This document shows positions 1 through 64,000 of a DNA stretch of 64,000 nucleotides, piece after piece (within the stretch, counting starts at the first letter, position 1; the number at the start of each line of letters is the position of its first letter). Below the pieces are notes generated by a model. That model was not told the DNA's origin, searched no databases, and saw only the letters and a program-made list of their open reading frames with translations. Location: assembly GCA_030686115.1 (NCBI GenBank), contig CP131612.1, positions 2,480,001-2,544,000 on the forward strand, in the 5' to 3' direction. The translations under genes were made by a program, and so were the position numbers. This DNA is from Psychrobacter cibarius (GTDB lineage Bacteria > Pseudomonadota > Gammaproteobacteria > Pseudomonadales > Moraxellaceae).

Positions 1-186
1 GCTACCAGCCAGTACTAAGTTACCCGTGACATGAGCGGTAAAAAAGCCAAATAAAGTGATGAAGCCAATGGTATCAATCGCCCCACCAACTATCGTTAAT
101 AGGATAGGCGCTTGATAGCGTTGCCAAAAGCTTGGTGGCTTGTCATTTACAGGAGCAGTATCATCATTAGTTACCGTTTTACTCAC
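1..186 (-). CDS. DUF1275 (YoaK-like) membrane protein, 5' part only
   Basis: Reading leftwards, a GTG at 184-186 opens a frame that stays open to the window edge (62 residues). After a short polar N-terminus comes a hydrophobic stretch with GGAIDTIGFITLFGFFTAH and then VTGNLVLAG, the typical first-helix signature of DUF1275/YoaK membrane proteins, whose function is unknown. The GTG overlaps the last codons and stop of the upstream FMN reductase gene (GTGAGTAA), so the two are probably translationally coupled. The C-terminal part lies outside the window. Family call is from motif similarity; the start is inferred from the overlap. Confidence 0.7.
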   Translation of the reverse strand, partial: MSKTVTNDDTAPVNDKPPSFWQRYQAPILLTIVGGAIDTIGFITLFGFFTAHVTGNLVLAGS

Positions 187-733
187 TAGTATGTCCAGCA
201 AAATCCACAAAATCAGTCACAAAGCGCTGTAAGAGTTTTTGGGTACGTTCGCTGACGCTGCCATCTTCATTTAAGCTGTCCGTTGCACGGCTTAAATGGA
301 TTTCAGGATCAATCATCATTTGTGCCGAGAGCATTTGCATGCTTTTTCTGACATCAAGGCCACTATTGATACCGCCGAAACTGCCTGGCGAGGCCGTCAC
401 TACCGCAACTTTTTTATGGGTCCAGACGTTTTCTTTATAAGGACGAGAGCCGATATCGATGACGTTTTTTAGGGCAGCAGGCATGGTTCGATTATGCTCT
501 GGGGTGACAATCAATACCGCATCGGCGTTCTTAAGCTGCTGACGGACACGCTCATAGCTGTCAATGGTCATGTCATCATAATCTTGATTATAAAGCGGTA
601 AGTCTGCGATATAGACTTCTTTTATAGACACGCTTTCAGGCATCTGCGACACCATATATTCTGCAAATTTACGATTGATAGATTCTTTTCGCAAGCTGCC
701 AATAATTAAGGCGATGTTGATTGATCTACTCAT
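179..733 (-). CDS. NAD(P)H-dependent FMN reductase (flavodoxin-like)
   Basis: 184 aa, the usual size for NADPH-dependent FMN/quinone reductases of the ChrR/YieF/azoreductase family, which carry out two-electron reduction of quinones, chromate or azo compounds in the cytosol. The FMN phosphate loop GSLRKESINRK is near residues 12-22, PEHNRTMPAALKNVID near 78-93 and the flavin-contact loop SPGSFGG near 115-121. AAGGAG precedes the ATG. It lies between a DoxX gene upstream and a DUF1275 gene overlapping its stop, all on the minus strand, divergent from a LysR regulator. This suggests a small redox-stress operon under LysR control. The substrate cannot be assigned from sequence. Confidence 0.88.
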   Translation of the reverse strand: MSRSINIALIIGSLRKESINRKFAEYMVSQMPESVSIKEVYIADLPLYNQDYDDMTIDSYERVRQQLKNADAVLIVTPEHNRTMPAALKNVIDIGSRPYKENVWTHKKVAVVTASPGSFGGINSGLDVRKSMQMLSAQMMIDPEIHLSRATDSLNEDGSVSERTQKLLQRFVTDFVDFAGHTSE

Positions 734-786
734 AACGGCTCCTTGATTATGATGATAAAGCGATATTTTCTAAGCCATTTACTCTA

Positions 787-1179
787 CTATATTCTGCGAT
801 GATTACTGTTATCAATTGAATAAGCACCTGCTCCATGAGCAAATATCATCAAGAAACCACCCGCCATCGCAATGTTTTTCATGAAAGGGTTCATCTGTGA
901 TTCATCTATCCAGAATTGATGGAAAAGTAGCGCTGATATAATATTGAATCCAACGAGTAAAATAGCAACGAAACGCGCTTTGAATCCGAAGAGAATAGCA
1001 AGGCCGCCGAAAAGTTCAACCGCGATAACCAAAGGCAATAACATCCCAGGCACACCCATTGATTCCATATAACCTTGAGTGGCCGCGTAGCCGGTAATTT
1101 TAGTAAAGCCTGAAAAGATAAAAATCATTGATAAAAATAGGCGACCAATTGGGGCGCTAAGCTCTTGTAATTTATCCAT
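787..1179 (-). CDS. DoxX family membrane protein
   Basis: 130 aa with four predicted membrane segments. The N-terminal part (APIGRLFLSMIFIFSGFTKI) and the VELFGGLAILFGF segment are characteristic of DoxX/YphA-type small membrane proteins. Bacterial DoxX proteins are often linked to quinone or thiol redox stress, but the biochemical role of this one is unknown. A GGAGAA ribosome site precedes the ATG. First gene of the minus-strand set doxX-FMN reductase-DUF1275, divergent from a LysR regulator at 1324. Confidence 0.85.
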   Translation of the reverse strand: MDKLQELSAPIGRLFLSMIFIFSGFTKITGYAATQGYMESMGVPGMLLPLVIAVELFGGLAILFGFKARFVAILLVGFNIISALLFHQFWIDESQMNPFMKNIAMAGGFLMIFAHGAGAYSIDNSNHRRI

Positions 1180-1253
1180 AAGTATTCTCCAATAATAGTT
1201 TGGTTTTTTTAAATTTTATTTGATTATGCGACGGTCTTATTGTATTCGTTGCT

Positions 1254-1261
1254 TATGCATA
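1254..1261. promoter_or_regulatory. Candidate LysR-type operator core in divergent promoter
   Basis: The 144 bp between the doxX start and the lysR start contains the palindrome TATGCATA. LysR-type regulators usually bind T-N11-A dyads in such divergent spacers. The site is seen; its use as operator is inference. Confidence 0.25.
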
Positions 1262-1323
1262 GATAAACCGTGATAATTGCAAATGTAAGTTCTTATTTGT
1301 AGAACAATTAAGAGGTGGTTTAC

Positions 1324-2229
1324 ATGGGACAATTAGAAGATATGGCAATGTTTGTGCGTGTTGTCGAAGCAGGCAGTATTACCAAGGCTGCCGAGCAACT
1401 GAACATCGCAAAATCTGCGGTAAGCCGGCGTTTAAAGGAGTTAGAGACGCGCTTGGGCAGTCAACTGATTAGCCGAACCACGCGTCAATCAAACTTAACC
1501 CAAGCTGGTGAGCAGTATTATCAAAAGGTGCACCATATACTCAGTGAAGTGGATGCGCTGAATGAAGAGACGAGTGGTACTCCGACACGTATCGAAGGAA
1601 CATTAAAGATGACTGCGCCATTGTCCTTTGGTTTGATGCATTTAAACGATGTCATCGATGAATACGCCAATCAGCATCCTGAGTTAAAGTTTGAGCTGGA
1701 TTTTTCTGATCGGCATACTGACTTGATTGAGGAAGGGTTTGAATTAGCGATTCGGATTAGGGAGCTGCAAGATTCCAGTTATCAAGCCAAACGTCTGGCA
1801 CTGATTCGTTATACCTTATGTGCCAGTCCTGAATATCTAGAGAGAATGGGTACGCCAAAGACTTTTGACGATCTGTCAGAACATGAGTTTTTACAATATG
1901 GTATGAGCAAATCTAGCGCGATAGAATTGATAGATGAGCAAGGTAAGAAGCATCAAGTCGCCGTAAACGGTAAAATAAAAGCCAATAATGGGGACTTTTT
2001 GCGGGAGATGGCAGTCAAAGGTCATGGTATTGCTTTTTTGCCGACCTTTATTACGTATCAAGCCTTAATCAGCGGTGAGCTTGTGCCTATCCTGCAGCAA
2101 TATCAATTACCCACTTTAAACGCTTATGCGGTCTATCCTAAAAATCGATTCTTATCGCAGCGTTGTCGTTATTTGATTGACTTTATTGCCGAGCGTTTTG
2201 GTGATAATCCGTACTGGGATAATTTTTGA
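1324..2229 (+). CDS. LysR family transcriptional regulator
   Basis: 301 aa from the ATG at 1324, preferred over an in-frame GTG at 1315 because the purine run AGAGGTGG at 1311-1318 then serves as ribosome site. The N-terminal winged helix-turn-helix (FVRVVEAGSITKAAEQLNIA, then KSAVSRRLKELE) is classic LysR, followed by a LysR substrate-binding domain from about residue 90. The sequence resembles the AaeR/DmlR-like group. It is divergent from doxX and probably controls that operon; the inducer is unknown. Confidence 0.9.
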   Translation: MGQLEDMAMFVRVVEAGSITKAAEQLNIAKSAVSRRLKELETRLGSQLISRTTRQSNLTQAGEQYYQKVHHILSEVDALNEETSGTPTRIEGTLKMTAPLSFGLMHLNDVIDEYANQHPELKFELDFSDRHTDLIEEGFELAIRIRELQDSSYQAKRLALIRYTLCASPEYLERMGTPKTFDDLSEHEFLQYGMSKSSAIELIDEQGKKHQVAVNGKIKANNGDFLREMAVKGHGIAFLPTFITYQALISGELVPILQQYQLPTLNAYAVYPKNRFLSQRCRYLIDFIAERFGDNPYWDNF

Positions 2230-2267
2230 TAAGCATTTACGGCTCAACACTTAACGGACAAGCTTAA

Positions 2268-3455
2268 ATGAACACTATACCTGCTCTCAATAACATAAGT
2301 GCCCGCGATCCCAATGAGCCATATCGGGCATCAACAACGCTTGAGTTATTATTTGATTTAGTCTACGTCATTGCTGTTTCAGCAGCAGCAAGCGGTCTTC
2401 ACCAGCGCTTGCTTGAGCATGACTTTTTAGGGTTTTTGACCTTTATTATAGCCTTCTTTATTTTATGGAATGCTTGGACGAGCTTCACATGGTTTGCTTC
2501 CGGCTACGATCCTGATGATTGGTACTATCGTCTCTCAGTATTGCTACAAATGTTTGGCTCATTAATGATTGCCGCCAATATCAATCAGTTTTTTGAACAA
2601 GGGCTAACATGGATAGGAGTCACTGGTTACGCGATCATGCGATTGGCCAGCTGTAGCCAGTGGTGGCGTGTCTATCGCCAAGTAGAAGGTCACAAACGGG
2701 TGGCTGGTCGCAGTATTATTGGCTTATTAACGCTACAAAGTGTTTGGATACTTTGGTTGTTTCTACCTGCTTCGATACAAACGCCTGCGTTGTTTTTATT
2801 TATAGCTGCTGAATTACTGATGCCTATATGGGCGCGTGCTGCACAGAATATCAATTGGCATCCTCATCACATGGCTGAACGTTATGGTCTGTTGACCATT
2901 ATTGTTTTAGGCGAAGGCGTGCTAGGGGTCAGTAACAGCATTCGAACCTTTTTAGTCAACTCCGAGTCTGCTGCTAGCGCTATTATATTATTAGGTTCAA
3001 GCCTTGTAGCATTGGTTTTCGCCTTATGGTGGCTCTATTTTACGATCCCGTTTGGTACTATTTTGGACAATGAGCGTCGCCGTTATGATTTATTCTTATT
3101 TGGCTATGGACACTTTTTTGTTTTCGCTACGCTTGCAGCATTAGACAGCGCGCTTAATTTAGTGACCGATGCTTGGGCAGAGGCTCTAAATCGTACGGTC
3201 ACCCAGCCTTATGCTATGGGATTATTGATGATGCTATGTGGCTTTTTAGTGACCCTAACTTTACTTCGAGCCTTGATGTGCCGCAAATCAAGTCACAATA
3301 TGACCGCTCTTATTCTTGCCACCGTTATTATTTTGCTGAGCTATACCATAGTAGCGCAAGGGCTATCGATTACTTATGGTATTTGGCTAAGCCTGCTCGC
3401 ACCTATAATAATGACGTGGTACTTTCATCAAGATAACAAGCAGTGGCAAGCCTAA
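2268..3455 (+). CDS. ltrA: Low temperature requirement protein A (LtrA) family membrane protein
   Basis: 395 aa, strongly hydrophobic with roughly ten to twelve membrane segments. The opening motif TTLELLFDLVYVIAVS matches the FxELFFDLVFVxA signature of the LtrA family; YGLLTIIVLGEGVLG near residue 205 is the second conserved LtrA block. LtrA was named in Listeria from a cold-growth mutant, but its molecular function is still unclear. It lies 38 bp after the LysR gene on the same strand and could be co-transcribed. No terminator is seen before the IS downstream. Confidence 0.85.
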   Translation: MNTIPALNNISARDPNEPYRASTTLELLFDLVYVIAVSAAASGLHQRLLEHDFLGFLTFIIAFFILWNAWTSFTWFASGYDPDDWYYRLSVLLQMFGSLMIAANINQFFEQGLTWIGVTGYAIMRLASCSQWWRVYRQVEGHKRVAGRSIIGLLTLQSVWILWLFLPASIQTPALFLFIAAELLMPIWARAAQNINWHPHHMAERYGLLTIIVLGEGVLGVSNSIRTFLVNSESAASAIILLGSSLVALVFALWWLYFTIPFGTILDNERRRYDLFLFGYGHFFVFATLAALDSALNLVTDAWAEALNRTVTQPYAMGLLMMLCGFLVTLTLLRALMCRKSSHNMTALILATVIILLSYTIVAQGLSITYGIWLSLLAPIIMTWYFHQDNKQWQA

Positions 3456-3524
3456 GCTCTAATTTAATATTGCACGATAACAATGACTTGCAGAAAAACT
3501 CTAGTTTGCGCTATCATAATTTTT

Positions 3525-4260
3525 TTTAAGGGGCTGTCCTAGATAAATAGTTCAGTTCCTGTTTAACCCATTGTTTTAGCTGATATAATAGACGTTTTGG
3601 GTCACTGTAGTTAAAACGCCACTCACATTTCTTTAAAAACAGATGGAAATGCTCTTTTGGGATGCCATTATATTTACGCATATGTCGCTTGGCTTGGCTC
3701 CAAAAGTTCTCTATTCCGTTGATATGGTTTATGTCTTGTACAAACTCTTTTGAATGATTGATACGGTAATGGGTGAACTCACTGACATCAAGGGCGTTGT
3801 AACTTCTAAAGGAGTCAGTGTAAACAATACTATCAGGCTTTACTTTCTCTCTTATAATAGGGATTAAGGTATCGGCTCTGGTATTAGGGATAATACATGC
3901 GTAGACGCTACCATTACGCTGAAGCAGTCCAAACACAGGCACGTTGTTACCAGCACCGCGACCACGTTTGCCTTCGCGCCCGCCGCCAAAGTAGCTCTCA
4001 TCGACTTCTATTTCGCCTTCTAGAAGGCCAGGCTCCTGACTATTTTCATAAATCAGTAGTCTTAGCCTGTGAAAGTAATAGCTGGCTGTTGTTTTATTAA
4101 CACCCACTAAGCTTGATGCTATTCTCGCGGTAGAATCTGCAACAAGTGTAGAATCTGCAACAAATAGTTTGAGAAGCTTAGTTTGTTTGTACCAACTTAA
4201 TCTACTCTTTCTCATATGACTATCCTAGATTATTTTACTTATCTAGGACAGCCCCTTAAA
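3525..4260 (-). mobile_element. IS1595-type insertion sequence (IS1016/ISXO2 group)
   Basis: A single transposase gene is bracketed by perfect 22 bp inverted repeats, TTTAAGGGGCTGTCCTAGAT plus AA at 3525-3546, and its reverse complement at 4239-4260. The exact element end is ambiguous: GGGG/CCCC at 3530/4255 or a few bases further out. No clear 8 bp target duplication is visible at any of these boundaries. The element sits between ltrA and a GntR regulator gene and disrupts neither. Confidence 0.88.
3526..4215 (-). CDS. IS1595 family transposase (DDE, ISXO2-like)
   Basis: 229 aa. The catalytic segments of the ISXO2-like domain are present: VDESYFGG near residues 92-99, VYTDSFRSYNALD near 135-147 and the Glu-containing NGIENFWSQAKRHMRKYNG near 167-185. 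The N-terminal helix-turn-helix is altered by a perfect 18 bp tandem duplication around 4130-4165 that repeats VADST in frame (VADSTLVADSTARI), adding six residues. The stop codon is made by the last bases of the inverted repeat. Frame and catalytic residues are intact; whether the duplicated form is active is unknown. Confidence 0.9.
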   Translation of the reverse strand: MRKSRLSWYKQTKLLKLFVADSTLVADSTARIASSLVGVNKTTASYYFHRLRLLIYENSQEPGLLEGEIEVDESYFGGGREGKRGRGAGNNVPVFGLLQRNGSVYACIIPNTRADTLIPIIREKVKPDSIVYTDSFRSYNALDVSEFTHYRINHSKEFVQDINHINGIENFWSQAKRHMRKYNGIPKEHFHLFLKKCEWRFNYSDPKRLLYQLKQWVKQELNYLSRTAP

Positions 4261-4358
4261 TAAAGTTGTTATAAACACTGTATCAGTTTTACATATTATC
4301 AATTGCATAACCCCTTTGCAAATAATCTGAATGAGTTGACCACTACTTTGATAGACCG

Positions 4359-5084
4359 CTAAATAATATTAATCTCATAACTGAATTTTTCTGCCAGTCC
4401 ATATGATTCTCTATATTCGATAGGATCGCCTTCTAGATTCTTCGCAATGCGGCATACCTTAACTAAGTTTTCTTGCTTATTGTTGCCCAGATAATCATCA
4501 CTGTGATCGGTTATAAAATACAGCGTCTCTACAGCAGACGATACGAATTGACCACACTTTGTATAGTAAAACGGATAGAGAAGATTCTCAAAATCTTCAG
4601 GATTTAGGGTTGCAAAGGCTTCGTAACGACTCTTAGGTAACCAAATCTTTTCACTTAACAAGACTCTGTCTTCAACCATACGCGTACGTTCTATATAAAT
4701 GAGCGCTTTATTTTTACCTATATTTAGTTTTTTATTAATGTCATCAATACCGTTTATGACCATGGTTTTTTTAATTATGCCCTTCGGTGTGACATAGCGA
4801 ACATCTTTATCACGAAACTTAAAAAACCTTAATAATGAGCTTGCAAAATCTGGACGTTTTAAGAAGGTGCCTTTGCCTTGCTGCTTTATTAACACCCCAT
4901 CTTCTACCAATTTTTCGACCGCTTTTCGGACAGTTCCTACAGATACTTCATACTTATCTGCAAATTCCTGTTCCGTCGGTAAGGGCGTGTTTTCATCCCA
5001 CTTACTCTCTGTCAGTAACGTCTGTATATGCCATCGCACTTGCTCATAACGTGGCATTTTAAATTCTTTGAAATTATTTAGCAT
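4359..5084 (-). CDS. GntR family regulator with UTRA domain (HutC-like)
   Basis: 241 aa from the ATG at 5084. An upstream in-frame GTG at 5138 (259 aa) and an ATG at 5057 (232 aa) are also possible. The winged-helix domain runs from PRYEQVRWHIQTLL through LPTEQEFADKYEVSVGTVRK to KQQGKGTFL, and a UTRA effector domain covers roughly the last 150 residues (IERTRMVEDRVLLSEKIWLP, then IEYRESYGLAEKFSYEI). It is divergent from the SLC13 permease at 5424, with tctCBA beyond, so it probably represses these uptake genes and responds to their substrate or a derivative. Confidence 0.88.
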   Translation of the reverse strand: MLNNFKEFKMPRYEQVRWHIQTLLTESKWDENTPLPTEQEFADKYEVSVGTVRKAVEKLVEDGVLIKQQGKGTFLKRPDFASSLLRFFKFRDKDVRYVTPKGIIKKTMVINGIDDINKKLNIGKNKALIYIERTRMVEDRVLLSEKIWLPKSRYEAFATLNPEDFENLLYPFYYTKCGQFVSSAVETLYFITDHSDDYLGNNKQENLVKVCRIAKNLEGDPIEYRESYGLAEKFSYEINII

Positions 5085-5275
5085 TTTTTTCACCACAGTG
5101 GAAAGGTTTTTATTAACTGTTTCAATCTCGTCAAGCACTGCTATTGCTGTAAAACTACGTTATCCCTGATCAATTTCTCTTAAGCTTTCAGCGCATTCGA
5201 TAGGTATCATATTAATATTAAAGCATTATTATATTTTTATGATTAATCTTTCCTAATTAACGCCAAATTTTTTGC

Positions 5276-5295
5276 TATCATTCCACTCAATGATA
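5276..5295. promoter_or_regulatory. Candidate GntR operator (7-6-7 inverted repeat)
   Basis: TATCATT-CCACTC-AATGATA is a perfect 7 bp inverted repeat with a 6 bp spacer in the 339 bp between the gntR gene and the SLC13 permease. Single half-sites, AATGATA at 6839 and TATCATT at 6955, also occur upstream of tctC. The symmetry is seen; use by the adjacent GntR protein is inferred. The rest of this spacer is AT-rich with no other feature seen. Confidence 0.45.
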
Positions 5296-5423
5296 CGCTT
5301 TTAAAGCTCAGATGAGCTTCTGATATAAAAAGCTATCCGTCAATATTAGCGCAATGCTCTTTACTCTGTAAAAACTGCTATGGTTTTTTATAGAACTCAT
5401 ACAGTTAAGGTCAAGGAGTAGTC

Positions 5424-6713
5424 GTGACTCTTTATATTCTCGTCGCCATCGTGATATGTATCATTTTGGGCTATACCACTAAGATTAATATTGGCCTATT
5501 TGCTATTGCATTTTCATATCTGATCGGTTGTTTCGGTATGGGGATGAAGGCACATGAAATTGTTGAGCTATGGCCTCTCAAAATTTTCTTTGTTATTTTT
5601 GCAGTGACGCTTTTCTATAACTTTCCCCTAGCTAACGGTGCTTTAGAGAAGCTATCTAATCATTTAATCTATAAGTGCCGTCACTTTCCCGCATTCTTAC
5701 CTTTGGTTATTTTTCTTGTTGCCACGATTATTGCAGGCCTAGGAGCCGGTTATTACACCGTCTTAGCGACGATGGCACCAATGATCCTGCTGTTGTCTAA
5801 ACGCACTAACTTGAATCTTGTCATTGCTACTTTATCGGTGAACTATGGTGCCTTAGCGGGTGCTAACTTTATCACCTCACAAAGCGGTGTTATTTTTAGA
5901 GAGCTGATGCGCGGCGCAGGCGTCGCAAATGACAATACCTTTACTTATGTGTTAGGGGTGTTCGCTGTCACTTTTATAATGCCTATGATTGTATTGGGTG
6001 CTTATAGCTTTATCAATGCCAAGAACAGCAAAATAGCGATTCAGACGACCATACCAGAGCCCTTTGACAGTAAGCAAAAACAGTCTCTTGTACTGATCTT
6101 TATTATGATGGCTATTGTACTTATCGTGCCCATTTTAAATCTACTCATGCCACAAGTATCAGCGATTCAGTTTTTGAACGCTCGGATTGACATTGGTTTT
6201 ATCGCCATATTTTTTGCTTTAGTGAGCTTATTTTTAAAATTAGGCAATGAAAAAGCAGTGATTGCTCTAATACCTTGGAATACCCTCATTATGATTTGTG
6301 GTGTTGGTATGTTAATCAGCCTCGGAGTAGAAATAGGCGTTATTTATGAGCTGACAGAATGGCTAAGTACCAATGTACCTATCTGGATGATACCGATTTT
6401 AGTCTTTGTTATTAGCGCCATTATGTCGATATTTGCCAGTACACTCGGGGTAGTCGCCCCTACTTTATTCCCTATGGTGCTACCCCTAGCCGTTGCCTCT
6501 GGACTAAGCCCTTTATTATTATTTACCTGTATTGTTGTGGGCGCGCAAAGCTCATCACTCTCGCCTTTCTCATCAGGAGGTAGTCTGATGTTAGGCGCTT
6601 CTCAAGTCGTTATAAACAAAGACAAGCTTTTTAATGCGCTACTATTCAAGGCAGTGCCCTTAGATATTGGTATCGGAATACTCGCAATTTTACTTATCCA
6701 GCTGATATTTTAA
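5424..6713 (+). CDS. SLC13/MatC-like dicarboxylate permease
   Basis: 429 aa, about eleven membrane segments. It starts at GTG 5424, 5 bases after AAGGAG at 5413-5418. The N-terminal third (KINIGLFAIAFSYLIGCFGM; later GAGYYTVLATMAPMILLL and NYGALAGANFITSQSGVIF) resembles the MatC_N/SLC13 ion-transporter superfamily. The C-terminal repeat (STLGVVAPTLFPMVLPLAVA, then SSLSPFSSGGSLMLGA) carries the paired substrate/Na+ hairpin motif. The likely substrate is a dicarboxylate such as malonate or succinate, taken up across the inner membrane; the exact substrate is not readable. It is divergent from the GntR regulator and followed by a tripartite tricarboxylate system, probably for a related anion. 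Confidence 0.75.
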   Translation: MTLYILVAIVICIILGYTTKINIGLFAIAFSYLIGCFGMGMKAHEIVELWPLKIFFVIFAVTLFYNFPLANGALEKLSNHLIYKCRHFPAFLPLVIFLVATIIAGLGAGYYTVLATMAPMILLLSKRTNLNLVIATLSVNYGALAGANFITSQSGVIFRELMRGAGVANDNTFTYVLGVFAVTFIMPMIVLGAYSFINAKNSKIAIQTTIPEPFDSKQKQSLVLIFIMMAIVLIVPILNLLMPQVSAIQFLNARIDIGFIAIFFALVSLFLKLGNEKAVIALIPWNTLIMICGVGMLISLGVEIGVIYELTEWLSTNVPIWMIPILVFVISAIMSIFASTLGVVAPTLFPMVLPLAVASGLSPLLLFTCIVVGAQSSSLSPFSSGGSLMLGASQVVINKDKLFNALLFKAVPLDIGIGILAILLIQLIF

Positions 6714-7220
6714 CTTCTCATAGGTAAAATATACCGTGATTTTTTAATATTTTTAAATATGCTTGCTATATTTTGATCCCAATATATCTATTTTTCTCAC
6801 TAAATTCATAACTTCTTAAATCGTTGTCATAGCCTCGTAATGATACTGATATCAACGTTATTTTTAGGATGTCTCAATAATCTTCGCCATCACCAAATCA
6901 TCTTATCTATTTGTTTGTTTTAATTAATTTAAATATTTTTTTCGAAGAAATCAATATCATTTATTCATCCTGCATATTGCTATAACAGGAGACCTTATGC
7001 TGCCTTCAATTTAATATATTACTATAAAATTCATATATACATACATATGTTTCTTGTTATTTTTAAAATATTCTGTTACTTTTGCATAGTAATGAAAAGC
7101 ATACGTTTATGAAGTTAATGAGACACATTAATCGAATGCTACCTTCACCTGTAATAACTTTATATTTTGGCCAAAACTCTATTGAATTTTTACTGTAAAA
7201 ATACACACAAGGAGTGTCGT
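6714..7220. other. Intergenic region upstream of tctC, no gene seen
   Basis: 507 bp of AT-rich DNA with no convincing coding frame on either strand. It must hold the tctC promoter; the only patterns noted are single half-sites resembling the proposed GntR operator at 6839-6845 and 6955-6961. No terminator was found after the SLC13 permease gene. Confidence 0.5.
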
Positions 7221-8261
7221 GTGAAAAAACTATCCTATCTGGCTCTTGGCCTGTCTGTCCTATCTTTGACCGCTTGTAACAATGCAAACGAAACTGCCAG
7301 TACAGATGCGACTGCCGCAGATGGCTCAACTGAGCTCACTGCCCCTTCACGTCCAGAATGTATCGCACCTGCCAAACCGGGCGGCGGCTTTGATTTGACT
7401 TGTAAGCTTGCCCAAGCTGGCTTAAGAGATACTGGCATCTTAAAAGATCCTATGCGCGTCACCTATATGCCAGGCGGCGTCGGCGCTGTTGCTTATAACA
7501 AAATCGTTGCCAATGATCGTGACAATGGCGATGCAATTATTGCCTTCTCTACCGGCTCTATCCTTAATTTATCGCAAGGTAAATTTGGTAAGTTCACTGA
7601 AAAAGATGTGAAATGGCTCGCGGGTGTTGGTACTGATTATGGCGCTATCGCGGTCAATGCAGACTCTCCTATTAAAGATTTGGCCGGCTTAGTTGCTGAG
7701 CTCAAAAAAGATCCAAAAGCTATCAGCTTCGGTGCTGGTGGTAGCGTTGGTGGCCAAGATTGGATGCAAACGGCCATTTTAGCCAAAGCCGTCGGTGTCA
7801 AGCCTAGTGACATGACCTATGTGGCCATGGAAGGCGGCGGCGAGGCGATCACAGCGGTGATGGGTAATCATATTACGGTCGTTAGTGCTGGTATTGCCGA
7901 GATTATGCCGCAAGCCAATGCAGGTAAATTACGTGTATTAGCAGTATTTGCAGATGAAAGATTGGGCGGCACGATGACCGATATTCCTACTGCGAAAGAG
8001 CAAGGTTATGATGTGACCTGGCCAGTCGTTCGTGGTTACTACATGGGTCCAGACGTAAGCCCTAGTGCTTATAACTGGTGGAAAGAGGCTTTCGATAAGA
8101 TGCTTGTTGATCCGAAATTCGCTGAAATACGTGAGCAACAAGAATTGCTGCCTTTCTCTATGACTGGCGATGAGCTACAAGCCTACGTTTATAAACGTAC
8201 GGGCGAACTACGCGAGTTATCTGCTGAATATGGTCTTGTTGAAGCAGCACCAACCAAATAG
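7221..8261 (+). CDS. tctC: Tripartite tricarboxylate transporter substrate-binding lipoprotein TctC (Bug family)
   Basis: 346 aa from the GTG at 7221, chosen because AAGGAG sits just upstream and the frame then starts with a lipoprotein signal peptide (VKKLSYLALGLSVLSLTAC, lipobox LTAC|N). The mature protein has a low-complexity Ala/Thr/Asp linker and then the Bug/TctC fold: PAKPGGGFDLTCKLAQAGL, MPGGVGAVAYNKIVAN and VGGQDWMQTAILAKAVGV. TctC proteins capture citrate, tricarballylate, aromatic acids or similar anions for TctAB. Most are soluble periplasmic proteins; membrane anchoring by a lipid is less usual. A hairpin at 8319-8353 separates it from tctB. Confidence 0.92.
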   Translation: MKKLSYLALGLSVLSLTACNNANETASTDATAADGSTELTAPSRPECIAPAKPGGGFDLTCKLAQAGLRDTGILKDPMRVTYMPGGVGAVAYNKIVANDRDNGDAIIAFSTGSILNLSQGKFGKFTEKDVKWLAGVGTDYGAIAVNADSPIKDLAGLVAELKKDPKAISFGAGGSVGGQDWMQTAILAKAVGVKPSDMTYVAMEGGGEAITAVMGNHITVVSAGIAEIMPQANAGKLRVLAVFADERLGGTMTDIPTAKEQGYDVTWPVVRGYYMGPDVSPSAYNWWKEAFDKMLVDPKFAEIREQQELLPFSMTGDELQAYVYKRTGELRELSAEYGLVEAAPTK

Positions 8262-8318
8262 TTACGTTGAGATTTAATAACCTTTAGCAATTGAATATCA
8301 AATATTTTGGTATTTCTC

Positions 8319-8353
8319 AAAGGGCTGGCAGGATATCTATCTGTCAGCCTTTT
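8319..8353 (+). terminator. Attenuator/partial terminator between tctC and tctB
   Basis: AAAGGGCTGGCAG pairs with CTGTCAGCCTTTT across a 9 nt loop, with two G-U wobbles, and the right arm ends in TTTT. It probably lets most transcripts stop after tctC, giving an excess of binding protein over the membrane subunits, a common arrangement in binding-protein transporters. Structure is seen; effect is inferred. Confidence 0.65.
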
Positions 8354-8379
8354 GCTCCAAAATTCAAGGAATGCTCCTT

Positions 8380-8835
8380 ATGACAATGGAACGTTTGTTT
8401 TCCGGGCTGATGGCACTGGTCAGTATATTCTTAATATACTTAGCCATTGGTTATGTTGCCCCTATTGCTTATGACCCAATTGGTCCTCGTCCTTACCCTA
8501 TTTTAATCTTTTCCCTGCTTGCCTTTGGCTGCTTAGTCGTTGCTTTTCGTCCCGCCAGTTTTACTAAAGCGATTGAATTGGGTTTAAATAAAACGATCAT
8601 CCGTAATCTTATTTTATGTGCGCTTGCCTTATTGGTCTATGGTCTCATTTTTGAAGTATTGGGCTTTATTCTTGCCACTATTCTGATGTCTTTCGCCGTA
8701 GGTTTACTGTTTGCAGGTAATCCTCTCAAGAGTTTTATCTTTTCAGTGTTAATCAGTATTGGCTTATATGTCTTATTTGACCTATTTTTAGATGTCAAAT
8801 TACCACTCGGATTGTTGTCAGGGATAATAGGATAG
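8380..8835 (+). CDS. tctB: Tripartite tricarboxylate transporter small membrane subunit TctB
   Basis: 151 aa from the ATG at 8380, nine bases after AAGGA at 8366-8370; an in-frame ATG at 8371 is too close to that site. There are four hydrophobic segments, with the DPIGPRPYPILIFSLLAFG block after the first helix and LGFILATILMSFAVGLLFAG in the second half, typical of TctB. TctB is the poorly conserved 4-helix partner of TctA in proton- or Na+-driven uptake. It lies 5 bp upstream of tctA. Confidence 0.88.
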   Translation: MTMERLFSGLMALVSIFLIYLAIGYVAPIAYDPIGPRPYPILIFSLLAFGCLVVAFRPASFTKAIELGLNKTIIRNLILCALALLVYGLIFEVLGFILATILMSFAVGLLFAGNPLKSFIFSVLISIGLYVLFDLFLDVKLPLGLLSGIIG

Positions 8836-8840
8836 CCAAT

Positions 8841-10343
8841 ATGGATACTTTTGATTTTTTGATGCATGGCTTTGCTGTTGCATCTACCCCAAAAAACTTA
8901 CTTCTTGCACTCATCGGAGCTTTTTTAGGTACGATTGTGGGTATGTTGCCGGGTCTCGGTCCTATTAACGGTGTAGCGATATTACTGCCTTTTGCTTTTG
9001 CCCTTGGTTTGCCGCCTGAGAGTGCGCTCATTTTGCTAGCAGCCGTTTATCTTGGTTGTGAATATGGTGGTCGTATTTCTGCCATTCTCATTAACGTACC
9101 CGGTGATGCCGGCGCCATTATGACGACTTTGGATGGCTATCCATTGGCAAAACAAGGCAAGGCTGGTATTGCACTGTCTTTATCTGCTGTCAGCTCTTTC
9201 GTCGGTGCCACTATCGCGACAATCGGCGTGGTGCTATTTGCGCCATTATTAGCCAAATGGGCAATCTCATTTGGACCTGCTGAATATTTTGTACTGATGG
9301 TATTTGCTATCACGTGTTTAAGTGGTTTGGTAGGTGATCAGCCAGTTAAAACGGGTATTGCCGCGTTGATTGGTCTTGGTCTAGCAACTGTTGGGGTTGA
9401 TGCTGTTACTGGTATTTACCGCTTTACCTTTGATTCGGTTAATCTGTCTGATGGCATTCAATTTACTACCATTGTGATTGGTTTCTTTAGTGTGAGTGAA
9501 ATTCTAATCTTGCTCGAAAAAACCACGACGGGACACAAGGTTATTGAACAAGGTAAGCGCAGTCTATTAAATTTTAAAGAGTTTACTTTTGCTTTTGGAG
9601 CCATGCTACGTAGTGGTCTCATGGGCTTTGTCGTTGGTATCTTACCAGGTGCAGGCGCAACGATTGCCAGTGCAATGACTTATGCTAGTGAACGTAAAAT
9701 CGCTGGTGATACTGGAACCTTTGGTGATGGTGATCTTCGCGGTGTTGCATCGCCAGAAGCAGCTAATAATGCCTCAGCTTGTGGCTCATTTGTGCCAATG
9801 TTGACGCTAGGTGTGCCAGGTTCTGGTACGACAGCAGTCATGATGGGTGCGTTGACGTTATATAACATTACACCGGGTCCACAGTTATTTACTGAGCAGC
9901 CAGATATCGTATGGGGTCTGATTGCCTCATTATTTATCTGTAACGTGATTTTGCTAATCATGAACATCCCTTTGGTGGGTTTATTCGCCAAACTGCTTGA
10001 TGTACCAAACTACATCTTGATACCAGCCATTGCTGCGGTCAGTTTCGTTGGCGTATATTCTATCCATAGCACGACTTTTGACTTGGTCTTTATGGTGGCA
10101 CTTGGTGTATTTGGTTACTTTTTACGTAAACTAAATTTTCCATTATCAGCGCTTATTTTGGGCTATGTATTGGGTGAGCTCATGGAGTCTAACTTAAGAC
10201 GAGCCCTATCTATCTCTCAAGGTGAGCTTAGTATCTTATGGAGCAGCCCTATTACAGTAGTGCTATGGTTGTTGGCTATTTTGATGGTATTCATGCCAGT
10301 TATACGTAGTATCTACCGTAGAAAATTTAAGCCTGCTATTTAA
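8841..10343 (+). CDS. tctA: Tripartite tricarboxylate transporter large permease TctA
   Basis: 500 aa, full family length, with about twelve membrane segments in two homologous halves. Diagnostic TctA motifs are visible: GTIVGMLPGLGPINGVAILL near residues 30-49, GCEYGGRISAILINVPGD near 72-89 and the second-half copy VGILPGAGATIASAMTY with FVPMLTLGVPGSGTTAVMMG. The two proline-glycine loops are the ones thought to line the substrate site. It is the last gene of tctCBA, followed by a strong terminator. Confidence 0.95.
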   Translation: MDTFDFLMHGFAVASTPKNLLLALIGAFLGTIVGMLPGLGPINGVAILLPFAFALGLPPESALILLAAVYLGCEYGGRISAILINVPGDAGAIMTTLDGYPLAKQGKAGIALSLSAVSSFVGATIATIGVVLFAPLLAKWAISFGPAEYFVLMVFAITCLSGLVGDQPVKTGIAALIGLGLATVGVDAVTGIYRFTFDSVNLSDGIQFTTIVIGFFSVSEILILLEKTTTGHKVIEQGKRSLLNFKEFTFAFGAMLRSGLMGFVVGILPGAGATIASAMTYASERKIAGDTGTFGDGDLRGVASPEAANNASACGSFVPMLTLGVPGSGTTAVMMGALTLYNITPGPQLFTEQPDIVWGLIASLFICNVILLIMNIPLVGLFAKLLDVPNYILIPAIAAVSFVGVYSIHSTTFDLVFMVALGVFGYFLRKLNFPLSALILGYVLGELMESNLRRALSISQGELSILWSSPITVVLWLLAILMVFMPVIRSIYRRKFKPAI

Positions 10344-10378
10344 GTTTTAGTTACTCTGTTCTCAAAATACTTCTCCGG

Positions 10379-10414
10379 TGGTGGTTATACTCTATGTATG
10401 ACCACCATTTTTTT
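10379..10414 (+). terminator. Rho-independent terminator after tctA
   Basis: A 12 bp stem, TGGTGGTTATAC with GTATGACCACCA (one T-G wobble), encloses the loop TCTAT and is followed at once by seven T. It closes the tctCBA transcript. Confidence 0.88.
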
Positions 10415-10559
10415 AGGAAATAGTTACACCCGATACTTTCAATGAACGCGTTGAAATTGCTAGAGGAATGAAAATGCTACTCTAATAAAACCTCTTATCA
10501 GTTAGCCAGATTTAGTTGACTACTACCACTTGATGTCACTCATGAAATAGGATTTTATA

Positions 10560-11333
10560 GTGCTCCTTGTTTTAGATTTACTACAATCCATCCCAAGTTG
10601 GCATTTAGTAGGCTTGTTTTTCGCTGGCATGGCCGCTTTTATTATCTCTACTATATCGGGTGGTGGCGGTGCTATGTTACTGATACCAGCCACTTCCTGG
10701 ATGATAGGGACAGCGGTTGCACCACCTGTGATCAATTTGGCTACTTTGATTAGTAATACATCTCGACTATATTTATTCTGGAATGATATTGATTGGTCGT
10801 TGACCAAATACTATGTACCAAGTGCCATTGTCGGTGCGTGGTTAGCAGCATTGGTTTTTAGTCGTTTGGATGCAAACTGGATCCAGTTATTGGTTGGCGT
10901 GTTTTTGGTGTCTACCATATTCCAATATAAGTTTGGTAAGGTAAATAAAACTTTTGATATGCCAAAAGCAGGTTTTATACCTTTGGGCTTTATTATTGCT
11001 TTCATGAGCACATTAGTGGGCGGTCTCGGCCCTATCCTTAACCCTTTTTATATGAATGCTGGACTAGAAAAAGAAAACCTTATTGCTACCAAAACGGCTA
11101 ATTCTTTTTTTGTAGGTATGGTACAAATCGGCAGCTATTCTTTTTTTGGTATATTCACCGTCAAGCTTTGGGTATATGGCATTGTTTTAGGATTAGGTGC
11201 CGTTATTGGCAATATCATCGGCAAACGCTTTTTGGCCGGTATGAGTATTAGTCAGTTTAGAATAATGCTACTCATGCTAATGGTTATCAGTGGCGTAATA
11301 ATGATAATAAGAAACCTGAATGTGCTGTTTTAA
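10560..11333 (+). CDS. TauE/SafE (TSUP) family membrane permease
   Basis: 257 aa from GTG 10560, with TAGGA seven bases upstream. Roughly eight membrane helices. The first half has the TSUP motif FAGMAAFIISTISGGGGAML and the second has FIIAFMSTLVGGLGPILNPF, the paired glycine-rich half-repeats of sulfite exporter TauE/SafE proteins. Family members move sulfite, sulfonates or other small organic anions. It follows tctCBA but is separated by a terminator, so it has its own promoter; a role in anion export or uptake linked to that region is possible but unproven. Confidence 0.85.
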   Translation: MLLVLDLLQSIPSWHLVGLFFAGMAAFIISTISGGGGAMLLIPATSWMIGTAVAPPVINLATLISNTSRLYLFWNDIDWSLTKYYVPSAIVGAWLAALVFSRLDANWIQLLVGVFLVSTIFQYKFGKVNKTFDMPKAGFIPLGFIIAFMSTLVGGLGPILNPFYMNAGLEKENLIATKTANSFFVGMVQIGSYSFFGIFTVKLWVYGIVLGLGAVIGNIIGKRFLAGMSISQFRIMLLMLMVISGVIMIIRNLNVLF

Positions 11334-11559
11334 TAAGCCTTTCATTCGATGCTGTGACTATTCACAGCAAATTTACATAGATAATCGCGGTGAGTTTACA
11401 TCGCTTATCCTTACCAATTTAGCACATGCACATGATACATTTTTTGAAATGTACTCAGCTTGGTTATCCTTGACCTATGCTGACAATCCTGTAGAAACTA
11501 GCTTGAGAGAGTCTAACTAACCAACTGGACAGTAAAATTCAAACCCCTAGCAAGTTTGT

Positions 11560-11790
11560 TCACAAGGCAACCTCGTAATTTGTACTACGCCCAGAAGCAT
11601 CAGATTTTTCCAACATCCCCTTCTCTATCAAATCATTGATACTTCGTAGTACTGGGTCTATAGAACACCTGGTCATCATTGCCCATTTCTTAGTACTCAG
11701 CTTGCGATAAAAATCAGTGAATAAAGTATGACCTCTACCGTTAAATCCGTAGAAACAAAATTGGGATAATATTGATTTTAATAGGCGCAA
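11560..11790 (-). pseudogene. Fic family protein, C-terminal remnant
   Basis: Only the C-terminal winged-helix tail of a Fic/DUF4172-type protein remains: RKLSTKKWAMMTRCS followed by LRSINDLIEKGML and GRSTNYEV, ending in a stop at 11560. The Fic catalytic motif HPFxxGNGR is absent and nothing upstream resembles the rest of the gene. A second, more decayed copy of the same tail lies at 13072-13240 on the other side of rluF. Full Fic proteins transfer AMP or similar groups to targets; this relic cannot. Confidence 0.6.
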
Positions 11791-11947
11791 ATACGATACT
11801 GGATATATTTCTAAGGTTTTGCCCTTCTCTCCCGAAATGGATATTGAATTTCCTATATAATGTGAGCCATCTCTTTGTTGATAACCCCTTTAATTTAGGC
11901 TTTTTTCTTAGTAAAAAAATGCTTCTTATCAGGTAAAACGGTGCTTT

Positions 11948-12934
11948 ATGTTTAACGCTTCCTCAACTCGTTTAAATAAATACATCAGCGAAAGCGGTAT
12001 TTGCTCCAGGCGAGACGCTGACCGCTTTGTTGAACAAGGTAATGTATACATCAATGGTAAGCGTGCTCAAGTAGGCGATCAAGTGGTTGCTGGAGATACG
12101 GTAAAAGTCAACGGGCAACTCATTGAGCCGCGAGAGGCGGATGATTTTGTGTTCATTGTCTTGAATAAACCCGTAGGTATTGTGAGCACCACAGAAGCTT
12201 CAGAAAAAGATAATATTGTTGATTTCGTTCGACATAGTACACGTATTTTTCCAATTGGACGTTTGGATAAAGACTCTCAGGGTTTAATCTTTTTGACCAG
12301 TAATGGTGATTTGGTTAATAAAGTATTACGTGCTGGTAATAACCACGAGAAAGAATATTTGGTGACGGTGAACAAGCCGATAACAGATAGTTTTATTGAG
12401 GGTTTAGCTGGTGGCGTGCCAATGCTGGGGAAGATGACCAAGAAATGCCCAGTTACTAAGGTGGCACCCACGGTGTTTAACATCACGCTAGTGCAGGGTT
12501 TAAACCGTCAAATTCGTCGTATGTGTGAGCATTTTGGCTATGAAGTGGTGAAGCTTGAGCGTACGCGGATTATGAATATCAGTCTTAAAGGTACTCCCGT
12601 TGGAGATTGGCGAGATTTAACCGAAAAAGAGTTGTCTGTTTTACTTAAGTCCATAGAAGGTTCTTCTTCAGATGCCAGTAATCCGGGCAAGAAACCTCGT
12701 AATGCGCCACGAAAAAACGCTCGTACTGATGATTCATCAAAGACAAAAACGTCTTCGAAATCAGCGGGGGCAGCAAAGGGCAACAAGAAACACGCCAAGG
12801 ATGATGCGAGAAAACCAGCGGGTTCTAAAGGTAAAGATAGACGTCCTTTTGGTAATGGCAAGAAGGCTGTGGGCAATGGCAAACCTGCTACAAATGGTAA
12901 GCGCCCTGCAAAAGGTCGAAGTTCTAAGCGGTAG
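11948..12934 (+). CDS. rluF: 23S rRNA pseudouridine(2604) synthase RluF
   Basis: 328 aa. An N-terminal S4 RNA-binding domain ([19 protein letters not shown]) is followed by an RsuA/RluB-type synthase domain with the catalytic Asp in [13 protein letters not shown] near residues 97-109 and the [17 protein letters not shown] block near 185-201. It matches E. coli RluF nearly motif for motif, so it should isomerise U2604 (and U2605 weakly) in 23S rRNA. The C-terminal ~100 residues form a lysine/asparagine/glycine-rich basic tail, longer than in E. coli, probably an RNA-binding extension. Single gene closed by a terminator at 13003-13036. Confidence 0.95.
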
Positions 12935-13002
12935 CAGTATCGCGATCATAGATTGATGGGTAATGGTTAACTAATTAAGACAGCTGATAAGAAATACTGC
13001 AC

Positions 13003-13036
13003 AAAAAGCCAGACAATTTAAGTTGTCTGGCTTTTT
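13003..13036 (+). terminator. Rho-independent terminator after rluF
   Basis: A perfect 14 bp stem (AAAAAGCCAGACAA with TTGTCTGGCTTTTT) with a 6 nt loop. The A-tract/T-tract symmetry means it could work in both directions, also stopping transcripts coming leftwards through the Fic relic. Confidence 0.88.
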
Positions 13037-13071
13037 GTTGCCTGCAGATTCTCTCAACCAAATAATTTTTA

Positions 13072-13240
13072 TTATAAAGCCAACTCATAACTCGTACTAA
13101 ACACTGAGGCTTGAAATTCTTGCGGCATCCCCTGCTCTATTAAGTCATTAATCTCTCTTAATGCGATATTGATAGAACATTTGGTGATAATTGCTGCGGC
13201 GCTGCCATACTATAAAATCGTTGGCTACTATCATCGCTTT
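13072..13240 (-). pseudogene. Fic family protein, frameshifted C-terminal remnant
   Basis: Reading leftwards, the fragment SSQRFYSMAA is followed, after a frameshift in a GC-rich stretch near 13195-13205, by AAIITKCSINIALREI, NDLIEQGM and STSYELAL, then a stop. This parallels the Fic tail at 11560-11790 (TRCS...INDLIEKGM...STNYE). No start and no catalytic domain are present. It is an independent, more decayed relic. Confidence 0.5.
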
Positions 13241-13401
13241 GTACCAATACTCTCTCAGTAATCTCTCAATAATTTCACGAAGTACCGTTGGTTTGGGCGG
13301 ACTAAAAATAGCAGAGTCTAAGACAGTTAGCAGATGTCATTATTTAAAAATTCGATTATAGTAGATATCGAATCATACATTTAAAAGTTGAGGACAAAAT
13401 A

Positions 13402-14109
13402 ATGAAGACACTAAGTTTATGTATTGCAGCAGGACTGGGTTTAAGCGCTTGTGCTGGTGGAATGACAGGGAACACGGGTCAAAACAATAATGTCAATGGT
13501 ATCGTCACTCAATACCCTGTTGAGACTGCCATGCTCAACATCTATACCAAACAACGCAGTGATAAATTAGTTGCGGTTGTCGGCAGTCAAAGCGTGTCAG
13601 CAGAGATTCAAGTGACGCCTAAAGGCAGTATGGTATTTAATAATAAGTCTGTACAAGGTACCGAAATAAATACCATCAATAAGATGAATAATCAAATCAC
13701 CAATCAATCAGTCGCTATCAATTACTTCACCCTGAATCCACTGATATTCCATGGTTTTACAGACGGTACAGGTAAATACTCACTATCTAACCAGACGACC
13801 ACCATTCCTAAAGTGGCGACGGTGGGCGCTTCTAGTAAGCTACTGACGGAAAATGTCTATGCCGATAGCAGCATGCGTAACAAGATAGGGACTTATAACC
13901 AAGACTGGTCTTTATCGCGTGATACGAATAATACCGCATGGTTCTGCATAGAAACCTCAGGCAATCTATTACTCAGCTTTGACCCTGCAGGCACCTCATC
14001 AGAATGCTATAAGATCAATGCCAAAGGCGATATTTTAGCAAGCAAAGTGACACTGAGTCAGCCTAGTAGTAATGGTAGTACTAAGACGGTTACTTTAAAC
14101 AGTCAGTAG
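13402..14109 (+). CDS. Lipoprotein of unknown function
   Basis: 235 aa with a short signal peptide and lipobox (MKTLSLCIAAGLGLSAC|A), preceded by GAGGA. The mature part is Asn/Thr/Ser-rich with predicted beta structure and two later cysteines (WFCIETSG and SECYKIN), which may form a disulfide in the periplasm. It shows no domain I recognise; such proteins occur in related Moraxellaceae, which is a general impression only. Stand-alone gene between the Fic relic and a bidirectional terminator. Confidence 0.75.
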   Translation: MKTLSLCIAAGLGLSACAGGMTGNTGQNNNVNGIVTQYPVETAMLNIYTKQRSDKLVAVVGSQSVSAEIQVTPKGSMVFNNKSVQGTEINTINKMNNQITNQSVAINYFTLNPLIFHGFTDGTGKYSLSNQTTTIPKVATVGASSKLLTENVYADSSMRNKIGTYNQDWSLSRDTNNTAWFCIETSGNLLLSFDPAGTSSECYKINAKGDILASKVTLSQPSSNGSTKTVTLNSQ

Positions 14110-14195
14110 CTATTATCATGGTGACATGCCCTTTATCATATAGCCTTGCTACATAGCTTTCGTCACATAGCATTTATTACATAACAACGAAACAA

Positions 14196-14226
14196 AAAAA
14201 TAGCGCCTAATATGGGCGCTATTTTT
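14196..14226. terminator. Bidirectional terminator between convergent genes
   Basis: AAAAATAGCGCC pairs with GGCGCTATTTTT around a 7 nt loop. It lies between the plus-strand lipoprotein gene ending at 14109 and the minus-strand small gene ending at 14246, with T-tracts on both strands. Confidence 0.85.
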
Positions 14227-14245
14227 ATATCAGTCAGCTGAACGA

Positions 14246-14506
14246 TTAAGAACGATGTCCATGAGTATGCTTAGCTTGATACTTGCTTTTTGCTTTGAGA
14301 TGAGCCGCTGGTTTTTTTGATTGATGCTTTGACACTACTGCCTTTTTTTTAACATGCTGATGTTTATTATCAAACTTTGCATTGACCTTTTGATGCTTCA
14401 CTTGAGCAACATGATGCTTAGCAATTTGCGGCGCAGCACTTGCTTGGCTAACCATTGTGAAGCAAGCAGTAATGGCTAGCATTGAACTTATCATTATTTT
14501 TTTCAT
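14246..14506 (-). CDS. Small secreted His/Lys-rich protein, function unknown
   Basis: 86 aa from the internal ATG at 14506 (MKKIMISSMLAITACFTMVS), which starts a clear Sec signal peptide cleaved after QASA. The longer frame upstream has no signal-like start. The mature 60-odd residues are almost entirely Lys, His, Gln and Ala (VKHQKVNAKF, VKKKAVVSKHQSKKPAAH), strongly basic and with about ten histidines. This could suit metal or nucleic-acid/polyanion binding or acid shock (Asr-like composition), but no family is recognised. Confidence 0.7.
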   Translation of the reverse strand: MKKIMISSMLAITACFTMVSQASAAPQIAKHHVAQVKHQKVNAKFDNKHQHVKKKAVVSKHQSKKPAAHLKAKSKYQAKHTHGHRS

Positions 14507-15046
14507 TATTTTTTCTCGTATAAAGTCATATTGGTTATGAGTTGTGGTTGAAACTGCCTTACTCAATATCAAGTAAAGCATTCACGTGATAAAAAGCATC
14601 ATGATAAAAATTTGCTCTATCGACAACGAGAATGATAAATGATTCAAACGTTAAGTAGATTTATGAAGATTAAAGAAAGGTAACCTTAATGAGGGAAGGT
14701 TTCTTAAGTGGTACGCTATAAGCGTCATATTGGCGCTTTTCTAGACGGGCAAGTAATCGCGAATGAAAAGATATCTTATATATAGATTAGGGTAACTGGC
14801 TTTGGCATATTTTTTATAAAGTGTAGACGTTGTCACGATACTTTCATTTCCACCCTATAAAATGCGTTGATTATTCAAAGCCATTAGCGATATGCCGCAT
14901 CACAATAAAGACTTTTAAAGAGTAAAGACCAAACTAAGCAGGCTAGATAAGTATTTTGCAAGAGTCGTTGGAGTTGGGATTTTTTTAAAGTAGCCACACT
15001 TATGGCGTTCTGAATAGAAATTTTGAAATAACTGAGAATCGATGTA
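14507..15046. other. Intergenic region, no gene seen
   Basis: 540 bp with no convincing coding frame on either strand. It separates the divergent small secreted-protein gene and the hypothetical gene at 15047 and must hold their promoters. An imperfect hairpin around 14670-14704 (AAGAAA...TTTCTT arms with a bulge) was seen but is weak. Confidence 0.4.
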
Positions 15047-15436
15047 ATGAACCATTACTTATGTTTGACAGATTATGAAAAAAACTTGATCGATAGTGCT
15101 TTGCTCATTCTGATGAAAAAAAACATCCAATATAGCGATCAATCAAAAGAACACTCAGTGCAACAATACTATCAAGATTTTAATCTCACACTTTTTGAGC
15201 TATGTGCAAAAATAAAAGCACCTGATTTTGATAAGCAAATGGATTTATCCTCAAGAGAAATCAAAGCAATTAAAAAAGCTCTAACCTCACTGTACGACCG
15301 TATCTATCAAAAAACCCTTAAAGACACAGAGGGCAATCAAGAAGATCACTATAAGAGCTGTAAGTTACAGATTATAGAATTAGAGAGAAAAATCGATATT
15401 ATCGAAAAAAACAATATAGAGAGCAATAGTTGTTAA
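15047..15436 (+). CDS. Hypothetical protein, cytosolic, helical
   Basis: 129 aa with no signal peptide and mainly charged helical sequence. The last 50 residues (KSCKLQIIELERKIDIIEK) look like a coiled coil. No family recognised. The ribosome site is weak and base composition is AT-rich compared with neighbours, so it may be a recent acquisition or an orphan. It stands alone, with no operon partner. Confidence 0.5.
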   Translation: MNHYLCLTDYEKNLIDSALLILMKKNIQYSDQSKEHSVQQYYQDFNLTLFELCAKIKAPDFDKQMDLSSREIKAIKKALTSLYDRIYQKTLKDTEGNQEDHYKSCKLQIIELERKIDIIEKNNIESNSC

Positions 15437-15913
15437 AGTGTTCTTTTTTACCGAAAAATTTCACTATTTTTAAGTCGCTAGCACCATCAACATTGGTCGC
15501 GTAAAACAAAAAATCGCACTCCGCATTACATTAGCCTATCTTTTCCGCTGGGTCTTATTAGCTCTTTCCCATTTGCTTGGTTATCGTCTAGCTACTTCAG
15601 TCATATAGTCTTCTCAGTACAAGATGAATAGGTACAGCAAAGGATAATACGGCAAATTAAGGTACGGCAAATAGCAGGCTGAGCAAACATGACGACGCTG
15701 TGACCGATTTCTCTAGAATGCCCGATATATCTCTATACAAGACTTGTAAAGAGCATACCCCTTGTCTTAGAATGGCATTGTTAATGAATAACGTCTATTT
15801 TGTTAAGTATTCTTTCTAAAATGCTTTAAACTGACGTTTCAAGTTAGCACACCTTCTTACTTATAAATGTTACCTATGCATCATCAGCATGCTGGTAATA
15901 CGATGACCCTATC
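15437..15913. other. Intergenic region upstream of copper module, no gene seen
   Basis: 477 bp without a convincing coding frame. It should contain the promoter for the DUF2946-receptor module. No clear Fur, Zur or CueR box could be picked out by eye. Confidence 0.4.
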
Positions 15914-16504
15914 ATGTCTACTAAGCGCCGTAAGCTTGTTTTACGATATTCATCACCGGTAACGATGTGGTTCGGCATGTTGGTCGCATGTTTTGCTTGG
16001 ATCATGCACATCACGCTGTTGCTCACACCTCTATGGGATGATAATGCCCACTTAGGTCATGGTATCTGTGCAGAGCTTGCACCGATTGTATCGGCAGCTA
16101 AGCAGTATGAGCAAATACAGACTGATATTGCGCAAACGAATCACAACATACCCATTGATAGTGCCGCCCGTCATTTACTTCATCATAATGCATCCTTATC
16201 TTTAGCATCGCCTGCGACCGTTGAGCCAGTTATAACGGTTGACGCCGCACCTTCGCACGAAGCTTTGTATAGCAAAGATAAGGTTGCAAGCTCTGAATCT
16301 AACCCTGATGCCGTAAAATACACTGGCTGTGACCTTTGCACTGCCATGTCTGCGGCACTATTGCCAGTCGCTTTTACACATACTGACTCGGCTTTGATTG
16401 AGCTGTCTACTGTCTCAGTTACGTTTTTGTATCGCTCACATACCTACTCTCCTAGTAATTTTTTACGACCCCTCGCACGCGCTCCTCCCGTCACACTCAC
16501 ATAA
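15914..16504 (+). CDS. DUF2946 family protein (copper-associated)
   Basis: 196 aa. An N-terminal membrane helix (WFGMLVACFAWIMHITLLL) is followed by a long periplasmic His/Ala/Ser-rich stretch, the conserved CDLCTAMSAALLP block near residues 138-150 and a C-terminal FLRPLARAPP motif typical of DUF2946. These proteins repeatedly lie beside OprC/NosA-type TonB receptors and are thought to help copper handling, though their biochemistry is unknown. The CxxC pair plus histidines would suit Cu binding. A MITE separates it from the receptor gene at 16971. Confidence 0.78.
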   Translation: MSTKRRKLVLRYSSPVTMWFGMLVACFAWIMHITLLLTPLWDDNAHLGHGICAELAPIVSAAKQYEQIQTDIAQTNHNIPIDSAARHLLHHNASLSLASPATVEPVITVDAAPSHEALYSKDKVASSESNPDAVKYTGCDLCTAMSAALLPVAFTHTDSALIELSTVSVTFLYRSHTYSPSNFLRPLARAPPVTLT

Positions 16505-16543
16505 CTATCTACATAACTATCTACATTTATAGTCCAATATTTT

Positions 16544-16717
16544 TAGGGCGTGTCCTCATTTTAAAAATGGTGATAAACATGAGATAAATTGCCGTCAAAC
16601 AAGAAAAGTAGCGCAAATAATATCGAGATATTAATAAGCTATTTGATGATGTTTGGCAAAATTTAGCCATTTTTAGCCCATTTCGAAAGTAATCAATTGA
16701 ATTGAGGACACGCCCTA
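16544..16717. mobile_element. MITE, family 1, copy A (174 bp)
   Basis: Perfect 15 bp inverted repeats TAGGGCGTGTCCTCA (16544-16558) and its reverse complement (16703-16717), with TA at both outer edges as the likely target duplication. The interior has no functional gene. It shares long stretches with the copy at 26996-27165, including AAAATTTAGCCATTTTTAGC followed by CCATTT. It is non-autonomous; TA duplication would fit an IS630/mariner-like transposase, but none is in the window. Confidence 0.82.
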
Positions 16718-16970
16718 GAGCATTAGTGACAATGCTCTCAATCAACGCGCTCATTTGAGCTCTGATTGAGGCACTTGTATGCGTTTGCCTAAAACATTGC
16801 GCTCAAAACTGTGCTCATAATATTGTGCTCAAAATGCTATCTATTTATATCGGAAAATATTCAGTAAGCACCTAGTCTAAGTCCATAAATGGCTTGGCTG
16901 ACATTACAGCTTGGTAAAAACTGAATAACCGATTTCATAAAATATTTTTGCAAATTTCTAGGAAAGTAAG
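16718..16970. promoter_or_regulatory. Leader region of TonB receptor gene
   Basis: 253 bp between the MITE and the receptor start, AT-rich, with no coding frame. It presumably carries the receptor promoter; no metalloregulator box is recognised by eye. Confidence 0.3.
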
Positions 16971-19274
16971 ATGTTATCTTCATCAATAAACGCTGTACCT
17001 ATTTTAAAACTAAGTGTTTTAGCTTTGTCTTTATTGCATATCAGTAGCGCTTATGCGGATTCCACAACCGTAAAGGCGCACATGCCTACTACTGATGATG
17101 AGCCACATATTCAATTGCCAGAAATCGTCGTTTATGCGACAGCAGCGGATAAGCACTCTAGTACCAATGCACTCGGGACAGCCGCAAACCTTGATCAAAA
17201 ATTTATTAACAGCAAACAAGTGGCAAGCAGTGATACGGCCACTATACTGACAAAAATACCCGGTCTAAATGTCCAAAGTGCCGGTGGTATCTCAAACTTG
17301 CCCGTGATGAGAGGCTTGGCGGACAACCGTCTGCGTATCTTAGTGGATGGCGTTGACTCAATCGCCTCCTGTCCAAACAGTATGAACTCACCCTTGTCTT
17401 ATATTGCGCCAAGCGCTATAGACAAGACCACCGTTTATGCAGGTGTGACGCCTGTGAGTATCGGTGGTAATAGTATTGGCGGCACCATCGTCGTCGAAAC
17501 AGCAGAGCCTATGTTTTCAACGGATAGCGACATACTAACTTCAGGTGAAATTGGCACATTTTATCGTAGTAATGGTGACGCTTATGGTGCCAATTTATCT
17601 ACCACAGCAGCAAACGAGCAGCTTAGCCTCACCTATAAAGGCAGCTTTGCGCAGGCGGATAATTATAAAGCTGGTGGTGATTTTAAATCTTATACAGAGA
17701 CAGGGAACGCTGGTAAAACCTTAGCGAAAGACGAAGTTGGTTCAACCGCCTATGAAAGCAAAAACCAGTCAGTAGATGTGGCTTATAAGAACGGCAATCA
17801 TCTGCTACAAGGCACTTATTTGTGGCAAAACATCCCAAAAGAGTTATATCCAAATCAACGGATGGACATGCTTGACAATCAGCTTGACCGCATTAATTTG
17901 CGCTACAAAAGCGAGTTAAATTGGGGACAGTTAGAAGCACAGGCCTATCATGAAGATGTCGATCACTATATGAACTTTGGGGAAGACAAACAGTTCGTGT
18001 ACGGTAATGCCAAAGGTATGCCGATGTACACCAGTAGCGAGACCATCGGTGCCAATCTTAAAGGTATTATTGATTTAACCAACCAAAGCACGCTCAATAT
18101 AGGTGCTGAATATCAAGACTACACGCTCGATGACACGTGGGCGGCATCTGGCGACGGTATGATGTCGCCAAACGACTTTCAAAATATCAACAATGGTCAG
18201 CGTCAGCGTATCGGTATCTATGGCGAATGGGAAAAAGATATCTCATCTGACTGGAGCACCCAGCTTGGCGCTCGCTATGAAAACGTACGTACCAGTGCTG
18301 ATGAAGTACATGGCTATCAAATCGATGGTCAAAACAATATGACCAATCAGGTGCGAGATAGCGCTAACTTTAATGCCAGTGACCGCCGAACCACTGATAA
18401 CAACTTTGATATTACTGCACTCGCACGCTACGACATTGATTCACAAAAAAATCTAGCCTTAGGTCTATCGCACAAAGAACGCACGCCAAGCTTATATGAA
18501 CGCTATACCTGGTCCACTTGGAAAATGGCGGCCATCATGAATAATACCGTTGGTGACGGTAATGGCTATTTTGGTGATCCTAATCTACGCCCAGAAAAAT
18601 CCAACACCCTATCTGCCACCTTAGACTGGCGCGGTGCTGATGATAGCTGGGGCGTTAAAGCCACTCCTTACTATTCAAACATTGACGACTATGTCGATGC
18701 CGTACAGTGGAACCCCATGGCAAACACAGCAGCTAGCACTCAAACAGCTAATCAATATAATGTGCTGCGCTATACCAACCAAGATGCTGAGATATATGGC
18801 ATAGATATCTCAGCCAATCGGGAGCTGGCAGCAAATGCTTGGGGATACTGGAATATAGTAGGCTCCTTAAGCTATACCAAAGGGGAAAATAAAGACAGCG
18901 GCTCAGACTTATATAACATCATGCCATTCAATGGCAGTGTTGCCCTGAATCGGGAAAATAACGGTTGGACAAACCAAATCGAAGTGGTGGGCGTCTCGGC
19001 TAAAAATGATATCTCAACCCCTCGTAACGAAATTAAAACGGCGGGTTATGGTCTCTTAAATCTCAGTACAGGCTATCAGTTTAAAGAGGTAGCGATTGAG
19101 GCTGGTATCGATAACGTATTCGATAAAAACTATGCCCTACCTCTAGGGGGCGCATACATGGGTCAAGGCAAAACCATGTCGATGAATGGCGAAATAGGTA
19201 GCGGTTCTAATTGGGGTACTGCCGTTCCTGGCGCGGGACGATCATTGTATGTGGGTGTCAACTATAAGTTTTAG
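16971..19274 (+). CDS. TonB-dependent receptor, OprC/NosA-like copper receptor
   Basis: 767 aa. A signal peptide ends near HISSAYA; the TonB box is probably EIVVYAT (near 51-57). A plug domain follows (SDTATILTKIPGLNVQSAGG, PVMRGLADNRLRILVDG), and a 22-strand barrel ends with the aromatic VGVNYKF. The plug segment SCPNSMNSPLSYI is typical of OprC/NosA copper receptors, where Cys and Met residues bind copper. It lies between a DUF2946 gene and a TauE/SafE gene with a Met/His tail, which supports copper import across the outer membrane. Metal specificity is inferred. Confidence 0.88.
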   Translation: MLSSSINAVPILKLSVLALSLLHISSAYADSTTVKAHMPTTDDEPHIQLPEIVVYATAADKHSSTNALGTAANLDQKFINSKQVASSDTATILTKIPGLNVQSAGGISNLPVMRGLADNRLRILVDGVDSIASCPNSMNSPLSYIAPSAIDKTTVYAGVTPVSIGGNSIGGTIVVETAEPMFSTDSDILTSGEIGTFYRSNGDAYGANLSTTAANEQLSLTYKGSFAQADNYKAGGDFKSYTETGNAGKTLAKDEVGSTAYESKNQSVDVAYKNGNHLLQGTYLWQNIPKELYPNQRMDMLDNQLDRINLRYKSELNWGQLEAQAYHEDVDHYMNFGEDKQFVYGNAKGMPMYTSSETIGANLKGIIDLTNQSTLNIGAEYQDYTLDDTWAASGDGMMSPNDFQNINNGQRQRIGIYGEWEKDISSDWSTQLGARYENVRTSADEVHGYQIDGQNNMTNQVRDSANFNASDRRTTDNNFDITALARYDIDSQKNLALGLSHKERTPSLYERYTWSTWKMAAIMNNTVGDGNGYFGDPNLRPEKSNTLSATLDWRGADDSWGVKATPYYSNIDDYVDAVQWNPMANTAASTQTANQYNVLRYTNQDAEIYGIDISANRELAANAWGYWNIVGSLSYTKGENKDSGSDLYNIMPFNGSVALNRENNGWTNQIEVVGVSAKNDISTPRNEIKTAGYGLLNLSTGYQFKEVAIEAGIDNVFDKNYALPLGGAYMGQGKTMSMNGEIGSGSNWGTAVPGAGRSLYVGVNYKF

Positions 19275-19362
19275 GTGTCATTAAGATAGGTCATTAACTG
19301 ACTAACATAACGATTAAACCTTCAACGGATTTTATTTATTTTATATCTTAGGAAGCACCTTC

Positions 19363-20265
19363 ATGACTATGGCACTATTAATTGCAGCATTTTTAATGGG
19401 ATTTTTTGGTTCGCCGCATTGCTTAGGTATGTGTGGCGGTATCGTCACCGCATTTGGGCTATCGATGAAAGAAACCAGTCCAGCAAAAAAACGCGGTCTC
19501 ATTGCGACTTACCATTTGGGGCGCTTACTCAGTTATGCCCTATTGGGCTTAATTGCTGGAGTGATTGGCACCACGGTATTAACCCCTCTGATGGTTGGCA
19601 ATAGCACACCTCGCATTCTACTAGGGTTGGTCTTGGTATTTGTAGGATTAACCATGCTAGGGTTGCCTTTTTTAAACAGGCTTGAACGTCTTGGTATGCA
19701 TGTTTGGCAAGCTTTATCACCTCTGCGGCAGAAAGTATTCCCCTTAAACACCTTTCCTCGAGCATTAACAGCAGGTTTATTATGGGGATTTTTACCCTGT
19801 GGTCTCGTTTATGGCGCATTACTTATTGCGGTCGTCGGTCATGACCCGCTCACAGGTGCCGTGTTAATGTTTGTCTTTGGTCTAGGAACCGTACCCATGC
19901 TCGTCGCCACGCACGAAACGGTCAACTGGATGCGCAATCAAATTGGGCGTTTGCGCCTAAGGCAAGTGAATGGCGCAATCATGATGCTATCTGGCTTAGC
20001 CGTCATAGCGGTGCCGATGGTCATGGCCAATATGCATGGTGGACACGGGCAAATGAACCATGAGCAAATGAACCATGAGCAAATGAATCACGAGCAAATG
20101 AATCACGAGCAAATGAATCACGAGCAAATGAATCACGAGCAAATGAATCACGAGCAAATGAATCACGAGCAAATGAATCACGAGCAAATGAATCACGAGC
20201 AAATGAATCACGAGCAAATGAATCACGAGCAAATGAATCACGAGCAAATGAATCACGAGCAATAA
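19363..20265 (+). CDS. TauE/SafE (CcoH/heavy-metal type) membrane protein with Met-His repeat tail
   Basis: 300 aa. The membrane domain (residues ~1-225) begins MALLIAAFLMGFFGSPHC with LGMCGGIVTAFG, the HCxGMCGG signature of the 'urease accessory/sulfite exporter' subgroup tied to copper delivery to oxidases. GLLWGFLPCGLVYGALL is the second conserved block. The tail is GGHGQ followed by exactly 14 QMNHE pentamers and a final Gln, encoded by 15 bp tandem repeats at 20050-20259. Met and His are classic Cu(I)/Cu(II) ligands, so this tail is probably a copper-binding domain. It follows the OprC-like receptor by 88 bp and is closed by a terminator. Confidence 0.85.
   Translation: MTMALLIAAFLMGFFGSPHCLGMCGGIVTAFGLSMKETSPAKKRGLIATYHLGRLLSYALLGLIAGVIGTTVLTPLMVGNSTPRILLGLVLVFVGLTMLGLPFLNRLERLGMHVWQALSPLRQKVFPLNTFPRALTAGLLWGFLPCGLVYGALLIAVVGHDPLTGAVLMFVFGLGTVPMLVATHETVNWMRNQIGRLRLRQVNGAIMMLSGLAVIAVPMVMANMHGGHGQMNHEQMNHEQMNHEQMNHEQMNHEQMNHEQMNHEQMNHEQMNHEQMNHEQMNHEQMNHEQMNHEQMNHEQ
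20050..20259 (+). repeat. 15 bp tandem repeat, 14 copies, in frame
   Basis: Fourteen head-to-tail copies of 15 bp encode QMNHE. The first two read CAAATGAACCATGAG; the other twelve are identical CAAATGAATCACGAG. The near-perfect identity points to recent expansion by slippage or unequal exchange. Copy-number change would alter tail length without breaking the frame. Confidence 0.98.
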
Positions 20266-20312
20266 AAACGTCTCTCATGTACATAGGAGGCAATGATACG
20301 TTTAAATCATAG

Positions 20313-20344
20313 ATAGGGCATTTTTAGCGTGCCCTATTTTTTTA
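20313..20344 (+). terminator. Rho-independent terminator after TauE/SafE gene
   Basis: ATAGGGCA pairs with TGCCCTAT around a 9 nt loop and is followed by a seven-T run. The T run overlaps the stop codon of the convergent response-regulator gene. Confidence 0.85.
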
Positions 20345-21280
20345 TCTGCTAATGCGCCAACCCCTGAATTTGGCAAAGAAACCTTTCAACCTTTCAGAAA
20401 AATTAAAAGCCTCTGACTCCGGCACTTCTTCAACATGATGACGAGCTGCCAATATCGGCTGCTGCACCAATCGTTCGTGATGATCGAAAGCCCGATCAAG
20501 ACTGATACTCATGATAGAGAAGTTAGTCGGACGTGGTAGACAGCGATATACCTGACCCTTATTAATTAATTCAATGACCATATGGGCATCTTTGAATTCA
20601 GTCAACATCAGCACCATCAGATCTGGCTGGATATTTTTTAAGGCATAAACGATGGGGGTAATATTTTCTTTATTGAGCGTCGAATCTGTAATCGTGACAC
20701 CAAAGCGTTTTTTTTGTAATAACTTTGCGGCCTGTTCAAGGTTACTCGCCCAGCTCACGGTATAAGCGCTCTTAAAATGACTTTTTATTTGTTGATAGAC
20801 ACTCTCATCATCGTCTAATACCAATATATTGCGATTGCTAACCGTGCCACTATTAACACAGTTTTGAGTTGCATCATTTTCCATAGTATTTTGTGTGATT
20901 TCTTGCGTTTGCTGAGCAATTTCTGTGGCTTTATTAACAATTTTTTTGAGTTCATCATTTTGCCATGGCTTAGTGATATAGCGATAAATTTCGCCCTCAT
21001 TCACAGAATCCATCACGGCATTTAGATCCGCATAACCAGTTAACAAGATACGAATAGTATTTGGTGAAGCTGCTTTGATGTCACTCAATACTTCCGTACC
21101 TTGCTTATCTGGCATGCGTTGGTCGCTGATGACCACTTGTACTTCATTCTGGCTAACATATTCCATTAGCTCAGTGGCATCGGTAGTAATAAATACGTCA
21201 TGTGACTGGCGAAAATGCATTTTTAAGCTGCGCAAGATACGCGGCTCATCATCGATAAAAGCGATTTTTGGTTTTTGCAT
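20342..21280 (-). CDS. Response regulator with two receiver domains
   Basis: 312 aa. Receiver 1 (residues ~4-120) has the acidic DDE pair, phospho-acceptor Asp in VVISDQRMPD, Thr in LLTGYAD and the Lys of ITKPW, all as in active receivers of the RpfG/HupR type. Receiver 2 (~150-270) keeps DDD and TITDSTL, but the conserved Lys-Pro is Arg-Pro (CLPRPT), so it may not respond normally to phosphorylation. No DNA-binding, HD-GYP, GGDEF or other output domain follows, only a basic tail of about 40 residues. It lies 33 bp downstream of the sensor kinase gene and is surely its partner. Target unknown. Confidence 0.88.
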   Translation of the reverse strand: MQKPKIAFIDDEPRILRSLKMHFRQSHDVFITTDATELMEYVSQNEVQVVISDQRMPDKQGTEVLSDIKAASPNTIRILLTGYADLNAVMDSVNEGEIYRYITKPWQNDELKKIVNKATEIAQQTQEITQNTMENDATQNCVNSGTVSNRNILVLDDDESVYQQIKSHFKSAYTVSWASNLEQAAKLLQKKRFGVTITDSTLNKENITPIVYALKNIQPDLMVLMLTEFKDAHMVIELINKGQVYRCLPRPTNFSIMSISLDRAFDHHERLVQQPILAARHHVEEVPESEAFNFSERLKGFFAKFRGWRISR

Positions 21281-21313
21281 GACGCTCTCTTTAAATAAAT
21301 GGTTGGAAATCTC

Positions 21314-23671
21314 TCAACTTTCAAATAAGGCTTGCGAAGGTTTCTTTTCATGAACGATAGACTGTATCGGTAGCATGAGGGTAAACGTCGTGCCCGCGCC
21401 AACGACTGAGCTAACCTCAATGCGCCCACCATGTTGTTCAATGATTTGTGCCGTAATGGCCAATCCTAACCCTGTGCCATCGCCTGCTTTTTTAGTGGTA
21501 AAAAACGGCTCAAAGATATGCGTTAAAATATGCTCTGCGATACCGACACCATTGTCTATAATGCATACAACGATATATTGCTGCGCCTCATCGACAGACG
21601 AGCTGACTTGCAATGTCCCTTTATGATCTGGCGGCATGGCTTGGGCGGCATTATTAAATAGGTTTAGTAATACTTGGTTAATTTGTGAAGGATTACACTG
21701 AATGAGCGGCAGCTCCGCTAGATTGGTATTGACGTCTAAGGTTTTTAAATTATTGCGAGCCATAATCAATGAGGTATTGATGCAATCATTGATATCGACA
21801 TCTTTTACTTTGGATTCGTCTAGTCGAGAAAAGTCGCGCAAGCTGACGACCAGTTCAGCAATTTGATCGACGCCATACAGTCCATCTTTGATTAAATCTG
21901 CCAAATCTTCACTGACTTCATCTTCTTTAATCTCTTCACAGCATTGTAAAGTCTCTTCTATCAGTATCTTGACTTGCTCTTGATTGATAGTTGGCGCTTT
22001 TAACGCCTGCAATAATTGATCGGTATGCTGTAGCAATTCATCAAAACGCACGAGATTATCACCGACCAGCTCCATATTACTACGCACATAGCCTAGCGGT
22101 GTGTTGACCTCATGAGCGACACCTGCCACCATTTGGCCCAGTGTGGCCATTTTTTCGGAGCGTACCAAATGTACTTGCGAGGCTTTCAATTCATCCATAG
22201 CTTGCTGCAAGTCTTGTGTGCGAGCGACGACCTGTTTTTCTAAATGAACGTTGATTTCGGCAAGTGCGCCTTCGTTTTCGACGACGCGGTCGATCAATTG
22301 GTTGGTCTGCTCGCTGATGATTTGAATCTCGCTGACATTTGAGTGTGGCAGTTTAAGGGCGCTTAATTGTTGGTATTTTTTTTGCTCAATTAATGCGCCC
22401 ATATCAGCCACTGCTAGTGCCATGTGCTTTAGCGGCCGTGTAAAGTAGCGGCGAAACACCCACGCGGTCAACAACAGGATAGGAATAAAACCCAGTAGCA
22501 TGGTTTGAATCAGCTGGTTCGACAATGCATTTGCTACGCTCATCATGTCATTATTGGGCTTGACGATGACCATCTTCCAATAGGTAAACGGCATACGAAA
22601 CACAAAGGCGGTGGCGGACTGCTGCAGCAAAAAATCATTGGGCACAGCGATGGTTTCAATCAAGTGACTGTCTACCAGATTAAACGTTTGGTCAATATTC
22701 AATAGCAGCAATGCTGACAGCAACTTGGATTCTTGTTCGCTGATTTTATTCAGATTGGTCGTACTCAAAATACTACGTGCCGCGAGCGTATAACGACTTT
22801 CATCTTTGGCAACTGCCTCATCGATGAGTGTTTGATTAATGCTATCTAGGCTGTCCGCAATAGGGGCAAAGCTTGAATGTTTCTCGGCCAATTGATGTGC
22901 GGTTACCATTTCGCCTTGCGGATTATCTTCAGTCGCTTGCGTGACCATAGATTGATCAGGAAAGGTCAAAAATCGATTGTCCAAGTCTACCAAAAAGACA
23001 TAACCACCCAGCTTATCTTGCCACTTTTTCATAGCGTCATCGAGGTTATCTAATAGCAGATTAAAGCTCACCACTCCATCAAAAGCCTGATTGCGACTGT
23101 CATACAATGCCTTGGCACACGTCATCATCGGCTGATTGCTTTGCGGATCAACATACGCACGGCTCCAGACACAGTGGTCATGACGTGCGTACATCGCAGG
23201 AATGTACCACCACTCTCTATAATAGGGACTCGGCGTTTGGCGCACTTGATTATACTGCTCTAACGGTTGCATGTTGCCTGAGTCATCCCGCGCCCACACA
23301 AAGGACTGGCGCTCTCGGTTTTGAGCGTACATATTTGGATCAAACCACACGCCGCCGCCCACAATCCGTTGATCGGTCTGTTGCATGAGATTACCAAAGG
23401 TTTCTCTATAAAGGATGTCTTCTTTTGGCAAGCCGCCCGCCATCGCACTGGTTGCCTTTGCCAGTCCGTCGACATGGCTGATATTCGCCATAATGCTATT
23501 AATGGCTTCGTTACCCGTTTCAACCACTGTCTCTGAAGTCATCTCCAGTATACGAGGCTTAGCTTGGGTTTCGATGACCCAGTACACCATCAGGATAATT
23601 AGTAAAAAAGCCAATGCTAAAATAATCAGCATGCGTGTGGAAATACTACCAAGCCGACCAGCAACACTCAT
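21314..23671 (-). CDS. Sensor histidine kinase with dCache-type sensor
   Basis: 785 aa. Membrane helix near residues 13-33; large periplasmic double-Cache domain (GGGVWFDPNMYAQNR and YYREWWYIPAM are typical dCache_1 motifs); second helix near 390-410; HAMP; short coiled coil; HisKA-type domain with the phospho-His in MVAGVAHEVNTPLGYVRSN; and HATPase_c with N, G1 and G2 boxes (LNLFNNAAQAMP, DNGVGI, GTGLGLAI). It is the type seen in complex hybrid-like systems that sense small molecules such as amino or carboxylic acids. Ligand unknown. Cognate regulator is the adjacent two-receiver protein. Confidence 0.93.
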   Translation of the reverse strand: MSVAGRLGSISTRMLIILALAFLLIILMVYWVIETQAKPRILEMTSETVVETGNEAINSIMANISHVDGLAKATSAMAGGLPKEDILYRETFGNLMQQTDQRIVGGGVWFDPNMYAQNRERQSFVWARDDSGNMQPLEQYNQVRQTPSPYYREWWYIPAMYARHDHCVWSRAYVDPQSNQPMMTCAKALYDSRNQAFDGVVSFNLLLDNLDDAMKKWQDKLGGYVFLVDLDNRFLTFPDQSMVTQATEDNPQGEMVTAHQLAEKHSSFAPIADSLDSINQTLIDEAVAKDESRYTLAARSILSTTNLNKISEQESKLLSALLLLNIDQTFNLVDSHLIETIAVPNDFLLQQSATAFVFRMPFTYWKMVIVKPNNDMMSVANALSNQLIQTMLLGFIPILLLTAWVFRRYFTRPLKHMALAVADMGALIEQKKYQQLSALKLPHSNVSEIQIISEQTNQLIDRVVENEGALAEINVHLEKQVVARTQDLQQAMDELKASQVHLVRSEKMATLGQMVAGVAHEVNTPLGYVRSNMELVGDNLVRFDELLQHTDQLLQALKAPTINQEQVKILIEETLQCCEEIKEDEVSEDLADLIKDGLYGVDQIAELVVSLRDFSRLDESKVKDVDINDCINTSLIMARNNLKTLDVNTNLAELPLIQCNPSQINQVLLNLFNNAAQAMPPDHKGTLQVSSSVDEAQQYIVVCIIDNGVGIAEHILTHIFEPFFTTKKAGDGTGLGLAITAQIIEQHGGRIEVSSVVGAGTTFTLMLPIQSIVHEKKPSQALFES

Positions 23672-24301
23672 AGATAAACCTTATATTGATGCATCTACCA
23701 TCATCAATGCATCACTTAATGAATAAAGACATCAGTGATACGCAACCACCATTTATAGTGGGCTCAAGGATACGATGCCATCATGACAGTATGATGACAA
23801 AAGTTTTGTTTTCTTATCTGTCGACCAGCACCTTTTAATTAACAACAGTTAGCTTGCCGTTGGTAAATACAACCTTGTACTCATTTAGCGCTGCTCTCTT
23901 TTTATCATCAATAACATCATGCACCTTATTAAGCGCATAGCTGTACTATCCGCTATTGCAAGGCACAAAAAAGCCACTTATTTTTTAAGTGGCTTCTTCA
24001 TATTCAAGTCAATCGCTAATTTTTCTATTGATGTCATCAATATCTCTATGATTATAGAGTCTGCCAAGTTTATCTTGCTCTATACTGTGAAATTTTATAA
24101 ATATGTTATATTAATAATACTAATATAGAGGGTGTGTTTGTATTTTATATAATATCGCGGATCACCGTCACTTATCACTGATTGCCATAGCTGTCTGTTG
24201 TACACTTAGAGCTTGATATCACTCGCTCATACAGCTATTCAACTAACCCTAAAGAAAGGCGCTCACAAAGTCTTTCTCTTTTAAATATTAAAGGAAAAGC
24301 G
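23672..24301. other. Intergenic region with orphan hairpin
   Basis: About 630 bp with no convincing gene. Notable is a hairpin at 23971-23995 (AAGCCACTTA with TAAGTGGCTT). On the minus strand it is followed by TTTTTT, so it reads as a Rho-independent terminator for a leftward transcript starting somewhere in 24000-24300, where only a short degenerate frame is seen. A small RNA or a dead gene are possible sources. Confidence 0.45.
23965..23995 (-). terminator. Orphan minus-strand terminator
   Basis: Perfect 10 bp stem with a 5 nt loop; the T-run lies on the minus strand. No minus-strand gene is recognised immediately upstream of it (24000-24300), which makes its transcript unexplained. Confidence 0.55.
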
Positions 24302-24778
24302 ATGCGTCCTTTGTTTTTTAGTACTTTGTGCTTAGCAAGCAGTCTTTCACTAATGGCTTGTAGTAGTCATCAACCAACCACAGCAAAAAAATCAACAGCC
24401 ATCATTACCAACACGACAAAAGAAAACGCTGACGAACAGCTAAGCGTGGAGCCGTCCAGCCCCGAAGAACCGTTATCAGCATTCACCGCTTTTGGTAATA
24501 CAGAAAAAAGTTGGCGCACAGTAATTGATGGCAACCAACTCAGCATTGAAGCAGATTTTTTGAAACCAACGACCATCGTTGTCTCTCGTTCGACCTATGC
24601 CGAAGGTGTGGAATACGTGAGCACCGTTAGCGGCAAACCTATTATTATGAATATAAATAGCCAGATTTGTACCGATGATAATGGCTATCAAAATGAATTT
24701 ACGGTGACGTTAACTTATGATAATAAAAGCTATCAAGGTTGCGCCGTTGCTGGAGCGTATGAAACAGCGCCTACGTAA
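24302..24778 (+). CDS. Lipoprotein, COG3650-like
   Basis: 158 aa with a lipoprotein signal peptide (LASSLSLMAC|S) and AAGGA upstream. After a Thr/Ser/Glu-rich linker comes FTAFGNTEKSWRTVIDGNQL near residues 62-81, then SQICTDDNGYQNEF and YQGCAVAG. The GNxxxxW opening and the pair of cysteines in ICTD and GCA are typical of the small COG3650-type periplasmic lipoproteins, where the two cysteines probably form a disulfide. Function unknown. Single gene. Confidence 0.72.
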   Translation: MRPLFFSTLCLASSLSLMACSSHQPTTAKKSTAIITNTTKENADEQLSVEPSSPEEPLSAFTAFGNTEKSWRTVIDGNQLSIEADFLKPTTIVVSRSTYAEGVEYVSTVSGKPIIMNINSQICTDDNGYQNEFTVTLTYDNKSYQGCAVAGAYETAPT

Positions 24779-24819
24779 TTGCATAGAATTTATTGCGGTT
24801 AGCAACCATCATAAATAGT

Positions 24820-24863
24820 CAGCCATTAGCCAGCCATTAGCCAGCCATTAGCCAGCCATTAGC
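24820..24863 (+). repeat. 11 bp tandem repeat, 4 copies
   Basis: Four exact copies of CAGCCATTAGC, 41 bp downstream of the lipoprotein stop codon, in untranslated DNA. Looks like a small slippage repeat; no function is evident. Confidence 0.95.
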
Positions 24864-25016
24864 CAATGGATAACGCATAATTTGGCAAATAAGTACTTAT
24901 ATTACTTTCAACCGATGTCATTTTTGTTTAATAAAAACACCCTATAGTCTGTCTATAAACCCTTCATTTTAGTCAAATAACCTTTTATATCAGTCTTACT
25001 AAATAAGGATGAACCT

Positions 25017-26951
25017 ATGAAAACTATAAAGACTCAAACCAATAATCCGTTAGACCACGACACATTTATCCATCAGCCTGATGCCAGTAAAACCCGTGTA
25101 GCAAACATACCAGGCAAGCGCTTACCCTTCCCTGATCAAATTGGTAATTATCAGCGCAATATTGGGACGCCCACTGACGCTTATCAGGACAGTAAGGTTT
25201 ATATCGTTGGGGGCGGTATTGCAGGTTTGGCCAGTGCTTATTACTGCATCCGAGATGGCAAAGTATCCGCTGAAAACATTACTATTTTAGAGCATCTTGA
25301 CGTGGCAGGTGGCTCTTTAGATGGTAGCGGCAATCCTGAAACGGGTTATATGGTGCGCGGCGGTCGTGAAATGGATTTCACTTACGAAAACTTTTGGGAT
25401 TTATTCCAAGATATCCCCGCTCTTGAAATGCCTGCGCCTTATAGCACCTTGGATGAGTATCGCATAGCAAATGACACCGATCCCAATTACTCTATTGCAC
25501 GCCTGATCCATAAGCAAGGCGAGATAAAAGACTTCAGTCAACTGGGATTGAGTAAAACCAACCAACTCGCGTTAATTCGTTTGCTATTAAAACCCAAGGA
25601 AGAGCTAGACGATATCACTATTGAAGAGTATTTTGATGACAGCTTTTTGAGTAGTAACTTCTGGACATTTTGGCGAACCATGTTTGCTTTTGAAAACTGG
25701 CACAGCTTACTTGAGTTTAAGCTTTATACGCATCGATTTTTACACGCATTGGACGGTCTAAATGACATGTCTGCGCTGGTATTCCCAAGATACAATCAAT
25801 TTGATAGCTTTGTTAAGCCACTACAAAATTATTTGAAAGATAAAGGTGTGCAGTTTCAGTATGACACGCTCGTTACCGATTTAGACATTGATTTTGAGCA
25901 TGATGACAAGGTAACAGGCACCAAAAAGGTCAAAGCCATCATCACGGAGAAAGCGAGTGAGCAAACCACCATTCCTATGGGTAGCAATGATTTCGTCATC
26001 GTGACGACTGGCTCCATGACCGAAGATACCCGCTATGGTGATGATAATACTGCGCCGACGCTAGACTTTACAAAAGACAGCATGGGACAATCGTCTGGTT
26101 GGAAAGTATGGAATAATCTGGCTAAGCAATCTGACGTCTTTGGTCACCCAGAAAAATTTAATCAGCATGTGGATAAATCTGCTTGGATGTCGGCGACGTT
26201 GACCTGCCAGCCGTCTGCCTTTATTGATAAGCTCAAAACGCTGTCTGTCAACGATCCTTATATGGGTAAAACAGTGACCGGTGGCATCATTACGATTACG
26301 GATTCAAACTGGCTGATGAGCTTTACTTGTAACCGTCAACCGCATTTCCCTGATCAGCCAAAAGACACGCTAGTCGTATGGCTATATGCCTTGTTGATGG
26401 ATAAAGAAGGCAATTATGTCAAAAAACCCATCCCAGAATGTACAGGCAAAGAGATCTTGAGCGAACTCTGTCATCACCTTGGCATCCTCGATGATATAGA
26501 GAATATCATGACCAATACCATCGTCAGAACGGCTTATATGCCCTACATTACCTCGATGTTTATGCCTCGTGCTAAAGGTGATCGTCCTGAGATAGTCCCT
26601 GATGGTTGTGTCAATATGGGTCTAGTCGGTCAGTTCGTCGAGACACATAATGATGTGGTATTTACCATGGAGAGCTCTGTTCGTACTGCTCGTGTCGCAG
26701 TTTATGAGCTACTAAATGTGCAAAAACAAGTCCCCGATATAAACCCATTACAATACGATATCCGTCAATTACTAAAAGCCGCGAATACACTCAACGATGG
26801 TAAAGGTTTCATCGGCGAAGGTCTATTAACTAAGCTTCTTAAAGGTACTTATTACGAGCACATATTGCCAAAAGCCAATCAATCCACCAACGCTAACGAC
26901 TCAATATTTACTCAGCAATGGGAGGCAATCAAAGGGCTTTGGCATAAGTAG
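25017..26951 (+). CDS. ohyA: Oleate hydratase (FAD-dependent)
   Basis: 644 aa, the normal size for family oleate hydratases, which add water to the cis-9 double bond of oleic acid to give 10-hydroxystearate. The FAD-binding dinucleotide fold starts at [17 protein letters not shown], then the glycine-rich loop [17 protein letters not shown] (residues ~118-134) holds the conserved Glu that activates water. The long central part ([18 protein letters not shown]) and [20 protein letters not shown] near residues 540-560 match the family. The enzyme detoxifies unsaturated fatty acids at the membrane. A MITE and a LysR gene follow. Confidence 0.95.
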
Positions 26952-26995
26952 GTCTGGCATCAGTAATGTTAGTTTTGATAAAAGCGATAACGCTC

Positions 26996-27165
26996 TAGGG
27001 GATGCATTCATTTTAAAAATGCAGATAGAAATGAGATAAATTGCCGTTAAACAAGGAAAATAGCACCGTTACGAATACTAACAGTGCTATTTGACGATTT
27101 TTAACAAAATTTAGCCATTTTTAGCCCATTTAAATGTTCATTGATTGAATTGAGGGTATGCTTTA
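26996..27165. mobile_element. MITE, family 1, copy B (170 bp, diverged)
   Basis: Same element as 16544-16717, with diverged ends (TAGGGGATGCATTCATTTTA on the left, TTGAGGGTATGCTTTA on the right). The shared interior includes GAGATAAATTGCCGTTAAAC and AAAATTTAGCCATTTTTAGC. Its right end runs into the 3' end of the convergent lysR gene and supplies part of that gene's stop codon. Confidence 0.8.
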
Positions 27166-28059
27166 GTCAGACTTGAATAACTGCTGTAACTGCTCAATCA
27201 GCCAACGGTGTATACCACTGTGACTGGTACGTGGGTGCCATGCTGCTATCACCTTAAATGTGGGTGGCAGGGCTTCCACTTTAAGCTCTTTAACCCGACT
27301 GTTTGGTAATAAACGCGAGGGATAAAATGCAATCATATCGGTTGTATAAAGGATATCTGGCACCGCAGAAAAGCTAGGAACGGACATAACGATGTTTCGT
27401 TTGAGACCTTTTTCTGCAAACCACTGGTCATGAGAACCACGTAAGTTAGCGCGTGAAGGTGACACCACCAGCTGCGAGTGTTCAGCAATTTGCGCCAGTG
27501 ACAGCGGCTCTGTTGTAAAACTATTATTGCAACCAGTAATGCAGAAATGTTGTTCTTCAAGCAGCGTCACATAAGCCAAGTTATCAGGAATAAATTCTGG
27601 GAAAGTAATCAGCAGATCAAGCTCGCCTGCCGCAATAAGCTGATTGATATTGTCTGAGGCAAAATCGCGCACGATTAACTTCAAATCAGGCGCGTCGCGG
27701 CGCGTTATATGAAACAACTGCGGTAATAATGCCTGCGTCGCATAGTCGGTCGCGCTAATCGTAAATACGCCTTTATACGTCTGCGGCGAAAACACATCTG
27801 GCTCTAATAGTGCTTCTAACTGCTCTAATATGCGACTAATGGGTTGCTGCATCGATAGCGCTTTGGGGGTTGCCACCATGCTATTGCCTTGACGAATAAA
27901 CAAACGATCATCAAACAAATCACGCAGCTTACGTAATTGTTCGCTGATTGCTTGCTGTGTCAGCCCCATTTTGCGCGCAACTTGTGAGAGATTTTTTAGA
28001 TCAAGCAACGCATGTAGCACTCTAAGCTGCTTGATATCGAGTCGGTTAATTCCATTCAT
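27163..28059 (-). CDS. LysR family transcriptional regulator
   Basis: 298 aa from the ATG at 28059 (MNGINRLDIKQLRVLHALLD), preferred over an upstream in-frame start at 28119. N-terminal winged helix with LSQVARKMGLTQQAISEQLR, then the substrate-binding domain (FTISATDYATQALLPQLFH); resembles NahR/LinR-like members. It is divergent from the Old Yellow Enzyme gene at 28223, which it probably regulates. Its stop codon is partly formed by the MITE, so the last residues may differ from the ancestral protein. Confidence 0.9.
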   Translation of the reverse strand: MNGINRLDIKQLRVLHALLDLKNLSQVARKMGLTQQAISEQLRKLRDLFDDRLFIRQGNSMVATPKALSMQQPISRILEQLEALLEPDVFSPQTYKGVFTISATDYATQALLPQLFHITRRDAPDLKLIVRDFASDNINQLIAAGELDLLITFPEFIPDNLAYVTLLEEQHFCITGCNNSFTTEPLSLAQIAEHSQLVVSPSRANLRGSHDQWFAEKGLKRNIVMSVPSFSAVPDILYTTDMIAFYPSRLLPNSRVKELKVEALPPTFKVIAAWHPRTSHSGIHRWLIEQLQQLFKSD

Positions 28060-28222
28060 AATATGTACCATTTGTAATTGTATCTTAAACAACAAAACCC
28101 TGTTTCCAATTGTATCCATAAAACTCTATGCTTACCAACCTTACTTACGCAGTAATAAAGCACCAAAACAAGCTCAATGGTTTAAACAATAACCCCGTCT
28201 ATTTGTTTTAAAAGAGAGTTTT

Positions 28223-29365
28223 ATGGAACCATCTAATATCGATACCAGCCCGTTATTTGCATCTGTCACACTTGGACCATATACGTTAAAAAACCGTATT
28301 GTCATGCCACCGTTGACACGCTCTCGCAGCACGCAACCGGACAATATTCCTAATGACTTAATGGCAAGCTACTATGCACAGCGCGCCTCTGCTGGTTTTA
28401 TGGTCACTGAAGGCACGCAAATTGAGCCAAGGGGTCAAGGTTATGCGTGGACGCCAGGCATACATTCACATGCCCAAATCGAAGGCTGGAAAAAGGTCAC
28501 TCAAGCGGTACACGCAGCAGGTGGTATCATTTTCGCTCAGCTTTGGCATGTGGGTCGCGTGTCTCATACCAGCTTACAACCACAAGGCGCTCAGCCAATT
28601 GCACCATCAGCTATCACTGCTGACAATGTAAAAGTATTTATCGAAACAGCACCAGGTGCAGGCGCGTTAGCCGATCCTAGTGAGCCACGCGCACTCAGTA
28701 CTGATGAAGTTAGTGAACTGGTCGCTATGTATGCGGCAGCCGCGCGCAATGCATTGGAGGCAGGTTTTGATGGCGTCGAGCTGCACTGTGCCAATGGCTA
28801 TTTGGTGAATCAGTTCATCTCTGAGCATAGCAACACACGTGATGATCAGTATGGCGGTTCATTGACCAATCGCTTGCATTTCTTAAAAGAAATCGTGGCT
28901 GCCGTCAGTGAAGTGGTTGGTGCTGATCGCTTAGGCGTACGTTTCGCGCCACTGTTTGCTAGCACAGATGAGACTCGCGTATATTTAGGTCTGGTGGAAT
29001 CAGATCCACATCATACGTATATTGAAGCGATTAAAGTACTTGAACAAGCGGGCATCGCTTATTTATCTATTGCAGAAGCTGACTGGGACAATGCTCCTGA
29101 TTTACCAGAGACGTTTTATCAAGCCGTCAGAGCTGAGTTTTCAGGACGCATTATCTATGCAGGTAAATACACGACGGAAAAATCGGTGCATATGCTAGCT
29201 AAAGGTTATGGCGATTTATTTGCTTTTGGTCGTCCTTTTATTGCTAATCCCGATTTACCTGAGCGCATCGCCAATCATTGGCCACTCAATGAGGCAGATC
29301 CTACCACGATGTATGGCGGCACCGAAATTGGCTATAATGATTATCCTTACTATCAAAACTCTTAA
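28223..29365 (+). CDS. nemA: Old Yellow Enzyme family alkene/N-ethylmaleimide reductase
   Basis: 380 aa, typical FMN-dependent (beta/alpha)8 ene-reductase. N-terminal PLTRSRSTQPDNIPNDLMAS, YYAQRASAGFMVTEGTQI, the FMN loop IFAQLWHVGRVSHTSLQP and the substrate-binding pair in VELHCANGYLVNQF (normally HxAN) are all present, as is GGSLTNRLHFLKEI. Such enzymes reduce activated C=C bonds, nitro esters and maleimides with NAD(P)H. Regulated probably by the divergent LysR gene. The symbol is by similarity to E. coli NemA; other OYE names would serve equally. Confidence 0.88.
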   Translation: MEPSNIDTSPLFASVTLGPYTLKNRIVMPPLTRSRSTQPDNIPNDLMASYYAQRASAGFMVTEGTQIEPRGQGYAWTPGIHSHAQIEGWKKVTQAVHAAGGIIFAQLWHVGRVSHTSLQPQGAQPIAPSAITADNVKVFIETAPGAGALADPSEPRALSTDEVSELVAMYAAAARNALEAGFDGVELHCANGYLVNQFISEHSNTRDDQYGGSLTNRLHFLKEIVAAVSEVVGADRLGVRFAPLFASTDETRVYLGLVESDPHHTYIEAIKVLEQAGIAYLSIAEADWDNAPDLPETFYQAVRAEFSGRIIYAGKYTTEKSVHMLAKGYGDLFAFGRPFIANPDLPERIANHWPLNEADPTTMYGGTEIGYNDYPYYQNS

Positions 29366-29368
29366 TAC

Positions 29369-29397
29369 AATAAGGCCATTCGTGGCCTTATTTTTTT
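29369..29397 (+). terminator. Rho-independent terminator after nemA-like gene
   Basis: AATAAGGCCA with TGGCCTTATT around a stable TTCG tetraloop, followed by a run of T. Ends about 47 bp before the stop of the convergent DUF1971 gene. Confidence 0.92.
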
Positions 29398-29443
29398 GCT
29401 TATAAATAGGATATTTCTAATAGCTGATTCATATATATAGCCC

Positions 29444-29845
29444 TTATGATTCATCCGACTGATCAAATAACTTTTCGATAGGCTTGCTGTGTATCTTTGA
29501 GCTATTGAACAGCGACTTATTACCAGTATCCGCTTCTGTCCAAAAATTAATATTGAATTGGGCATCATCACTTAATTCTACGCGGTGCCAATATTGAGGC
29601 GGACTGACCGCGAACTGCCCTGCTGTAATCACAATGGTTTTTTCAGGTTCAGTAGCGGCTTCATCAGCAAAGCCATAAAAGGTAACCGTGCCTTGCATGA
29701 CACAAATTTGGCCGTATACGCCCTCTGCTGTATTGTGATGAGTCAACAAGGCTTTTGGGACTTTATCTTTAGTAAAAAAGTGGGTCGAACGCTTTATTTT
29801 CCAATGGCTAGGTATGACAGGGTTTGAGGCGACAGTATGACTCAT
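29444..29845 (-). CDS. DUF1971 (YeaR/TehB N-terminal-like) cupin protein
   Basis: 133 aa. A small jelly-roll protein: STHFFTKDKVPKALLTHHNT, then VYGQICVMQGTVTFYGF and SPPQYWHRVELSDDAQFNINFW are the DUF1971/TehB-N motifs. E. coli YeaR, of this family, is induced by nitrate/nitrite and nitric oxide and TehB is linked to tellurite resistance. The gene is divergent from the nitrate transporter gene at 30170, so a role in nitrosative or oxyanion stress in the same regulon is plausible. Biochemical activity unknown. Confidence 0.8.
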   Translation of the reverse strand: MSHTVASNPVIPSHWKIKRSTHFFTKDKVPKALLTHHNTAEGVYGQICVMQGTVTFYGFADEAATEPEKTIVITAGQFAVSPPQYWHRVELSDDAQFNINFWTEADTGNKSLFNSSKIHSKPIEKLFDQSDES

Positions 29846-30169
29846 GGTAACTCCTTAGCTAATTTGATGGGTGTATCCCAATCCTGTTTATTAACAGCTT
29901 ACTTGTGAATAAAAAGGATTGGTAAACGAGAAAAACACGCACAGTAATGGTTATTATTACTATAGCGCATCATATTTTCAAATGTATTGCTATCCTCATA
30001 TCATCTTAGTTAACCATCAATATATAGGATATTGAAGCCACTTTTTAATCCCCATTAAGTAGTATGTGAAATGACATTCATACTGCTTTCGCCTAATGGT
30101 TAGCGAGCTTACTTATTGCTACATTAACTCCATCTAAACTATCCAGTTCGACGGTGGAGAATACTTGTC
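29846..30169. promoter_or_regulatory. Divergent promoter region, DUF1971 gene / first nitrate transporter
   Basis: 324 bp without a gene. NarL-type heptamers fitting TACYNMT lie on opposite strands at 30058-30064 (AGTAGTA) and 30081-30087 (TACTGCT), not in a 7-2-7 pair. No FNR box was recognised. Use by NarL is inference. Confidence 0.35.
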
Positions 30170-31648
30170 ATGCATGCAAAAGAGCTACTTGAGGTTGAAC
30201 GCCGTGATATAAGAGCGCTCCACTATACGTGGATTGCTTTTTTTCTGACCTTTTATGTCTGGTTCAATATGGCACCACTAGCCACTTCTATGCTAGAGGC
30301 TGAAAGCTATCTAACTTCTGAACATATCAAATTATTTCTCATTGCCAACGTTGCTTTGACCATTCCAGGACGAGTGGTAGTCGGCATGGCATTGGATCGC
30401 TTCGGTCCGCGTCGCGTGTTTTCCATACTGATGGTCGTCATGGCGATACCGACATGGTTCTTCGCGTTTGGTGATTCCGCGATGCAGCTGTTCGTCGCTC
30501 GCCTATTTATGTCTATCGTGGGCGCAGGGTTCGTCGTTGGCATTCACATGACCGCCCTTTGGTTTAAGCCAAAAGACATTGGCTTTGCCGAAGGGTTTTA
30601 TGCAGGCTGGGGTAATTTTGGTTCAGCTGCCGCAGCGATTACCATTCCGACGGTTGCGCTACAGTTCTTTGGTGGTGATGACGGTTGGCGCTGGGCAATT
30701 GCATTATCTGGCTTACTGATGGCCGCTTACGGGGTGGCCTATTGGTTTTTGATCACCGATGGCCCTACACAAGATACCCATAAAAAAGCACGTAAGGCGG
30801 GTGCTTTAGAGGTATCAAGTTGGAGAGATTTATTATTATATTGCCTATTTATTATTCCTTTATATGGCATATTGGGTGTATTGGTTTATCGTACTAAAAA
30901 CATGGGATTCCTGAGCGAAACAGGCGCTTGGGGGTTTTATACTCTCATCGCTGTGGTGGTTATTTACCAAATTTATAAAGCCATCAGTGTCAACGTACCC
31001 ATGCTCAAAGCGGGTATCCCTGAGGATGACAAATACCCCTTTACCTCTGTTGCCGCCCTAAATGTCACCTACTTTGCTAACTTTGGCGCAGAGCTGGCGG
31101 TCGTCTCTATGCTACCGATGTTCTTTGCCGCAACGTGGAAGCTTGACCCTACCGTCGCAGGGTTAGTCGCATCGACCTTTGCTTTTGTTAACTTATGGGC
31201 GCGACCACTTGGCGGCTATATCTCTGACAAGGTTGGCAATCGTCGCTTGGTGATGTTGGTATACATGTTCGGTATCGGTATCGGCTTTGGATTGATGGGC
31301 TTGCTGAATGCAGAGTGGCCATTGTTTATCGCGGTCGTCTTTACGATTCTATGCTCAGTCTTTGTGCAAGGGGCAGAAGGTGCAACTTTTGGTATTATCC
31401 CCTCAATTAAACGGCGCTTAACGGGTCAAATTTCTGGTATGGCGGGTGCTTATGGCAACGTGGGCGCTGTGTTCTATCTATTTATATTTACCTTGGTCGA
31501 ACCAAATCAATTCTTTTTTATCATTGCGATAGGTGCATTTATCGCTTGGGTACTTTGTTTCTTCTGGTTAAAAGAGCCTGAAGATGCCTTTGGTGACGAA
31601 TACAAAATGTCCTCGGTCGATCGTCAAATTGCCGCTGAAGAAGGATAA
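30170..31648 (+). CDS. narK: NarK-family nitrate/nitrite MFS transporter
   Basis: 492 aa with twelve predicted helices. Nitrate-transporter signatures are visible: the first GWGNFGSAAAAITIP near residues 145-159 and the second GMAGAYGNVGAVFYLF near 423-438. Both glycine-rich motifs face the nitrate channel. The cytoplasmic loop after helix 6 is long and Lys-rich. This is the NarK1/NrtP-like (proton-coupled) type, judging by its longer length and different N-terminus compared with the second carrier at 35011. GGTGGAGAA precedes the ATG. It lies 5' to narXL, convergent with narL, and is separated by a terminator. Confidence 0.9.
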   Translation: MHAKELLEVERRDIRALHYTWIAFFLTFYVWFNMAPLATSMLEAESYLTSEHIKLFLIANVALTIPGRVVVGMALDRFGPRRVFSILMVVMAIPTWFFAFGDSAMQLFVARLFMSIVGAGFVVGIHMTALWFKPKDIGFAEGFYAGWGNFGSAAAAITIPTVALQFFGGDDGWRWAIALSGLLMAAYGVAYWFLITDGPTQDTHKKARKAGALEVSSWRDLLLYCLFIIPLYGILGVLVYRTKNMGFLSETGAWGFYTLIAVVVIYQIYKAISVNVPMLKAGIPEDDKYPFTSVAALNVTYFANFGAELAVVSMLPMFFAATWKLDPTVAGLVASTFAFVNLWARPLGGYISDKVGNRRLVMLVYMFGIGIGFGLMGLLNAEWPLFIAVVFTILCSVFVQGAEGATFGIIPSIKRRLTGQISGMAGAYGNVGAVFYLFIFTLVEPNQFFFIIAIGAFIAWVLCFFWLKEPEDAFGDEYKMSSVDRQIAAEEG

Positions 31649-31662
31649 TTTGATTACCTTAT

Positions 31663-31704
31663 AAAAAAAAGCCACCCAGCATCACTGCTCGGTAGCTTTT
31701 TTTT
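31663..31704 (+). terminator. Terminator after first narK
   Basis: AAAAAAGCCACC with GGTAGCTTTTTT, one bulge, loop of about 14 nt, then T-run. Also has A-tract on the left, so could serve leftward transcripts from narL too. Confidence 0.8.
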
Positions 31705-31807
31705 GACTTATATAGAGAGCTATCTAGACATGTCATAGGGGTTATTCAGATGACCCATGATTTTTTATAAAAAGTAACGATTTCAAAAAGTAGCATTTTA
31801 AAACAAC

Positions 31808-31855
31808 AACCACTTCGATAAATAACCATTTTGACAAACGACTACTTTGACAAAT
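31808..31855. repeat. Imperfect 16 bp direct repeat, 3 copies, at the narL stop
   Basis: AACCACTTCGATAAAT, AACCATTTTGACAAAC and GACTACTTTGACAAAT lie head to tail at 31808, 31824 and 31840. The last copy contains the narL stop codon. Likely local slippage; effect unknown. Confidence 0.6.
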
Positions 31856-32501
31856 GATTCACGGTCCATACCGCCGCCTCTACCCGTGTGCGTAGTCCAG
31901 TTTTGTTCAAAATATGCTTAACATGCACTTTTACTGTGGATTCTGCGATATCCAGTTTGTTGGCGATCATTTTATTACTTAAGCCTTCAGCAATCATTTG
32001 AATCACTTGCAACTCTCTAGTAGTGAGATTGCCAGCGATATCTTCAATGCTTGGTGTACGTAATGTTTGTGCCAGTATTGAGGCCAAATTGGGACTGATA
32101 ACCAGCTCACCGCGCAACACTTTTCTAATATCGACGATGATTAACTCAGGCTCCATGTCTTTTAGCAAATAACCATCCACCCCTAATTTCAACGCTTCTT
32201 GTACGTCTTCTCCGCTGTCAGAAACTGTAAATAGCAAGGTAGCCACGTCAATATTTCTGGCTTTGATTTCTCTTAAGGTCTCGATACCAGTCAACACTGG
32301 CATTTTATGATCTAAAATAACCAGATCAACTGGGTTGTTTGCCAAAAAATCCAACGCTTCTTGTCCGTTATTTGCCTCACCAACGACGGTGACATCACTT
32401 TCGAGACTGAGCAGTTCTGCGACACCGCGGCGCAGCATAGGATGATCATCGACCAATAACAGCCGAGCCGGAGAAGCAGACGTATAAACTTTAGTAGTCA
32501 T
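31842..32501 (-). CDS. narL: Nitrate/nitrite response regulator NarL
   Basis: 219 aa. Receiver domain with LLLVDDHPMLRRGVAELL, phospho-acceptor Asp in LVILDHKMPVLTG and Lys in YLLKDMEP; C-terminal LuxR-type HTH LTTRELQVIQMIAEGLSNKM with IANKLDIAESTVKVHVKHIL. These match NarL of E. coli closely. It receives phosphate from NarX and controls nar and Mo-cofactor genes through TACYNMT heptamers. It is 74 bp downstream of narX on the same strand, and tucked between the two nitrate carriers. Confidence 0.94.
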   Translation of the reverse strand: MTTKVYTSASPARLLLVDDHPMLRRGVAELLSLESDVTVVGEANNGQEALDFLANNPVDLVILDHKMPVLTGIETLREIKARNIDVATLLFTVSDSGEDVQEALKLGVDGYLLKDMEPELIIVDIRKVLRGELVISPNLASILAQTLRTPSIEDIAGNLTTRELQVIQMIAEGLSNKMIANKLDIAESTVKVHVKHILNKTGLRTRVEAAVWTVNHLSK

Positions 32502-32575
32502 AAAATACTCACAAATTGAAAAATGCTACAAAAAACACAATGCAGTGGTTAAGAGCGTTTACTAAGCCTATTCAC

Positions 32576-34609
32576 TTAGTTTTGCTCAGCCATATAATCC
32601 GTAAAGAAACTGGGTACAAACCTGACAATGACGCTGGTACCTGCGGGTACATTATTAGAGATAATCAAATCACCGCCTAATTTATAGGCACGCTCTTTCA
32701 TAATCATTAGACCATGATGCTGGGTCTGATTGACAGTCCCTGATATGCCGATGCCGTCATCATTGACCATCATCGCTACATAATTACTTTCATCATCATA
32801 AACCAAATCGATAGTGACGCTGTTAGCGTGGGCATGGCGACTGATATTCGACAACGCCTCCCTTATAATTTGAATGAGATGCACTTGTTCCGTTGCCGTT
32901 AGATTCAAGGATAGGATTTGATTGTTGACCTTTATGTCAAACTGCCCTTTTACAGCAAACTCATCAGCCGCCTCATATAAAGCTTCATCAAAATTGCCGC
33001 TATCAATCGTCAAGCGAAAAGTCGTCAATAAGTCTCGCAGCTCATGATAAGCAGAGTTCAGACCCATTTTTATTTGACTGATATGCTGCCCAACCTTGAT
33101 TTGACTTTGCTCATCAAATACCACCAGCCCACTGTCTTTATCAGCAGACAGTTGCAGATGTTTTTCGAGCACGCTGACTTGTATTTTTAGATAAGACAAT
33201 GACTGTGCTAAAGAGTCATGCAACTCCCTAGCAATGGTCGAGCGCTCTTCAAGTAGAATAAGTTGATGGTCTTGCTGCCTTTGTCTGCGTAGGGATAAGG
33301 CGGTGCTGACGAGATTGGTCAGCACAACGATCAACTCATTATTTTTAGCAATTAAGTAACTACTATCCACCTCTACTACTTTGATGCGTGTTGAATCTTC
33401 CTCGCTTTTTTTCTTATCTTCTGCATAAGCTTTATTGGTCATTAAGACAGATTTCGGTCTGACCTTTAGCTCACCAAACTCTATATCTTGATGAATAATC
33501 GGAAACGTTTTGGTATAAACGTCTTCTTTAATAGAGCAGCTATCACAAGTGAGTTTGGTACATAGCTCCTTCATCCTATCATCGTGCAGGGCTATAGAGT
33601 TTTTATTGGTTAGAATATTGCTTTGGATACACAGCGTAAAATCTAAATATGGGAATATACACCCAAAGCCAGTAATCAATTCATCAAGCCGGTGTAAGCT
33701 CACAGGGCTACTGGTCAATTGCTTTGAAAAATCATAAAACAATGATAAGGCTTGGTTGGCTTTTACCAGATGCTGAGTCTTTGTCTGTACCTCACTCTCA
33801 AGTGAGCGCTGATACCTCTCAATGGTACTGGCCATACCGTTAAAAGAATTGCCAAGCGCTTCAAATTCTCTATAACCGCTGATAGACACTCTCGTATCAT
33901 ATTTGCCTTCTTTAAACGCCCGATTGGCTTTAATGAGTTGTTGAATAGGCGTTAGCACTGAGTTCTGTAATCTCCGTACGCCTATCAGCATAATAATCAT
34001 GCTCAGTATCAGTGAGAGTATTTGTAGGTTTTGCTGCCATGTCTGACGCTGCTCATTTCTATCCTGTAACGCGCCAACAAAACGATTAACATCGTCAATA
34101 TACTTGGTTGAATTACTATAAAAGCCTTGCTTGTCTTGTGCCAACAATGCTGGTTTTAAATCACGAAACCATTGTGATTTTATCTGGCTCCATTGAGCAC
34201 TAATCGCCTTATCTCTGTTAGCACTGGTCAGTTGATACGCTTGTAATTTGTTGAGACGACTCTCCATGTCTTCAACCAGTATGTCTATTTTTTCAGACTC
34301 ACTTTTATTGGAGAAATCCAGTCTGTCTTGCTTTTCTATCTGCGGCGCATTGTCACTAGCTAAGCCATCTTGTTTGATATTTAGGCTTGAGCTAAAGGGA
34401 TGGTTATCCGCAAAGTCAGTCGCTAACTGAAAGCTAATGCGATACGTTGCCATGCGTATCGAGCCTGCGGCATTAATCGCCTCAGCATCAGACTTTGAGA
34501 CCCAAGCGAGCGCACCACTGCCTATCGCTGACATCAAAAACAAAGTAGCGATGATCGTAATAGCAATCCAAGTATGAAGGAACAAAGACTGCCGTCGTAG
34601 ATTAGACAT
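32576..34609 (-). CDS. narX: Nitrate/nitrite sensor histidine kinase NarX
   Basis: 677 aa from the ATG at 34609 (MSNLRRQSLFLHTW), chosen because GGGAG lies about 11 bases upstream; the frame is open to 34690. Order of parts: membrane helix, periplasmic helical sensor with the nitrate P-box AINAAGSIRMATYRISFQLA (near residues 42-61 of the mature frame), second helix, HAMP, cysteine-bearing central region (CTKLTCDSCSI), and HisKA_3 with the phospho-His in TIARELHDSLAQSLSYLKIQ, then HATPase_c (DDGIGISG). Detects periplasmic nitrate and phosphorylates NarL. Confidence 0.93.
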   Translation of the reverse strand: MSNLRRQSLFLHTWIAITIIATLFLMSAIGSGALAWVSKSDAEAINAAGSIRMATYRISFQLATDFADNHPFSSSLNIKQDGLASDNAPQIEKQDRLDFSNKSESEKIDILVEDMESRLNKLQAYQLTSANRDKAISAQWSQIKSQWFRDLKPALLAQDKQGFYSNSTKYIDDVNRFVGALQDRNEQRQTWQQNLQILSLILSMIIMLIGVRRLQNSVLTPIQQLIKANRAFKEGKYDTRVSISGYREFEALGNSFNGMASTIERYQRSLESEVQTKTQHLVKANQALSLFYDFSKQLTSSPVSLHRLDELITGFGCIFPYLDFTLCIQSNILTNKNSIALHDDRMKELCTKLTCDSCSIKEDVYTKTFPIIHQDIEFGELKVRPKSVLMTNKAYAEDKKKSEEDSTRIKVVEVDSSYLIAKNNELIVVLTNLVSTALSLRRQRQQDHQLILLEERSTIARELHDSLAQSLSYLKIQVSVLEKHLQLSADKDSGLVVFDEQSQIKVGQHISQIKMGLNSAYHELRDLLTTFRLTIDSGNFDEALYEAADEFAVKGQFDIKVNNQILSLNLTATEQVHLIQIIREALSNISRHAHANSVTIDLVYDDESNYVAMMVNDDGIGISGTVNQTQHHGLMIMKERAYKLGGDLIISNNVPAGTSVIVRFVPSFFTDYMAEQN

Positions 34610-34690
34610 GATTAATAGCGCTCCCATCAAACACTTTCTGCACAAAAGAGTTGAGATCTTAAAATTGAACGTCGCAAAAGCAAAAAACAT

Positions 34691-35010
34691 ACAGCATAAA
34701 AAATACTACAGCGCACTTAGCAGTCCATCGACAAGCAAAACCTTAGTGATAAACCTGCCCGCAATATACCCCTTTTAGTCATCAGTATACCACTATGTAT
34801 GAATACTACTCACCGTGATAACACAGTACCGTGAGTTATCATTTTTTGATAGAGCAAGTGATTCATAGCGCTCATAAGCCAGTACGGCGGCTCTTTGTTA
34901 TCAACAATAACAGGAGTAAGTGCTACGGTTTACTGTAAGTTTAGACAGCCATTTGATGATAAAAAATACTGAACATAACTAGGCATAGCTGATACTAAGT
35001 GAGGAATAAC
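34691..35010. promoter_or_regulatory. Divergent narX / second narK promoter region
   Basis: About 400 bp from the narX start (34609) to the carrier start, no gene. Two NarL-type heptamers in the same direction are at 34788-34794 (TACCACT) and 34804-34810 (TACTACT). They are not in the 7-2-7 arrangement. No FNR box was convincing. NarL control of either promoter is inferred. Confidence 0.4.
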
Positions 35011-36390
35011 ATGGGCAATAATTACAACTTCAAAGGTGGTAAGCTCATCACTGACTGGCGACCTGAAGTAGAAGAATTTTGGGAAGGAGGCGGCAAAAAA
35101 GTCGCGCGTAGAAATTTATGGATATCCATTCCATCGTTGCTATTGGCATTTGCAGTATGGATGGTATGGAGTGCCGTCATCGTCCGTCTGCCAGAGATTG
35201 GTTTTGATTTTGATGATGGGCAGTTGTTTTGGCTCGCCGCGCTGCCCGGACTATCAGGGGCAACGCTGCGAATTTTTTATTCTTTTATGGTGCCTATCTT
35301 TGGTGGGCGACGTTGGACAGCGATATCTACCTTATCCCTGTTAATTCCAGCATTATGGATGGGCTTTGCGGTTCAGAATCCTGATACGCCATTTATGATA
35401 TTTGCCATCATTGCCCTACTTTGTGGCTTCGGTGGTGGTAACTTTGCCTCCTCCATGTCCAACATCTCGTTCTTCTTTCCAAAAGCAGAACAGGGCACTG
35501 CTCTTGGGCTAAACGCGGGTCTGGGTAACCTTGGCGTGTCGGTCATGCAATTCGTTGTACCGATGATTATATTGGTAGCAGCCTTTGGTAGCTTAGGCGG
35601 CGACCCACAAGTCTCTGCAAGCGGTCAGCTGTTTTATCTACAAAATGCAGGCTTTATTTGGGTACCCTTTATTCTGCTATTTTCAGCACTGGCATGGTTT
35701 GGCATGAACGATATTGCCACTGCTAAAGCTTCCTTTAAAGACCAATCCGTTATCTTTAAACGCAAACATAACTGGATCATGTGTATCCTATATATGGCAA
35801 CCTTTGGCTCCTTCATTGGTTTTTCAGCCGCGTTTCCGATGCTGATTAAAAACTCATTTCCCGCCATTGATGCGCTTAAGTTTGCCTTCTTAGGTCCTTT
35901 AGTTGGTGCGCTATTTCGTCCTTTAGGTGGCTGGATATCTGATAAAACCAGTGGCGCAAAAGTGACTTTTTGGAACTATATCGTGATGGTATTGGCGGTA
36001 TTGGCGGTGATGTATTTCCTCCCTAGCGAGACTCATGAGGGCAGCTTTGTCGGATACTTTATCTCCTTTATGGTGCTGTTTATTACCACGGGTATCGGTA
36101 ACGGCTCTACCTTTACCATGATTCCCGTTATCTTCAGAACCTTTCATGAACGCCTTGAACCTCAAAAAGCAGGTACAGAGGAATTGTTTGTCGAGATACG
36201 TAAAGAATCAGCAGCAGTGGTTGGCTTTACCTCAGCGATAGCGGCCTATGGTGCATTCTTTGTCCCAAAAATGTTTGGTTCAGGACTGGGTGTTGATGGT
36301 ACTTTTATCGCTTTAATTGTCTTTTATGTTCTCTGTATTGTGTTGACATGGTGGTATTACAGTCGCCCTAATGCTGAGATTCCTTGCTAA
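35011..36390 (+). CDS. narK: NarK-family nitrate/nitrite antiporter (second copy)
   Basis: 459 aa from the ATG at 35011, six bases after GAGGA; an in-frame GTG at 34999 is less likely. Twelve helices; nitrate signatures LGLNAGLGNLGVSVMQFVVP near residues 165-184 and ESAAVVGFTSAIAAYG near 400-415. The N-terminal cytoplasmic part (ITDWRPEVEEFW) resembles NarK2/NarU-type nitrate/nitrite exchangers. Directly upstream of narGHJI but separated by a terminator. With the first carrier it forms the familiar K1/K2 pair of proton-symport and antiport. Confidence 0.92.
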   Translation: MGNNYNFKGGKLITDWRPEVEEFWEGGGKKVARRNLWISIPSLLLAFAVWMVWSAVIVRLPEIGFDFDDGQLFWLAALPGLSGATLRIFYSFMVPIFGGRRWTAISTLSLLIPALWMGFAVQNPDTPFMIFAIIALLCGFGGGNFASSMSNISFFFPKAEQGTALGLNAGLGNLGVSVMQFVVPMIILVAAFGSLGGDPQVSASGQLFYLQNAGFIWVPFILLFSALAWFGMNDIATAKASFKDQSVIFKRKHNWIMCILYMATFGSFIGFSAAFPMLIKNSFPAIDALKFAFLGPLVGALFRPLGGWISDKTSGAKVTFWNYIVMVLAVLAVMYFLPSETHEGSFVGYFISFMVLFITTGIGNGSTFTMIPVIFRTFHERLEPQKAGTEELFVEIRKESAAVVGFTSAIAAYGAFFVPKMFGSGLGVDGTFIALIVFYVLCIVLTWWYYSRPNAEIPC

Positions 36391-36452
36391 AGCAGCCTTG
36401 TATAAATCCTTCTTTGGAAACAGATTTTTAAATTAAAAATATCGCTCTTTAT

Positions 36453-36486
36453 AGTGCTACTTGCCAGCGTAAGTAGCACTTTTTTT
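36453..36486 (+). terminator. Terminator between second narK and narG
   Basis: Perfect 10 bp stem AGTGCTACTT with AAGTAGCACT, 8 nt loop, six T. It separates the carrier from narGHJI, which therefore needs its own promoter in 36487-36738. Confidence 0.92.
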
Positions 36487-36572
36487 ATTTTTACCAATCC
36501 ATATTCTGCTTGTAAATAAGCTCGACTTATAAATACTTAACGATTTTTTAAGCAAATTTTATCATTTACCGC

Positions 36573-36588
36573 TACTACTAAGGTGGTA
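36573..36588. promoter_or_regulatory. Candidate NarL 7-2-7 binding site upstream of narG
   Basis: TACTACT-AA-GGTGGTA fits the NarL/NarP inverted-heptamer consensus TACYNMT-N2-AKNRGTA with a single mismatch (first base of the second heptamer). It lies 150 bp upstream of the narG start. The pattern is seen; binding by NarL is inferred from known consensus. Confidence 0.6.
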
Positions 36589-36738
36589 GTGCTCTGCTCA
36601 TGTTAGCGGATAGCAAGAGGGCGATGTCTTACTTAAAATAATACCATCGAAAAACATTTACAGCTTGGGCAAAGGGTTGTTTTTACCACGCCATTCAGCT
36701 TTAGATACCCCATAGGCAATAATACAGAGGATAGCGAA

Positions 36739-39700
36739 ATGAGCCATTTACTCGACCAATTCCGTTTTTTTAAACGTAAAAAGGGCGAATTCTCCGATGG
36801 GCATGGTGAGACGCGCGACGAGTCTCGTGACTGGGAAAATGTGTATCGTAGCCGTTGGCAGTATGACAAAGTCGTGCGTTCAACGCATGGGGTCAACTGT
36901 ACTGGCTCTTGCTCATGGAAAATTTACGTAAAAAACGGCTTGGTCACATGGGAGACGCAGCAAACTGACTATCCTGAAACCCGTCCAGACTTACCAAACC
37001 ACGAACCGCGTGGCTGTCCTCGTGGCGCAAGTTATAGCTGGTACATGTACTCAGCGAACCGTGTGAAATATCCTAAAGTACGTAAGCCGCTTCTAAAATT
37101 ATGGCGTGAAGCCAAAGCGCAGTATCCTGATCCAGTCGATGCTTGGGGCAGTATTGTCCAAGACCCTATCAAAGCAGAACAGTATAAATCCAAGCGCGGT
37201 TTGGGCGGTTTTATTCGCTCAACGTGGGCAGAAGTCAATGAAATTATCGCTGCCAGTAATGTCTATACCGCCAAAACTTTTGGTCCTGACCGTATCGTTG
37301 GTTTCTCTCCGATTCCTGCGATGTCGATGGTCAGTTACGCGGCAGGTAGTCGATATTTATCACTTATCGGCGGTGTTTGCTTGTCATTCTATGACTGGTA
37401 TTGTGACCTGCCACCAGCGTCGCCAATGGTTTGGGGTGAGCAAACCGACGTGCCAGAATCAGCCGATTGGTACAACTCTGATTATATTATTGCGTGGGGT
37501 TCAAACGTTCCGCAAACGCGTACACCAGACGCGCATTTCTTTACCGAAGTTCGTTATAAAGGCACTAAGACAGTCTCCATCACCCCTGATTATGCTGAGG
37601 TTTCTAAGTTAACTGACTTATGGCTAAACCCAAAACAAGGTACTGATGCGGCTGTGGCGCAAGCATTCTGTCATGTCATTATCAAAGAATTTTATCTTAA
37701 GCAGCCAAGTGACTATTTCTTAGATTACGCCAAACGCTATACCGATTTACCAGTCCTTGTGATGCTAGAAGGTGAAGAAGGCGCGCGCCGTGCTGGTCGC
37801 TATCTGCGCGCTTCTGACTTAATCGATAATTTAGGTCAAGAAAACAATCCTGAATGGAAAACCATCGGTCTAAATAGTGATGGTGAACTGGTTTCTCCAC
37901 TAGGCTCGATTGGCTATCGTTGGGGCGAAAAAGGCAAATGGAACCTTGAGCAAAAAAATGGCACCACAGGCGCAGAAATTGACCTAACATTGACTTTAAA
38001 AGACAGCAATGAGACCTGCAAAGTCGGCTTTGATTACTTTGGTCATGTGGATCATCCTCATTTCACCTCGGTACCGGGCGAAGCGATACAGCAAAAAACC
38101 GTTCCTTGTAAAACCATTACCCTTGCCGATGGCAGCACCGCTATCGTTGCGACCGTCTTTGATCTAACCGTTGCCAACTTGGGCGTGGATAATGGTGTTG
38201 GCGGCGAACACATCACCGACGACTATAACGATGCAACCGTACCGGGCACGCCTGCTTGGCAAGAAGTCATCACCGGTCTAAGCCGTGAGCGCGTCATCCA
38301 AGTCGCACGTGAATTCGCTGAAAATGCCCATAAGACTCATGGTAAATCGATGATTATCATCGGCGCGGGTATGAACCACTGGTATCACCTAGACATGAAC
38401 TATCGCGGCGTGATCAATATGCTCATGCTGTGCGGCTGTATCGGTAAATCTGGCGGCGGCTGGGCACATTATGTTGGTCAAGAAAAACTGCGTCCTCAAA
38501 CGGGCTGGCTGCCATTAGCCTTTGCGCTTGATTGGCATCGTCCGCCGCGTCATATGAACGGCACGAGCTTCTTCTACAATCACAGCTCACAGTGGCGTCA
38601 CGAAACCATTTCTGCCCATGAGATACTCTCGCCTCTCGTCGATAAAAAGTTCTTCCCTGAGCATATGCTTGATTACAACATTCAAGCAGAGCGCGCAGGC
38701 TGGTTGCCTTCAGCACCACAACTCAACCGCAATCCACTGACCATCGCTGCCAAAGCCAAAGAAAGCGGCAAAGGCGTGGAAGAGTATGTTGTCGATTCTC
38801 TCGAAGATGGCAGCTTACGTTTTGCTTGTGAATCACCTGATAACCCAGCCAACTTCCCTCGCAACATGTTTATCTGGCGCTCAAACCTATTGGGCTCGTC
38901 CGGTAAAGGTCATGAATATATGCTGCATTATTTCTTGGGCACCAAAAACGGCTTGCTCAATAAAGAAAATGCAGAAGGTCACCTGCAACCAAAAGAAGTC
39001 GATTGGGTAGAAAAAGGCCCTACTGGTAAATTAGACTTGGTTGTCACGTTAGACTTCCGCATGTCTTCTACCTGTTTGTATTCTGACATCGTGCTACCGA
39101 CTGCAACTTGGTACGAAAAAGATGACATGAATACCTCAGACATGCATCCATTCATTCACCCATTAACCGCCGCGACTGACCCTGCGTGGGAATCTAAGAC
39201 CGATTGGGAAATTTATAAAGGCATTGCCAAGAGCTTCTCTGAAGTATCAAAAGGTCATTTAGGTGTTGAAACTGACGTTGTCACTTTGCCGATGCAACAT
39301 GACACCCCAGGTGAGTTGGCACAACCATTTGGTGGCACTGACTGGAAAACGGCTGGCGAAAAACCTGTACCGGGTAAAAACTGCCCGATGATTAAAGTGG
39401 TTGAGCGTGACTATCCGAGCACTTATAAAAAGTTCACTTCTATGGGTCCTGCCTTAGAAAAACTGGGTAATGGCTCAAAAGGCTTGAATTGGGATATGAA
39501 AACTGAGGTCAAACAGCTGGGGGATTTAAACCACCGCGTGACTGAAACGGGTATCTCTGAAGGCAGACCACGTCTCGATACAGCCATCAATGCTTCTGAG
39601 ATGATTTTGATGCTCGCGCCTGAGACCAATGGTCATGTCGCCGTAAAAGGCTGGGCTGCACTCTCTGAATTTACTGGTCGCGACCATACTCATCTTGCTA

Positions 39701-40497
39701 AATCTAGCGAGCACGAAAAAATCCGCTTTAAAGATATCGTCGCACAGCCGCGAAAAATTATCTCAAGCCCGACATGGTCAGGTATTGAGTCGGATCAGGT
39801 CAGTTATAACGCTGGTTATACCAACGTCCATGAGCTGATTCCATGGCGTACGATTACTGGTCGCCAGCAGTTTTATCAAGACCATCCTTGGATGCAGGCG
39901 TTTGGTGAGCAAATGCAGCAGTATCGTCCACCTATCGATACCAAGACCACTGAGCTGCTCAAAGACGCCAAACCAAATGGCAATAAAGAGATTGTACTGA
40001 ACTTCTTAACACCGCACCAAAAATGGGGCATCCACAGTACCTACTCTGAAAACTTGCTGATGCTGACCCTAAGTCGCGGTGGACCTTGTGTCTGGATGTC
40101 GGAAGTCGATGCGCAAAAAGCTGGCATCGTCGATAACGATTGGATTGAGCTGTTCAATGCCAATGGTGCTATCACCGCTCGTGCCATCGTTAGCCAGCGG
40201 GTCAAAGAAGGCATGACCATGATGTATCACGCCCAAGAGAAATTGGTCAACATTCCAGGCTCTGAGCAAACAGGCACGCGCGGCGGTATCCATAACTCAG
40301 TCACTCGGACGATTTTGAAGCCGACGCATATGATTGGTAGCTATGCCCAGCAGTCTTATGGCTTTAACTATTATGGCACCGTCGGTTGTAACCGTGATGA
40401 GTTTGTCGTGATTCGTAAAATGTCAAAAATCGACTGGTTAGAGGACAAACCCGACAACGAATTGCCACGTCCGTTACCAACCAGCATTGAAGGGTAA
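36739..40497 (+). CDS. narG: Respiratory nitrate reductase alpha subunit NarG
   Basis: 1252 aa, full length for membrane-bound NarG (E. coli 1247). It reduces nitrate to nitrite at a Mo-bis-MGD centre, facing the cytoplasm. The N-terminal FS0 iron-sulfur ligands are His50, Cys54, Cys58 and Cys93 (THGVNCTGSCSW and RGCPRG); the Mo ligand Asp223 is in YCDLPPASP. No Tat-type RR-motif cleavage is seen, as expected. First gene of narGHJI; start ATG at 36739 preceded by AGAGGA. NarL heptamers lie upstream. Confidence 0.98.
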   Translation: MSHLLDQFRFFKRKKGEFSDGHGETRDESRDWENVYRSRWQYDKVVRSTHGVNCTGSCSWKIYVKNGLVTWETQQTDYPETRPDLPNHEPRGCPRGASYSWYMYSANRVKYPKVRKPLLKLWREAKAQYPDPVDAWGSIVQDPIKAEQYKSKRGLGGFIRSTWAEVNEIIAASNVYTAKTFGPDRIVGFSPIPAMSMVSYAAGSRYLSLIGGVCLSFYDWYCDLPPASPMVWGEQTDVPESADWYNSDYIIAWGSNVPQTRTPDAHFFTEVRYKGTKTVSITPDYAEVSKLTDLWLNPKQGTDAAVAQAFCHVIIKEFYLKQPSDYFLDYAKRYTDLPVLVMLEGEEGARRAGRYLRASDLIDNLGQENNPEWKTIGLNSDGELVSPLGSIGYRWGEKGKWNLEQKNGTTGAEIDLTLTLKDSNETCKVGFDYFGHVDHPHFTSVPGEAIQQKTVPCKTITLADGSTAIVATVFDLTVANLGVDNGVGGEHITDDYNDATVPGTPAWQEVITGLSRERVIQVAREFAENAHKTHGKSMIIIGAGMNHWYHLDMNYRGVINMLMLCGCIGKSGGGWAHYVGQEKLRPQTGWLPLAFALDWHRPPRHMNGTSFFYNHSSQWRHETISAHEILSPLVDKKFFPEHMLDYNIQAERAGWLPSAPQLNRNPLTIAAKAKESGKGVEEYVVDSLEDGSLRFACESPDNPANFPRNMFIWRSNLLGSSGKGHEYMLHYFLGTKNGLLNKENAEGHLQPKEVDWVEKGPTGKLDLVVTLDFRMSSTCLYSDIVLPTATWYEKDDMNTSDMHPFIHPLTAATDPAWESKTDWEIYKGIAKSFSEVSKGHLGVETDVVTLPMQHDTPGELAQPFGGTDWKTAGEKPVPGKNCPMIKVVERDYPSTYKKFTSMGPALEKLGNGSKGLNWDMKTEVKQLGDLNHRVTETGISEGRPRLDTAINASEMILMLAPETNGHVAVKGWAALSEFTGRDHTHLAKSSEHEKIRFKDIVAQPRKIISSPTWSGIESDQVSYNAGYTNVHELIPWRTITGRQQFYQDHPWMQAFGEQMQQYRPPIDTKTTELLKDAKPNGNKEIVLNFLTPHQKWGIHSTYSENLLMLTLSRGGPCVWMSEVDAQKAGIVDNDWIELFNANGAITARAIVSQRVKEGMTMMYHAQEKLVNIPGSEQTGTRGGIHNSVTRTILKPTHMIGSYAQQSYGFNYYGTVGCNRDEFVVIRKMSKIDWLEDKPDNELPRPLPTSIEG

Positions 40498-40517
40498 AGC
40501 TGTTTCTTCTATCGAAA

Positions 40518-40541
40518 AGATATCCTGATTTCAGGATATCT
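40518..40541. other. Perfect hairpin in narG-narH spacer
   Basis: AGATATCCTGA-TT-TCAGGATATCT is an 11 bp perfect inverted repeat with a 2 nt spacer, 20 bp after the narG stop. It has no T-run, so it is not a terminator. It could be a mRNA processing or stabilising hairpin setting narG:narH stoichiometry; such structures are rare within nar operons as far as I know. Confidence 0.7.
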
Positions 40542-40589
40542 AGGAAGAACATAAAGTTGCTTTTTTACTATTATTTGGAGCACAGATCC

Positions 40590-42128
40590 ATGAAAATTCG
40601 TTCGCAAGTCGGCATGGTGCTTAACCTTGATAAATGTATCGGTTGTCACACCTGCTCAGTCACCTGTAAAAACGTCTGGACCAGCCGTGAAGGTATGGAA
40701 TATGCGTGGTTTAACAACGTTGAGTCAAAACCCGGTATCGGCTATCCCAAAGAATGGGAGAACCAAACCAAATGGAAAGGCGGTTGGATACGCAATGCCA
40801 ATGGCACCATCAATCCGCGTATCGGTGGTAAGTTCAGAGTACTCGCCAATATCTTTGCCAACCCTGACCTGCCAGAAATTGATGATTACTATGAGCCGTT
40901 TGATTTTGATTACCAGCATTTACATACTGCGCCTATCAGCAACCATCAACCTATCGCCCGACCGCGCTCAGCCATCACTGGCAAGCGGATGCAAAAGATT
41001 GAATGGGGTCCTAACTGGGAAGAAATCCTCGGCTCAGAGTTTGAAAAACGTCGCAAAGATAAGAACTTTGACAATATTCAAGCGGAGATTTATGGCGAGT
41101 ACGAAAACACCTTTATGATGTATTTGCCACGTCTGTGCGAGCATTGCTTGAACCCTACTTGTGTGGCGTCATGCCCAAGTGGTGCGATTTATAAGCGTGA
41201 AGAAGACGGCATTGTCTTAATTGACCAAGAAAAATGTCGCGGCTGGCGCATGTGTATCTCAGGTTGCCCGTATAAAAAGATTTACTACAACTGGAAGTCG
41301 GGGAAATCTGAAAAATGCATCTTCTGTTATCCCCGTATCGAAGCCGGCTTGCCGACCGTTTGTTCAGAAACCTGTGTTGGTCGTATCCGCTACTTGGGCG
41401 TACTGCTTTATGACGCGGACAAAATCGCTGAAGCAGCAAGCACCCCTAACGAGCAAGACCTTTATCAAGCACAGTTAGACGTATTTTTAGATCCAAATGA
41501 CCCTGCGGTTATCGCCCAAGCATTAAAAGACGGTGTACCGCAATCGGTCATTGATTCAGCGCAGCGCTCACCAGTTTATAAGCTAGCGATGGATTGGAAG
41601 CTTGCGCTACCACTACATCCTGAATACCGCACGCTGCCGATGGTTTGGTATGTACCGCCATTATCACCGATTCAAAATGCTGCTGAAGCAGGCAAAGTCG
41701 GTATGGATGGTTTGATTCCAGATGTCGACAGTTTACGTATTCCTTTGCGCTATTTAGCAAACATGCTTACCGCAGGCGATGAAGAGCCAGTTCGTCTAGC
41801 ATTGAAGCGCCTACTGGCTATGCGTAGCTACAAGCGTATGCAATTGGTTGAAAAACAAGAAGTCCAAAGTATTTTGGATGATGTGGGTTTGACCAAGCTG
41901 CAAGTGGAAGAGATGTACCGCTACTTGGCTATTGCTAACTACGAAGATCGCTTTGTGATTCCAACGGCGCATCGTGAAGAAGCATTGAGTGATGCATTCG
42001 CTGAGCGTAATGGTTGCGGATTCACCTTTGGCGAAGGCTGTTCAGGACATTCGGACAATAGCATGTTTGGACAACGCAAAACCAATCGCCGCGATTTCAT
42101 CGATACTGTCCAAAAGTGGGAGTCATAA
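40590..42128 (+). CDS. narH: Respiratory nitrate reductase beta subunit NarH
   Basis: 512 aa from the ATG at 40590 (MKIRSQVGMVLNLDKCIGC), with GGAG nine bases upstream; the frame extends in front but without initiation signal. Four iron-sulfur clusters: CIGCHTCSVTCKNVW, CEHCLNPTCVASCP, the CRGWRMCISGCP block with Trp in place of one Cys (the usual [3Fe-4S] site) and CIFCYPRIEAG with CSETCVGR. It carries electrons from NarI haems to NarG. Overlaps the narJ region by one base or so. Confidence 0.97.
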   Translation: MKIRSQVGMVLNLDKCIGCHTCSVTCKNVWTSREGMEYAWFNNVESKPGIGYPKEWENQTKWKGGWIRNANGTINPRIGGKFRVLANIFANPDLPEIDDYYEPFDFDYQHLHTAPISNHQPIARPRSAITGKRMQKIEWGPNWEEILGSEFEKRRKDKNFDNIQAEIYGEYENTFMMYLPRLCEHCLNPTCVASCPSGAIYKREEDGIVLIDQEKCRGWRMCISGCPYKKIYYNWKSGKSEKCIFCYPRIEAGLPTVCSETCVGRIRYLGVLLYDADKIAEAASTPNEQDLYQAQLDVFLDPNDPAVIAQALKDGVPQSVIDSAQRSPVYKLAMDWKLALPLHPEYRTLPMVWYVPPLSPIQNAAEAGKVGMDGLIPDVDSLRIPLRYLANMLTAGDEEPVRLALKRLLAMRSYKRMQLVEKQEVQSILDDVGLTKLQVEEMYRYLAIANYEDRFVIPTAHREEALSDAFAERNGCGFTFGEGCSGHSDNSMFGQRKTNRRDFIDTVQKWES

Positions 42129-42129
42129 G

Positions 42130-42996
42130 ATGCAAACTACTCAACTCAATAACAGCACTTCAGTGCATGAGCCAATTAATTCAGCGATTGAGTCGCCGAT
42201 GATTGGCGCTTCAGACTTAAAGCTACTCAAGGTACTCAGCCTACTTATCGACTATCCAAGTAATGAGCTGTTTTTAGGCGATACGCTTGCTGATTGCACA
42301 GAGATTGTTGCCAGATCAACGCTGATTAGCCCAGAAGTACGGACGCAAATCATCGACTTGATCGAAGATTTGATCGATACCGGCTCTCTTGAGGCGCAAG
42401 CGCGTTATGACGGTTTGTTTGAGCGCGGTCGTTCTTTATCACTATGGTTGTTTGAGCATGTACATGGCGAATCGCGCGACCGTGGTCAAGCGATGGTCGA
42501 TTTGATGGGTCAGTATCAGGAGGCTGGCTTTGAGATTAGCGTCAAAGAGCTGCCTGATTATCTGCCTTTGTATCTTGAATTTTTAGCGTATCAAGCAACC
42601 ATTATCGAAGACGACATTCAAATTCGTATGGATATCGCTGATGTTAGCCATATCCTCGCTTTGCTTGCCGCCAGATTAGAAGGTCGCGGTAGCTTGTATA
42701 AAGGCTGCTTTAATGCGCTATTGCAAATCGCTGGTAAACCGCTCGATATCGTTGAAGAGTACCAAGAAAAAATCAGCAAAGAGAAGCGTGATGACAGCTT
42801 TGAGGCATTAGACAAAGAATGGGAAGAAGAAGTGGTGACGTTTTTGGATGCGCAACAAGAAGAGCGCTGCCCGTCACAAACAAGTACCCAAAATCTTGCA
42901 GCAAAAGCTGGTATAAAAAATGCCTCTGCTACAAATGCGGTCGATGCTCCAGTGCACTGGGTAGATTTTAAAACCAACCAGCCGGTTAAATCATAA
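42130..42996 (+). CDS. narJ: Nitrate reductase assembly chaperone NarJ
   Basis: 288 aa from the ATG at 42130, just after the narH stop; an earlier in-frame ATG at 41989 lies inside narH and is unlikely. The NarJ/TorD-type helical domain is visible (LLKVLSLLIDYPSNELFLGD, then LYLEFLAYQ and FNALLQIAGKPLD). NarJ holds NarG while Mo cofactor and FS0 are inserted. The C-terminal 60 residues are a low-complexity tail, somewhat longer than in E. coli. Confidence 0.94.
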   Translation: MQTTQLNNSTSVHEPINSAIESPMIGASDLKLLKVLSLLIDYPSNELFLGDTLADCTEIVARSTLISPEVRTQIIDLIEDLIDTGSLEAQARYDGLFERGRSLSLWLFEHVHGESRDRGQAMVDLMGQYQEAGFEISVKELPDYLPLYLEFLAYQATIIEDDIQIRMDIADVSHILALLAARLEGRGSLYKGCFNALLQIAGKPLDIVEEYQEKISKEKRDDSFEALDKEWEEEVVTFLDAQQEERCPSQTSTQNLAAKAGIKNASATNAVDAPVHWVDFKTNQPVKS

Positions 42997-43010
42997 TAAG
43001 GAGAAAGGAC

Positions 43011-43736
43011 ATGAATATCGCAGATCCTAGTGTGCAGTCTTTAGCCAACCTAAACTGGCTACAAATTTTCCTTTTTGGCGTTTATCCGTATGTGGCATTG
43101 ACCATCGCTATTATTGGTACTTGGGTACGTTTTGATTTATCTCAGTATTCATGGAAGACAGGCTCGACGCAAATGCTCAGAAGCAAAAACATGCGCCTTG
43201 CCAGCAACTTATTCCACGTTGGCATTATCGTGGTGCTCCTCGGTCATTTATTTGGCATGTTGACGCCGCATTTTCTTTATGACAGATTTATCAGCGCTGG
43301 GCATAAGCAGATATTAGCAGTGGTCGTTGGAGGTATCGCAGGCGTGTTTTGTTGGTTCGGTTTGGTCATGCTCATGTGGCGACGCTTTACTGATGACCGT
43401 ATCTCAAACACCTCATCGTTCTCAGACAAGCTGGTACTGGTGCTGTTATTTATCCAGCTGAACTTAGGTCTGCTGTCCATCTTTACGTCAGTGAAGCATT
43501 TAGATGGCTATACCATGATGAATTTGGCAGGCTGGGCACAGGACATCACAATCTTAAGACCTTTGCAGGCAGCGGCGCGCATTGAGCAAACTGACTTAAT
43601 TTATCAGCTGCATATGGCGCTCGGCATCACCCTGATTGCGATATTTCCGTTTACACGGCTTATTCATATCATTAGTGCGCCAATTTGGTATTTCGGGCGT
43701 CGCTATCAAATTGTCAGACAAAAGAACTCTCAGTAA
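43011..43736 (+). CDS. narI: Respiratory nitrate reductase gamma subunit NarI
   Basis: 241 aa, five membrane helices. Starts MNIADPSVQSLANLNW, and contains FLFGVYPYVALTIAIIGTWVR with RLASNLFHVGIIVVLLGHLFG, whose His residues would ligate haem b; MMNLAGWAQDI and the last-helix H of YQLHMALGITLIAIFPFTR with HI complete the second haem site. It oxidises quinol at the periplasmic side and delivers electrons to NarH. GGAGAAAGG precedes the ATG. Last of narGHJI. Confidence 0.95.
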   Translation: MNIADPSVQSLANLNWLQIFLFGVYPYVALTIAIIGTWVRFDLSQYSWKTGSTQMLRSKNMRLASNLFHVGIIVVLLGHLFGMLTPHFLYDRFISAGHKQILAVVVGGIAGVFCWFGLVMLMWRRFTDDRISNTSSFSDKLVLVLLFIQLNLGLLSIFTSVKHLDGYTMMNLAGWAQDITILRPLQAAARIEQTDLIYQLHMALGITLIAIFPFTRLIHIISAPIWYFGRRYQIVRQKNSQ

Positions 43737-43742
43737 GGCTGT

Positions 43743-43800
43743 AGAGCAGTATCTAAATGGAACGGCATTTTTAACCCTATCCTCACCTAGATACTGCTCT
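43743..43800. other. Long-loop hairpin between narI and ppiC
   Basis: AGAGCAGTATCTA with TAGATACTGCTCT, a perfect 13 bp inverted repeat enclosing 32 nt. It is followed only by TT. Possibly a weak attenuator or a stabiliser for the narGHJI message before ppiC. Symmetry seen; role inferred. Confidence 0.6.
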
Positions 43801-43879
43801 TTACCCTACCTTTAACGATAAATCAACACGCCCTATATTTTAGAATTTCTATTACCAGAATCCTTAGTGGAGCAAAGCC

Positions 43880-44944
43880 ATGACTGTCAGTACCTACAAT
43901 CCAGCCGACCATGCGACCAACCAAAACGCTCATGTGCACAGTGGTAATCATCACAGCCATGATAATGACAATCACAGTCACAGTCACAGTCACAGTCATG
44001 CCGATCACACCTCTACTGGTCGCGGTGATGATATTCTTAGAGTAATGCCAACCTTGTCTGATTTGCAAAAACCGCATTCTGACCAAGAGTTCATCGAAAA
44101 AGCGATGGCGGAAGAGCGCAGCAACCATAAAAACCTGATTGCCTCTAGCCGTGATGAGCTGCCTTCAGTGACGGTCAATGGGGTGATGATAGATAGAACC
44201 AATATCGCTCAAGAGCTGCAATATCATCCAGCAGAAAACAAAGAAGACGCCGTCTTTTTAGCGACACAAGCGCTGGTCGTGCGCGAATTACTGAGATTGG
44301 CAGTTTTAGATGAGCCAAGCCTTGGTGAAGCGGCATGGGAAAACGACGAAGAGCAAGCCATTTCTACTTTAATAGACAAAAACGTTCAAGCAACGATGCC
44401 AGATATGGCAACTTGTGAGCGCTATTATAAGCAGAATATGACTGACTTTAAGACTGATCCCATTATGACCGTACGCCATATTTTATTGGCATGCCCGCCT
44501 GAAGATGGCGATGAGCGCCTAAAGCTCAAAAAGACCGCGTACGAGTTTATCGAGCAAATCAAAAATAACGCCAATCCTGATGCCGAGTTTATCCAGTTAG
44601 CACGCCAACATTCGGCTTGCCCTTCAAAAGAGCAAGGTGGCAAACTGGGTGTGATTAGCAAAGGTCAAACCGTACCAGAATTTGAAGGTGTATTATTTAA
44701 GCTCGATAAAGGACTTGCGCCAAGCCCTATCGAAAGCCGTTACGGTTTTCACATCGTTGAGGTGCTCAATAAAGAACTTGGGATACAGATGACTTATGAG
44801 CAAGTCAGTCCTGCAATCCATAATAAATTGAGCCAACAAGCCTTTCACCAATCATTATGCGATTACTTGTTTACCTTAGCGCATGAGGCTGATATCCAAG
44901 GTATCGAGATGACGCTTGAGCAAGAGAATATATTCCGCGGCTAA
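43880..44944 (+). CDS. PpiC-type (parvulin) peptidyl-prolyl isomerase with His-rich N-terminus
   Basis: 354 aa. An N-terminal tail of about 45 residues contains a metal-binding-like run (HVHSGNHHSHDNDNHSHSHS), partly made by four CACAGT repeats at 43973-43996. Then comes a NifM-like helical region and a parvulin domain near residues 195-290 (DPIMTVRHILLACPP, GGKLGVISKGQTVPEFEGVL, ESRYGFHIVEVL). A PpiC gene also follows narGHJI in Pseudomonas, where it is thought to help fold or mature the reductase. No signal peptide, so probably cytoplasmic. Confidence 0.9.
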   Translation: MTVSTYNPADHATNQNAHVHSGNHHSHDNDNHSHSHSHSHADHTSTGRGDDILRVMPTLSDLQKPHSDQEFIEKAMAEERSNHKNLIASSRDELPSVTVNGVMIDRTNIAQELQYHPAENKEDAVFLATQALVVRELLRLAVLDEPSLGEAAWENDEEQAISTLIDKNVQATMPDMATCERYYKQNMTDFKTDPIMTVRHILLACPPEDGDERLKLKKTAYEFIEQIKNNANPDAEFIQLARQHSACPSKEQGGKLGVISKGQTVPEFEGVLFKLDKGLAPSPIESRYGFHIVEVLNKELGIQMTYEQVSPAIHNKLSQQAFHQSLCDYLFTLAHEADIQGIEMTLEQENIFRG

Positions 44945-45088
44945 GCAGTCCGCTGTCGGTCACTTAATTCTTATGTTATAAAGTAGCTGCTATGGTATAA
45001 AGGTTCTTGTGATACAACACACTTTTTATGCTATGTGTCGTTCAATATCAATAACACAGTTCAATATTAATAAAATGAGTAGACGTTT

Positions 45089-46384
45089 ATGATTACGGTT
45101 GCAGGACTTATCTCTGAAATACAGCAGCGCATAGAAACTTATAATACTAACGACTATCCGCTATATAAAAGAGTGGTCGCGTGCTACGACTTATTAGACA
45201 GCCGTCATCATATATTGGCAGAAGATATCGTCTCGCCTTTTGCTATACCAAGACAAAATCTATCGGCGATGGATGGTTATGCGATCGCTAAAGACAGTCT
45301 ACTCTCAGCAGACAGCACGATTGATATCGTGGGTGAATCACAAGCGGGCAGTCCTTATAGTGGCGACATTTCAGCAGGACAAGGGGTGCGTATTTTTACC
45401 GGTGCGGTCGTTCCTGACAGCTGCGATACGGTCATCATGCAAGAAAATACCAACTTTACCGCCATAAAAGATAGCATTGATAAATCGCAGCCCTATGCCA
45501 TTACTCTCAGTCAAGACGCTAAGCATGATGACAATATCCGTAAACAAGGCGAAGAGATTGAAGCTGGCGAAGCAGTTTTGTTAAAGGGTAAGCGCCTAAA
45601 TCCTGCTGATATTAGCTTACTGGCTAATTTGGGTTTTGGTCAAGTGACGGTATATCAGCCTTTAACCGTTGGTGTACTCGCAACAGGTGATGAGCTAGTT
45701 GCGATTGGCAATGAGCTGACCAGTTTGGCGCAAATCTATAACTCTAATACCCCCACTTTAAAAAGCTTACTCGCTGATTTACCCATTACTATTCGTGATT
45801 ATGGCATTATCCCAGATGATTTAGATAAAACCATCGCCGCCGTAACCCAAGCCATGCAAGAGTGCGACGTCCTTATCTCCACGGCTGGGGTATCGGTTGG
45901 CGACTATGATTTTTTAACCACTGTCATTGGGCAGCTTGGACAGATTAACCACTATAAAGTTGCGATGAAACCCGGTAAGCCATTTGTCTTTGGCGAGCTG
46001 ACTAAAGATCTTGCCAAGCCCGTGCTATATTTTGGCTTGCCCGGCAATCCCTTATCGACCATCGTTGGTAGCCTACAATTTGTCATTCCAGCCTTGTGGC
46101 AGATGGCAGGCGCTGCGCCACAAGAGCGACCCATACAATTGAGTCTCACTGCAACGCTTAAAAATGATGTCAAAAAATCAGCGGGACGGATGGATTTTCA
46201 AAGAGGTATATTGTCCCAAAACGAACTTGGCGATTTCCAAGTTGAAAGCTTTACCAAGCAACAATCACACCGTATCAAACAACTAAGCCACGCCAACTGC
46301 TTCATTGTACTAGCACAAGATTCTGGCAATGTAGCCGCTGGTGAAACCGTAAAAGTGCAACCTTTCCCTTGGTTGCATTACTAA
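45089..46384 (+). CDS. moeA: Molybdopterin molybdotransferase MoeA
   Basis: 431 aa. MoeA inserts molybdate into adenylated molybdopterin. Motifs: AIPRQNLSAMDGYAIAKDSL near residues 51-70, GEEIEAGEAVLLKG, GVLATGDELVAIG, STAGVSVGDYDFL and GLPGNPLSTIVGSL, followed by the C-terminal domain IV. It lies 144 bp after ppiC and 334 bp before moaA; a nested inverted repeat lies in that latter spacer. Probably its own promoter or read-through from nar. Confidence 0.94.
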   Translation: MITVAGLISEIQQRIETYNTNDYPLYKRVVACYDLLDSRHHILAEDIVSPFAIPRQNLSAMDGYAIAKDSLLSADSTIDIVGESQAGSPYSGDISAGQGVRIFTGAVVPDSCDTVIMQENTNFTAIKDSIDKSQPYAITLSQDAKHDDNIRKQGEEIEAGEAVLLKGKRLNPADISLLANLGFGQVTVYQPLTVGVLATGDELVAIGNELTSLAQIYNSNTPTLKSLLADLPITIRDYGIIPDDLDKTIAAVTQAMQECDVLISTAGVSVGDYDFLTTVIGQLGQINHYKVAMKPGKPFVFGELTKDLAKPVLYFGLPGNPLSTIVGSLQFVIPALWQMAGAAPQERPIQLSLTATLKNDVKKSAGRMDFQRGILSQNELGDFQVESFTKQQSHRIKQLSHANCFIVLAQDSGNVAAGETVKVQPFPWLHY

Positions 46385-46440
46385 ATAATCGCTAAACAAC
46401 AGCTAAATAATTGAATCATTAATAACAGTATAGCTAAAAA

Positions 46441-46513
46441 GATTCATGGCTAATCAAGGGTGTAAAGCGTTACACAGTTAATCATTCTTTATACTATTGA
46501 TTAGCCATGAATC
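46441..46513. other. Nested inverted repeat in moeA-moaA spacer
   Basis: A perfect 16 bp inverted repeat, GATTCATGGCTAATCA (46441-46456) and its complement at 46498-46513, encloses an inner hairpin GTGTAA-AGCG-TTACAC at 46460-46475. No T-run follows. Position 206 bp upstream of moaA suggests a regulatory or processing element. It does not look like the known Moco RNA motif by eye, though I could not fold it properly. Confidence 0.6.
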
Positions 46514-46568
46514 ATGAGAAACTGCTTGGGGCGTATGTTGATTTTAAAAATCATAACCAAGTAGCATC

Positions 46569-46584
46569 TACTACTTTAGTGGTA
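46569..46584. promoter_or_regulatory. Candidate NarL 7-2-7 binding site upstream of moaA
   Basis: TACTACT-TT-AGTGGTA fits the NarL/NarP consensus TACYNMT-N2-AKNRGTA without a mismatch. It lies 135 bp upstream of moaA and closely resembles the site before narG. Suggests nitrate control of Mo-cofactor synthesis. Binding is inferred. Confidence 0.65.
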
Positions 46585-46718
46585 GTTTTTGGGTCACTTA
46601 CGGTGAATGGTTATTTGCTAGCAAGCTGTCATAATCGTGTTTAAATAGAACTTCCCACTCACAACCTGAGGCAACGCCTAAAAGTACACACTATACTTAA
46701 TATTAATGGTAATCATCT

Positions 46719-47834
46719 ATGAACCATCTTGCCCCTACCCTAGGTAATGCGCAATTGTATTCGCCTGCCGCTGCACCCGTTATTTTTGATGGTGACTCAT
46801 CATCGAACGTTGCAACAAAAGCTGCTAGCACGTCGACGTATTTTCCGGTCACGCTCTCTCAACCATTAACCGATGGTTTCGCACGACGTCTCACCTATTT
46901 GCGTCTGTCGATTACTGATTTCTGTAATTTTCGCTGTGAATATTGCCTGCCAGATGGCTATCAAGGCAAACCACCACAAAACGAGCTTAGCGTTACTGAA
47001 ATTGCTACCTTAGTCCGCGGATTTGCCGAAGTTGGTACTAAAAAAGTCAGAATTACGGGCGGTGAACCCTCTATACGCCGTGATGTGGTCGATATTATTA
47101 AAACCATCAAAAACACTGAAGGCATTGAAACCGTCGCCATGACCAGTAATGGTTATAAACTTGGTAAGCACTTAGCCAGATGGCAAGCGGCTGGACTGAA
47201 TCAGCTTAATATCAGTATGGACAGCTTTGATGCCGCAACCTTCCATAAAATGACTGGCTTTGATATGTTGCCGCAGCTCTTGGCGGACATGGATACTTTG
47301 CTTGCGACCACAGATATTAAGCTAAAAATAAATAGTATTTTAATGGCTGAGACTGCTTTTGAAAATTTGATGAATGCTATCGACTATGTTAAAAACAGAG
47401 CGGTCACTTATCGCTTTATTGAATTTATGCAGACCAGTGATAATAGCGATTTATTTTTTGCGCAGCATGCACAGTCCGATATTATTACCAATTATTTATT
47501 AAAAAATGGCTGGCAAACTCATATACGTGGCAGCAACGATGGGCCAGCCATAGAATATAGCCATCCAGATTCTCAAGGGCGTATCGGACTAATTGCTCCT
47601 TATGCCGCTCATTTTTGTGACAGCTGCAATCGCCTGCGGGTCAGTAGCCAAGGCAAGGTGCATTTGTGCTTATTTGACCAAGGTAACTACGATATTCGTC
47701 AGCATCTGGAACAAGATGATGTCGCAGGACTTGTTAATACCCTGCATAGCTTTATGCCAATCAAACCTGAACATCATTATCTTCACGAATCAAACAGCGG
47801 CATGATGAATAATTTGTCGATGATTGGTGGGTAA
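46719..47834 (+). CDS. moaA: GTP 3',8-cyclase MoaA (radical SAM)
   Basis: 371 aa. First step of Mo-cofactor synthesis, converting GTP to 3',8-cyclo-GTP. The radical SAM cluster ligands are Cys69, Cys73 and Cys76 (CNFRCEYC), and the C-terminal cluster uses CDSCNRLRVSSQGKVHLC near residues 303-320. The functionally important C-terminal Gly-Gly (SMIGG) is kept. An N-terminal extension of about 50 residues precedes the usual start (DGFARRLTYLRLSITDFCN), more than in E. coli. Head of the moaA-modA run, with a NarL site upstream. Confidence 0.95.
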   Translation: MNHLAPTLGNAQLYSPAAAPVIFDGDSSSNVATKAASTSTYFPVTLSQPLTDGFARRLTYLRLSITDFCNFRCEYCLPDGYQGKPPQNELSVTEIATLVRGFAEVGTKKVRITGGEPSIRRDVVDIIKTIKNTEGIETVAMTSNGYKLGKHLARWQAAGLNQLNISMDSFDAATFHKMTGFDMLPQLLADMDTLLATTDIKLKINSILMAETAFENLMNAIDYVKNRAVTYRFIEFMQTSDNSDLFFAQHAQSDIITNYLLKNGWQTHIRGSNDGPAIEYSHPDSQGRIGLIAPYAAHFCDSCNRLRVSSQGKVHLCLFDQGNYDIRQHLEQDDVAGLVNTLHSFMPIKPEHHYLHESNSGMMNNLSMIGG

Positions 47835-47900
47835 AATCAATAATGTATCAATAATAAAAACTTCTATTTCCATAACAAGCGTATTTATTAAGGATTATTC

Positions 47901-48431
47901 ATGAGTAAGCTGCAAGCACCCTTTACCCCGCTTAATATCGCCATCTTAACGGTTTCTGATAGTCGTACTCTTGCAGAAGATACCTCAGGGCAGTATTTGG
48001 TTGACCAACTGACCACAGCAGGTCATCAGCTGGCTGATCGTCAGCTGATTATTGATGATATTTATAAAATCAGAGCCGTCATCAGCGGTTGGATTGCCGA
48101 CCCAGATGTGCACGCTATTATCACCACGGGCGGTACTGGCTTTTATATCCGCGACAGCATGCCAGAAGCGGTCGGCGTATTATTTGATAAATCGGTCGAT
48201 GGTTTTGGTGAGATGTTCCGCTTAATCTCAAAAGACGATATCGGCATGTCGACGATTCAATCTCGCGCCGTCGCTGGCATGGCAAATGGCACGGGCATTT
48301 TTTGCTTACCCGGCTCATCAGGCGCTTGCCGCACTGCTTGGGAAGGTATCTTACAAGAGCAGCTTGATAGCCGCACACGCCCCTGTAATTTTGTCCCACA
48401 CTTTATGCGCACCAATCCAGGTCACGATTAA
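47901..48431 (+). CDS. moaB: Molybdenum cofactor biosynthesis protein MoaB (MogA-like)
   Basis: 176 aa. Adenylates molybdopterin before Mo insertion, as MogA does; E. coli MoaB is close. FTPLNIAILTVSDSRTLAED, the MPT-binding loop IITTGGTGFYIRDS near residues 74-87, STIQSRAVAGMANGTGIFCL and the ending TRPCNFVPHFMR match MoaB motif for motif. SD AAGGA is seven bases before the ATG. The mobA-like gene starts 3 bp after its stop. Confidence 0.93.
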   Translation: MSKLQAPFTPLNIAILTVSDSRTLAEDTSGQYLVDQLTTAGHQLADRQLIIDDIYKIRAVISGWIADPDVHAIITTGGTGFYIRDSMPEAVGVLFDKSVDGFGEMFRLISKDDIGMSTIQSRAVAGMANGTGIFCLPGSSGACRTAWEGILQEQLDSRTRPCNFVPHFMRTNPGHD

Positions 48432-48434
48432 TTC

Positions 48435-49196
48435 ATGCTTGAAGTTGTGGGTAGCTTAATCGAAGTAGATAGATTCAATCATTTAGCAGGTATCGTTATT
48501 TTGGCGGGCGGCGCATCCAAACGTATGGGATCGCCAAAAGCTGAGTTGATACTACCGACAGGTGAGCGTTTGCTTGATTATCATGTCAGACAGGCACTTG
48601 AATTGAGTGCTGCGATGATAAGCAATATATCTATTATGATTGCCGATAATGGGCGTAACTTTACAGTCAATCACGATTTGATCGAAAAAAACCCGCAGTC
48701 ATCAATTTCTTATATTACTGATTATCTATCTGCTAACGATCTTTCTAACAAGATTCTGTCAAGCAATGATGATAAACCGATTGAAACCGGCGGCGCGTTG
48801 GTAGCGATTGAAGCAGCGCTGCAATCTGTGACAAGCTCAATAGAATTAACGACAGACACAAGCCCACATATATCTTGGTTAATGGTTATCAGCTGTGACA
48901 GCTTAATTCCTGTCACTGATTTATGGCAAAAACTGCAACCTTATATCACGAAAAATCCTGATAAAACTGTGATTTGCCTAACCGATGAACATCACCTATA
49001 CCCCTTGTTAGGTTTATATCGTTTAAGTATTGAGCCTGATTTAAAGCGTTATATTGACGATGAGCAACGGCAAGTGATGAAGTTTATTCAGCCGATTGTG
49101 CAGCCCGTCCCTTTTGCAAAAAACTGGCAGTATTTGACCAATTTTAATACGCCTAAAGATTTTGCACGTGCTTGTTTAGCTTTAAATGACTTATAA
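48435..49196 (+). CDS. mobA: MobA-like molybdenum cofactor guanylyltransferase
   Basis: 253 aa. The nucleotidyltransferase signature ILAGGASKRMGSPKAELILP near residues 23-42 and the Asp of VISCDSLIPVTDLW mark a MobA-type enzyme, which makes Mo-bis-MGD, the form needed by NarG. The first 15-20 residues precede the usual family start, so a later start is possible. Sequence is more divergent than the other moa genes; a MobA-like role is by context and the signature, with MocA as an alternative. Confidence 0.82.
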   Translation: MLEVVGSLIEVDRFNHLAGIVILAGGASKRMGSPKAELILPTGERLLDYHVRQALELSAAMISNISIMIADNGRNFTVNHDLIEKNPQSSISYITDYLSANDLSNKILSSNDDKPIETGGALVAIEAALQSVTSSIELTTDTSPHISWLMVISCDSLIPVTDLWQKLQPYITKNPDKTVICLTDEHHLYPLLGLYRLSIEPDLKRYIDDEQRQVMKFIQPIVQPVPFAKNWQYLTNFNTPKDFARACLALNDL

Positions 49197-49273
49197 ACTA
49201 AACGACTTATAAAAAGGTTTATTGAGAGAAGCTGACCATCTGATAAAAACTGGCCATTTAAGAGAAATGAAAA

Positions 49274-49792
49274 ATGAATAGCGACCAAGTGAACAACAAT
49301 AATAAAAACAATCAATCTGGCTTATCCCATTTAGACAGCGACGGTGATATTACCATGGTCGATGTGAGTGGCAAAACGGCTAGCACCAGAGAAGCTTGTG
49401 CTCTCGGACAAGTGGTTTTTCCTGCAGACATTTATACGCAAATCAAAGCCGCTGACGGCATGACCAAAAAAGGTAGCATCACTCAGACTGCTCATATTGC
49501 CGGTATCATGGCAGCCAAACGCACCCACGACTTGATTCCACTTTGCCATCCTTTGCCCTTAGATAAAATTAGCTTAAGCTTTGCATACGATGATGACCAA
49601 AACAGTATCACTGTGACTGCCACGGTTAAAGTTACTCATAAAACGGGGGTAGAAATGGAAGCATTAACCGCCGTCAGTGTCGCTTGCTTGACCATTTATG
49701 ACATGACCAAAGCCATCTCGCATGACATTGTGATTGATAATATTCATTTAATGAAAAAAACCGGCGGTAAGTCCGATTATCAACATGCCTGA
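49274..49792 (+). CDS. moaC: Cyclic pyranopterin monophosphate synthase MoaC
   Basis: 172 aa. Acts with MoaA to give cyclic pyranopterin monophosphate. LSHLDSDGDITMVDVSGK near residues 16-33, GIMAAKRTHDLIPLCHPLPL, the active-site KTGVEMEALTAVSVACLTIY and C-terminal MKKTGGKSDY match the family completely. The first ~15 residues are Asn/Lys-rich and variable. It is 77 bp after the mobA-like gene. Confidence 0.96.
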   Translation: MNSDQVNNNNKNNQSGLSHLDSDGDITMVDVSGKTASTREACALGQVVFPADIYTQIKAADGMTKKGSITQTAHIAGIMAAKRTHDLIPLCHPLPLDKISLSFAYDDDQNSITVTATVKVTHKTGVEMEALTAVSVACLTIYDMTKAISHDIVIDNIHLMKKTGGKSDYQHA

Positions 49793-49855
49793 AAGTAATT
49801 TGAAAACTATAAAATTAAACTGTTAATAAGCAGTTCAGAAATAAGGGAGATTGCT

Positions 49856-50146
49856 ATGAGCACTTTAATAGAAAGCAATACAAATTCTAAGTTAGACACC
49901 ACGATGAATATTAACGTCTTATATTTCGCTAGCTTAGCTGATGAAGCCAATTGTCATGAAGAAACAGTCACTGTGCCACAGTCAACTTCATTGACCGAAC
50001 TGTATGAACAGCTGAGCCAAAAGCATCGCTTTAGTCGTCCGCAGTCAGAGCTACGCGTGGCGGTCAATGACTATTTTGCAAAGTGGACAGATGAGATTTA
50101 TGAGGGTGATAGTGTGGTTTTTATCACCCCAGTGGCTGGTGGTTAA
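49856..50146 (+). CDS. moaD: Molybdopterin synthase sulfur carrier subunit MoaD
   Basis: 96 aa, ubiquitin-like fold. INVLYFASLADEANCHEETV and the C-terminal DSVVFITPVAGG, whose terminal Gly-Gly is thiocarboxylated to pass sulfur to the pterin. A strong ribosome site (AAGGGAG) precedes the ATG at 49856; an ATG at 49904 would give the family's usual length of about 80. Located between moaC and moaE. Confidence 0.94.
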   Translation: MSTLIESNTNSKLDTTMNINVLYFASLADEANCHEETVTVPQSTSLTELYEQLSQKHRFSRPQSELRVAVNDYFAKWTDEIYEGDSVVFITPVAGG

Positions 50147-50196
50147 AACCACACTATCATTTGTATCACTAAGAATCTTAAAAATAATAAGAGAAA

Positions 50197-50694
50197 ATGG
50201 TTATGACAGACAATGTACACGGTCAATCGATGAGCATTAAACGTACCATTGATGAGGCGTACCTCATCGCTGAACGTGATGGTTTTGCGCTGTTAGATAC
50301 CGATATTGATGAAGGTCGTCTTAAAAGCACCCTTGATGATGACAGTTGCGGCGCGTTTGTCTGCTTTGAAGGACGGGTACGCAATTATAATAATGCCAGT
50401 AGCGTCAATCGTTTGACTTATTATGGCTACGAAGATCTTGCCATCAATCAAGGTCGCGCCATTATTGAAGAAGCCAAAAAGCGCTTTGAGATTACCCATG
50501 CCATTGCCATCCATCGTATCGGTGCATTAGAAATTGGTGATGTCGCTATTTGGGTTGGCGTGGTTTCCGCCCATCGCTATCCTGCCTTTGATGCTTGTCG
50601 CTGGATATTGGATACTATTAAAGCCGACATTCCAGTTTGGAAGCAAGAATATTACCAAGATGATTCCTCTAAATGGCTTAGTAATAATGGGTAA
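50197..50694 (+). CDS. moaE: Molybdopterin synthase catalytic subunit MoaE
   Basis: 165 aa. Converts precursor Z to molybdopterin with MoaD. DDDSCGAFVCFEGRVRNYNN near residues 48-67, AIHRIGALEIGDVAIWVGVV with SAHR near 105-127 and C-terminal IKADIPVWKQEYY match MoaE, including the catalytic lysines (K139 region). The start may be 50197 or the ATG two codons later. 51 bp after moaD. Confidence 0.95.
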   Translation: MVMTDNVHGQSMSIKRTIDEAYLIAERDGFALLDTDIDEGRLKSTLDDDSCGAFVCFEGRVRNYNNASSVNRLTYYGYEDLAINQGRAIIEEAKKRFEITHAIAIHRIGALEIGDVAIWVGVVSAHRYPAFDACRWILDTIKADIPVWKQEYYQDDSSKWLSNNG

Positions 50695-50777
50695 TAATGA
50701 CTACTCAAAGCGATAGCTAACCTTTAGCAATAACAGTGAACGACACTGGCGAGCAATAATAAGAAGGCTTCATAATA

Positions 50778-51620
50778 ATGATTAAAATAATAACAATATC
50801 AGCTTGCTTAGCATTAACGCTCACCGCTTGTAGCAAAGAGCAAACCACTCAGCCAGTCCAATCAGATGTCGACAACACCACTGAGCAAAGTCAAACACTG
50901 CGCATCGCAGCGGCTGCCAACTTATCAGATGTATTGCCTGAGATTATTGCGGGTTATAAAATGGATAAGAACTTGCCTGCACAAGCGATTGACGTGACTT
51001 ATGCCTCTTCAGGTAAATTATATGCGCAGATTACCTCTGGCGCACCTTACGATATATTTTTATCCGCCAATCAAGAATTCCCTGCCAAACTTGCCAAAGA
51101 AAAACTAGATAACGCAAAATCTGCTGACGAAGCAACCCACGAGCCCTTTACTTATACCCAAGGTCAGCTGGCACTTTATAGTGTTAACAAGTCCCTTAAA
51201 GGACTCAACCCTACTACCTTAAATGCATTATTGATGTCTGAATCTGATAGCAAAATCACCATTGCCAATCCAGAACTCGCCCCTTATGGTAAGTCGGCGC
51301 AAGCGTACCTGCAATCACAAAACATCTTTGACACTCTCACTGAGCAAAGTCGCATTATTCAAGCTGAAAATATCGGGCAAGCGTTTCAATATGCGCACAC
51401 TGGTAATGTCGATTATGGCTTTGTCGCTCAATCACAACTGACAGCGATTAAAGCCATGCCTGAGCAGTTCTATACGTTAGCGCCAGACGCTTATCCTCCT
51501 ATTTTGCAAGACGGGTTGGTGATTAGTGACACTACTGCCGCGACCGATTTTTCAAACTATCTGCGCTCGCCTGCTGGACAGCAGTATTTTTCTGACGCAG
51601 GTTATCTTGCTATAGAGTAA
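50778..51620 (+). CDS. modA: Molybdate ABC transporter substrate-binding lipoprotein ModA
   Basis: 280 aa. Signal peptide with lipobox (LALTLTAC|S) then the ModA fold: LRIAAAANLSDVLPEIIAGY near residues 41-60, VTYASSGKLYAQITSGAPYD and LVISDTTAATDFSNYLRSPA. It binds molybdate in the periplasm for ModBC, but no modB or modC lies in this window, so the partner genes are elsewhere or lost. Last gene of the Mo-cofactor run, which ends near 51640 without a clear terminator. Confidence 0.92.
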   Translation: MIKIITISACLALTLTACSKEQTTQPVQSDVDNTTEQSQTLRIAAAANLSDVLPEIIAGYKMDKNLPAQAIDVTYASSGKLYAQITSGAPYDIFLSANQEFPAKLAKEKLDNAKSADEATHEPFTYTQGQLALYSVNKSLKGLNPTTLNALLMSESDSKITIANPELAPYGKSAQAYLQSQNIFDTLTEQSRIIQAENIGQAFQYAHTGNVDYGFVAQSQLTAIKAMPEQFYTLAPDAYPPILQDGLVISDTTAATDFSNYLRSPAGQQYFSDAGYLAIE

Positions 51621-51644
51621 GACAACTTTGATAAAAAACGTGCT

Positions 51645-52124
51645 CTAACGGTTCTCATCTGAGCGTTTGATACTGTCTGGACTGGCATCATAAATAGCCT
51701 CTAATTCTTCTGTTGTCAGATAGCGCTCAACGATAGGAAACCATTCTCGTTCTTCAAAACGAATATGATCATATAGCAAGGTGGCGAGTTTTTTGACTTG
51801 TCCAACGGTGACGTGATTGCTTTGAGATTGCGGCAAATCTTGAACCTCTGCCATGAGTGCATGCAGGGACTTGTGCTGCGCATCAAGTGTATTTAGTACC
51901 GATGCCACCTCAGGTTTGGAGCTGCTATGAGGCTGTAAGGCATGAGCCATTAGATTGTCTTCAATCTGAAAATGCTGTTGCATCTCGTTAATATAAGACG
52001 TGATATTTAGCCAATGCTCGGCAATTGCGTTAGGTTCATCAGCACACTCTTTAGCATGGCGAGATAGATTTAGACCTAGATGATGTTGACGAGATAATGG
52101 TTGTAATTGTGCGGCGCGTTTCAT
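51645..52124 (-). CDS. Hemerythrin-like HHE domain protein
   Basis: 159 aa. Begins with PLSRQHHLGLNLSRHAKECA, and further His/Glu ligands in MQQHFQIEDNLMAHAL, HKSLHALM and the closing LYDHIRFEEREWFPIVE form the di-iron HHE pattern. Such cytoplasmic proteins bind O2, NO or iron and are linked to nitrosative stress or Fe-S repair. Location at the end of the nitrate-reduction island and convergent to modA fits a role in handling NO made from nitrite, but this is inference. Spans the full gene, with the ATG at 52124. Confidence 0.85.
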   Translation of the reverse strand: MKRAAQLQPLSRQHHLGLNLSRHAKECADEPNAIAEHWLNITSYINEMQQHFQIEDNLMAHALQPHSSSKPEVASVLNTLDAQHKSLHALMAEVQDLPQSQSNHVTVGQVKKLATLLYDHIRFEEREWFPIVERYLTTEELEAIYDASPDSIKRSDENR

Positions 52125-52187
52125 GATTAAGTACCTCAGTTAATCGACATAAAGCCCTATGTCAGTGGCATTTAAGGATTGTTATCT

Positions 52188-52628
52188 ATGCTTAACTATA
52201 TACTCATACTACACTTGTTAAGCGCTACTGTCTGGACAGGTGGTCATCTGATTTTGACCTTGGTGGTATTACCAAAAGCACTATCATCCCGAAATATTGA
52301 TGGTCTGATGCAATTTGAGCAGCTGTTTGAGAGGGTTGGGATGCCGGCTTTGGTGCTGCAAATAATCACTGGACTTTGGATGGCCTACCAGATATTACCC
52401 AACATTGCTGCATGGTTTAAACTTGATAATGATTTTAGTATTCTTATTAGTCTCAAATTACTATTATTGCTAATGACTGTTCTGGTTGCCCTGCACGCTC
52501 GTTTCTATCGAATACCCAGATTGTCTATTCAGACCCTGAAAGGATTTTCAATCAATATCATATTGGTCACTTTGTTTTCTGTCGCCTTTGTTGTCGTTGG
52601 TACGCTCTTTCGCACAGGATTAAATTAG
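52188..52628 (+). CDS. CopD-like small membrane protein
   Basis: 146 aa from ATG 52188, with AAGGA ten bases upstream; a TTG at 52179 is less likely. Four membrane helices: LNYILILHLLSATVWTGGHL, MPALVLQIITGLWMAYQILP, LLLLLMTVLVALHARFYRI and the last IILVTLFSVAFVVVGTLF. The HLLSATVWTGGH start and conserved His pattern resemble CopD/DUF2269-type proteins, which may bind haem or copper. It is divergent from the hemerythrin gene by 63 bp, so the two may share a promoter region. Confidence 0.75.
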   Translation: MLNYILILHLLSATVWTGGHLILTLVVLPKALSSRNIDGLMQFEQLFERVGMPALVLQIITGLWMAYQILPNIAAWFKLDNDFSILISLKLLLLLMTVLVALHARFYRIPRLSIQTLKGFSINIILVTLFSVAFVVVGTLFRTGLN

Positions 52629-52649
52629 GACGTGTCATCGTTTAGGTTA

Positions 52650-52920
52650 TTAGGGTCTGTTGAACATTCGACCACGGCACTGACAGTGACTATTTTTTAG
52701 TCGATTTTAGATTAAAAATATCTAGTTTAGTCGTTCTAAGCGGATGTTTTTAATGACGAAGCGGCAAAAAAGAGTCCTGTCTCTTTGAGCTGATGTTAAA
52801 ATCGCTTCATACTGTGTTGCAAGTCTAGCTAAGGCACGAGCATTATCTTCAATTTGCGCCTTGTCTGAAACGATTTGATCAATCAGCAGTGCCTATTTGT
52901 GAATGTTCAACAGACCCTAA
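52650..52920. mobile_element. IS-derived short element, family 2 (271 bp)
   Basis: Ends are perfect 20 bp inverted repeats, TTAGGGTCTGTTGAACATTC at 52650-52669 and its complement at 52901-52920, with TA at both edges. The interior minus strand has an open tail encoding RALARLATQYEAILTSAQRD and a stop, which looks like the C-terminus of a transposase, so this is an internally deleted IS. It lies between the CopD-like gene and the eptA promoter. A solo end of the same family is at 56942. Confidence 0.75.
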
Positions 52921-52951
52921 TATGTCCTAATATCTCATTGAATTCAACCAC

Positions 52952-52985
52952 CTTAACATCTTCTTAACAGCGTACTTGTTACTGT
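52952..52985 (+). promoter_or_regulatory. PmrA-type box and promoter of eptA
   Basis: CTTAAC-ATCTT-CTTAAC at 52952-52968 is a perfect direct repeat matching the PmrA box (two YTTAA half-sites five bases apart). Eleven bases later, TACTGT at 52980-52985 can serve as the -10. The same layout occurs before dgkA at 56909. Binding by the PmrA-like regulator at 54780 is inferred. Confidence 0.72.
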
Positions 52986-53026
52986 AAGGCATTACACTCC
53001 TTACCATCCTGTTGAGAAGTACTTGT

Positions 53027-54739
53027 ATGTCAATATCTCAAGCCGCCAAAATCGATGCGCCCAAAGCCAATAAAAAAAGCCACTCCCTAAGCAAGCTCTA
53101 TAATCGCGAGATCAATCTCAATCATCTGGTCATAGTCGTTGCTCTGTACTTAGTAGCGACGGCGAATATTGGCTTTTTTGAGCAAGTACTCAGCGTTTAT
53201 CCATTTAGCACAAACACGGGCTTTATTTTTTCCATCATAGGCTTATTATTTGGGCTGATGTGGTTGGTGTTGTCACTGCTGTGTCATCGCTCAACGGCAA
53301 AATTAGTGCTTATCATAATGGTGCTGATTGCAGCTATCTGTGGTTACTTTACCGACGCCTACGGGACGATATTTAATCGTGATATGCTCATTAACGGCTT
53401 ACAAACTGATCAAGCAGAAGCCATGGGATTAATGGCGCCCAGTCTATTTATTCGCCTGTTTTTACTAGGTATAGTACCTGCTTTCATGATTGGTAACATT
53501 CGTCTAAAGCGATTATCTTGGCAACAAGCAACCCTTCAAAAATCAGTCACCCTATTATTATCTATCGTATTGATAGCGGTGTGTCTGGTGCCATTTGGTG
53601 ACCAATACGCCAGCTTTTTTCGCCAGCACAAAATAGTCCGTAGTTATGTTAATCCTATTACTCCTGTTTATTCTGTCATCAAACTGGGTACTGATTATAT
53701 CGCTGAGCGCCGTCGTCCCGATACGCTAATCCCTCATGCCACAGATGCAAAACGCAGCATTATTATTAACACTAGCAACAGCGCTGTAAAACCTAAGTTG
53801 ATGGTATTTGTAGTAGGAGAAACCGTTCGCGCTGACCATATTGGCTTAAACGGTTATGAACGCAACACCACGCCTTTGCTTTCAAAAAAATCAGACATTT
53901 ACAGCTTTAAAGACGCCTCGTCATGCGGCACATCTACCGCCTATTCAGTACCCTGCATGTTTAGCTACGCCAATAGAGAAAATTATGACCCTGATAGCGC
54001 TAGCTATAATGAAAACGTGCTCGATACACTACACAAGCAAGGCGTCAATGTCGTTTGGCGAGACAATAACTCTAGCGCCAAAGGGGTGGCTGACCGCGTA
54101 ACTTTTGAGGATTATAAAACAACCGCGCTCAATCCAGATTGTGATATTGAGTGTCGAGATATAGGCATGCTTGATGGTTTTGATAAACTGGTTAAGTCAG
54201 GCAGCTCACAGAAAGAGACACCTAAAGACACACTTATTTTGCTGCATCAAATGGGCAATCATGGACCCGCCTATTTTAAGCGTTACCCTAAAGATTTTGC
54301 AGAATATCAGCCCGTCTGTATGACCAATGAGCTATCAAAATGCGACAACCAATCGGTTATCAATGGTTATGACAATGCCATTCGTTATACAGATTATTTT
54401 TTAAATAGCGTGATCGACACCTTAAAACCCTATGAGCAAGATTATGAGGTGGTGATGGTATATATTAGTGATCATGGAGAAAGTTTGGGCGAAAACAATA
54501 TTTACTTGCATGGTCTGCCATACGCTATTGCGCCAAATGCACAAAAGCATGTGCCAGTGATTATTTGGTCACCGACTGGCAATGGCATTGATAGCAGCAC
54601 TATTGCTAAAAGTAGCTTAGCTAACATGATTGATCAGCCTGTATCACATGATTTTATTACGCCAACCTTGCTTCAGTTTTTTGGTATCACCACTGACGAA
54701 ACCAAAGCAGCACCCACCTTTTTTAAAGTGGCTAATTGA
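53027..54739 (+). CDS. eptA: Lipid A phosphoethanolamine transferase EptA (PmrC)
   Basis: 570 aa from the ATG at 53027; a TTG five codons earlier is less likely. Four to five N-terminal membrane helices are followed by a periplasmic sulfatase-like domain: VVGETVRADHIGLNGYERNT near residue 265, the catalytic Thr in SSCGTSTAYSVPCMFS, and metal ligands in ISDHGESLGENNIYLHGLPY. It moves phosphoethanolamine from PE to lipid A, lowering polymyxin binding and releasing diacylglycerol. Followed by the regulator and kinase, as pmrCAB in Acinetobacter. A PmrA box precedes it. Confidence 0.93.
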   Translation: MSISQAAKIDAPKANKKSHSLSKLYNREINLNHLVIVVALYLVATANIGFFEQVLSVYPFSTNTGFIFSIIGLLFGLMWLVLSLLCHRSTAKLVLIIMVLIAAICGYFTDAYGTIFNRDMLINGLQTDQAEAMGLMAPSLFIRLFLLGIVPAFMIGNIRLKRLSWQQATLQKSVTLLLSIVLIAVCLVPFGDQYASFFRQHKIVRSYVNPITPVYSVIKLGTDYIAERRRPDTLIPHATDAKRSIIINTSNSAVKPKLMVFVVGETVRADHIGLNGYERNTTPLLSKKSDIYSFKDASSCGTSTAYSVPCMFSYANRENYDPDSASYNENVLDTLHKQGVNVVWRDNNSSAKGVADRVTFEDYKTTALNPDCDIECRDIGMLDGFDKLVKSGSSQKETPKDTLILLHQMGNHGPAYFKRYPKDFAEYQPVCMTNELSKCDNQSVINGYDNAIRYTDYFLNSVIDTLKPYEQDYEVVMVYISDHGESLGENNIYLHGLPYAIAPNAQKHVPVIIWSPTGNGIDSSTIAKSSLANMIDQPVSHDFITPTLLQFFGITTDETKAAPTFFKVAN

Positions 54740-54779
54740 ACTCTTTATCATCGCTCCGCCTTTTTAGGTAATAATACTC

Positions 54780-55466
54780 ATGTACAAGATACTCATCATT
54801 GAAGACAATCCCGATATCGTCGCCAATATTTATGCTTTTTTTGAGCCGAAAGGCTTTGAGCTAGACAATGCCCATAATGGCATTAGTGGCTTAACGCTCG
54901 CATCGAATAATCGATATGACGTCATCTTGTTAGATGTCATGCTGCCGGGTATGGACGGCACTAAACTGTGCAAAAATCTCAGGGAAGAGCTGCATGACAA
55001 AACGCCAGTATTGATGCTGACCGCTCGCGATACGATTTTAGATAAAGTGGCAGGATTCGATAGTGGCGCTGACGATTATCTGGTTAAGCCTTTCTCATTG
55101 GTGGAATTAGAATCTCGTATTAAGGCTCTCATACGCCGACATAAAGATGATCATTTTGAGCATGGTTTAACCGTTGGCACGTTGTCTTTAAACCATAGTG
55201 AGCATACGATTACACGTGAAGGTAAGTCGCTAAAACTCACACCAACAGGCTTCAAAATACTACATACCTTGATGAGTGCGGCGCCGCGCGTGGTTAGCAA
55301 AACCGAGCTGGAAGAAAAAGTATGGGGCGAAGACATACCAAGCAGTGATGCACTGCGTACTCACATGCATGGGGTCCGTGCGCAGGTAGATAAGCCGTTC
55401 GATAAAATCATGATAGTCACGTTGCCTGGTGTCGGTTATCAGATTATTGATCCAGATAAAGCCTAA
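54780..55466 (+). CDS. pmrA: OmpR-family response regulator, PmrA-like
   Basis: 228 aa. Receiver with ILIIEDNPDIVANIYAFFEP, phospho-acceptor in DVILLDVMLPGMDG and Lys of DYLVKPFSLVELESR; C-terminal winged helix (LTPTGFKILHTLMSAAPRVV, then RTHMHGVRAQVDKPF). Sits between eptA and the kinase gene, the same order as pmrCAB in Acinetobacter, hence the name; it also resembles ColR/QseB. Probably binds the CTTAAC boxes. 40 bp after eptA. Confidence 0.85.
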   Translation: MYKILIIEDNPDIVANIYAFFEPKGFELDNAHNGISGLTLASNNRYDVILLDVMLPGMDGTKLCKNLREELHDKTPVLMLTARDTILDKVAGFDSGADDYLVKPFSLVELESRIKALIRRHKDDHFEHGLTVGTLSLNHSEHTITREGKSLKLTPTGFKILHTLMSAAPRVVSKTELEEKVWGEDIPSSDALRTHMHGVRAQVDKPFDKIMIVTLPGVGYQIIDPDKA

Positions 55467-55538
55467 AAAATCATCGTCTGATGTCCTTATTTGACTCTTA
55501 CTGTCTTTCATATCTTCTTTCACAACGAAGTAAACACC

Positions 55539-56885
55539 ATGTTTAATATCGACTCCATCGCCAATAAGTTTCGACTCTCCTACTTGTTATTTGCCCTATT
55601 GCTGTGTGCCACTTTCGTCAGTATTTTCATGTATGCCGAAGTCAGAATGGAGCAACAGCTGGTCAAAGCTCGCTTATTGCAACAGTTAGAGCTTAGCCAA
55701 GAAAAAGAAGGCGATCAACCTATTTATACGGCTGAACCGGGTATTAAAATTTATCGCTTCGATAACGCACCGAGCAATCTGCAAAAACTGGCCACCCAAA
55801 CCGTACAAGAGATGCCCGTCACTGTCACCACTAAAAAGGGTCAATCGACGACAGAGTTACATTTTTTTAATTATAAAAAAGACAAAGAAAACTACATTTT
55901 AACTTACTTAGAAAATACTGAAATGGTGATGGGGAATTACCCTGTTTTGGCCATATTTGAGCATTTAGAAGACATATTTGCCAACGCCCTAAAAGTAGCA
56001 GTCATTTTGAGCTTATTGATTGCAGCGATATTTTCATCGCTGTCCTCCAAGCAAATCATTAAACCTTTATTAGACTTAAAGCAAGCCGTAGAAACAGATC
56101 ATCGCAACTTGACGGAATTGACGCATCTGCCCTCCGAGGTTGGCGTGTTAGCACGCGCAATCGATGAAAAAAACCACAAACTTGAGCAGTACCTCAAACG
56201 CGAGCAGCTATTTACTGGTGATGTCAGTCACGAGCTGCGCACGCCTTTGACGATTATCATGGGGGCATCAGAAGTATTGTCCTCACAACTAGAAAACGAC
56301 CCTCACTTGAGCGCATTTGCCACTCGTATCAGTACGACCGCCAAAGAAACCTCGGAGATTATCAGCGCCTTATTATTGCTGTCTCGTGCTCCTGAAGAAC
56401 TGGATGCACCGCCAACGTCTATCAATGACATCGCGTTAAATGAAGTACAGCGCTTAAATTACTTGCTTCGCCATAAGTCAGTCACTTGTAAAATAGTCGC
56501 AGAACAGCTGTATGTCGCACACGTACGACCTGAACTACTAAAAATGGCCCTGGGTAATTTGATAAAAAATGCGTTTCAGTACACCGATGAGGGTGAGGTC
56601 ATCATCACTATCGATGCTGAAAAAATCACCGTCACTGATACTGGTCTAGGTATTCCTGAGGTGATGATGCCGCTGCTATATGAGAGATTTGAGCGTCTAG
56701 AGCAGCAGTATAAAGACATCTCATTGGATACAGAATCGTCATCGGCAGCTGACGCCCATTATCCAGTAGAAGGCACAGGCTTGGGGCTCAGTATCGTACA
56801 GCGCATCATGACACATATGGGCTGGCAACTTACTCACCAAATCAACCCGCTAGGTGGCAGTACTTTTATCATCAATTATCATTAG
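55539..56885 (+). CDS. pmrB: Sensor histidine kinase, PmrB-like
   Basis: 448 aa from the ATG at 55539 (MFNIDSIANKFRLSYLLFAL); the frame is open further upstream. First helix near 10-30, a periplasmic domain of about 120 residues with many Glu/Gln/Lys, second helix near 150-170, HAMP, HisKA with phospho-His in FTGDVSHELRTPLTIIMGAS and HATPase_c (NLIKNAFQY, DTGLGIPE, GTGLGLSIV). Forms a pair with the upstream regulator. Signal unknown: Fe3+/low pH in PmrB, Zn in ColS; the sensor resembles neither clearly. Confidence 0.83.
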   Translation: MFNIDSIANKFRLSYLLFALLLCATFVSIFMYAEVRMEQQLVKARLLQQLELSQEKEGDQPIYTAEPGIKIYRFDNAPSNLQKLATQTVQEMPVTVTTKKGQSTTELHFFNYKKDKENYILTYLENTEMVMGNYPVLAIFEHLEDIFANALKVAVILSLLIAAIFSSLSSKQIIKPLLDLKQAVETDHRNLTELTHLPSEVGVLARAIDEKNHKLEQYLKREQLFTGDVSHELRTPLTIIMGASEVLSSQLENDPHLSAFATRISTTAKETSEIISALLLLSRAPEELDAPPTSINDIALNEVQRLNYLLRHKSVTCKIVAEQLYVAHVRPELLKMALGNLIKNAFQYTDEGEVIITIDAEKITVTDTGLGIPEVMMPLLYERFERLEQQYKDISLDTESSSAADAHYPVEGTGLGLSIVQRIMTHMGWQLTHQINPLGGSTFIINYH

Positions 56886-56908
56886 AGAAGATCTCTATTT
56901 TAAAAAAG

Positions 56909-56942
56909 CTTAACGTTTTCTTAATGCCTGCCCGCTTATACT
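56909..56942 (+). promoter_or_regulatory. PmrA-type box and promoter of dgkA
   Basis: CTTAAC-GTTTT-CTTAAT at 56909-56925 copies the eptA box with one change. TATACT at 56937-56942 follows 11 bases later, exactly as at eptA, and can serve as -10. Its last base touches the IS-derived solo end at 56942. Regulation by the PmrA-like protein is inferred. Confidence 0.7.
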
Positions 56943-56967
56943 TAGGGCATGTTGAACATTCGACCAC
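56942..56967 (+). mobile_element. Solo end of IS-derived family 2
   Basis: TTAGGGCATGTTGAACATTC followed by GACCAC matches the left end of the element at 52650 with two changes. No second end is seen nearby, so this is a leftover or a recombination scar. It abuts the -10 of the dgkA promoter and makes up the start of its leader. Confidence 0.65.
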
Positions 56968-57026
56968 GATTAAATTATTAAAATTTATCGCATATCTTGA
57001 TATTAATAGACTGTGAAGCATTGGAT

Positions 57027-57500
57027 ATGAATAAAGCAAACCCTATTAATTTTGAAAACCAGTCGACGAGTGGTGGGGGTTTAAGCCCAATAGCAGGCAA
57101 AAAACAGCTGCTACCTCATAGCTATGCCAGTGACGCCAAGGGTAAAACAGGATTTTATCGCATTATAAAAGCCGCTGGTTACTCTCTGGACGGCTTTAAA
57201 GCAGCTTACAAATTTGAGGCGGCTTTTCGACAAGTATTTTGGCTCAATCTCATATTATTCACGGCGATTATATTGTGCCCTTTTACTATCAGCATCAAAA
57301 TGCTGCTGGTCGTCGCCTCTTTCTTATCATTAATTGTCGAACTCATTAATACTGGAATCGAAGCCAGTGTCGATCACACATCGACCGCCAAGCATCCACT
57401 GGCAAAGATAGCCAAAGATGTTGGCTCTGCGGCGCAATTTTTGGCATTACTGCTGCTATTTATCTTGTGGATGATGGCATTATTGAGTGTTGTATTTTGA
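57027..57500 (+). CDS. dgkA: Diacylglycerol kinase DgkA
   Basis: 157 aa from the ATG at 57027 (MNKANPINFENQS). Phosphorylates diacylglycerol to phosphatidate, so it salvages the DAG made by EptA or by osmoregulated glucan synthesis. Motifs: GYSLDGFKAAYKFEAAFRQ near residues 57-75, and the catalytic VELINTGIEASVDHTS near 110-125, followed by the third helix. A 45-residue Ser/Gly-rich N-terminal extension is longer than usual. A PmrA box lies upstream, and the PAP2 gene overlaps its end. Confidence 0.92.
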   Translation: MNKANPINFENQSTSGGGLSPIAGKKQLLPHSYASDAKGKTGFYRIIKAAGYSLDGFKAAYKFEAAFRQVFWLNLILFTAIILCPFTISIKMLLVVASFLSLIVELINTGIEASVDHTSTAKHPLAKIAKDVGSAAQFLALLLLFILWMMALLSVVF

Positions 57501-58288
57501 AAACATATTCAGCCAATGGAGTCTGGCTTAAACTCCTATGCTTGACCATCATAGCGACACTGTTGTTTGAGCACAGCCAATTAGACATTCATATTAGTGA
57601 GCTTTTTTACACTAATGGACACTGGCTACTAGAAAAAGGCACACAACCTTTTGCCTTTATTTTTTATGACTTGCCTAAATTGCTACTCATCTTGCTTGGC
57701 ATTTATCTCATAGCCGTTCTAATCCTGAGACATAAACAGGATACAGATATCAATCTGGTAATAAAAAATACTCAGTACGATAAACGGCTCACGCCTTTAT
57801 CCACGCGTGAAATAGGTTATCTACTGCTTGTTTTAATTGCCGTTCCCAGTATGATTGCGCTACTCAAAGGTGTCACTCATGTCAGTTGCCCCAATCATTT
57901 AATACTGTTTGGTGGCGACTTGCCTTATCTAAATATTTGGCAAAATATAGTCGCTAACACGCCTGCCAAGTGCTTCCCAGCGGCTCATGCCAGTGCCGGA
58001 TTTTCTCTGTATGGCTTGGCATTTTTACCCACTCTGCATCAGTATCGCTATAGAATATTTGAAATAGTCACGGTTGTAGGATGGACGATGGGACTGTATA
58101 AGATGCTGTTTGGTGATCACTTTTTTAGTCATACATTAGTATCGATGCTTCTGTCATTGACGATAACCTGCGTGCTTGCAACGCTGTTTTTTAAATACCC
58201 AGTAGCGAATAAAGCCAACAGTATCAATGCTAATGGCAAAAAACCTGATGCGGCAAGCTTTCAAAAATCGTCGAAAACCCAATCTTAA
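57497..58288 (+). CDS. PAP2-family membrane phosphatase
   Basis: 263 aa if started at the TTG overlapping the dgkA stop (TTGA at 57497-57500); an ATG at 57467 inside dgkA is an alternative. Six membrane helices. The phosphatase motifs are CFPAAHASAGFSLYGLAF near residue 155 and GDHFFSHTLVSMLLSL near 200. PAP2 proteins of this type remove or move phosphate from lipids such as undecaprenyl diphosphate, lipid A or phosphatidate. Coupled to dgkA, it may act on phosphatidate or supply lipid A substrate. Specific substrate unknown. Confidence 0.82.
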   Translation: MKTYSANGVWLKLLCLTIIATLLFEHSQLDIHISELFYTNGHWLLEKGTQPFAFIFYDLPKLLLILLGIYLIAVLILRHKQDTDINLVIKNTQYDKRLTPLSTREIGYLLLVLIAVPSMIALLKGVTHVSCPNHLILFGGDLPYLNIWQNIVANTPAKCFPAAHASAGFSLYGLAFLPTLHQYRYRIFEIVTVVGWTMGLYKMLFGDHFFSHTLVSMLLSLTITCVLATLFFKYPVANKANSINANGKKPDAASFQKSSKTQS

Positions 58289-58462
58289 CTGTTAAATAAT
58301 AGCCAAATTAACAATGATATTCTTATAAAAATAAAGCTACTGAGTATTTGATAAATAATGTATAAATAGTTATGACTGCCTGACTTAATATTGAGTAACA
58401 GCATGGATTGCGCTCGTCGACGACGTTCTTTATTTATCAATAGCCCGCAAAGGAATGTAGCT

Positions 58463-59095
58463 ATGAGCATCCTATCTTTTATTCTAAAAAAATCACATCT
58501 CTACCCTTTACTGACATTGATATTAACATTGGCACTGCCATTATTAATAATAAGCGCTGCACATAGCAGCCATGCCGCCAGTTATACCATCAATCCTGCT
58601 GGCACCCATGTGCGCTTTGCCATTGAACGCTTCCAATCCCCTGCCACTGCGGGCGGCTTTTATAATGTCCAAGGTCAACTGCAATATGACTCAAGTTTAA
58701 AAACTGGCAATATCTCCTTGGTCATTCCGATCAGCTCTCTAAATACGGGAAATAAAGCATTTAACCAGACTTTGACAGGCCCTAGCTTCTTTGATATGCA
58801 GCGCTTTCCGTTGGCACGTTTTGATTCTAACAAATGGTATTTTAGCCAAGACAAATCACGCCCAATGGTCACAAAAGTAGACGGTCATCTAACGCTGCAT
58901 GGCGAAACCCACCCTATTAGCTTAACAGCGACTAAGTTTGACTGTTATCTACACCCTACGCTCAAAAAAGATATTTGTGGTGGGGATTTTACGGCGATGA
59001 TTGATCGCACCAAATGGAATATCGATAAATATGCGTGGTTTGGCGTCACTAAAAACCTTCACTTAAACATTCAGGTCGAGGCAACCAAACAGTAG
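58463..59095 (+). CDS. YceI family periplasmic protein
   Basis: 210 aa from the ATG at 58463, with AAGGA nine bases upstream; the frame is open to 58391. Signal peptide cleaved near SSHAA. The lipocalin-like YceI fold follows: YTINPAGTHVRFAIERFQSP, then NTGNKAFNQTLTGPSFFDMQ and VDGHLTLHGETHPISLTATK. YceI proteins bind long isoprenoid or amphipathic ligands; E. coli YceI is induced by high pH and osmotic stress. A pair of cysteines (DCYLHP, DICGG) may form a disulfide. It follows the PAP2 gene by 174 bp. Confidence 0.9.
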   Translation: MSILSFILKKSHLYPLLTLILTLALPLLIISAAHSSHAASYTINPAGTHVRFAIERFQSPATAGGFYNVQGQLQYDSSLKTGNISLVIPISSLNTGNKAFNQTLTGPSFFDMQRFPLARFDSNKWYFSQDKSRPMVTKVDGHLTLHGETHPISLTATKFDCYLHPTLKKDICGGDFTAMIDRTKWNIDKYAWFGVTKNLHLNIQVEATKQ

Positions 59096-59148
59096 CAGTC
59101 CTTATCAGCATTAATTTTATGACATTGATTTTTATAGCACTGCTTTTT

Positions 59149-59190
59149 TAGAGCATGTCCTCATTTTAAATATAGGCTAAAAATAGCTAA
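59149..59190. mobile_element. Collapsed remnant of MITE family 1
   Basis: TAGAGCATGTCCTCATTTTA matches the MITE end (TAGGGCGTGTCCTCATTTTA), and AGGCTAAAAATAGCTAA matches the reverse complement of its opposite subterminal region (GGGCTAAAAATGGCTAA). The middle and the far end are missing. It runs up to the stop codon of the thioesterase gene. Confidence 0.6.
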
Positions 59191-59600
59191 ACGTGCTGAG
59201 GCGGTACGGAATACGTGCCAACTACGTGAGCCACCATGTCACGAGAGCCTTCAGAATAAAGCGCAACCTCGCCAACGATTAGGGTGCGCCCAACTTTCAT
59301 CAACGTACACTCAGCGATAATACGTGCTTCTGCTGAGGGTTTGCGCAGGAAGTTAATGGTCAAACTCGTCGTCACCGTTAATGGCACAATACCTATTTTA
59401 CCAAGTATCGCCACATAGAGAGCCACATCAGCGATGCTCATCAATACTGGTCCAGAGACCGTACCACCGGGACGCAATTCATTGATACCAATATCGTGTG
59501 ATAAAGTCGAGCGATTGTCACCGACTGCCTCGATGACACATTTGGTTTGTGGAAATTCCAACGCCATAAAGGCGACAATTTCTTCTTTGGTTGCAGACAT
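59187..59600 (-). CDS. PaaI/hotdog-fold acyl-CoA thioesterase
   Basis: 137 aa from the ATG at 59600 (MSATKEEIVAFMALEFPQTK), preceded by AAGGAAGGG. Hotdog fold: LRPGGTVSGPVLMSIADVAL near residues 42-61 holds the catalytic Asp/Gly region, then VTTSLTINFLRKPSAEARII. PaaI-type enzymes hydrolyse short or aromatic acyl-CoA. Its gene is downstream of the DUF3124 lipoprotein gene by 29 bp, probably in one operon with ktrAB. Confidence 0.85.
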   Translation of the reverse strand: MSATKEEIVAFMALEFPQTKCVIEAVGDNRSTLSHDIGINELRPGGTVSGPVLMSIADVALYVAILGKIGIVPLTVTTSLTINFLRKPSAEARIIAECTLMKVGRTLIVGEVALYSEGSRDMVAHVVGTYSVPPQHV

Positions 59601-59629
59601 ATCCCTTCCTTGGATTTTATTATCCTTAA

Positions 59630-60172
59630 TCAATGCACCACTGGCGTACCTTCTGTACTAAATGCAAAGCCTTTATTGCTAAAATTACCAATCATCACCG
59701 CCTCAATGACAGGCTTGACCGTCTCGTCTATCCCTTCGACTTCGATGATAAAGTTGGCGCCCGATCCGCCTTTATCCTCTTCTTTTTCGACGATATAATT
59801 GAGCGTGGCCATTGCTGGAAGCTCAATCGGTTTGGTTAAATAGGATTTGATAAAGGTTCCATCAGTGCCATAGTAGTCAATTTTATTGATATACAGTGAT
59901 TTTTTTAGCGTGGTATTGCGTACACTCAAAGTCGCTGATAGCAATACTTTACGATTGTCTCTGTCGGTATAAATGTCAGAATAAATGGGCACATAAAAGG
60001 TTTGTTTATAGGCAAACTGGCTACGATCAACCGCTGTTGTCATCTCCAGCTCTTGAATGGGGTCTTGATGTTTTTCTGAATACAACACGTTCGGGTCTTG
60101 CGGCGTCTGATCACAGCCTGACAACAACGCCATCGTCGCAAGCAACAAGATGGATATAGTGCGCTTACTCAT
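59630..60172 (-). CDS. DUF3124 lipoprotein
   Basis: 180 aa. Lipoprotein signal peptide (SILLLATMALLSGC|D). The mature domain, YVPIYSDIYTDRDNRKVLLS with SVRNTTLKKSLYINKIDYYG and ANFIIEVEGIDE, matches DUF3124, a beta-rich periplasmic domain of unknown function. Follows ktrA by 43 bp and precedes the thioesterase gene; it may be in the same transcript. A role in potassium or envelope stress is not supported by anything but location. Confidence 0.85.
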   Translation of the reverse strand: MSKRTISILLLATMALLSGCDQTPQDPNVLYSEKHQDPIQELEMTTAVDRSQFAYKQTFYVPIYSDIYTDRDNRKVLLSATLSVRNTTLKKSLYINKIDYYGTDGTFIKSYLTKPIELPAMATLNYIVEKEEDKGGSGANFIIEVEGIDETVKPVIEAVMIGNFSNKGFAFSTEGTPVVH

Positions 60173-60215
60173 AAGTTTCCCCTTTGCCTTTTCATGTCAC
60201 GGCTGTTGCAAATGT

Positions 60216-60917
60216 TTATTTGATTTTCACACCGACACTACGCAGAAACTCGTTGATATGCTTGTTAGCACCGTAGATGACCAATACGTCGTTATCTTGC
60301 AATACTTGCTCAGGCGCAGCCAAGCCTTTAATACTAGGCTTACTTTGCGTACGACCAAAGCTGTCTTCATAATACTCATAGCGCAAGGTACTAAGCAATC
60401 GAATATTGAACTTTTGCTCCAACTGCAAGTCATCAACAGTCTGACCAATCAACGACTTGGGAATGCTAATCTCTACCATACTGAAATGATCACTCAGCTC
60501 AAACGAGTCGACGAAATAACGTAGCGACAGCCGTTTGGCCCAGCGATTGGCCGCCTCTTTTTCAGGATGAATAAGGTCGTCCACACCGATAGCTTGCAAC
60601 ACTTTTTCGTGCAGTGGATTGATACTACGACTGATCAAACGTTTCGCTTTTAGGGTTTTAAATAATGCAGTCGCCATAACGTTTGCGCCTTGGTCTTCAC
60701 CGATTGCGACAATAACGATATCGGTGTCGATAATCGGTAACCCATTGACGGTATATTCATCCGTAGCATCCATACAGATGGTATGAGAGATGACTTCCTT
60801 ATACGCCTCAACCTTTTGTATGCTGCTGTCAATGGCAATCACTTCGTGCCCCTGACGGGTCAAAGCCATGCCTAGCGATGAGCCAAAGTTCCCTAGCCCT
60901 ACGATGATATATTTCAT
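60216..60917 (-). CDS. ktrA: Potassium uptake regulatory subunit KtrA/TrkA
   Basis: 233 aa. RCK_N (nucleotide-binding) with IVGLGNFGSSLGMALTRQGH and the Asp of VIAIDSS; IVIVAIGEDQGANVMATALF is typical of KtrA. RCK_C follows from about residue 145 (IPKSLIGQTVDDLQLEQKFN). KtrA binds ATP/ADP and gates the KtrB channel. 57 bp downstream of the ktrB gene. Confidence 0.92.
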   Translation of the reverse strand: MKYIIVGLGNFGSSLGMALTRQGHEVIAIDSSIQKVEAYKEVISHTICMDATDEYTVNGLPIIDTDIVIVAIGEDQGANVMATALFKTLKAKRLISRSINPLHEKVLQAIGVDDLIHPEKEAANRWAKRLSLRYFVDSFELSDHFSMVEISIPKSLIGQTVDDLQLEQKFNIRLLSTLRYEYYEDSFGRTQSKPSIKGLAAPEQVLQDNDVLVIYGANKHINEFLRSVGVKIK

Positions 60918-60974
60918 AACCTTATTAACCTTTTTCAGTATTTTTTAATGATGAAATGGCTTATTTACGACCAT

Positions 60975-62735
60975 TTAATTGATCGTGATTTCTTCAGTTG
61001 GGTAGCGATAATTGCGCTGGCGTCTATTTTTAAGTAGGGCAATAAAGATGGTCAACATGCTGACGCGCCCAACAAACATAATGACAGATACCACCATTTT
61101 GCTAAAATCTGATAACTCTGTCGTCAAATTCAAACTTAATCCCACCGTGCTGTAAGCTGAAAAACACTCAAAAACCACCTTGATTAAATCAAGCTCTGGT
61201 TGATCATAGCTGATGAGCGTTACCCCCATACCGATGACCAACAAAGACAGCCACATAATAGAAAATGCACGGCGAATCGAGATGTCGGCAATCTGGCGCT
61301 TAAATACCTCAACATTGGTCTGACCACGTGCCAAACTCAAAGTGTTTAACAGGGCAATCGCAAACGTACTGGTTTTGATACCACCGCCCGTCGAGTTTGG
61401 CGAGGCACCAATCCACATCAAAAATATCGTCAACATAATCGTGGGAAACGCGAGTTCCCCCATGTCGATGGTATTAAATCCTGCGGTTCGCGGCGTGGCA
61501 GCAGTAAACAGCCCTGTGACAAGCTTACCGAAAAAACTGCGATGGTCTGCCAGCACATTGTTATATTCAAATATCATCACACCGATGAGACCTACCAACA
61601 ATAAAGCACCCGTCGTAATCAAGGTTATGCGGCTATTAATATTGAGCAACCATGGTCGATAAATATAACGCTGATCATGGCGATATATCAGGCGCTCGGC
61701 ACGATCACGTAAATAACGCAGCACATTGACCACAATGACAAAACCCATGCCACCAAAGATAAAAGTAGTGGCAATGATCAGTTGTAGGGGGTAATTAAAA
61801 CGTAGCGCGTCATCATACATGCCAGCGCTAAATGTAGAAAATCCAGCATTACAGAACGCAGAAATCGCATGGAAAACAGAGAAGAATAACTGCTCAGACC
61901 AATCCATATCTGGTATGTCATAAATGCTAATATAAATGAGTGCCGCAGCCACTGCCTCAACGGCAAATGTCACATATAGGATGGACTTGAGGGTCGATAC
62001 CACATCACCCATGCCGCGCATGTAAGACATCTCACTGATGCTCGCCTGCGTCTCATAACTGACACCGCCCTTAAAGAAATAACTAAAATACGTCACAAAA
62101 GTCAAAATACCCAAGCCGCCGATCTGTATCAGCCCCATGATAATGACTTGCCCAAAAGTTGTGAAATAAGTCGCCGTATCTACCACGATGAGACCAGTCA
62201 CACAGACAGCACTGGTCGCGGTAAAGAGCGCATCCATGAAAGACAGCGGCTGCGTCGTTGCATTGGGCATCATCAGTAGCAATGCCCCGACCAATACTAA
62301 TGACAGGAAGCTTAAGATAAAAAACTGTGCAGGGTTTAGAAAGGTACGATTGAGATTAAAATCGTGGTCAGATATTTCACGAATAAAGGTCACAAAGACG
62401 GCAATTTTGATGGCAACAAAGCCATCAACAGCGACCGACATCCCAGAGCGCACCAAATCAGTGAAATGCGCTACCAGTAAAATGACAATCGCGATACTGG
62501 TCAGTAAGTCAAAGACCGCGACTTTATTTAGAGTCAGCGGCTTTTTGCTATAGAGGTAACGCCCTGCCGTCACAACAAAGCCTAAAAAGATAATCGCCAG
62601 ATAAAAAATATGGAAAACCTGTTGTAACCACATCGGCAGCGTGAAACCACTGTCTAATAAAGCAATGGCTACGCCGATAATACTAATAACAATCGTGACA
62701 TTATTTAACAATCGATAACGCTTGGCTGCATGCAT
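60975..62735 (-). CDS. ktrB: Potassium uptake membrane subunit KtrB/TrkH
   Basis: 586 aa. Four repeated P-loop filters can be seen: FTATSAVCVTGLIVVDTATY, FHAISAFCNAGFSTFSAGMY, FTAATPRTAGFNTIDMGELA and FECFSAYSTVGLSLNLT, each with a filter glycine. It belongs to the TrkH/KtrB superfamily of Na+-dependent K+ uptake proteins. An N-terminal region of about 140 residues with four extra helices makes it longer than KtrB of Vibrio. First gene of ktrB-ktrA. Confidence 0.93.
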   Translation of the reverse strand: MHAAKRYRLLNNVTIVISIIGVAIALLDSGFTLPMWLQQVFHIFYLAIIFLGFVVTAGRYLYSKKPLTLNKVAVFDLLTSIAIVILLVAHFTDLVRSGMSVAVDGFVAIKIAVFVTFIREISDHDFNLNRTFLNPAQFFILSFLSLVLVGALLLMMPNATTQPLSFMDALFTATSAVCVTGLIVVDTATYFTTFGQVIIMGLIQIGGLGILTFVTYFSYFFKGGVSYETQASISEMSYMRGMGDVVSTLKSILYVTFAVEAVAAALIYISIYDIPDMDWSEQLFFSVFHAISAFCNAGFSTFSAGMYDDALRFNYPLQLIIATTFIFGGMGFVIVVNVLRYLRDRAERLIYRHDQRYIYRPWLLNINSRITLITTGALLLVGLIGVMIFEYNNVLADHRSFFGKLVTGLFTAATPRTAGFNTIDMGELAFPTIMLTIFLMWIGASPNSTGGGIKTSTFAIALLNTLSLARGQTNVEVFKRQIADISIRRAFSIMWLSLLVIGMGVTLISYDQPELDLIKVVFECFSAYSTVGLSLNLTTELSDFSKMVVSVIMFVGRVSMLTIFIALLKNRRQRNYRYPTEEITIN

Positions 62736-63108
62736 CGCCCTAATCCATGATAGGAATAACCACGATATTTATACTCCTTTTTTGTGTTACTCACAAAAAC
62801 TGATTTGAGATAATCGTAACCAATTATGATGCCCTATTGAACACTCATACCTAGCCATGCTGATTGCTAAAATGGCTGTAGATAAATTATAGATTGGCAG
62901 TAACGGTAATATTTACGTTTTAACGAGGTTTTGTGAGGTTGGATTAGATAAAAAATGATCACTGTGAGGGTCGCATAGTGGCATTTCTATATAGTGACAT
63001 TTTTCCATGGCTACATTTTTGGATAGTTGCAGTGCAAACATATGCCCTAGTAAGTTCATTAGTTTATAGGTTGGCGTATTTATGAGCGATATATCCTAAT
63101 AATCATCT
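62736..63108. other. Intergenic region, no gene seen
   Basis: 373 bp, AT-rich, between ktrB (minus) and the permease gene (minus). No terminator with a T-run for the permease and no clear regulatory site for ktrB were recognised. Confidence 0.4.
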
Positions 63109-64000
63109 TTACGTAGTTTCTGTCGATGTGGTCGCCATTTTCACCCCGCCCCATGTCACCAAACCAACGCCCAGTGCGATCAATGAAGCACCCAAAAACA
63201 GCCCTTCTGGCGGCATCTCACCCTGCAAAAAAATAGCCACTGGCACACCGACAACTGCGCCGACCGAGCCTAATAAACTTAATAAAACAGGACCGCCGGT
63301 TTTTTGTAATAAAAACAACAATAAGAATTGACCCGCAAATACGGCGGCTTGTATGCCAATCAAACCTAGCGGCAACCAGTCTAGCGGCATTTTGACTGAA
63401 AAATTAGGCAACACACTAAATGACAGCAGCAACAGCGACGCCGCGATTAGCATACCTGGCGCGAGTGCACTAGGCGACGCTTTATCAGGCCAGCGTAAGG
63501 TGCGATATATATTACCAATAGCCAATAATACTGGACCGCAAAGCGCGATCAAAATCCAAAAAACACTGGCATCGGGTGCTGTAAACTTACGCGCTGCCAA
63601 TACTCCTGCACCAAGAAGCGCCGCGGCCACACCCAAAGCGCGGACGATATTAAATCGCTCCATCCTCAGTGCCAATGCACCAAGATAAGTCAGCAATGGT
63701 GGAAGCGAGATAATGAGCGCGACGAAACCTGCACCCACATGTGGGATAGCCGAAAACAGTAGTAAATTAGAACCTGCAACACTGATGAGCGCCGCCACAA
63801 AATAGTATTCAAAGCTACGCGCATTTAAGGGAGGCAATTCGTGCCGTATTAATGCAACGATCAATAAAATAGCAGCAGCGCCCGTGATGGACCAAAAGAG
63901 AAATGCCAGTGGTGTAATACCTATCTCACCAGCATATTTTGCCAAATTGGTAGAAATACCAATCAGACCTCCTCCGCCTAACAAGCAAGCAAAAGGGATG
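63109..64000 (-). CDS. EamA/DMT-family permease, 5' end outside window
   Basis: At least 296 residues visible; the frame is open to the window edge (IPFACLLGGGGLIGIS before the first internal start), so the true start is outside. About ten helices in two EamA repeats; MLIAASLLLLSFSVLPNF and LLSLLGSVGAVVGVPVAIFL are in the second repeat. DMT permeases export amino acids, metabolites or drugs; substrate unknown. Confidence 0.8.
   Translation of the reverse strand, partial: IPFACLLGGGGLIGISTNLAKYAGEIGITPLAFLFWSITGAAAILLIVALIRHELPPLNARSFEYYFVAALISVAGSNLLLFSAIPHVGAGFVALIISLPPLLTYLGALALRMERFNIVRALGVAAALLGAGVLAARKFTAPDASVFWILIALCGPVLLAIGNIYRTLRWPDKASPSALAPGMLIAASLLLLSFSVLPNFSVKMPLDWLPLGLIGIQAAVFAGQFLLLFLLQKTGGPVLLSLLGSVGAVVGVPVAIFLQGEMPPEGLFLGASLIALGVGLVTWGGVKMATTSTETT

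Follow-up and report, generated by a model that had tools for sequence, protein, structure and literature searches.

What a C-terminal tail made of 14 copies of the same five residues, QMNHE, does on a bacterial membrane protein, and how stable the number of copies is among relatives, are the questions raised by a gene of Psychrobacter cibarius located at positions 19363..20265 on the + strand of the window, i.e., the whole stretch of 64,000 nucleotides analysed here. The explanation that we favour, and to which we assign a probability of roughly 0.6, is that the tail would be a periplasmic Met/His copper-capturing extension of a DsbD_2 inner-membrane protein belonging to a copper-starvation operon.

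The Tail Array and the Protein That Carries It

The gene encodes a protein of 300 amino acids with six hydrophobic stretches, in which a membrane domain is followed by the tail NMHGGHG-(QMNHE)14-Q. The array (20050..20259, + strand), delimited by direct reading, a repeat finder and unit coding, consists of 14 tandem 15-bp units running in frame from the CAA codon at 20050 to position 20259, after which come a further CAA and the stop codon TAA (20263-20265). Tandem Repeats Finder reported it at 20044-20262 with a period of 15, 14.6 copies, 98% matches and a score of 403, while the runner-up among its five rows in the window scored 93. Unit coding gave the order AABBBBBBBBBBBB, with two A units (CAAATGAACCATGAG) and 12 identical B units (CAAATGAATCACGAG); both this coding and direct reading confirmed the 14 pentamers, 12 of them identical in DNA, described in the initial annotation. 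The longest run of period-15 identity extends over 171 bases in the tail gene versus 10 elsewhere (positions 1-20040 and 20271-64000), which rules out an array arisen by chance. Residues 225-300 include 14 Met, 16 His and 14 Glu but lack Cys, Lys and Arg. The closest named loci come from isolates designated P. immobilis, P. cibarius and P. glacincola.

A Pfam search assigned the protein to DsbD_2 (PF13386) with 163.8 bits against a gathering score of 24.9 (E 5.9e-48, residues 8-211) and gave DsbD_TM as a weaker second match; at E<=1e-3 these were the only models, and no TauE/SafE model was among them. TauE/SafE, the family named initially, is the product name that relatives bear in databases and was rejected as the family of this protein. 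The name urease accessory protein UreH domain-containing is attached to some homologs. A search of PDB sequences with the membrane core returned no significant relative, its one match being at chance level (E 0.24).

The positive-inside rule predicts a periplasmic tail, since Lys and Arg cluster in the loops between helices 1-2, 3-4 and 5-6 (5, 5 and 4 residues, compared with 0-1 in the other loops) and are absent from the tail. H19, C20, M23, C24 and C146 are invariant in 23 aligned sequences; the motif HCxxMC sits in helix 1 and PCG in helix 4, and HCxGMC together with PCG was found in 120/120 of the best 120 of 2,562 homologs. All of these 120 homologs have Met/His-rich tails, with a Met+His fraction beyond residue 224 of 0.34 (median) and at least 0.20. 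Such a tail is therefore not peculiar to this gene, and a paralog without tandem units has one as well. This paralog (G000:C1:1847810-1848724; L002, L084) carries an irregular Met/His/Asp tail, and similar copies occur in many genomes of the genus.

CruR-like Frame, Receptor and Operon Layout

The gene is preceded on the same strand by an upstream open reading frame of 196 aa (15914..16504, + strand), which is called CruR-like here on the basis of its motifs and a weak match to DUF2946 (PF11162) of 16.3 bits, under the gathering score of 23.7 (E 0.017); at E<=1e-3 this profile had matches in 0 of the 1 genome searched. The motif CDLC (16328-16339) is separated by 46 residues from RAPP (16478-16489), both on the + strand. 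With the window included, the CxxC-RAPP spacing is 46 in 20 of 23 loci and 47 in two, and in the remaining one (L077, a draft) the frame runs off before RAPP. For the CruR family of Bordetella, the passages of PMC9426467 used here give a spacing of 45, with a tolerance of one or two residues.

The 3' end of the CruR-like frame coincides with a C-over-G bubble, a candidate Rho-utilisation region (16435..16512, + strand), which lies in the last codons of the frame. It was detected by scanning C minus G in segments of 78 nt, a size adopted from the same paper (PMC9426467). The segment at 16435 has the highest C minus G of the 64 kb, a value reached by 1 of 63,923 segments on the + strand and by none on the - strand. 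Of 30 further loci scanned, 28 have the corresponding place among the five highest segments of that strand; the exceptions are L227 and L228, where the place does not stand out, since 46 of 7,924 and 40 of 7,424 segments, respectively, reach its value. A gap of 466 nt (16505..16970, + strand) follows before the receptor gene, and the gap in Bordetella is 162 nt (PMC9426467). A C-over-G bubble in the 3' part of the frame and a long gap are both features of CruR-type attenuation. As described in the text consulted for Bordetella, in the absence of copper, ribosomes stall at RAPP and transcription of the operon proceeds, while with copper Rho ends transcription through a C-over-G region that starts in the 3' part of the frame (PMC9426467).

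The next gene (16971..19274, + strand) encodes, as judged by profile and alignment, a TonB-dependent outer-membrane receptor resembling OprC of Pseudomonas aeruginosa, with which it aligns at E 1.2e-27. Residues C134 and M138 of the CxxxM motif (17370-17384) correspond to C143 and M147 of OprC within the significant stretch, and H332 and M334 of the HxM motif (17964-17972) to H323 and M325, the latter motif lying in a stretch with a score of -4.2 bits on its own. CxxxM-HxM constitutes the Cu(I) site of OprC, according to the part of PMC7558416 considered. Against the NCBIfam model of the TonB-dependent copper receptor, TIGR01778, the protein scores 160.7 bits, far under the cut-off of 472.45.

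A scan of the + strand for terminators detected none in the 88-nt gap between the receptor and the tail gene, one terminator-like stem-loop inside the tail gene (19779-19803), and one with a T run behind it (20311..20339, + strand) as a possible, weakly indicated operon end, since four stem-loops were found versus 4.3 expected from shuffles. On the opposite strand from the CruR-like frame, positions 14246-14581 (-) encode a small Lys/His-rich protein whose start looks secreted; it was matched in 9 of 12 receptor-bearing sibling loci and has zero Pfam matches.

Co-Occurrence of the Tandem Tail with the CruR-like Frame

The association with a CruR-like frame was compared in 84 loci. A CruR-like match was found upstream of all 18 tandem-tailed loci (L004-L018, L022, L077 and L083) and of none of the 63 other copies (L002, L019-L021, L023-L076 and L078-L082; L084 duplicates L002), which include some copies with little flanking sequence (394 bases in L073) and two, L071 and L081, with broken ends. 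The copy of the window itself (L001) was fetched too short upstream to be scored in this comparison; its frame is the one at 15914. Genus-wide, 18 of 105 genomes contain the exact two-unit pattern and 30 a CruR-like match, and all of the former are among the latter, related genomes not being independent. No CruR-like or receptor match was found beside the paralog G000:C1:1847810-1848724.

Three layouts were distinguished. In the first, as in the window, the CruR-like frame is followed by the receptor and the DsbD_2 gene. The second (L013-L016, L018 and L022) comprises the CruR-like frame, the DsbD_2 gene and a PepSY_TM gene with no receptor match; PepSY_TM was identified by Pfam in 3/3 loci tested (L013, L014 and L018), together with a weak cytochrome b561 match. 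The third, found in 6 of 12 further loci (L223, L224, L225, L227, L228 and L233), has the CruR-like frame and the receptor without DsbD_2 in the fetched stretch. L226 and L234 are cut off before this can be judged, the receptor is broken in L229, which contains a DsbD_2 fragment, and other frames intervene in L230. Because CruR-receptor loci without DsbD_2 exist, the DsbD_2 gene appears to be an optional member, dispensable for the CruR-receptor system. By eye, L230 (G087) shows a CruR-like frame, ExbB/ExbD/TonB-like frames and then the receptor. Genome G006 has a degenerate xMxHE array directly behind the CruR-like frame.

On the tree, which was built without L001, L003, L071, L077, L081 and L083 and in which 33 of 68 inner branches are unresolved, the tandem-tailed rows do not form one clade; three label changes were counted, one of them stemming from L120, whose tail was read out of frame and whose label was assigned by us. 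Real gene loss in L077 and L083/L120 was considered and rejected: several neighbouring genes are split as well, so that sequencing error is likelier.

Copy-Number Variation and Selection on the Units

In the 15 loci of the first layout, the array has 14 (window), 14, 16, 9, 4, 8, 14, 3, 12, 7, 15, 17, 11, 10 and 12 units, and in seven loci with the DsbD_2 gene directly behind the CruR-like frame, 3, 2, 5, 5, 6, 4 and 7, with HMDHG-like or HMNHE units, numbering 1 to 8, ahead of them there; these counts cover 22 of 23 sources, L017 having another unit type, and include units with one changed residue. Copy number differs in 101 of the 105 pairs of the 15 sister loci (range 3-17). These loci come from species-representative genomes, one per species, and among them the variation agrees with the proposal in the initial annotation that a unit divisible by three lets the tail change in length without frameshift; constant copy number, which it had named as evidence to the contrary, was not observed there.

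The variation is seen even on near-identical cores. L012 and L120 are identical in all 680 aligned core bases and have 7 versus 12 units, L120 being without 7 of the 687 core bases and coming from a genome with many broken frames; for L009 and L117, core identity is 99.85% and the counts are 14 versus 11. In the same genomes, the paralog with the non-tandem Met/His tail has 300 residues in 8 of 9 cases and 276 in one. Since copies vary on identical cores while the non-tandem paralog keeps 300 residues, the array appears to be the fast-changing part. Assembly collapse was rejected as the sole cause of the differences, because differences persist among the five loci whose contigs span 3.0-3.5 Mb (G000, G028, G049, G051 and G075), which have 14, 17, 11, 10 and 12 units; genomes in shorter contigs could hold collapsed arrays. 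G075 is the same record as L083, and since many frames are broken around this locus, its 12 units, and hence the pair of 7 versus 12, are less sure.

Like units are adjacent in 125 of 176 cases versus 81 on average in shuffles (p 1e-4), a pattern of runs that slippage or unequal exchange would leave. Among single changes between units, 4/4 of the possible synonymous ones were seen versus 5/41 of the non-synonymous (p 0.0008), and for transitions alone 4/4 versus 2/11 (p 0.011); the units are not independent, and these p values are indicative. Met is lost in 2 of 198 units and His in 1 of 198. The residues of the array thus seem to be under purifying selection. The tandem form is built from at least three different units, namely QMNHE, HMDHG and, in L017, GMNHE/EMNHE. 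Psychrobacter sp. FME6 (G066) has three copies with tandem tails in its genome, and in L016 and L115, both from this isolate, HMDHG has expanded as a further tandem pentamer ahead of the QMNHE array within the same tail.

Bacterial in-frame variable repeats have units that are multiples of three and change rapidly in copy number. The QMNHE array shares both traits with them and differs in forming a metal-type tail of a membrane protein rather than a surface antigen. The broad range, down to 2 or 3 units, speaks for little effect of length, while the maintained purity speaks for an effect of the residues themselves, as far as the sequences indicate; the earlier description of the tail as 'tunable', in the sense of length affecting function, is not supported as written. 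It is possible, though not probable, that tail length and even the tandem form have no effect, some Met/His content being all that is needed, and that the array arose as a side effect of a start prone to slippage. The tolerance of 2 to 17 units and the relatives with Met/His-rich tails without repeats are in line with this. However, only CruR-linked copies have the tandem form among the loci compared, this form has been extended with at least three different units, and its residues appear to be under purifying selection, although length alone may still be neutral. Such neutrality would concern length only and is compatible with copper capture by the tail. The converse proposal, that slippage, while sparing the frame, yields cells differing in how many copper sites their starvation transporter bears and so provides a length dial for copper acquisition on which copper supply acts as the selecting force, i.e., a graded and reversible phase variation in metal uptake, we consider doubtful.

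Metal Expected to Be Bound by the Array

MxHxx arrays, defined as four or more units followed by Met, were found in 8 of 369 genomes of the class, the genome of the window included. Of the seven others, Pfam classed four, namely one CusB carrying CusF domains, one CopB, one multicopper oxidase and one protein that matches the multicopper-oxidase family weakly, families which we take to be of resistance or efflux; they share the MxHxx pentamers with the tail, but none of the four is DsbD_2. The arrays in G170 and G452 do not look like real Met/His proteins (a 92-residue low-complexity frame and no open frame, respectively), and that in G242 runs into unread bases and was left unclassed. In the genome of the window, the four-unit pattern occurs solely in the tail array; the two-unit pattern M.H..M.H is present once at each of four other places.

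Within each QMNHE unit the spacing is M-N-H, and between neighbouring units it is H-E-Q-M. HX2M and MX2H peptides bind Ag+, HX2M being the spacing demonstrated for peptides of SilE (PMC10080550, as far as used here), and SilE is described in the part of PMC5008109 consulted as a disordered His/Met periplasmic metal sponge for silver. The array resembles SilE in being a His/Met peptide with the HX2M spacing, here between units; unlike SilE, a free periplasmic resistance protein, it would be a membrane-tethered tail in an operon of the starvation type and consists of exact tandem units of varying number. Because MxHxx arrays occur in copper-protein families and HEQM has the Ag+-binding spacing of SilE, copper(I) would be the likeliest ligand of the tail.

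Proposed Role of the Tail Protein

A copper role, already suggested in the initial annotation, appears well supported by the context of the CruR-like frame, the bubble, the receptor and the MxHxx arrays. Most likely, the tail would capture periplasmic copper during starvation rather than for tolerance; starvation and not excess is suggested by the CruR-type control, the uptake-type receptor and the PepSY_TM partner in the sister lineage. Under copper scarcity, ribosomes would stall on the CruR-like frame and transcription would continue, so that the receptor and the DsbD_2 protein are made. The OprC-like receptor would carry copper into the periplasm, where the QMNHE array, through its many weak sites, may hold Cu(I) close to the membrane. 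The membrane domain, with HCxxMC and PCG, could then take over the copper and move either copper, or electrons to reduce it, across the membrane; we infer this direction of transport. With plentiful copper, the CruR-like frame would be read to its end and Rho would stop transcription. Array length would meanwhile drift, being quickly reset by slippage or unequal exchange in 15-bp steps with the frame kept, while selection would retain Met and His.

Several points stand against this explanation. The CruR-like frame is under the DUF2946 cut-off and the receptor far under that of TIGR01778. The HxM stretch of the receptor has a negative score of its own, the bubble does not stand out in L227 and L228, and some CruR-receptor loci are without DsbD_2. 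Several species seem to manage with two to four units, a Met/His tail occurs in the irregular paralog although it has no CruR-like frame, and CutF, of the same broad family as CruR, works in the opposite way. RAPP, the C-over-G bubble and the receptor would favour the CruR type over the CutF type, the direction of control being predicted.

Electron delivery is an unlikely alternative: the membrane part would pass electrons outward like DsbD/CcdA, and the tail would hold Cu(II)/Cu(I) for reduction at the membrane or, as a variant, a periplasmic copper carrier would be reduced, with the PepSY_TM partner of the second lineage performing a related reduction. Consistent with this are the DsbD_2 family with its DsbD_TM match, the invariant C20, C24 and C146, the HCxGMC and PCG motifs in the best 120 of 2,562 homologs, and the PepSY_TM neighbours with their weak cytochrome b561 match, a PepSY_TM member being described as a siderophore reductase in the text consulted of PMC9426467. 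However, with its His and Met, HCxxMC in our reading resembles a copper site as much as a redox pair, and nothing resembling a thioredoxin was noted among the listed frames of the neighbourhood.

Still less probable is a detoxification sponge, in which the tail would bind surplus copper or silver in the periplasm and a longer tail would mean tolerance, as initially expected. The presumed resistance or efflux roles of the other MxHxx arrays would suit it. So would the sponge SilE (PMC5008109), the Ag+-binding peptides (PMC10080550) and the fact that, in the passages available from PMC9973294, CutF-type frames respond oppositely to copper and DUF2946 genes often precede detoxification genes. However, copper switches CruR-type operons off (PMC9426467, as cited above), and the operon has an uptake-type receptor and no efflux pump among the listed frames. 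Copper tolerance is therefore probably the wrong side on which to seek a phenotype; given that a CruR-type operon is off with copper in Bordetella, one would expect a growth phenotype under copper limitation. Service to nickel, cobalt or zinc, which the UreH-like names of some homologs and the His-only CutF-like frames preceding HupE/UreJ genes (PMC9973294, same passages) could suggest, is very improbable in view of the CxxC of the CruR-like frame, the CxxxM/HxM of OprC in the receptor and the Met in every unit, which favours Cu(I)/Ag(I).

Relation to Known Systems

Among described systems, the copper-starvation operon proposed here can be compared with CruR-BfrG-BP2921 of Bordetella pertussis, as presented in the portion of PMC9426467 used. 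The two share a frame with CxxC and RAPP about 45 residues apart, a 3' C-over-G bubble, a long gap and a TonB-dependent receptor; PepSY_TM is the third gene there and occurs in the sister lineage here. They differ in that here a DsbD_2 protein with a tandem tail is encoded by the last gene or directly follows the frame; a word search of the main text of PMC9426467 found no mention of TauE, DsbD or CcdA. In CutF-CutO-CutG of Rhodobacter capsulatus, a DUF2946-type frame likewise heads a copper operon, and CutF is required for copper-dependent production of the next gene (PMC9973294). Unlike the present frame, CutF acts through a stem-loop on the ribosome site of the next gene, across a short gap, and copper raises the output; CutF and CruR are held not to be isofunctional, according to the same passages (PMC9973294). 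With the OprC/NosA copper receptors, the CxxxM and HxM motifs line up, but the score is far below the TIGR01778 cut-off.

DsbD_2, CruR control, OprC-like receptors, MxHxx copper arrays and in-frame variable repeats are all known parts. What is new is their combination, with a DsbD_2 protein of a CruR-type operon bearing a copper-type tail of slippage-variable length. This combination is absent from the literature searched: with the terms used, titles and abstract beginnings in the open-access literature contained no variable Met/His tail on a DsbD_2- or TauE-named protein, and 'MNHEQ' was not found in the open-access literature searched. How bacteria move copper through the inner membrane once a TonB-dependent receptor has taken it up is, to our knowledge, understood only in small part, and a DsbD_2 protein tied to CruR-type operons and bearing a copper-type tail is a concrete candidate for this step. 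Moreover, 3 to 17 repeats on near-identical cores form a natural series suited to asking if uptake capacity depends on how many weak metal sites are present.

Other Repeats in the Window

An intergenic 11-bp repeat, TAGCCAGCCAT, of about 4.5 copies is located at 24816-24865, before an oleate hydratase gene; of seven sibling loci, four have one exact unit and three have none. A second in-frame repeat making a metal-type peptide is found in a gene at 43880-44944 (+), which lies beside the gene of the nitrate reductase gamma subunit and encodes a PpiC-type peptidyl-prolyl isomerase with a His-rich N-terminus, where a 6-bp tandem repeat (43968-43998) codes for HSHSHSHS.
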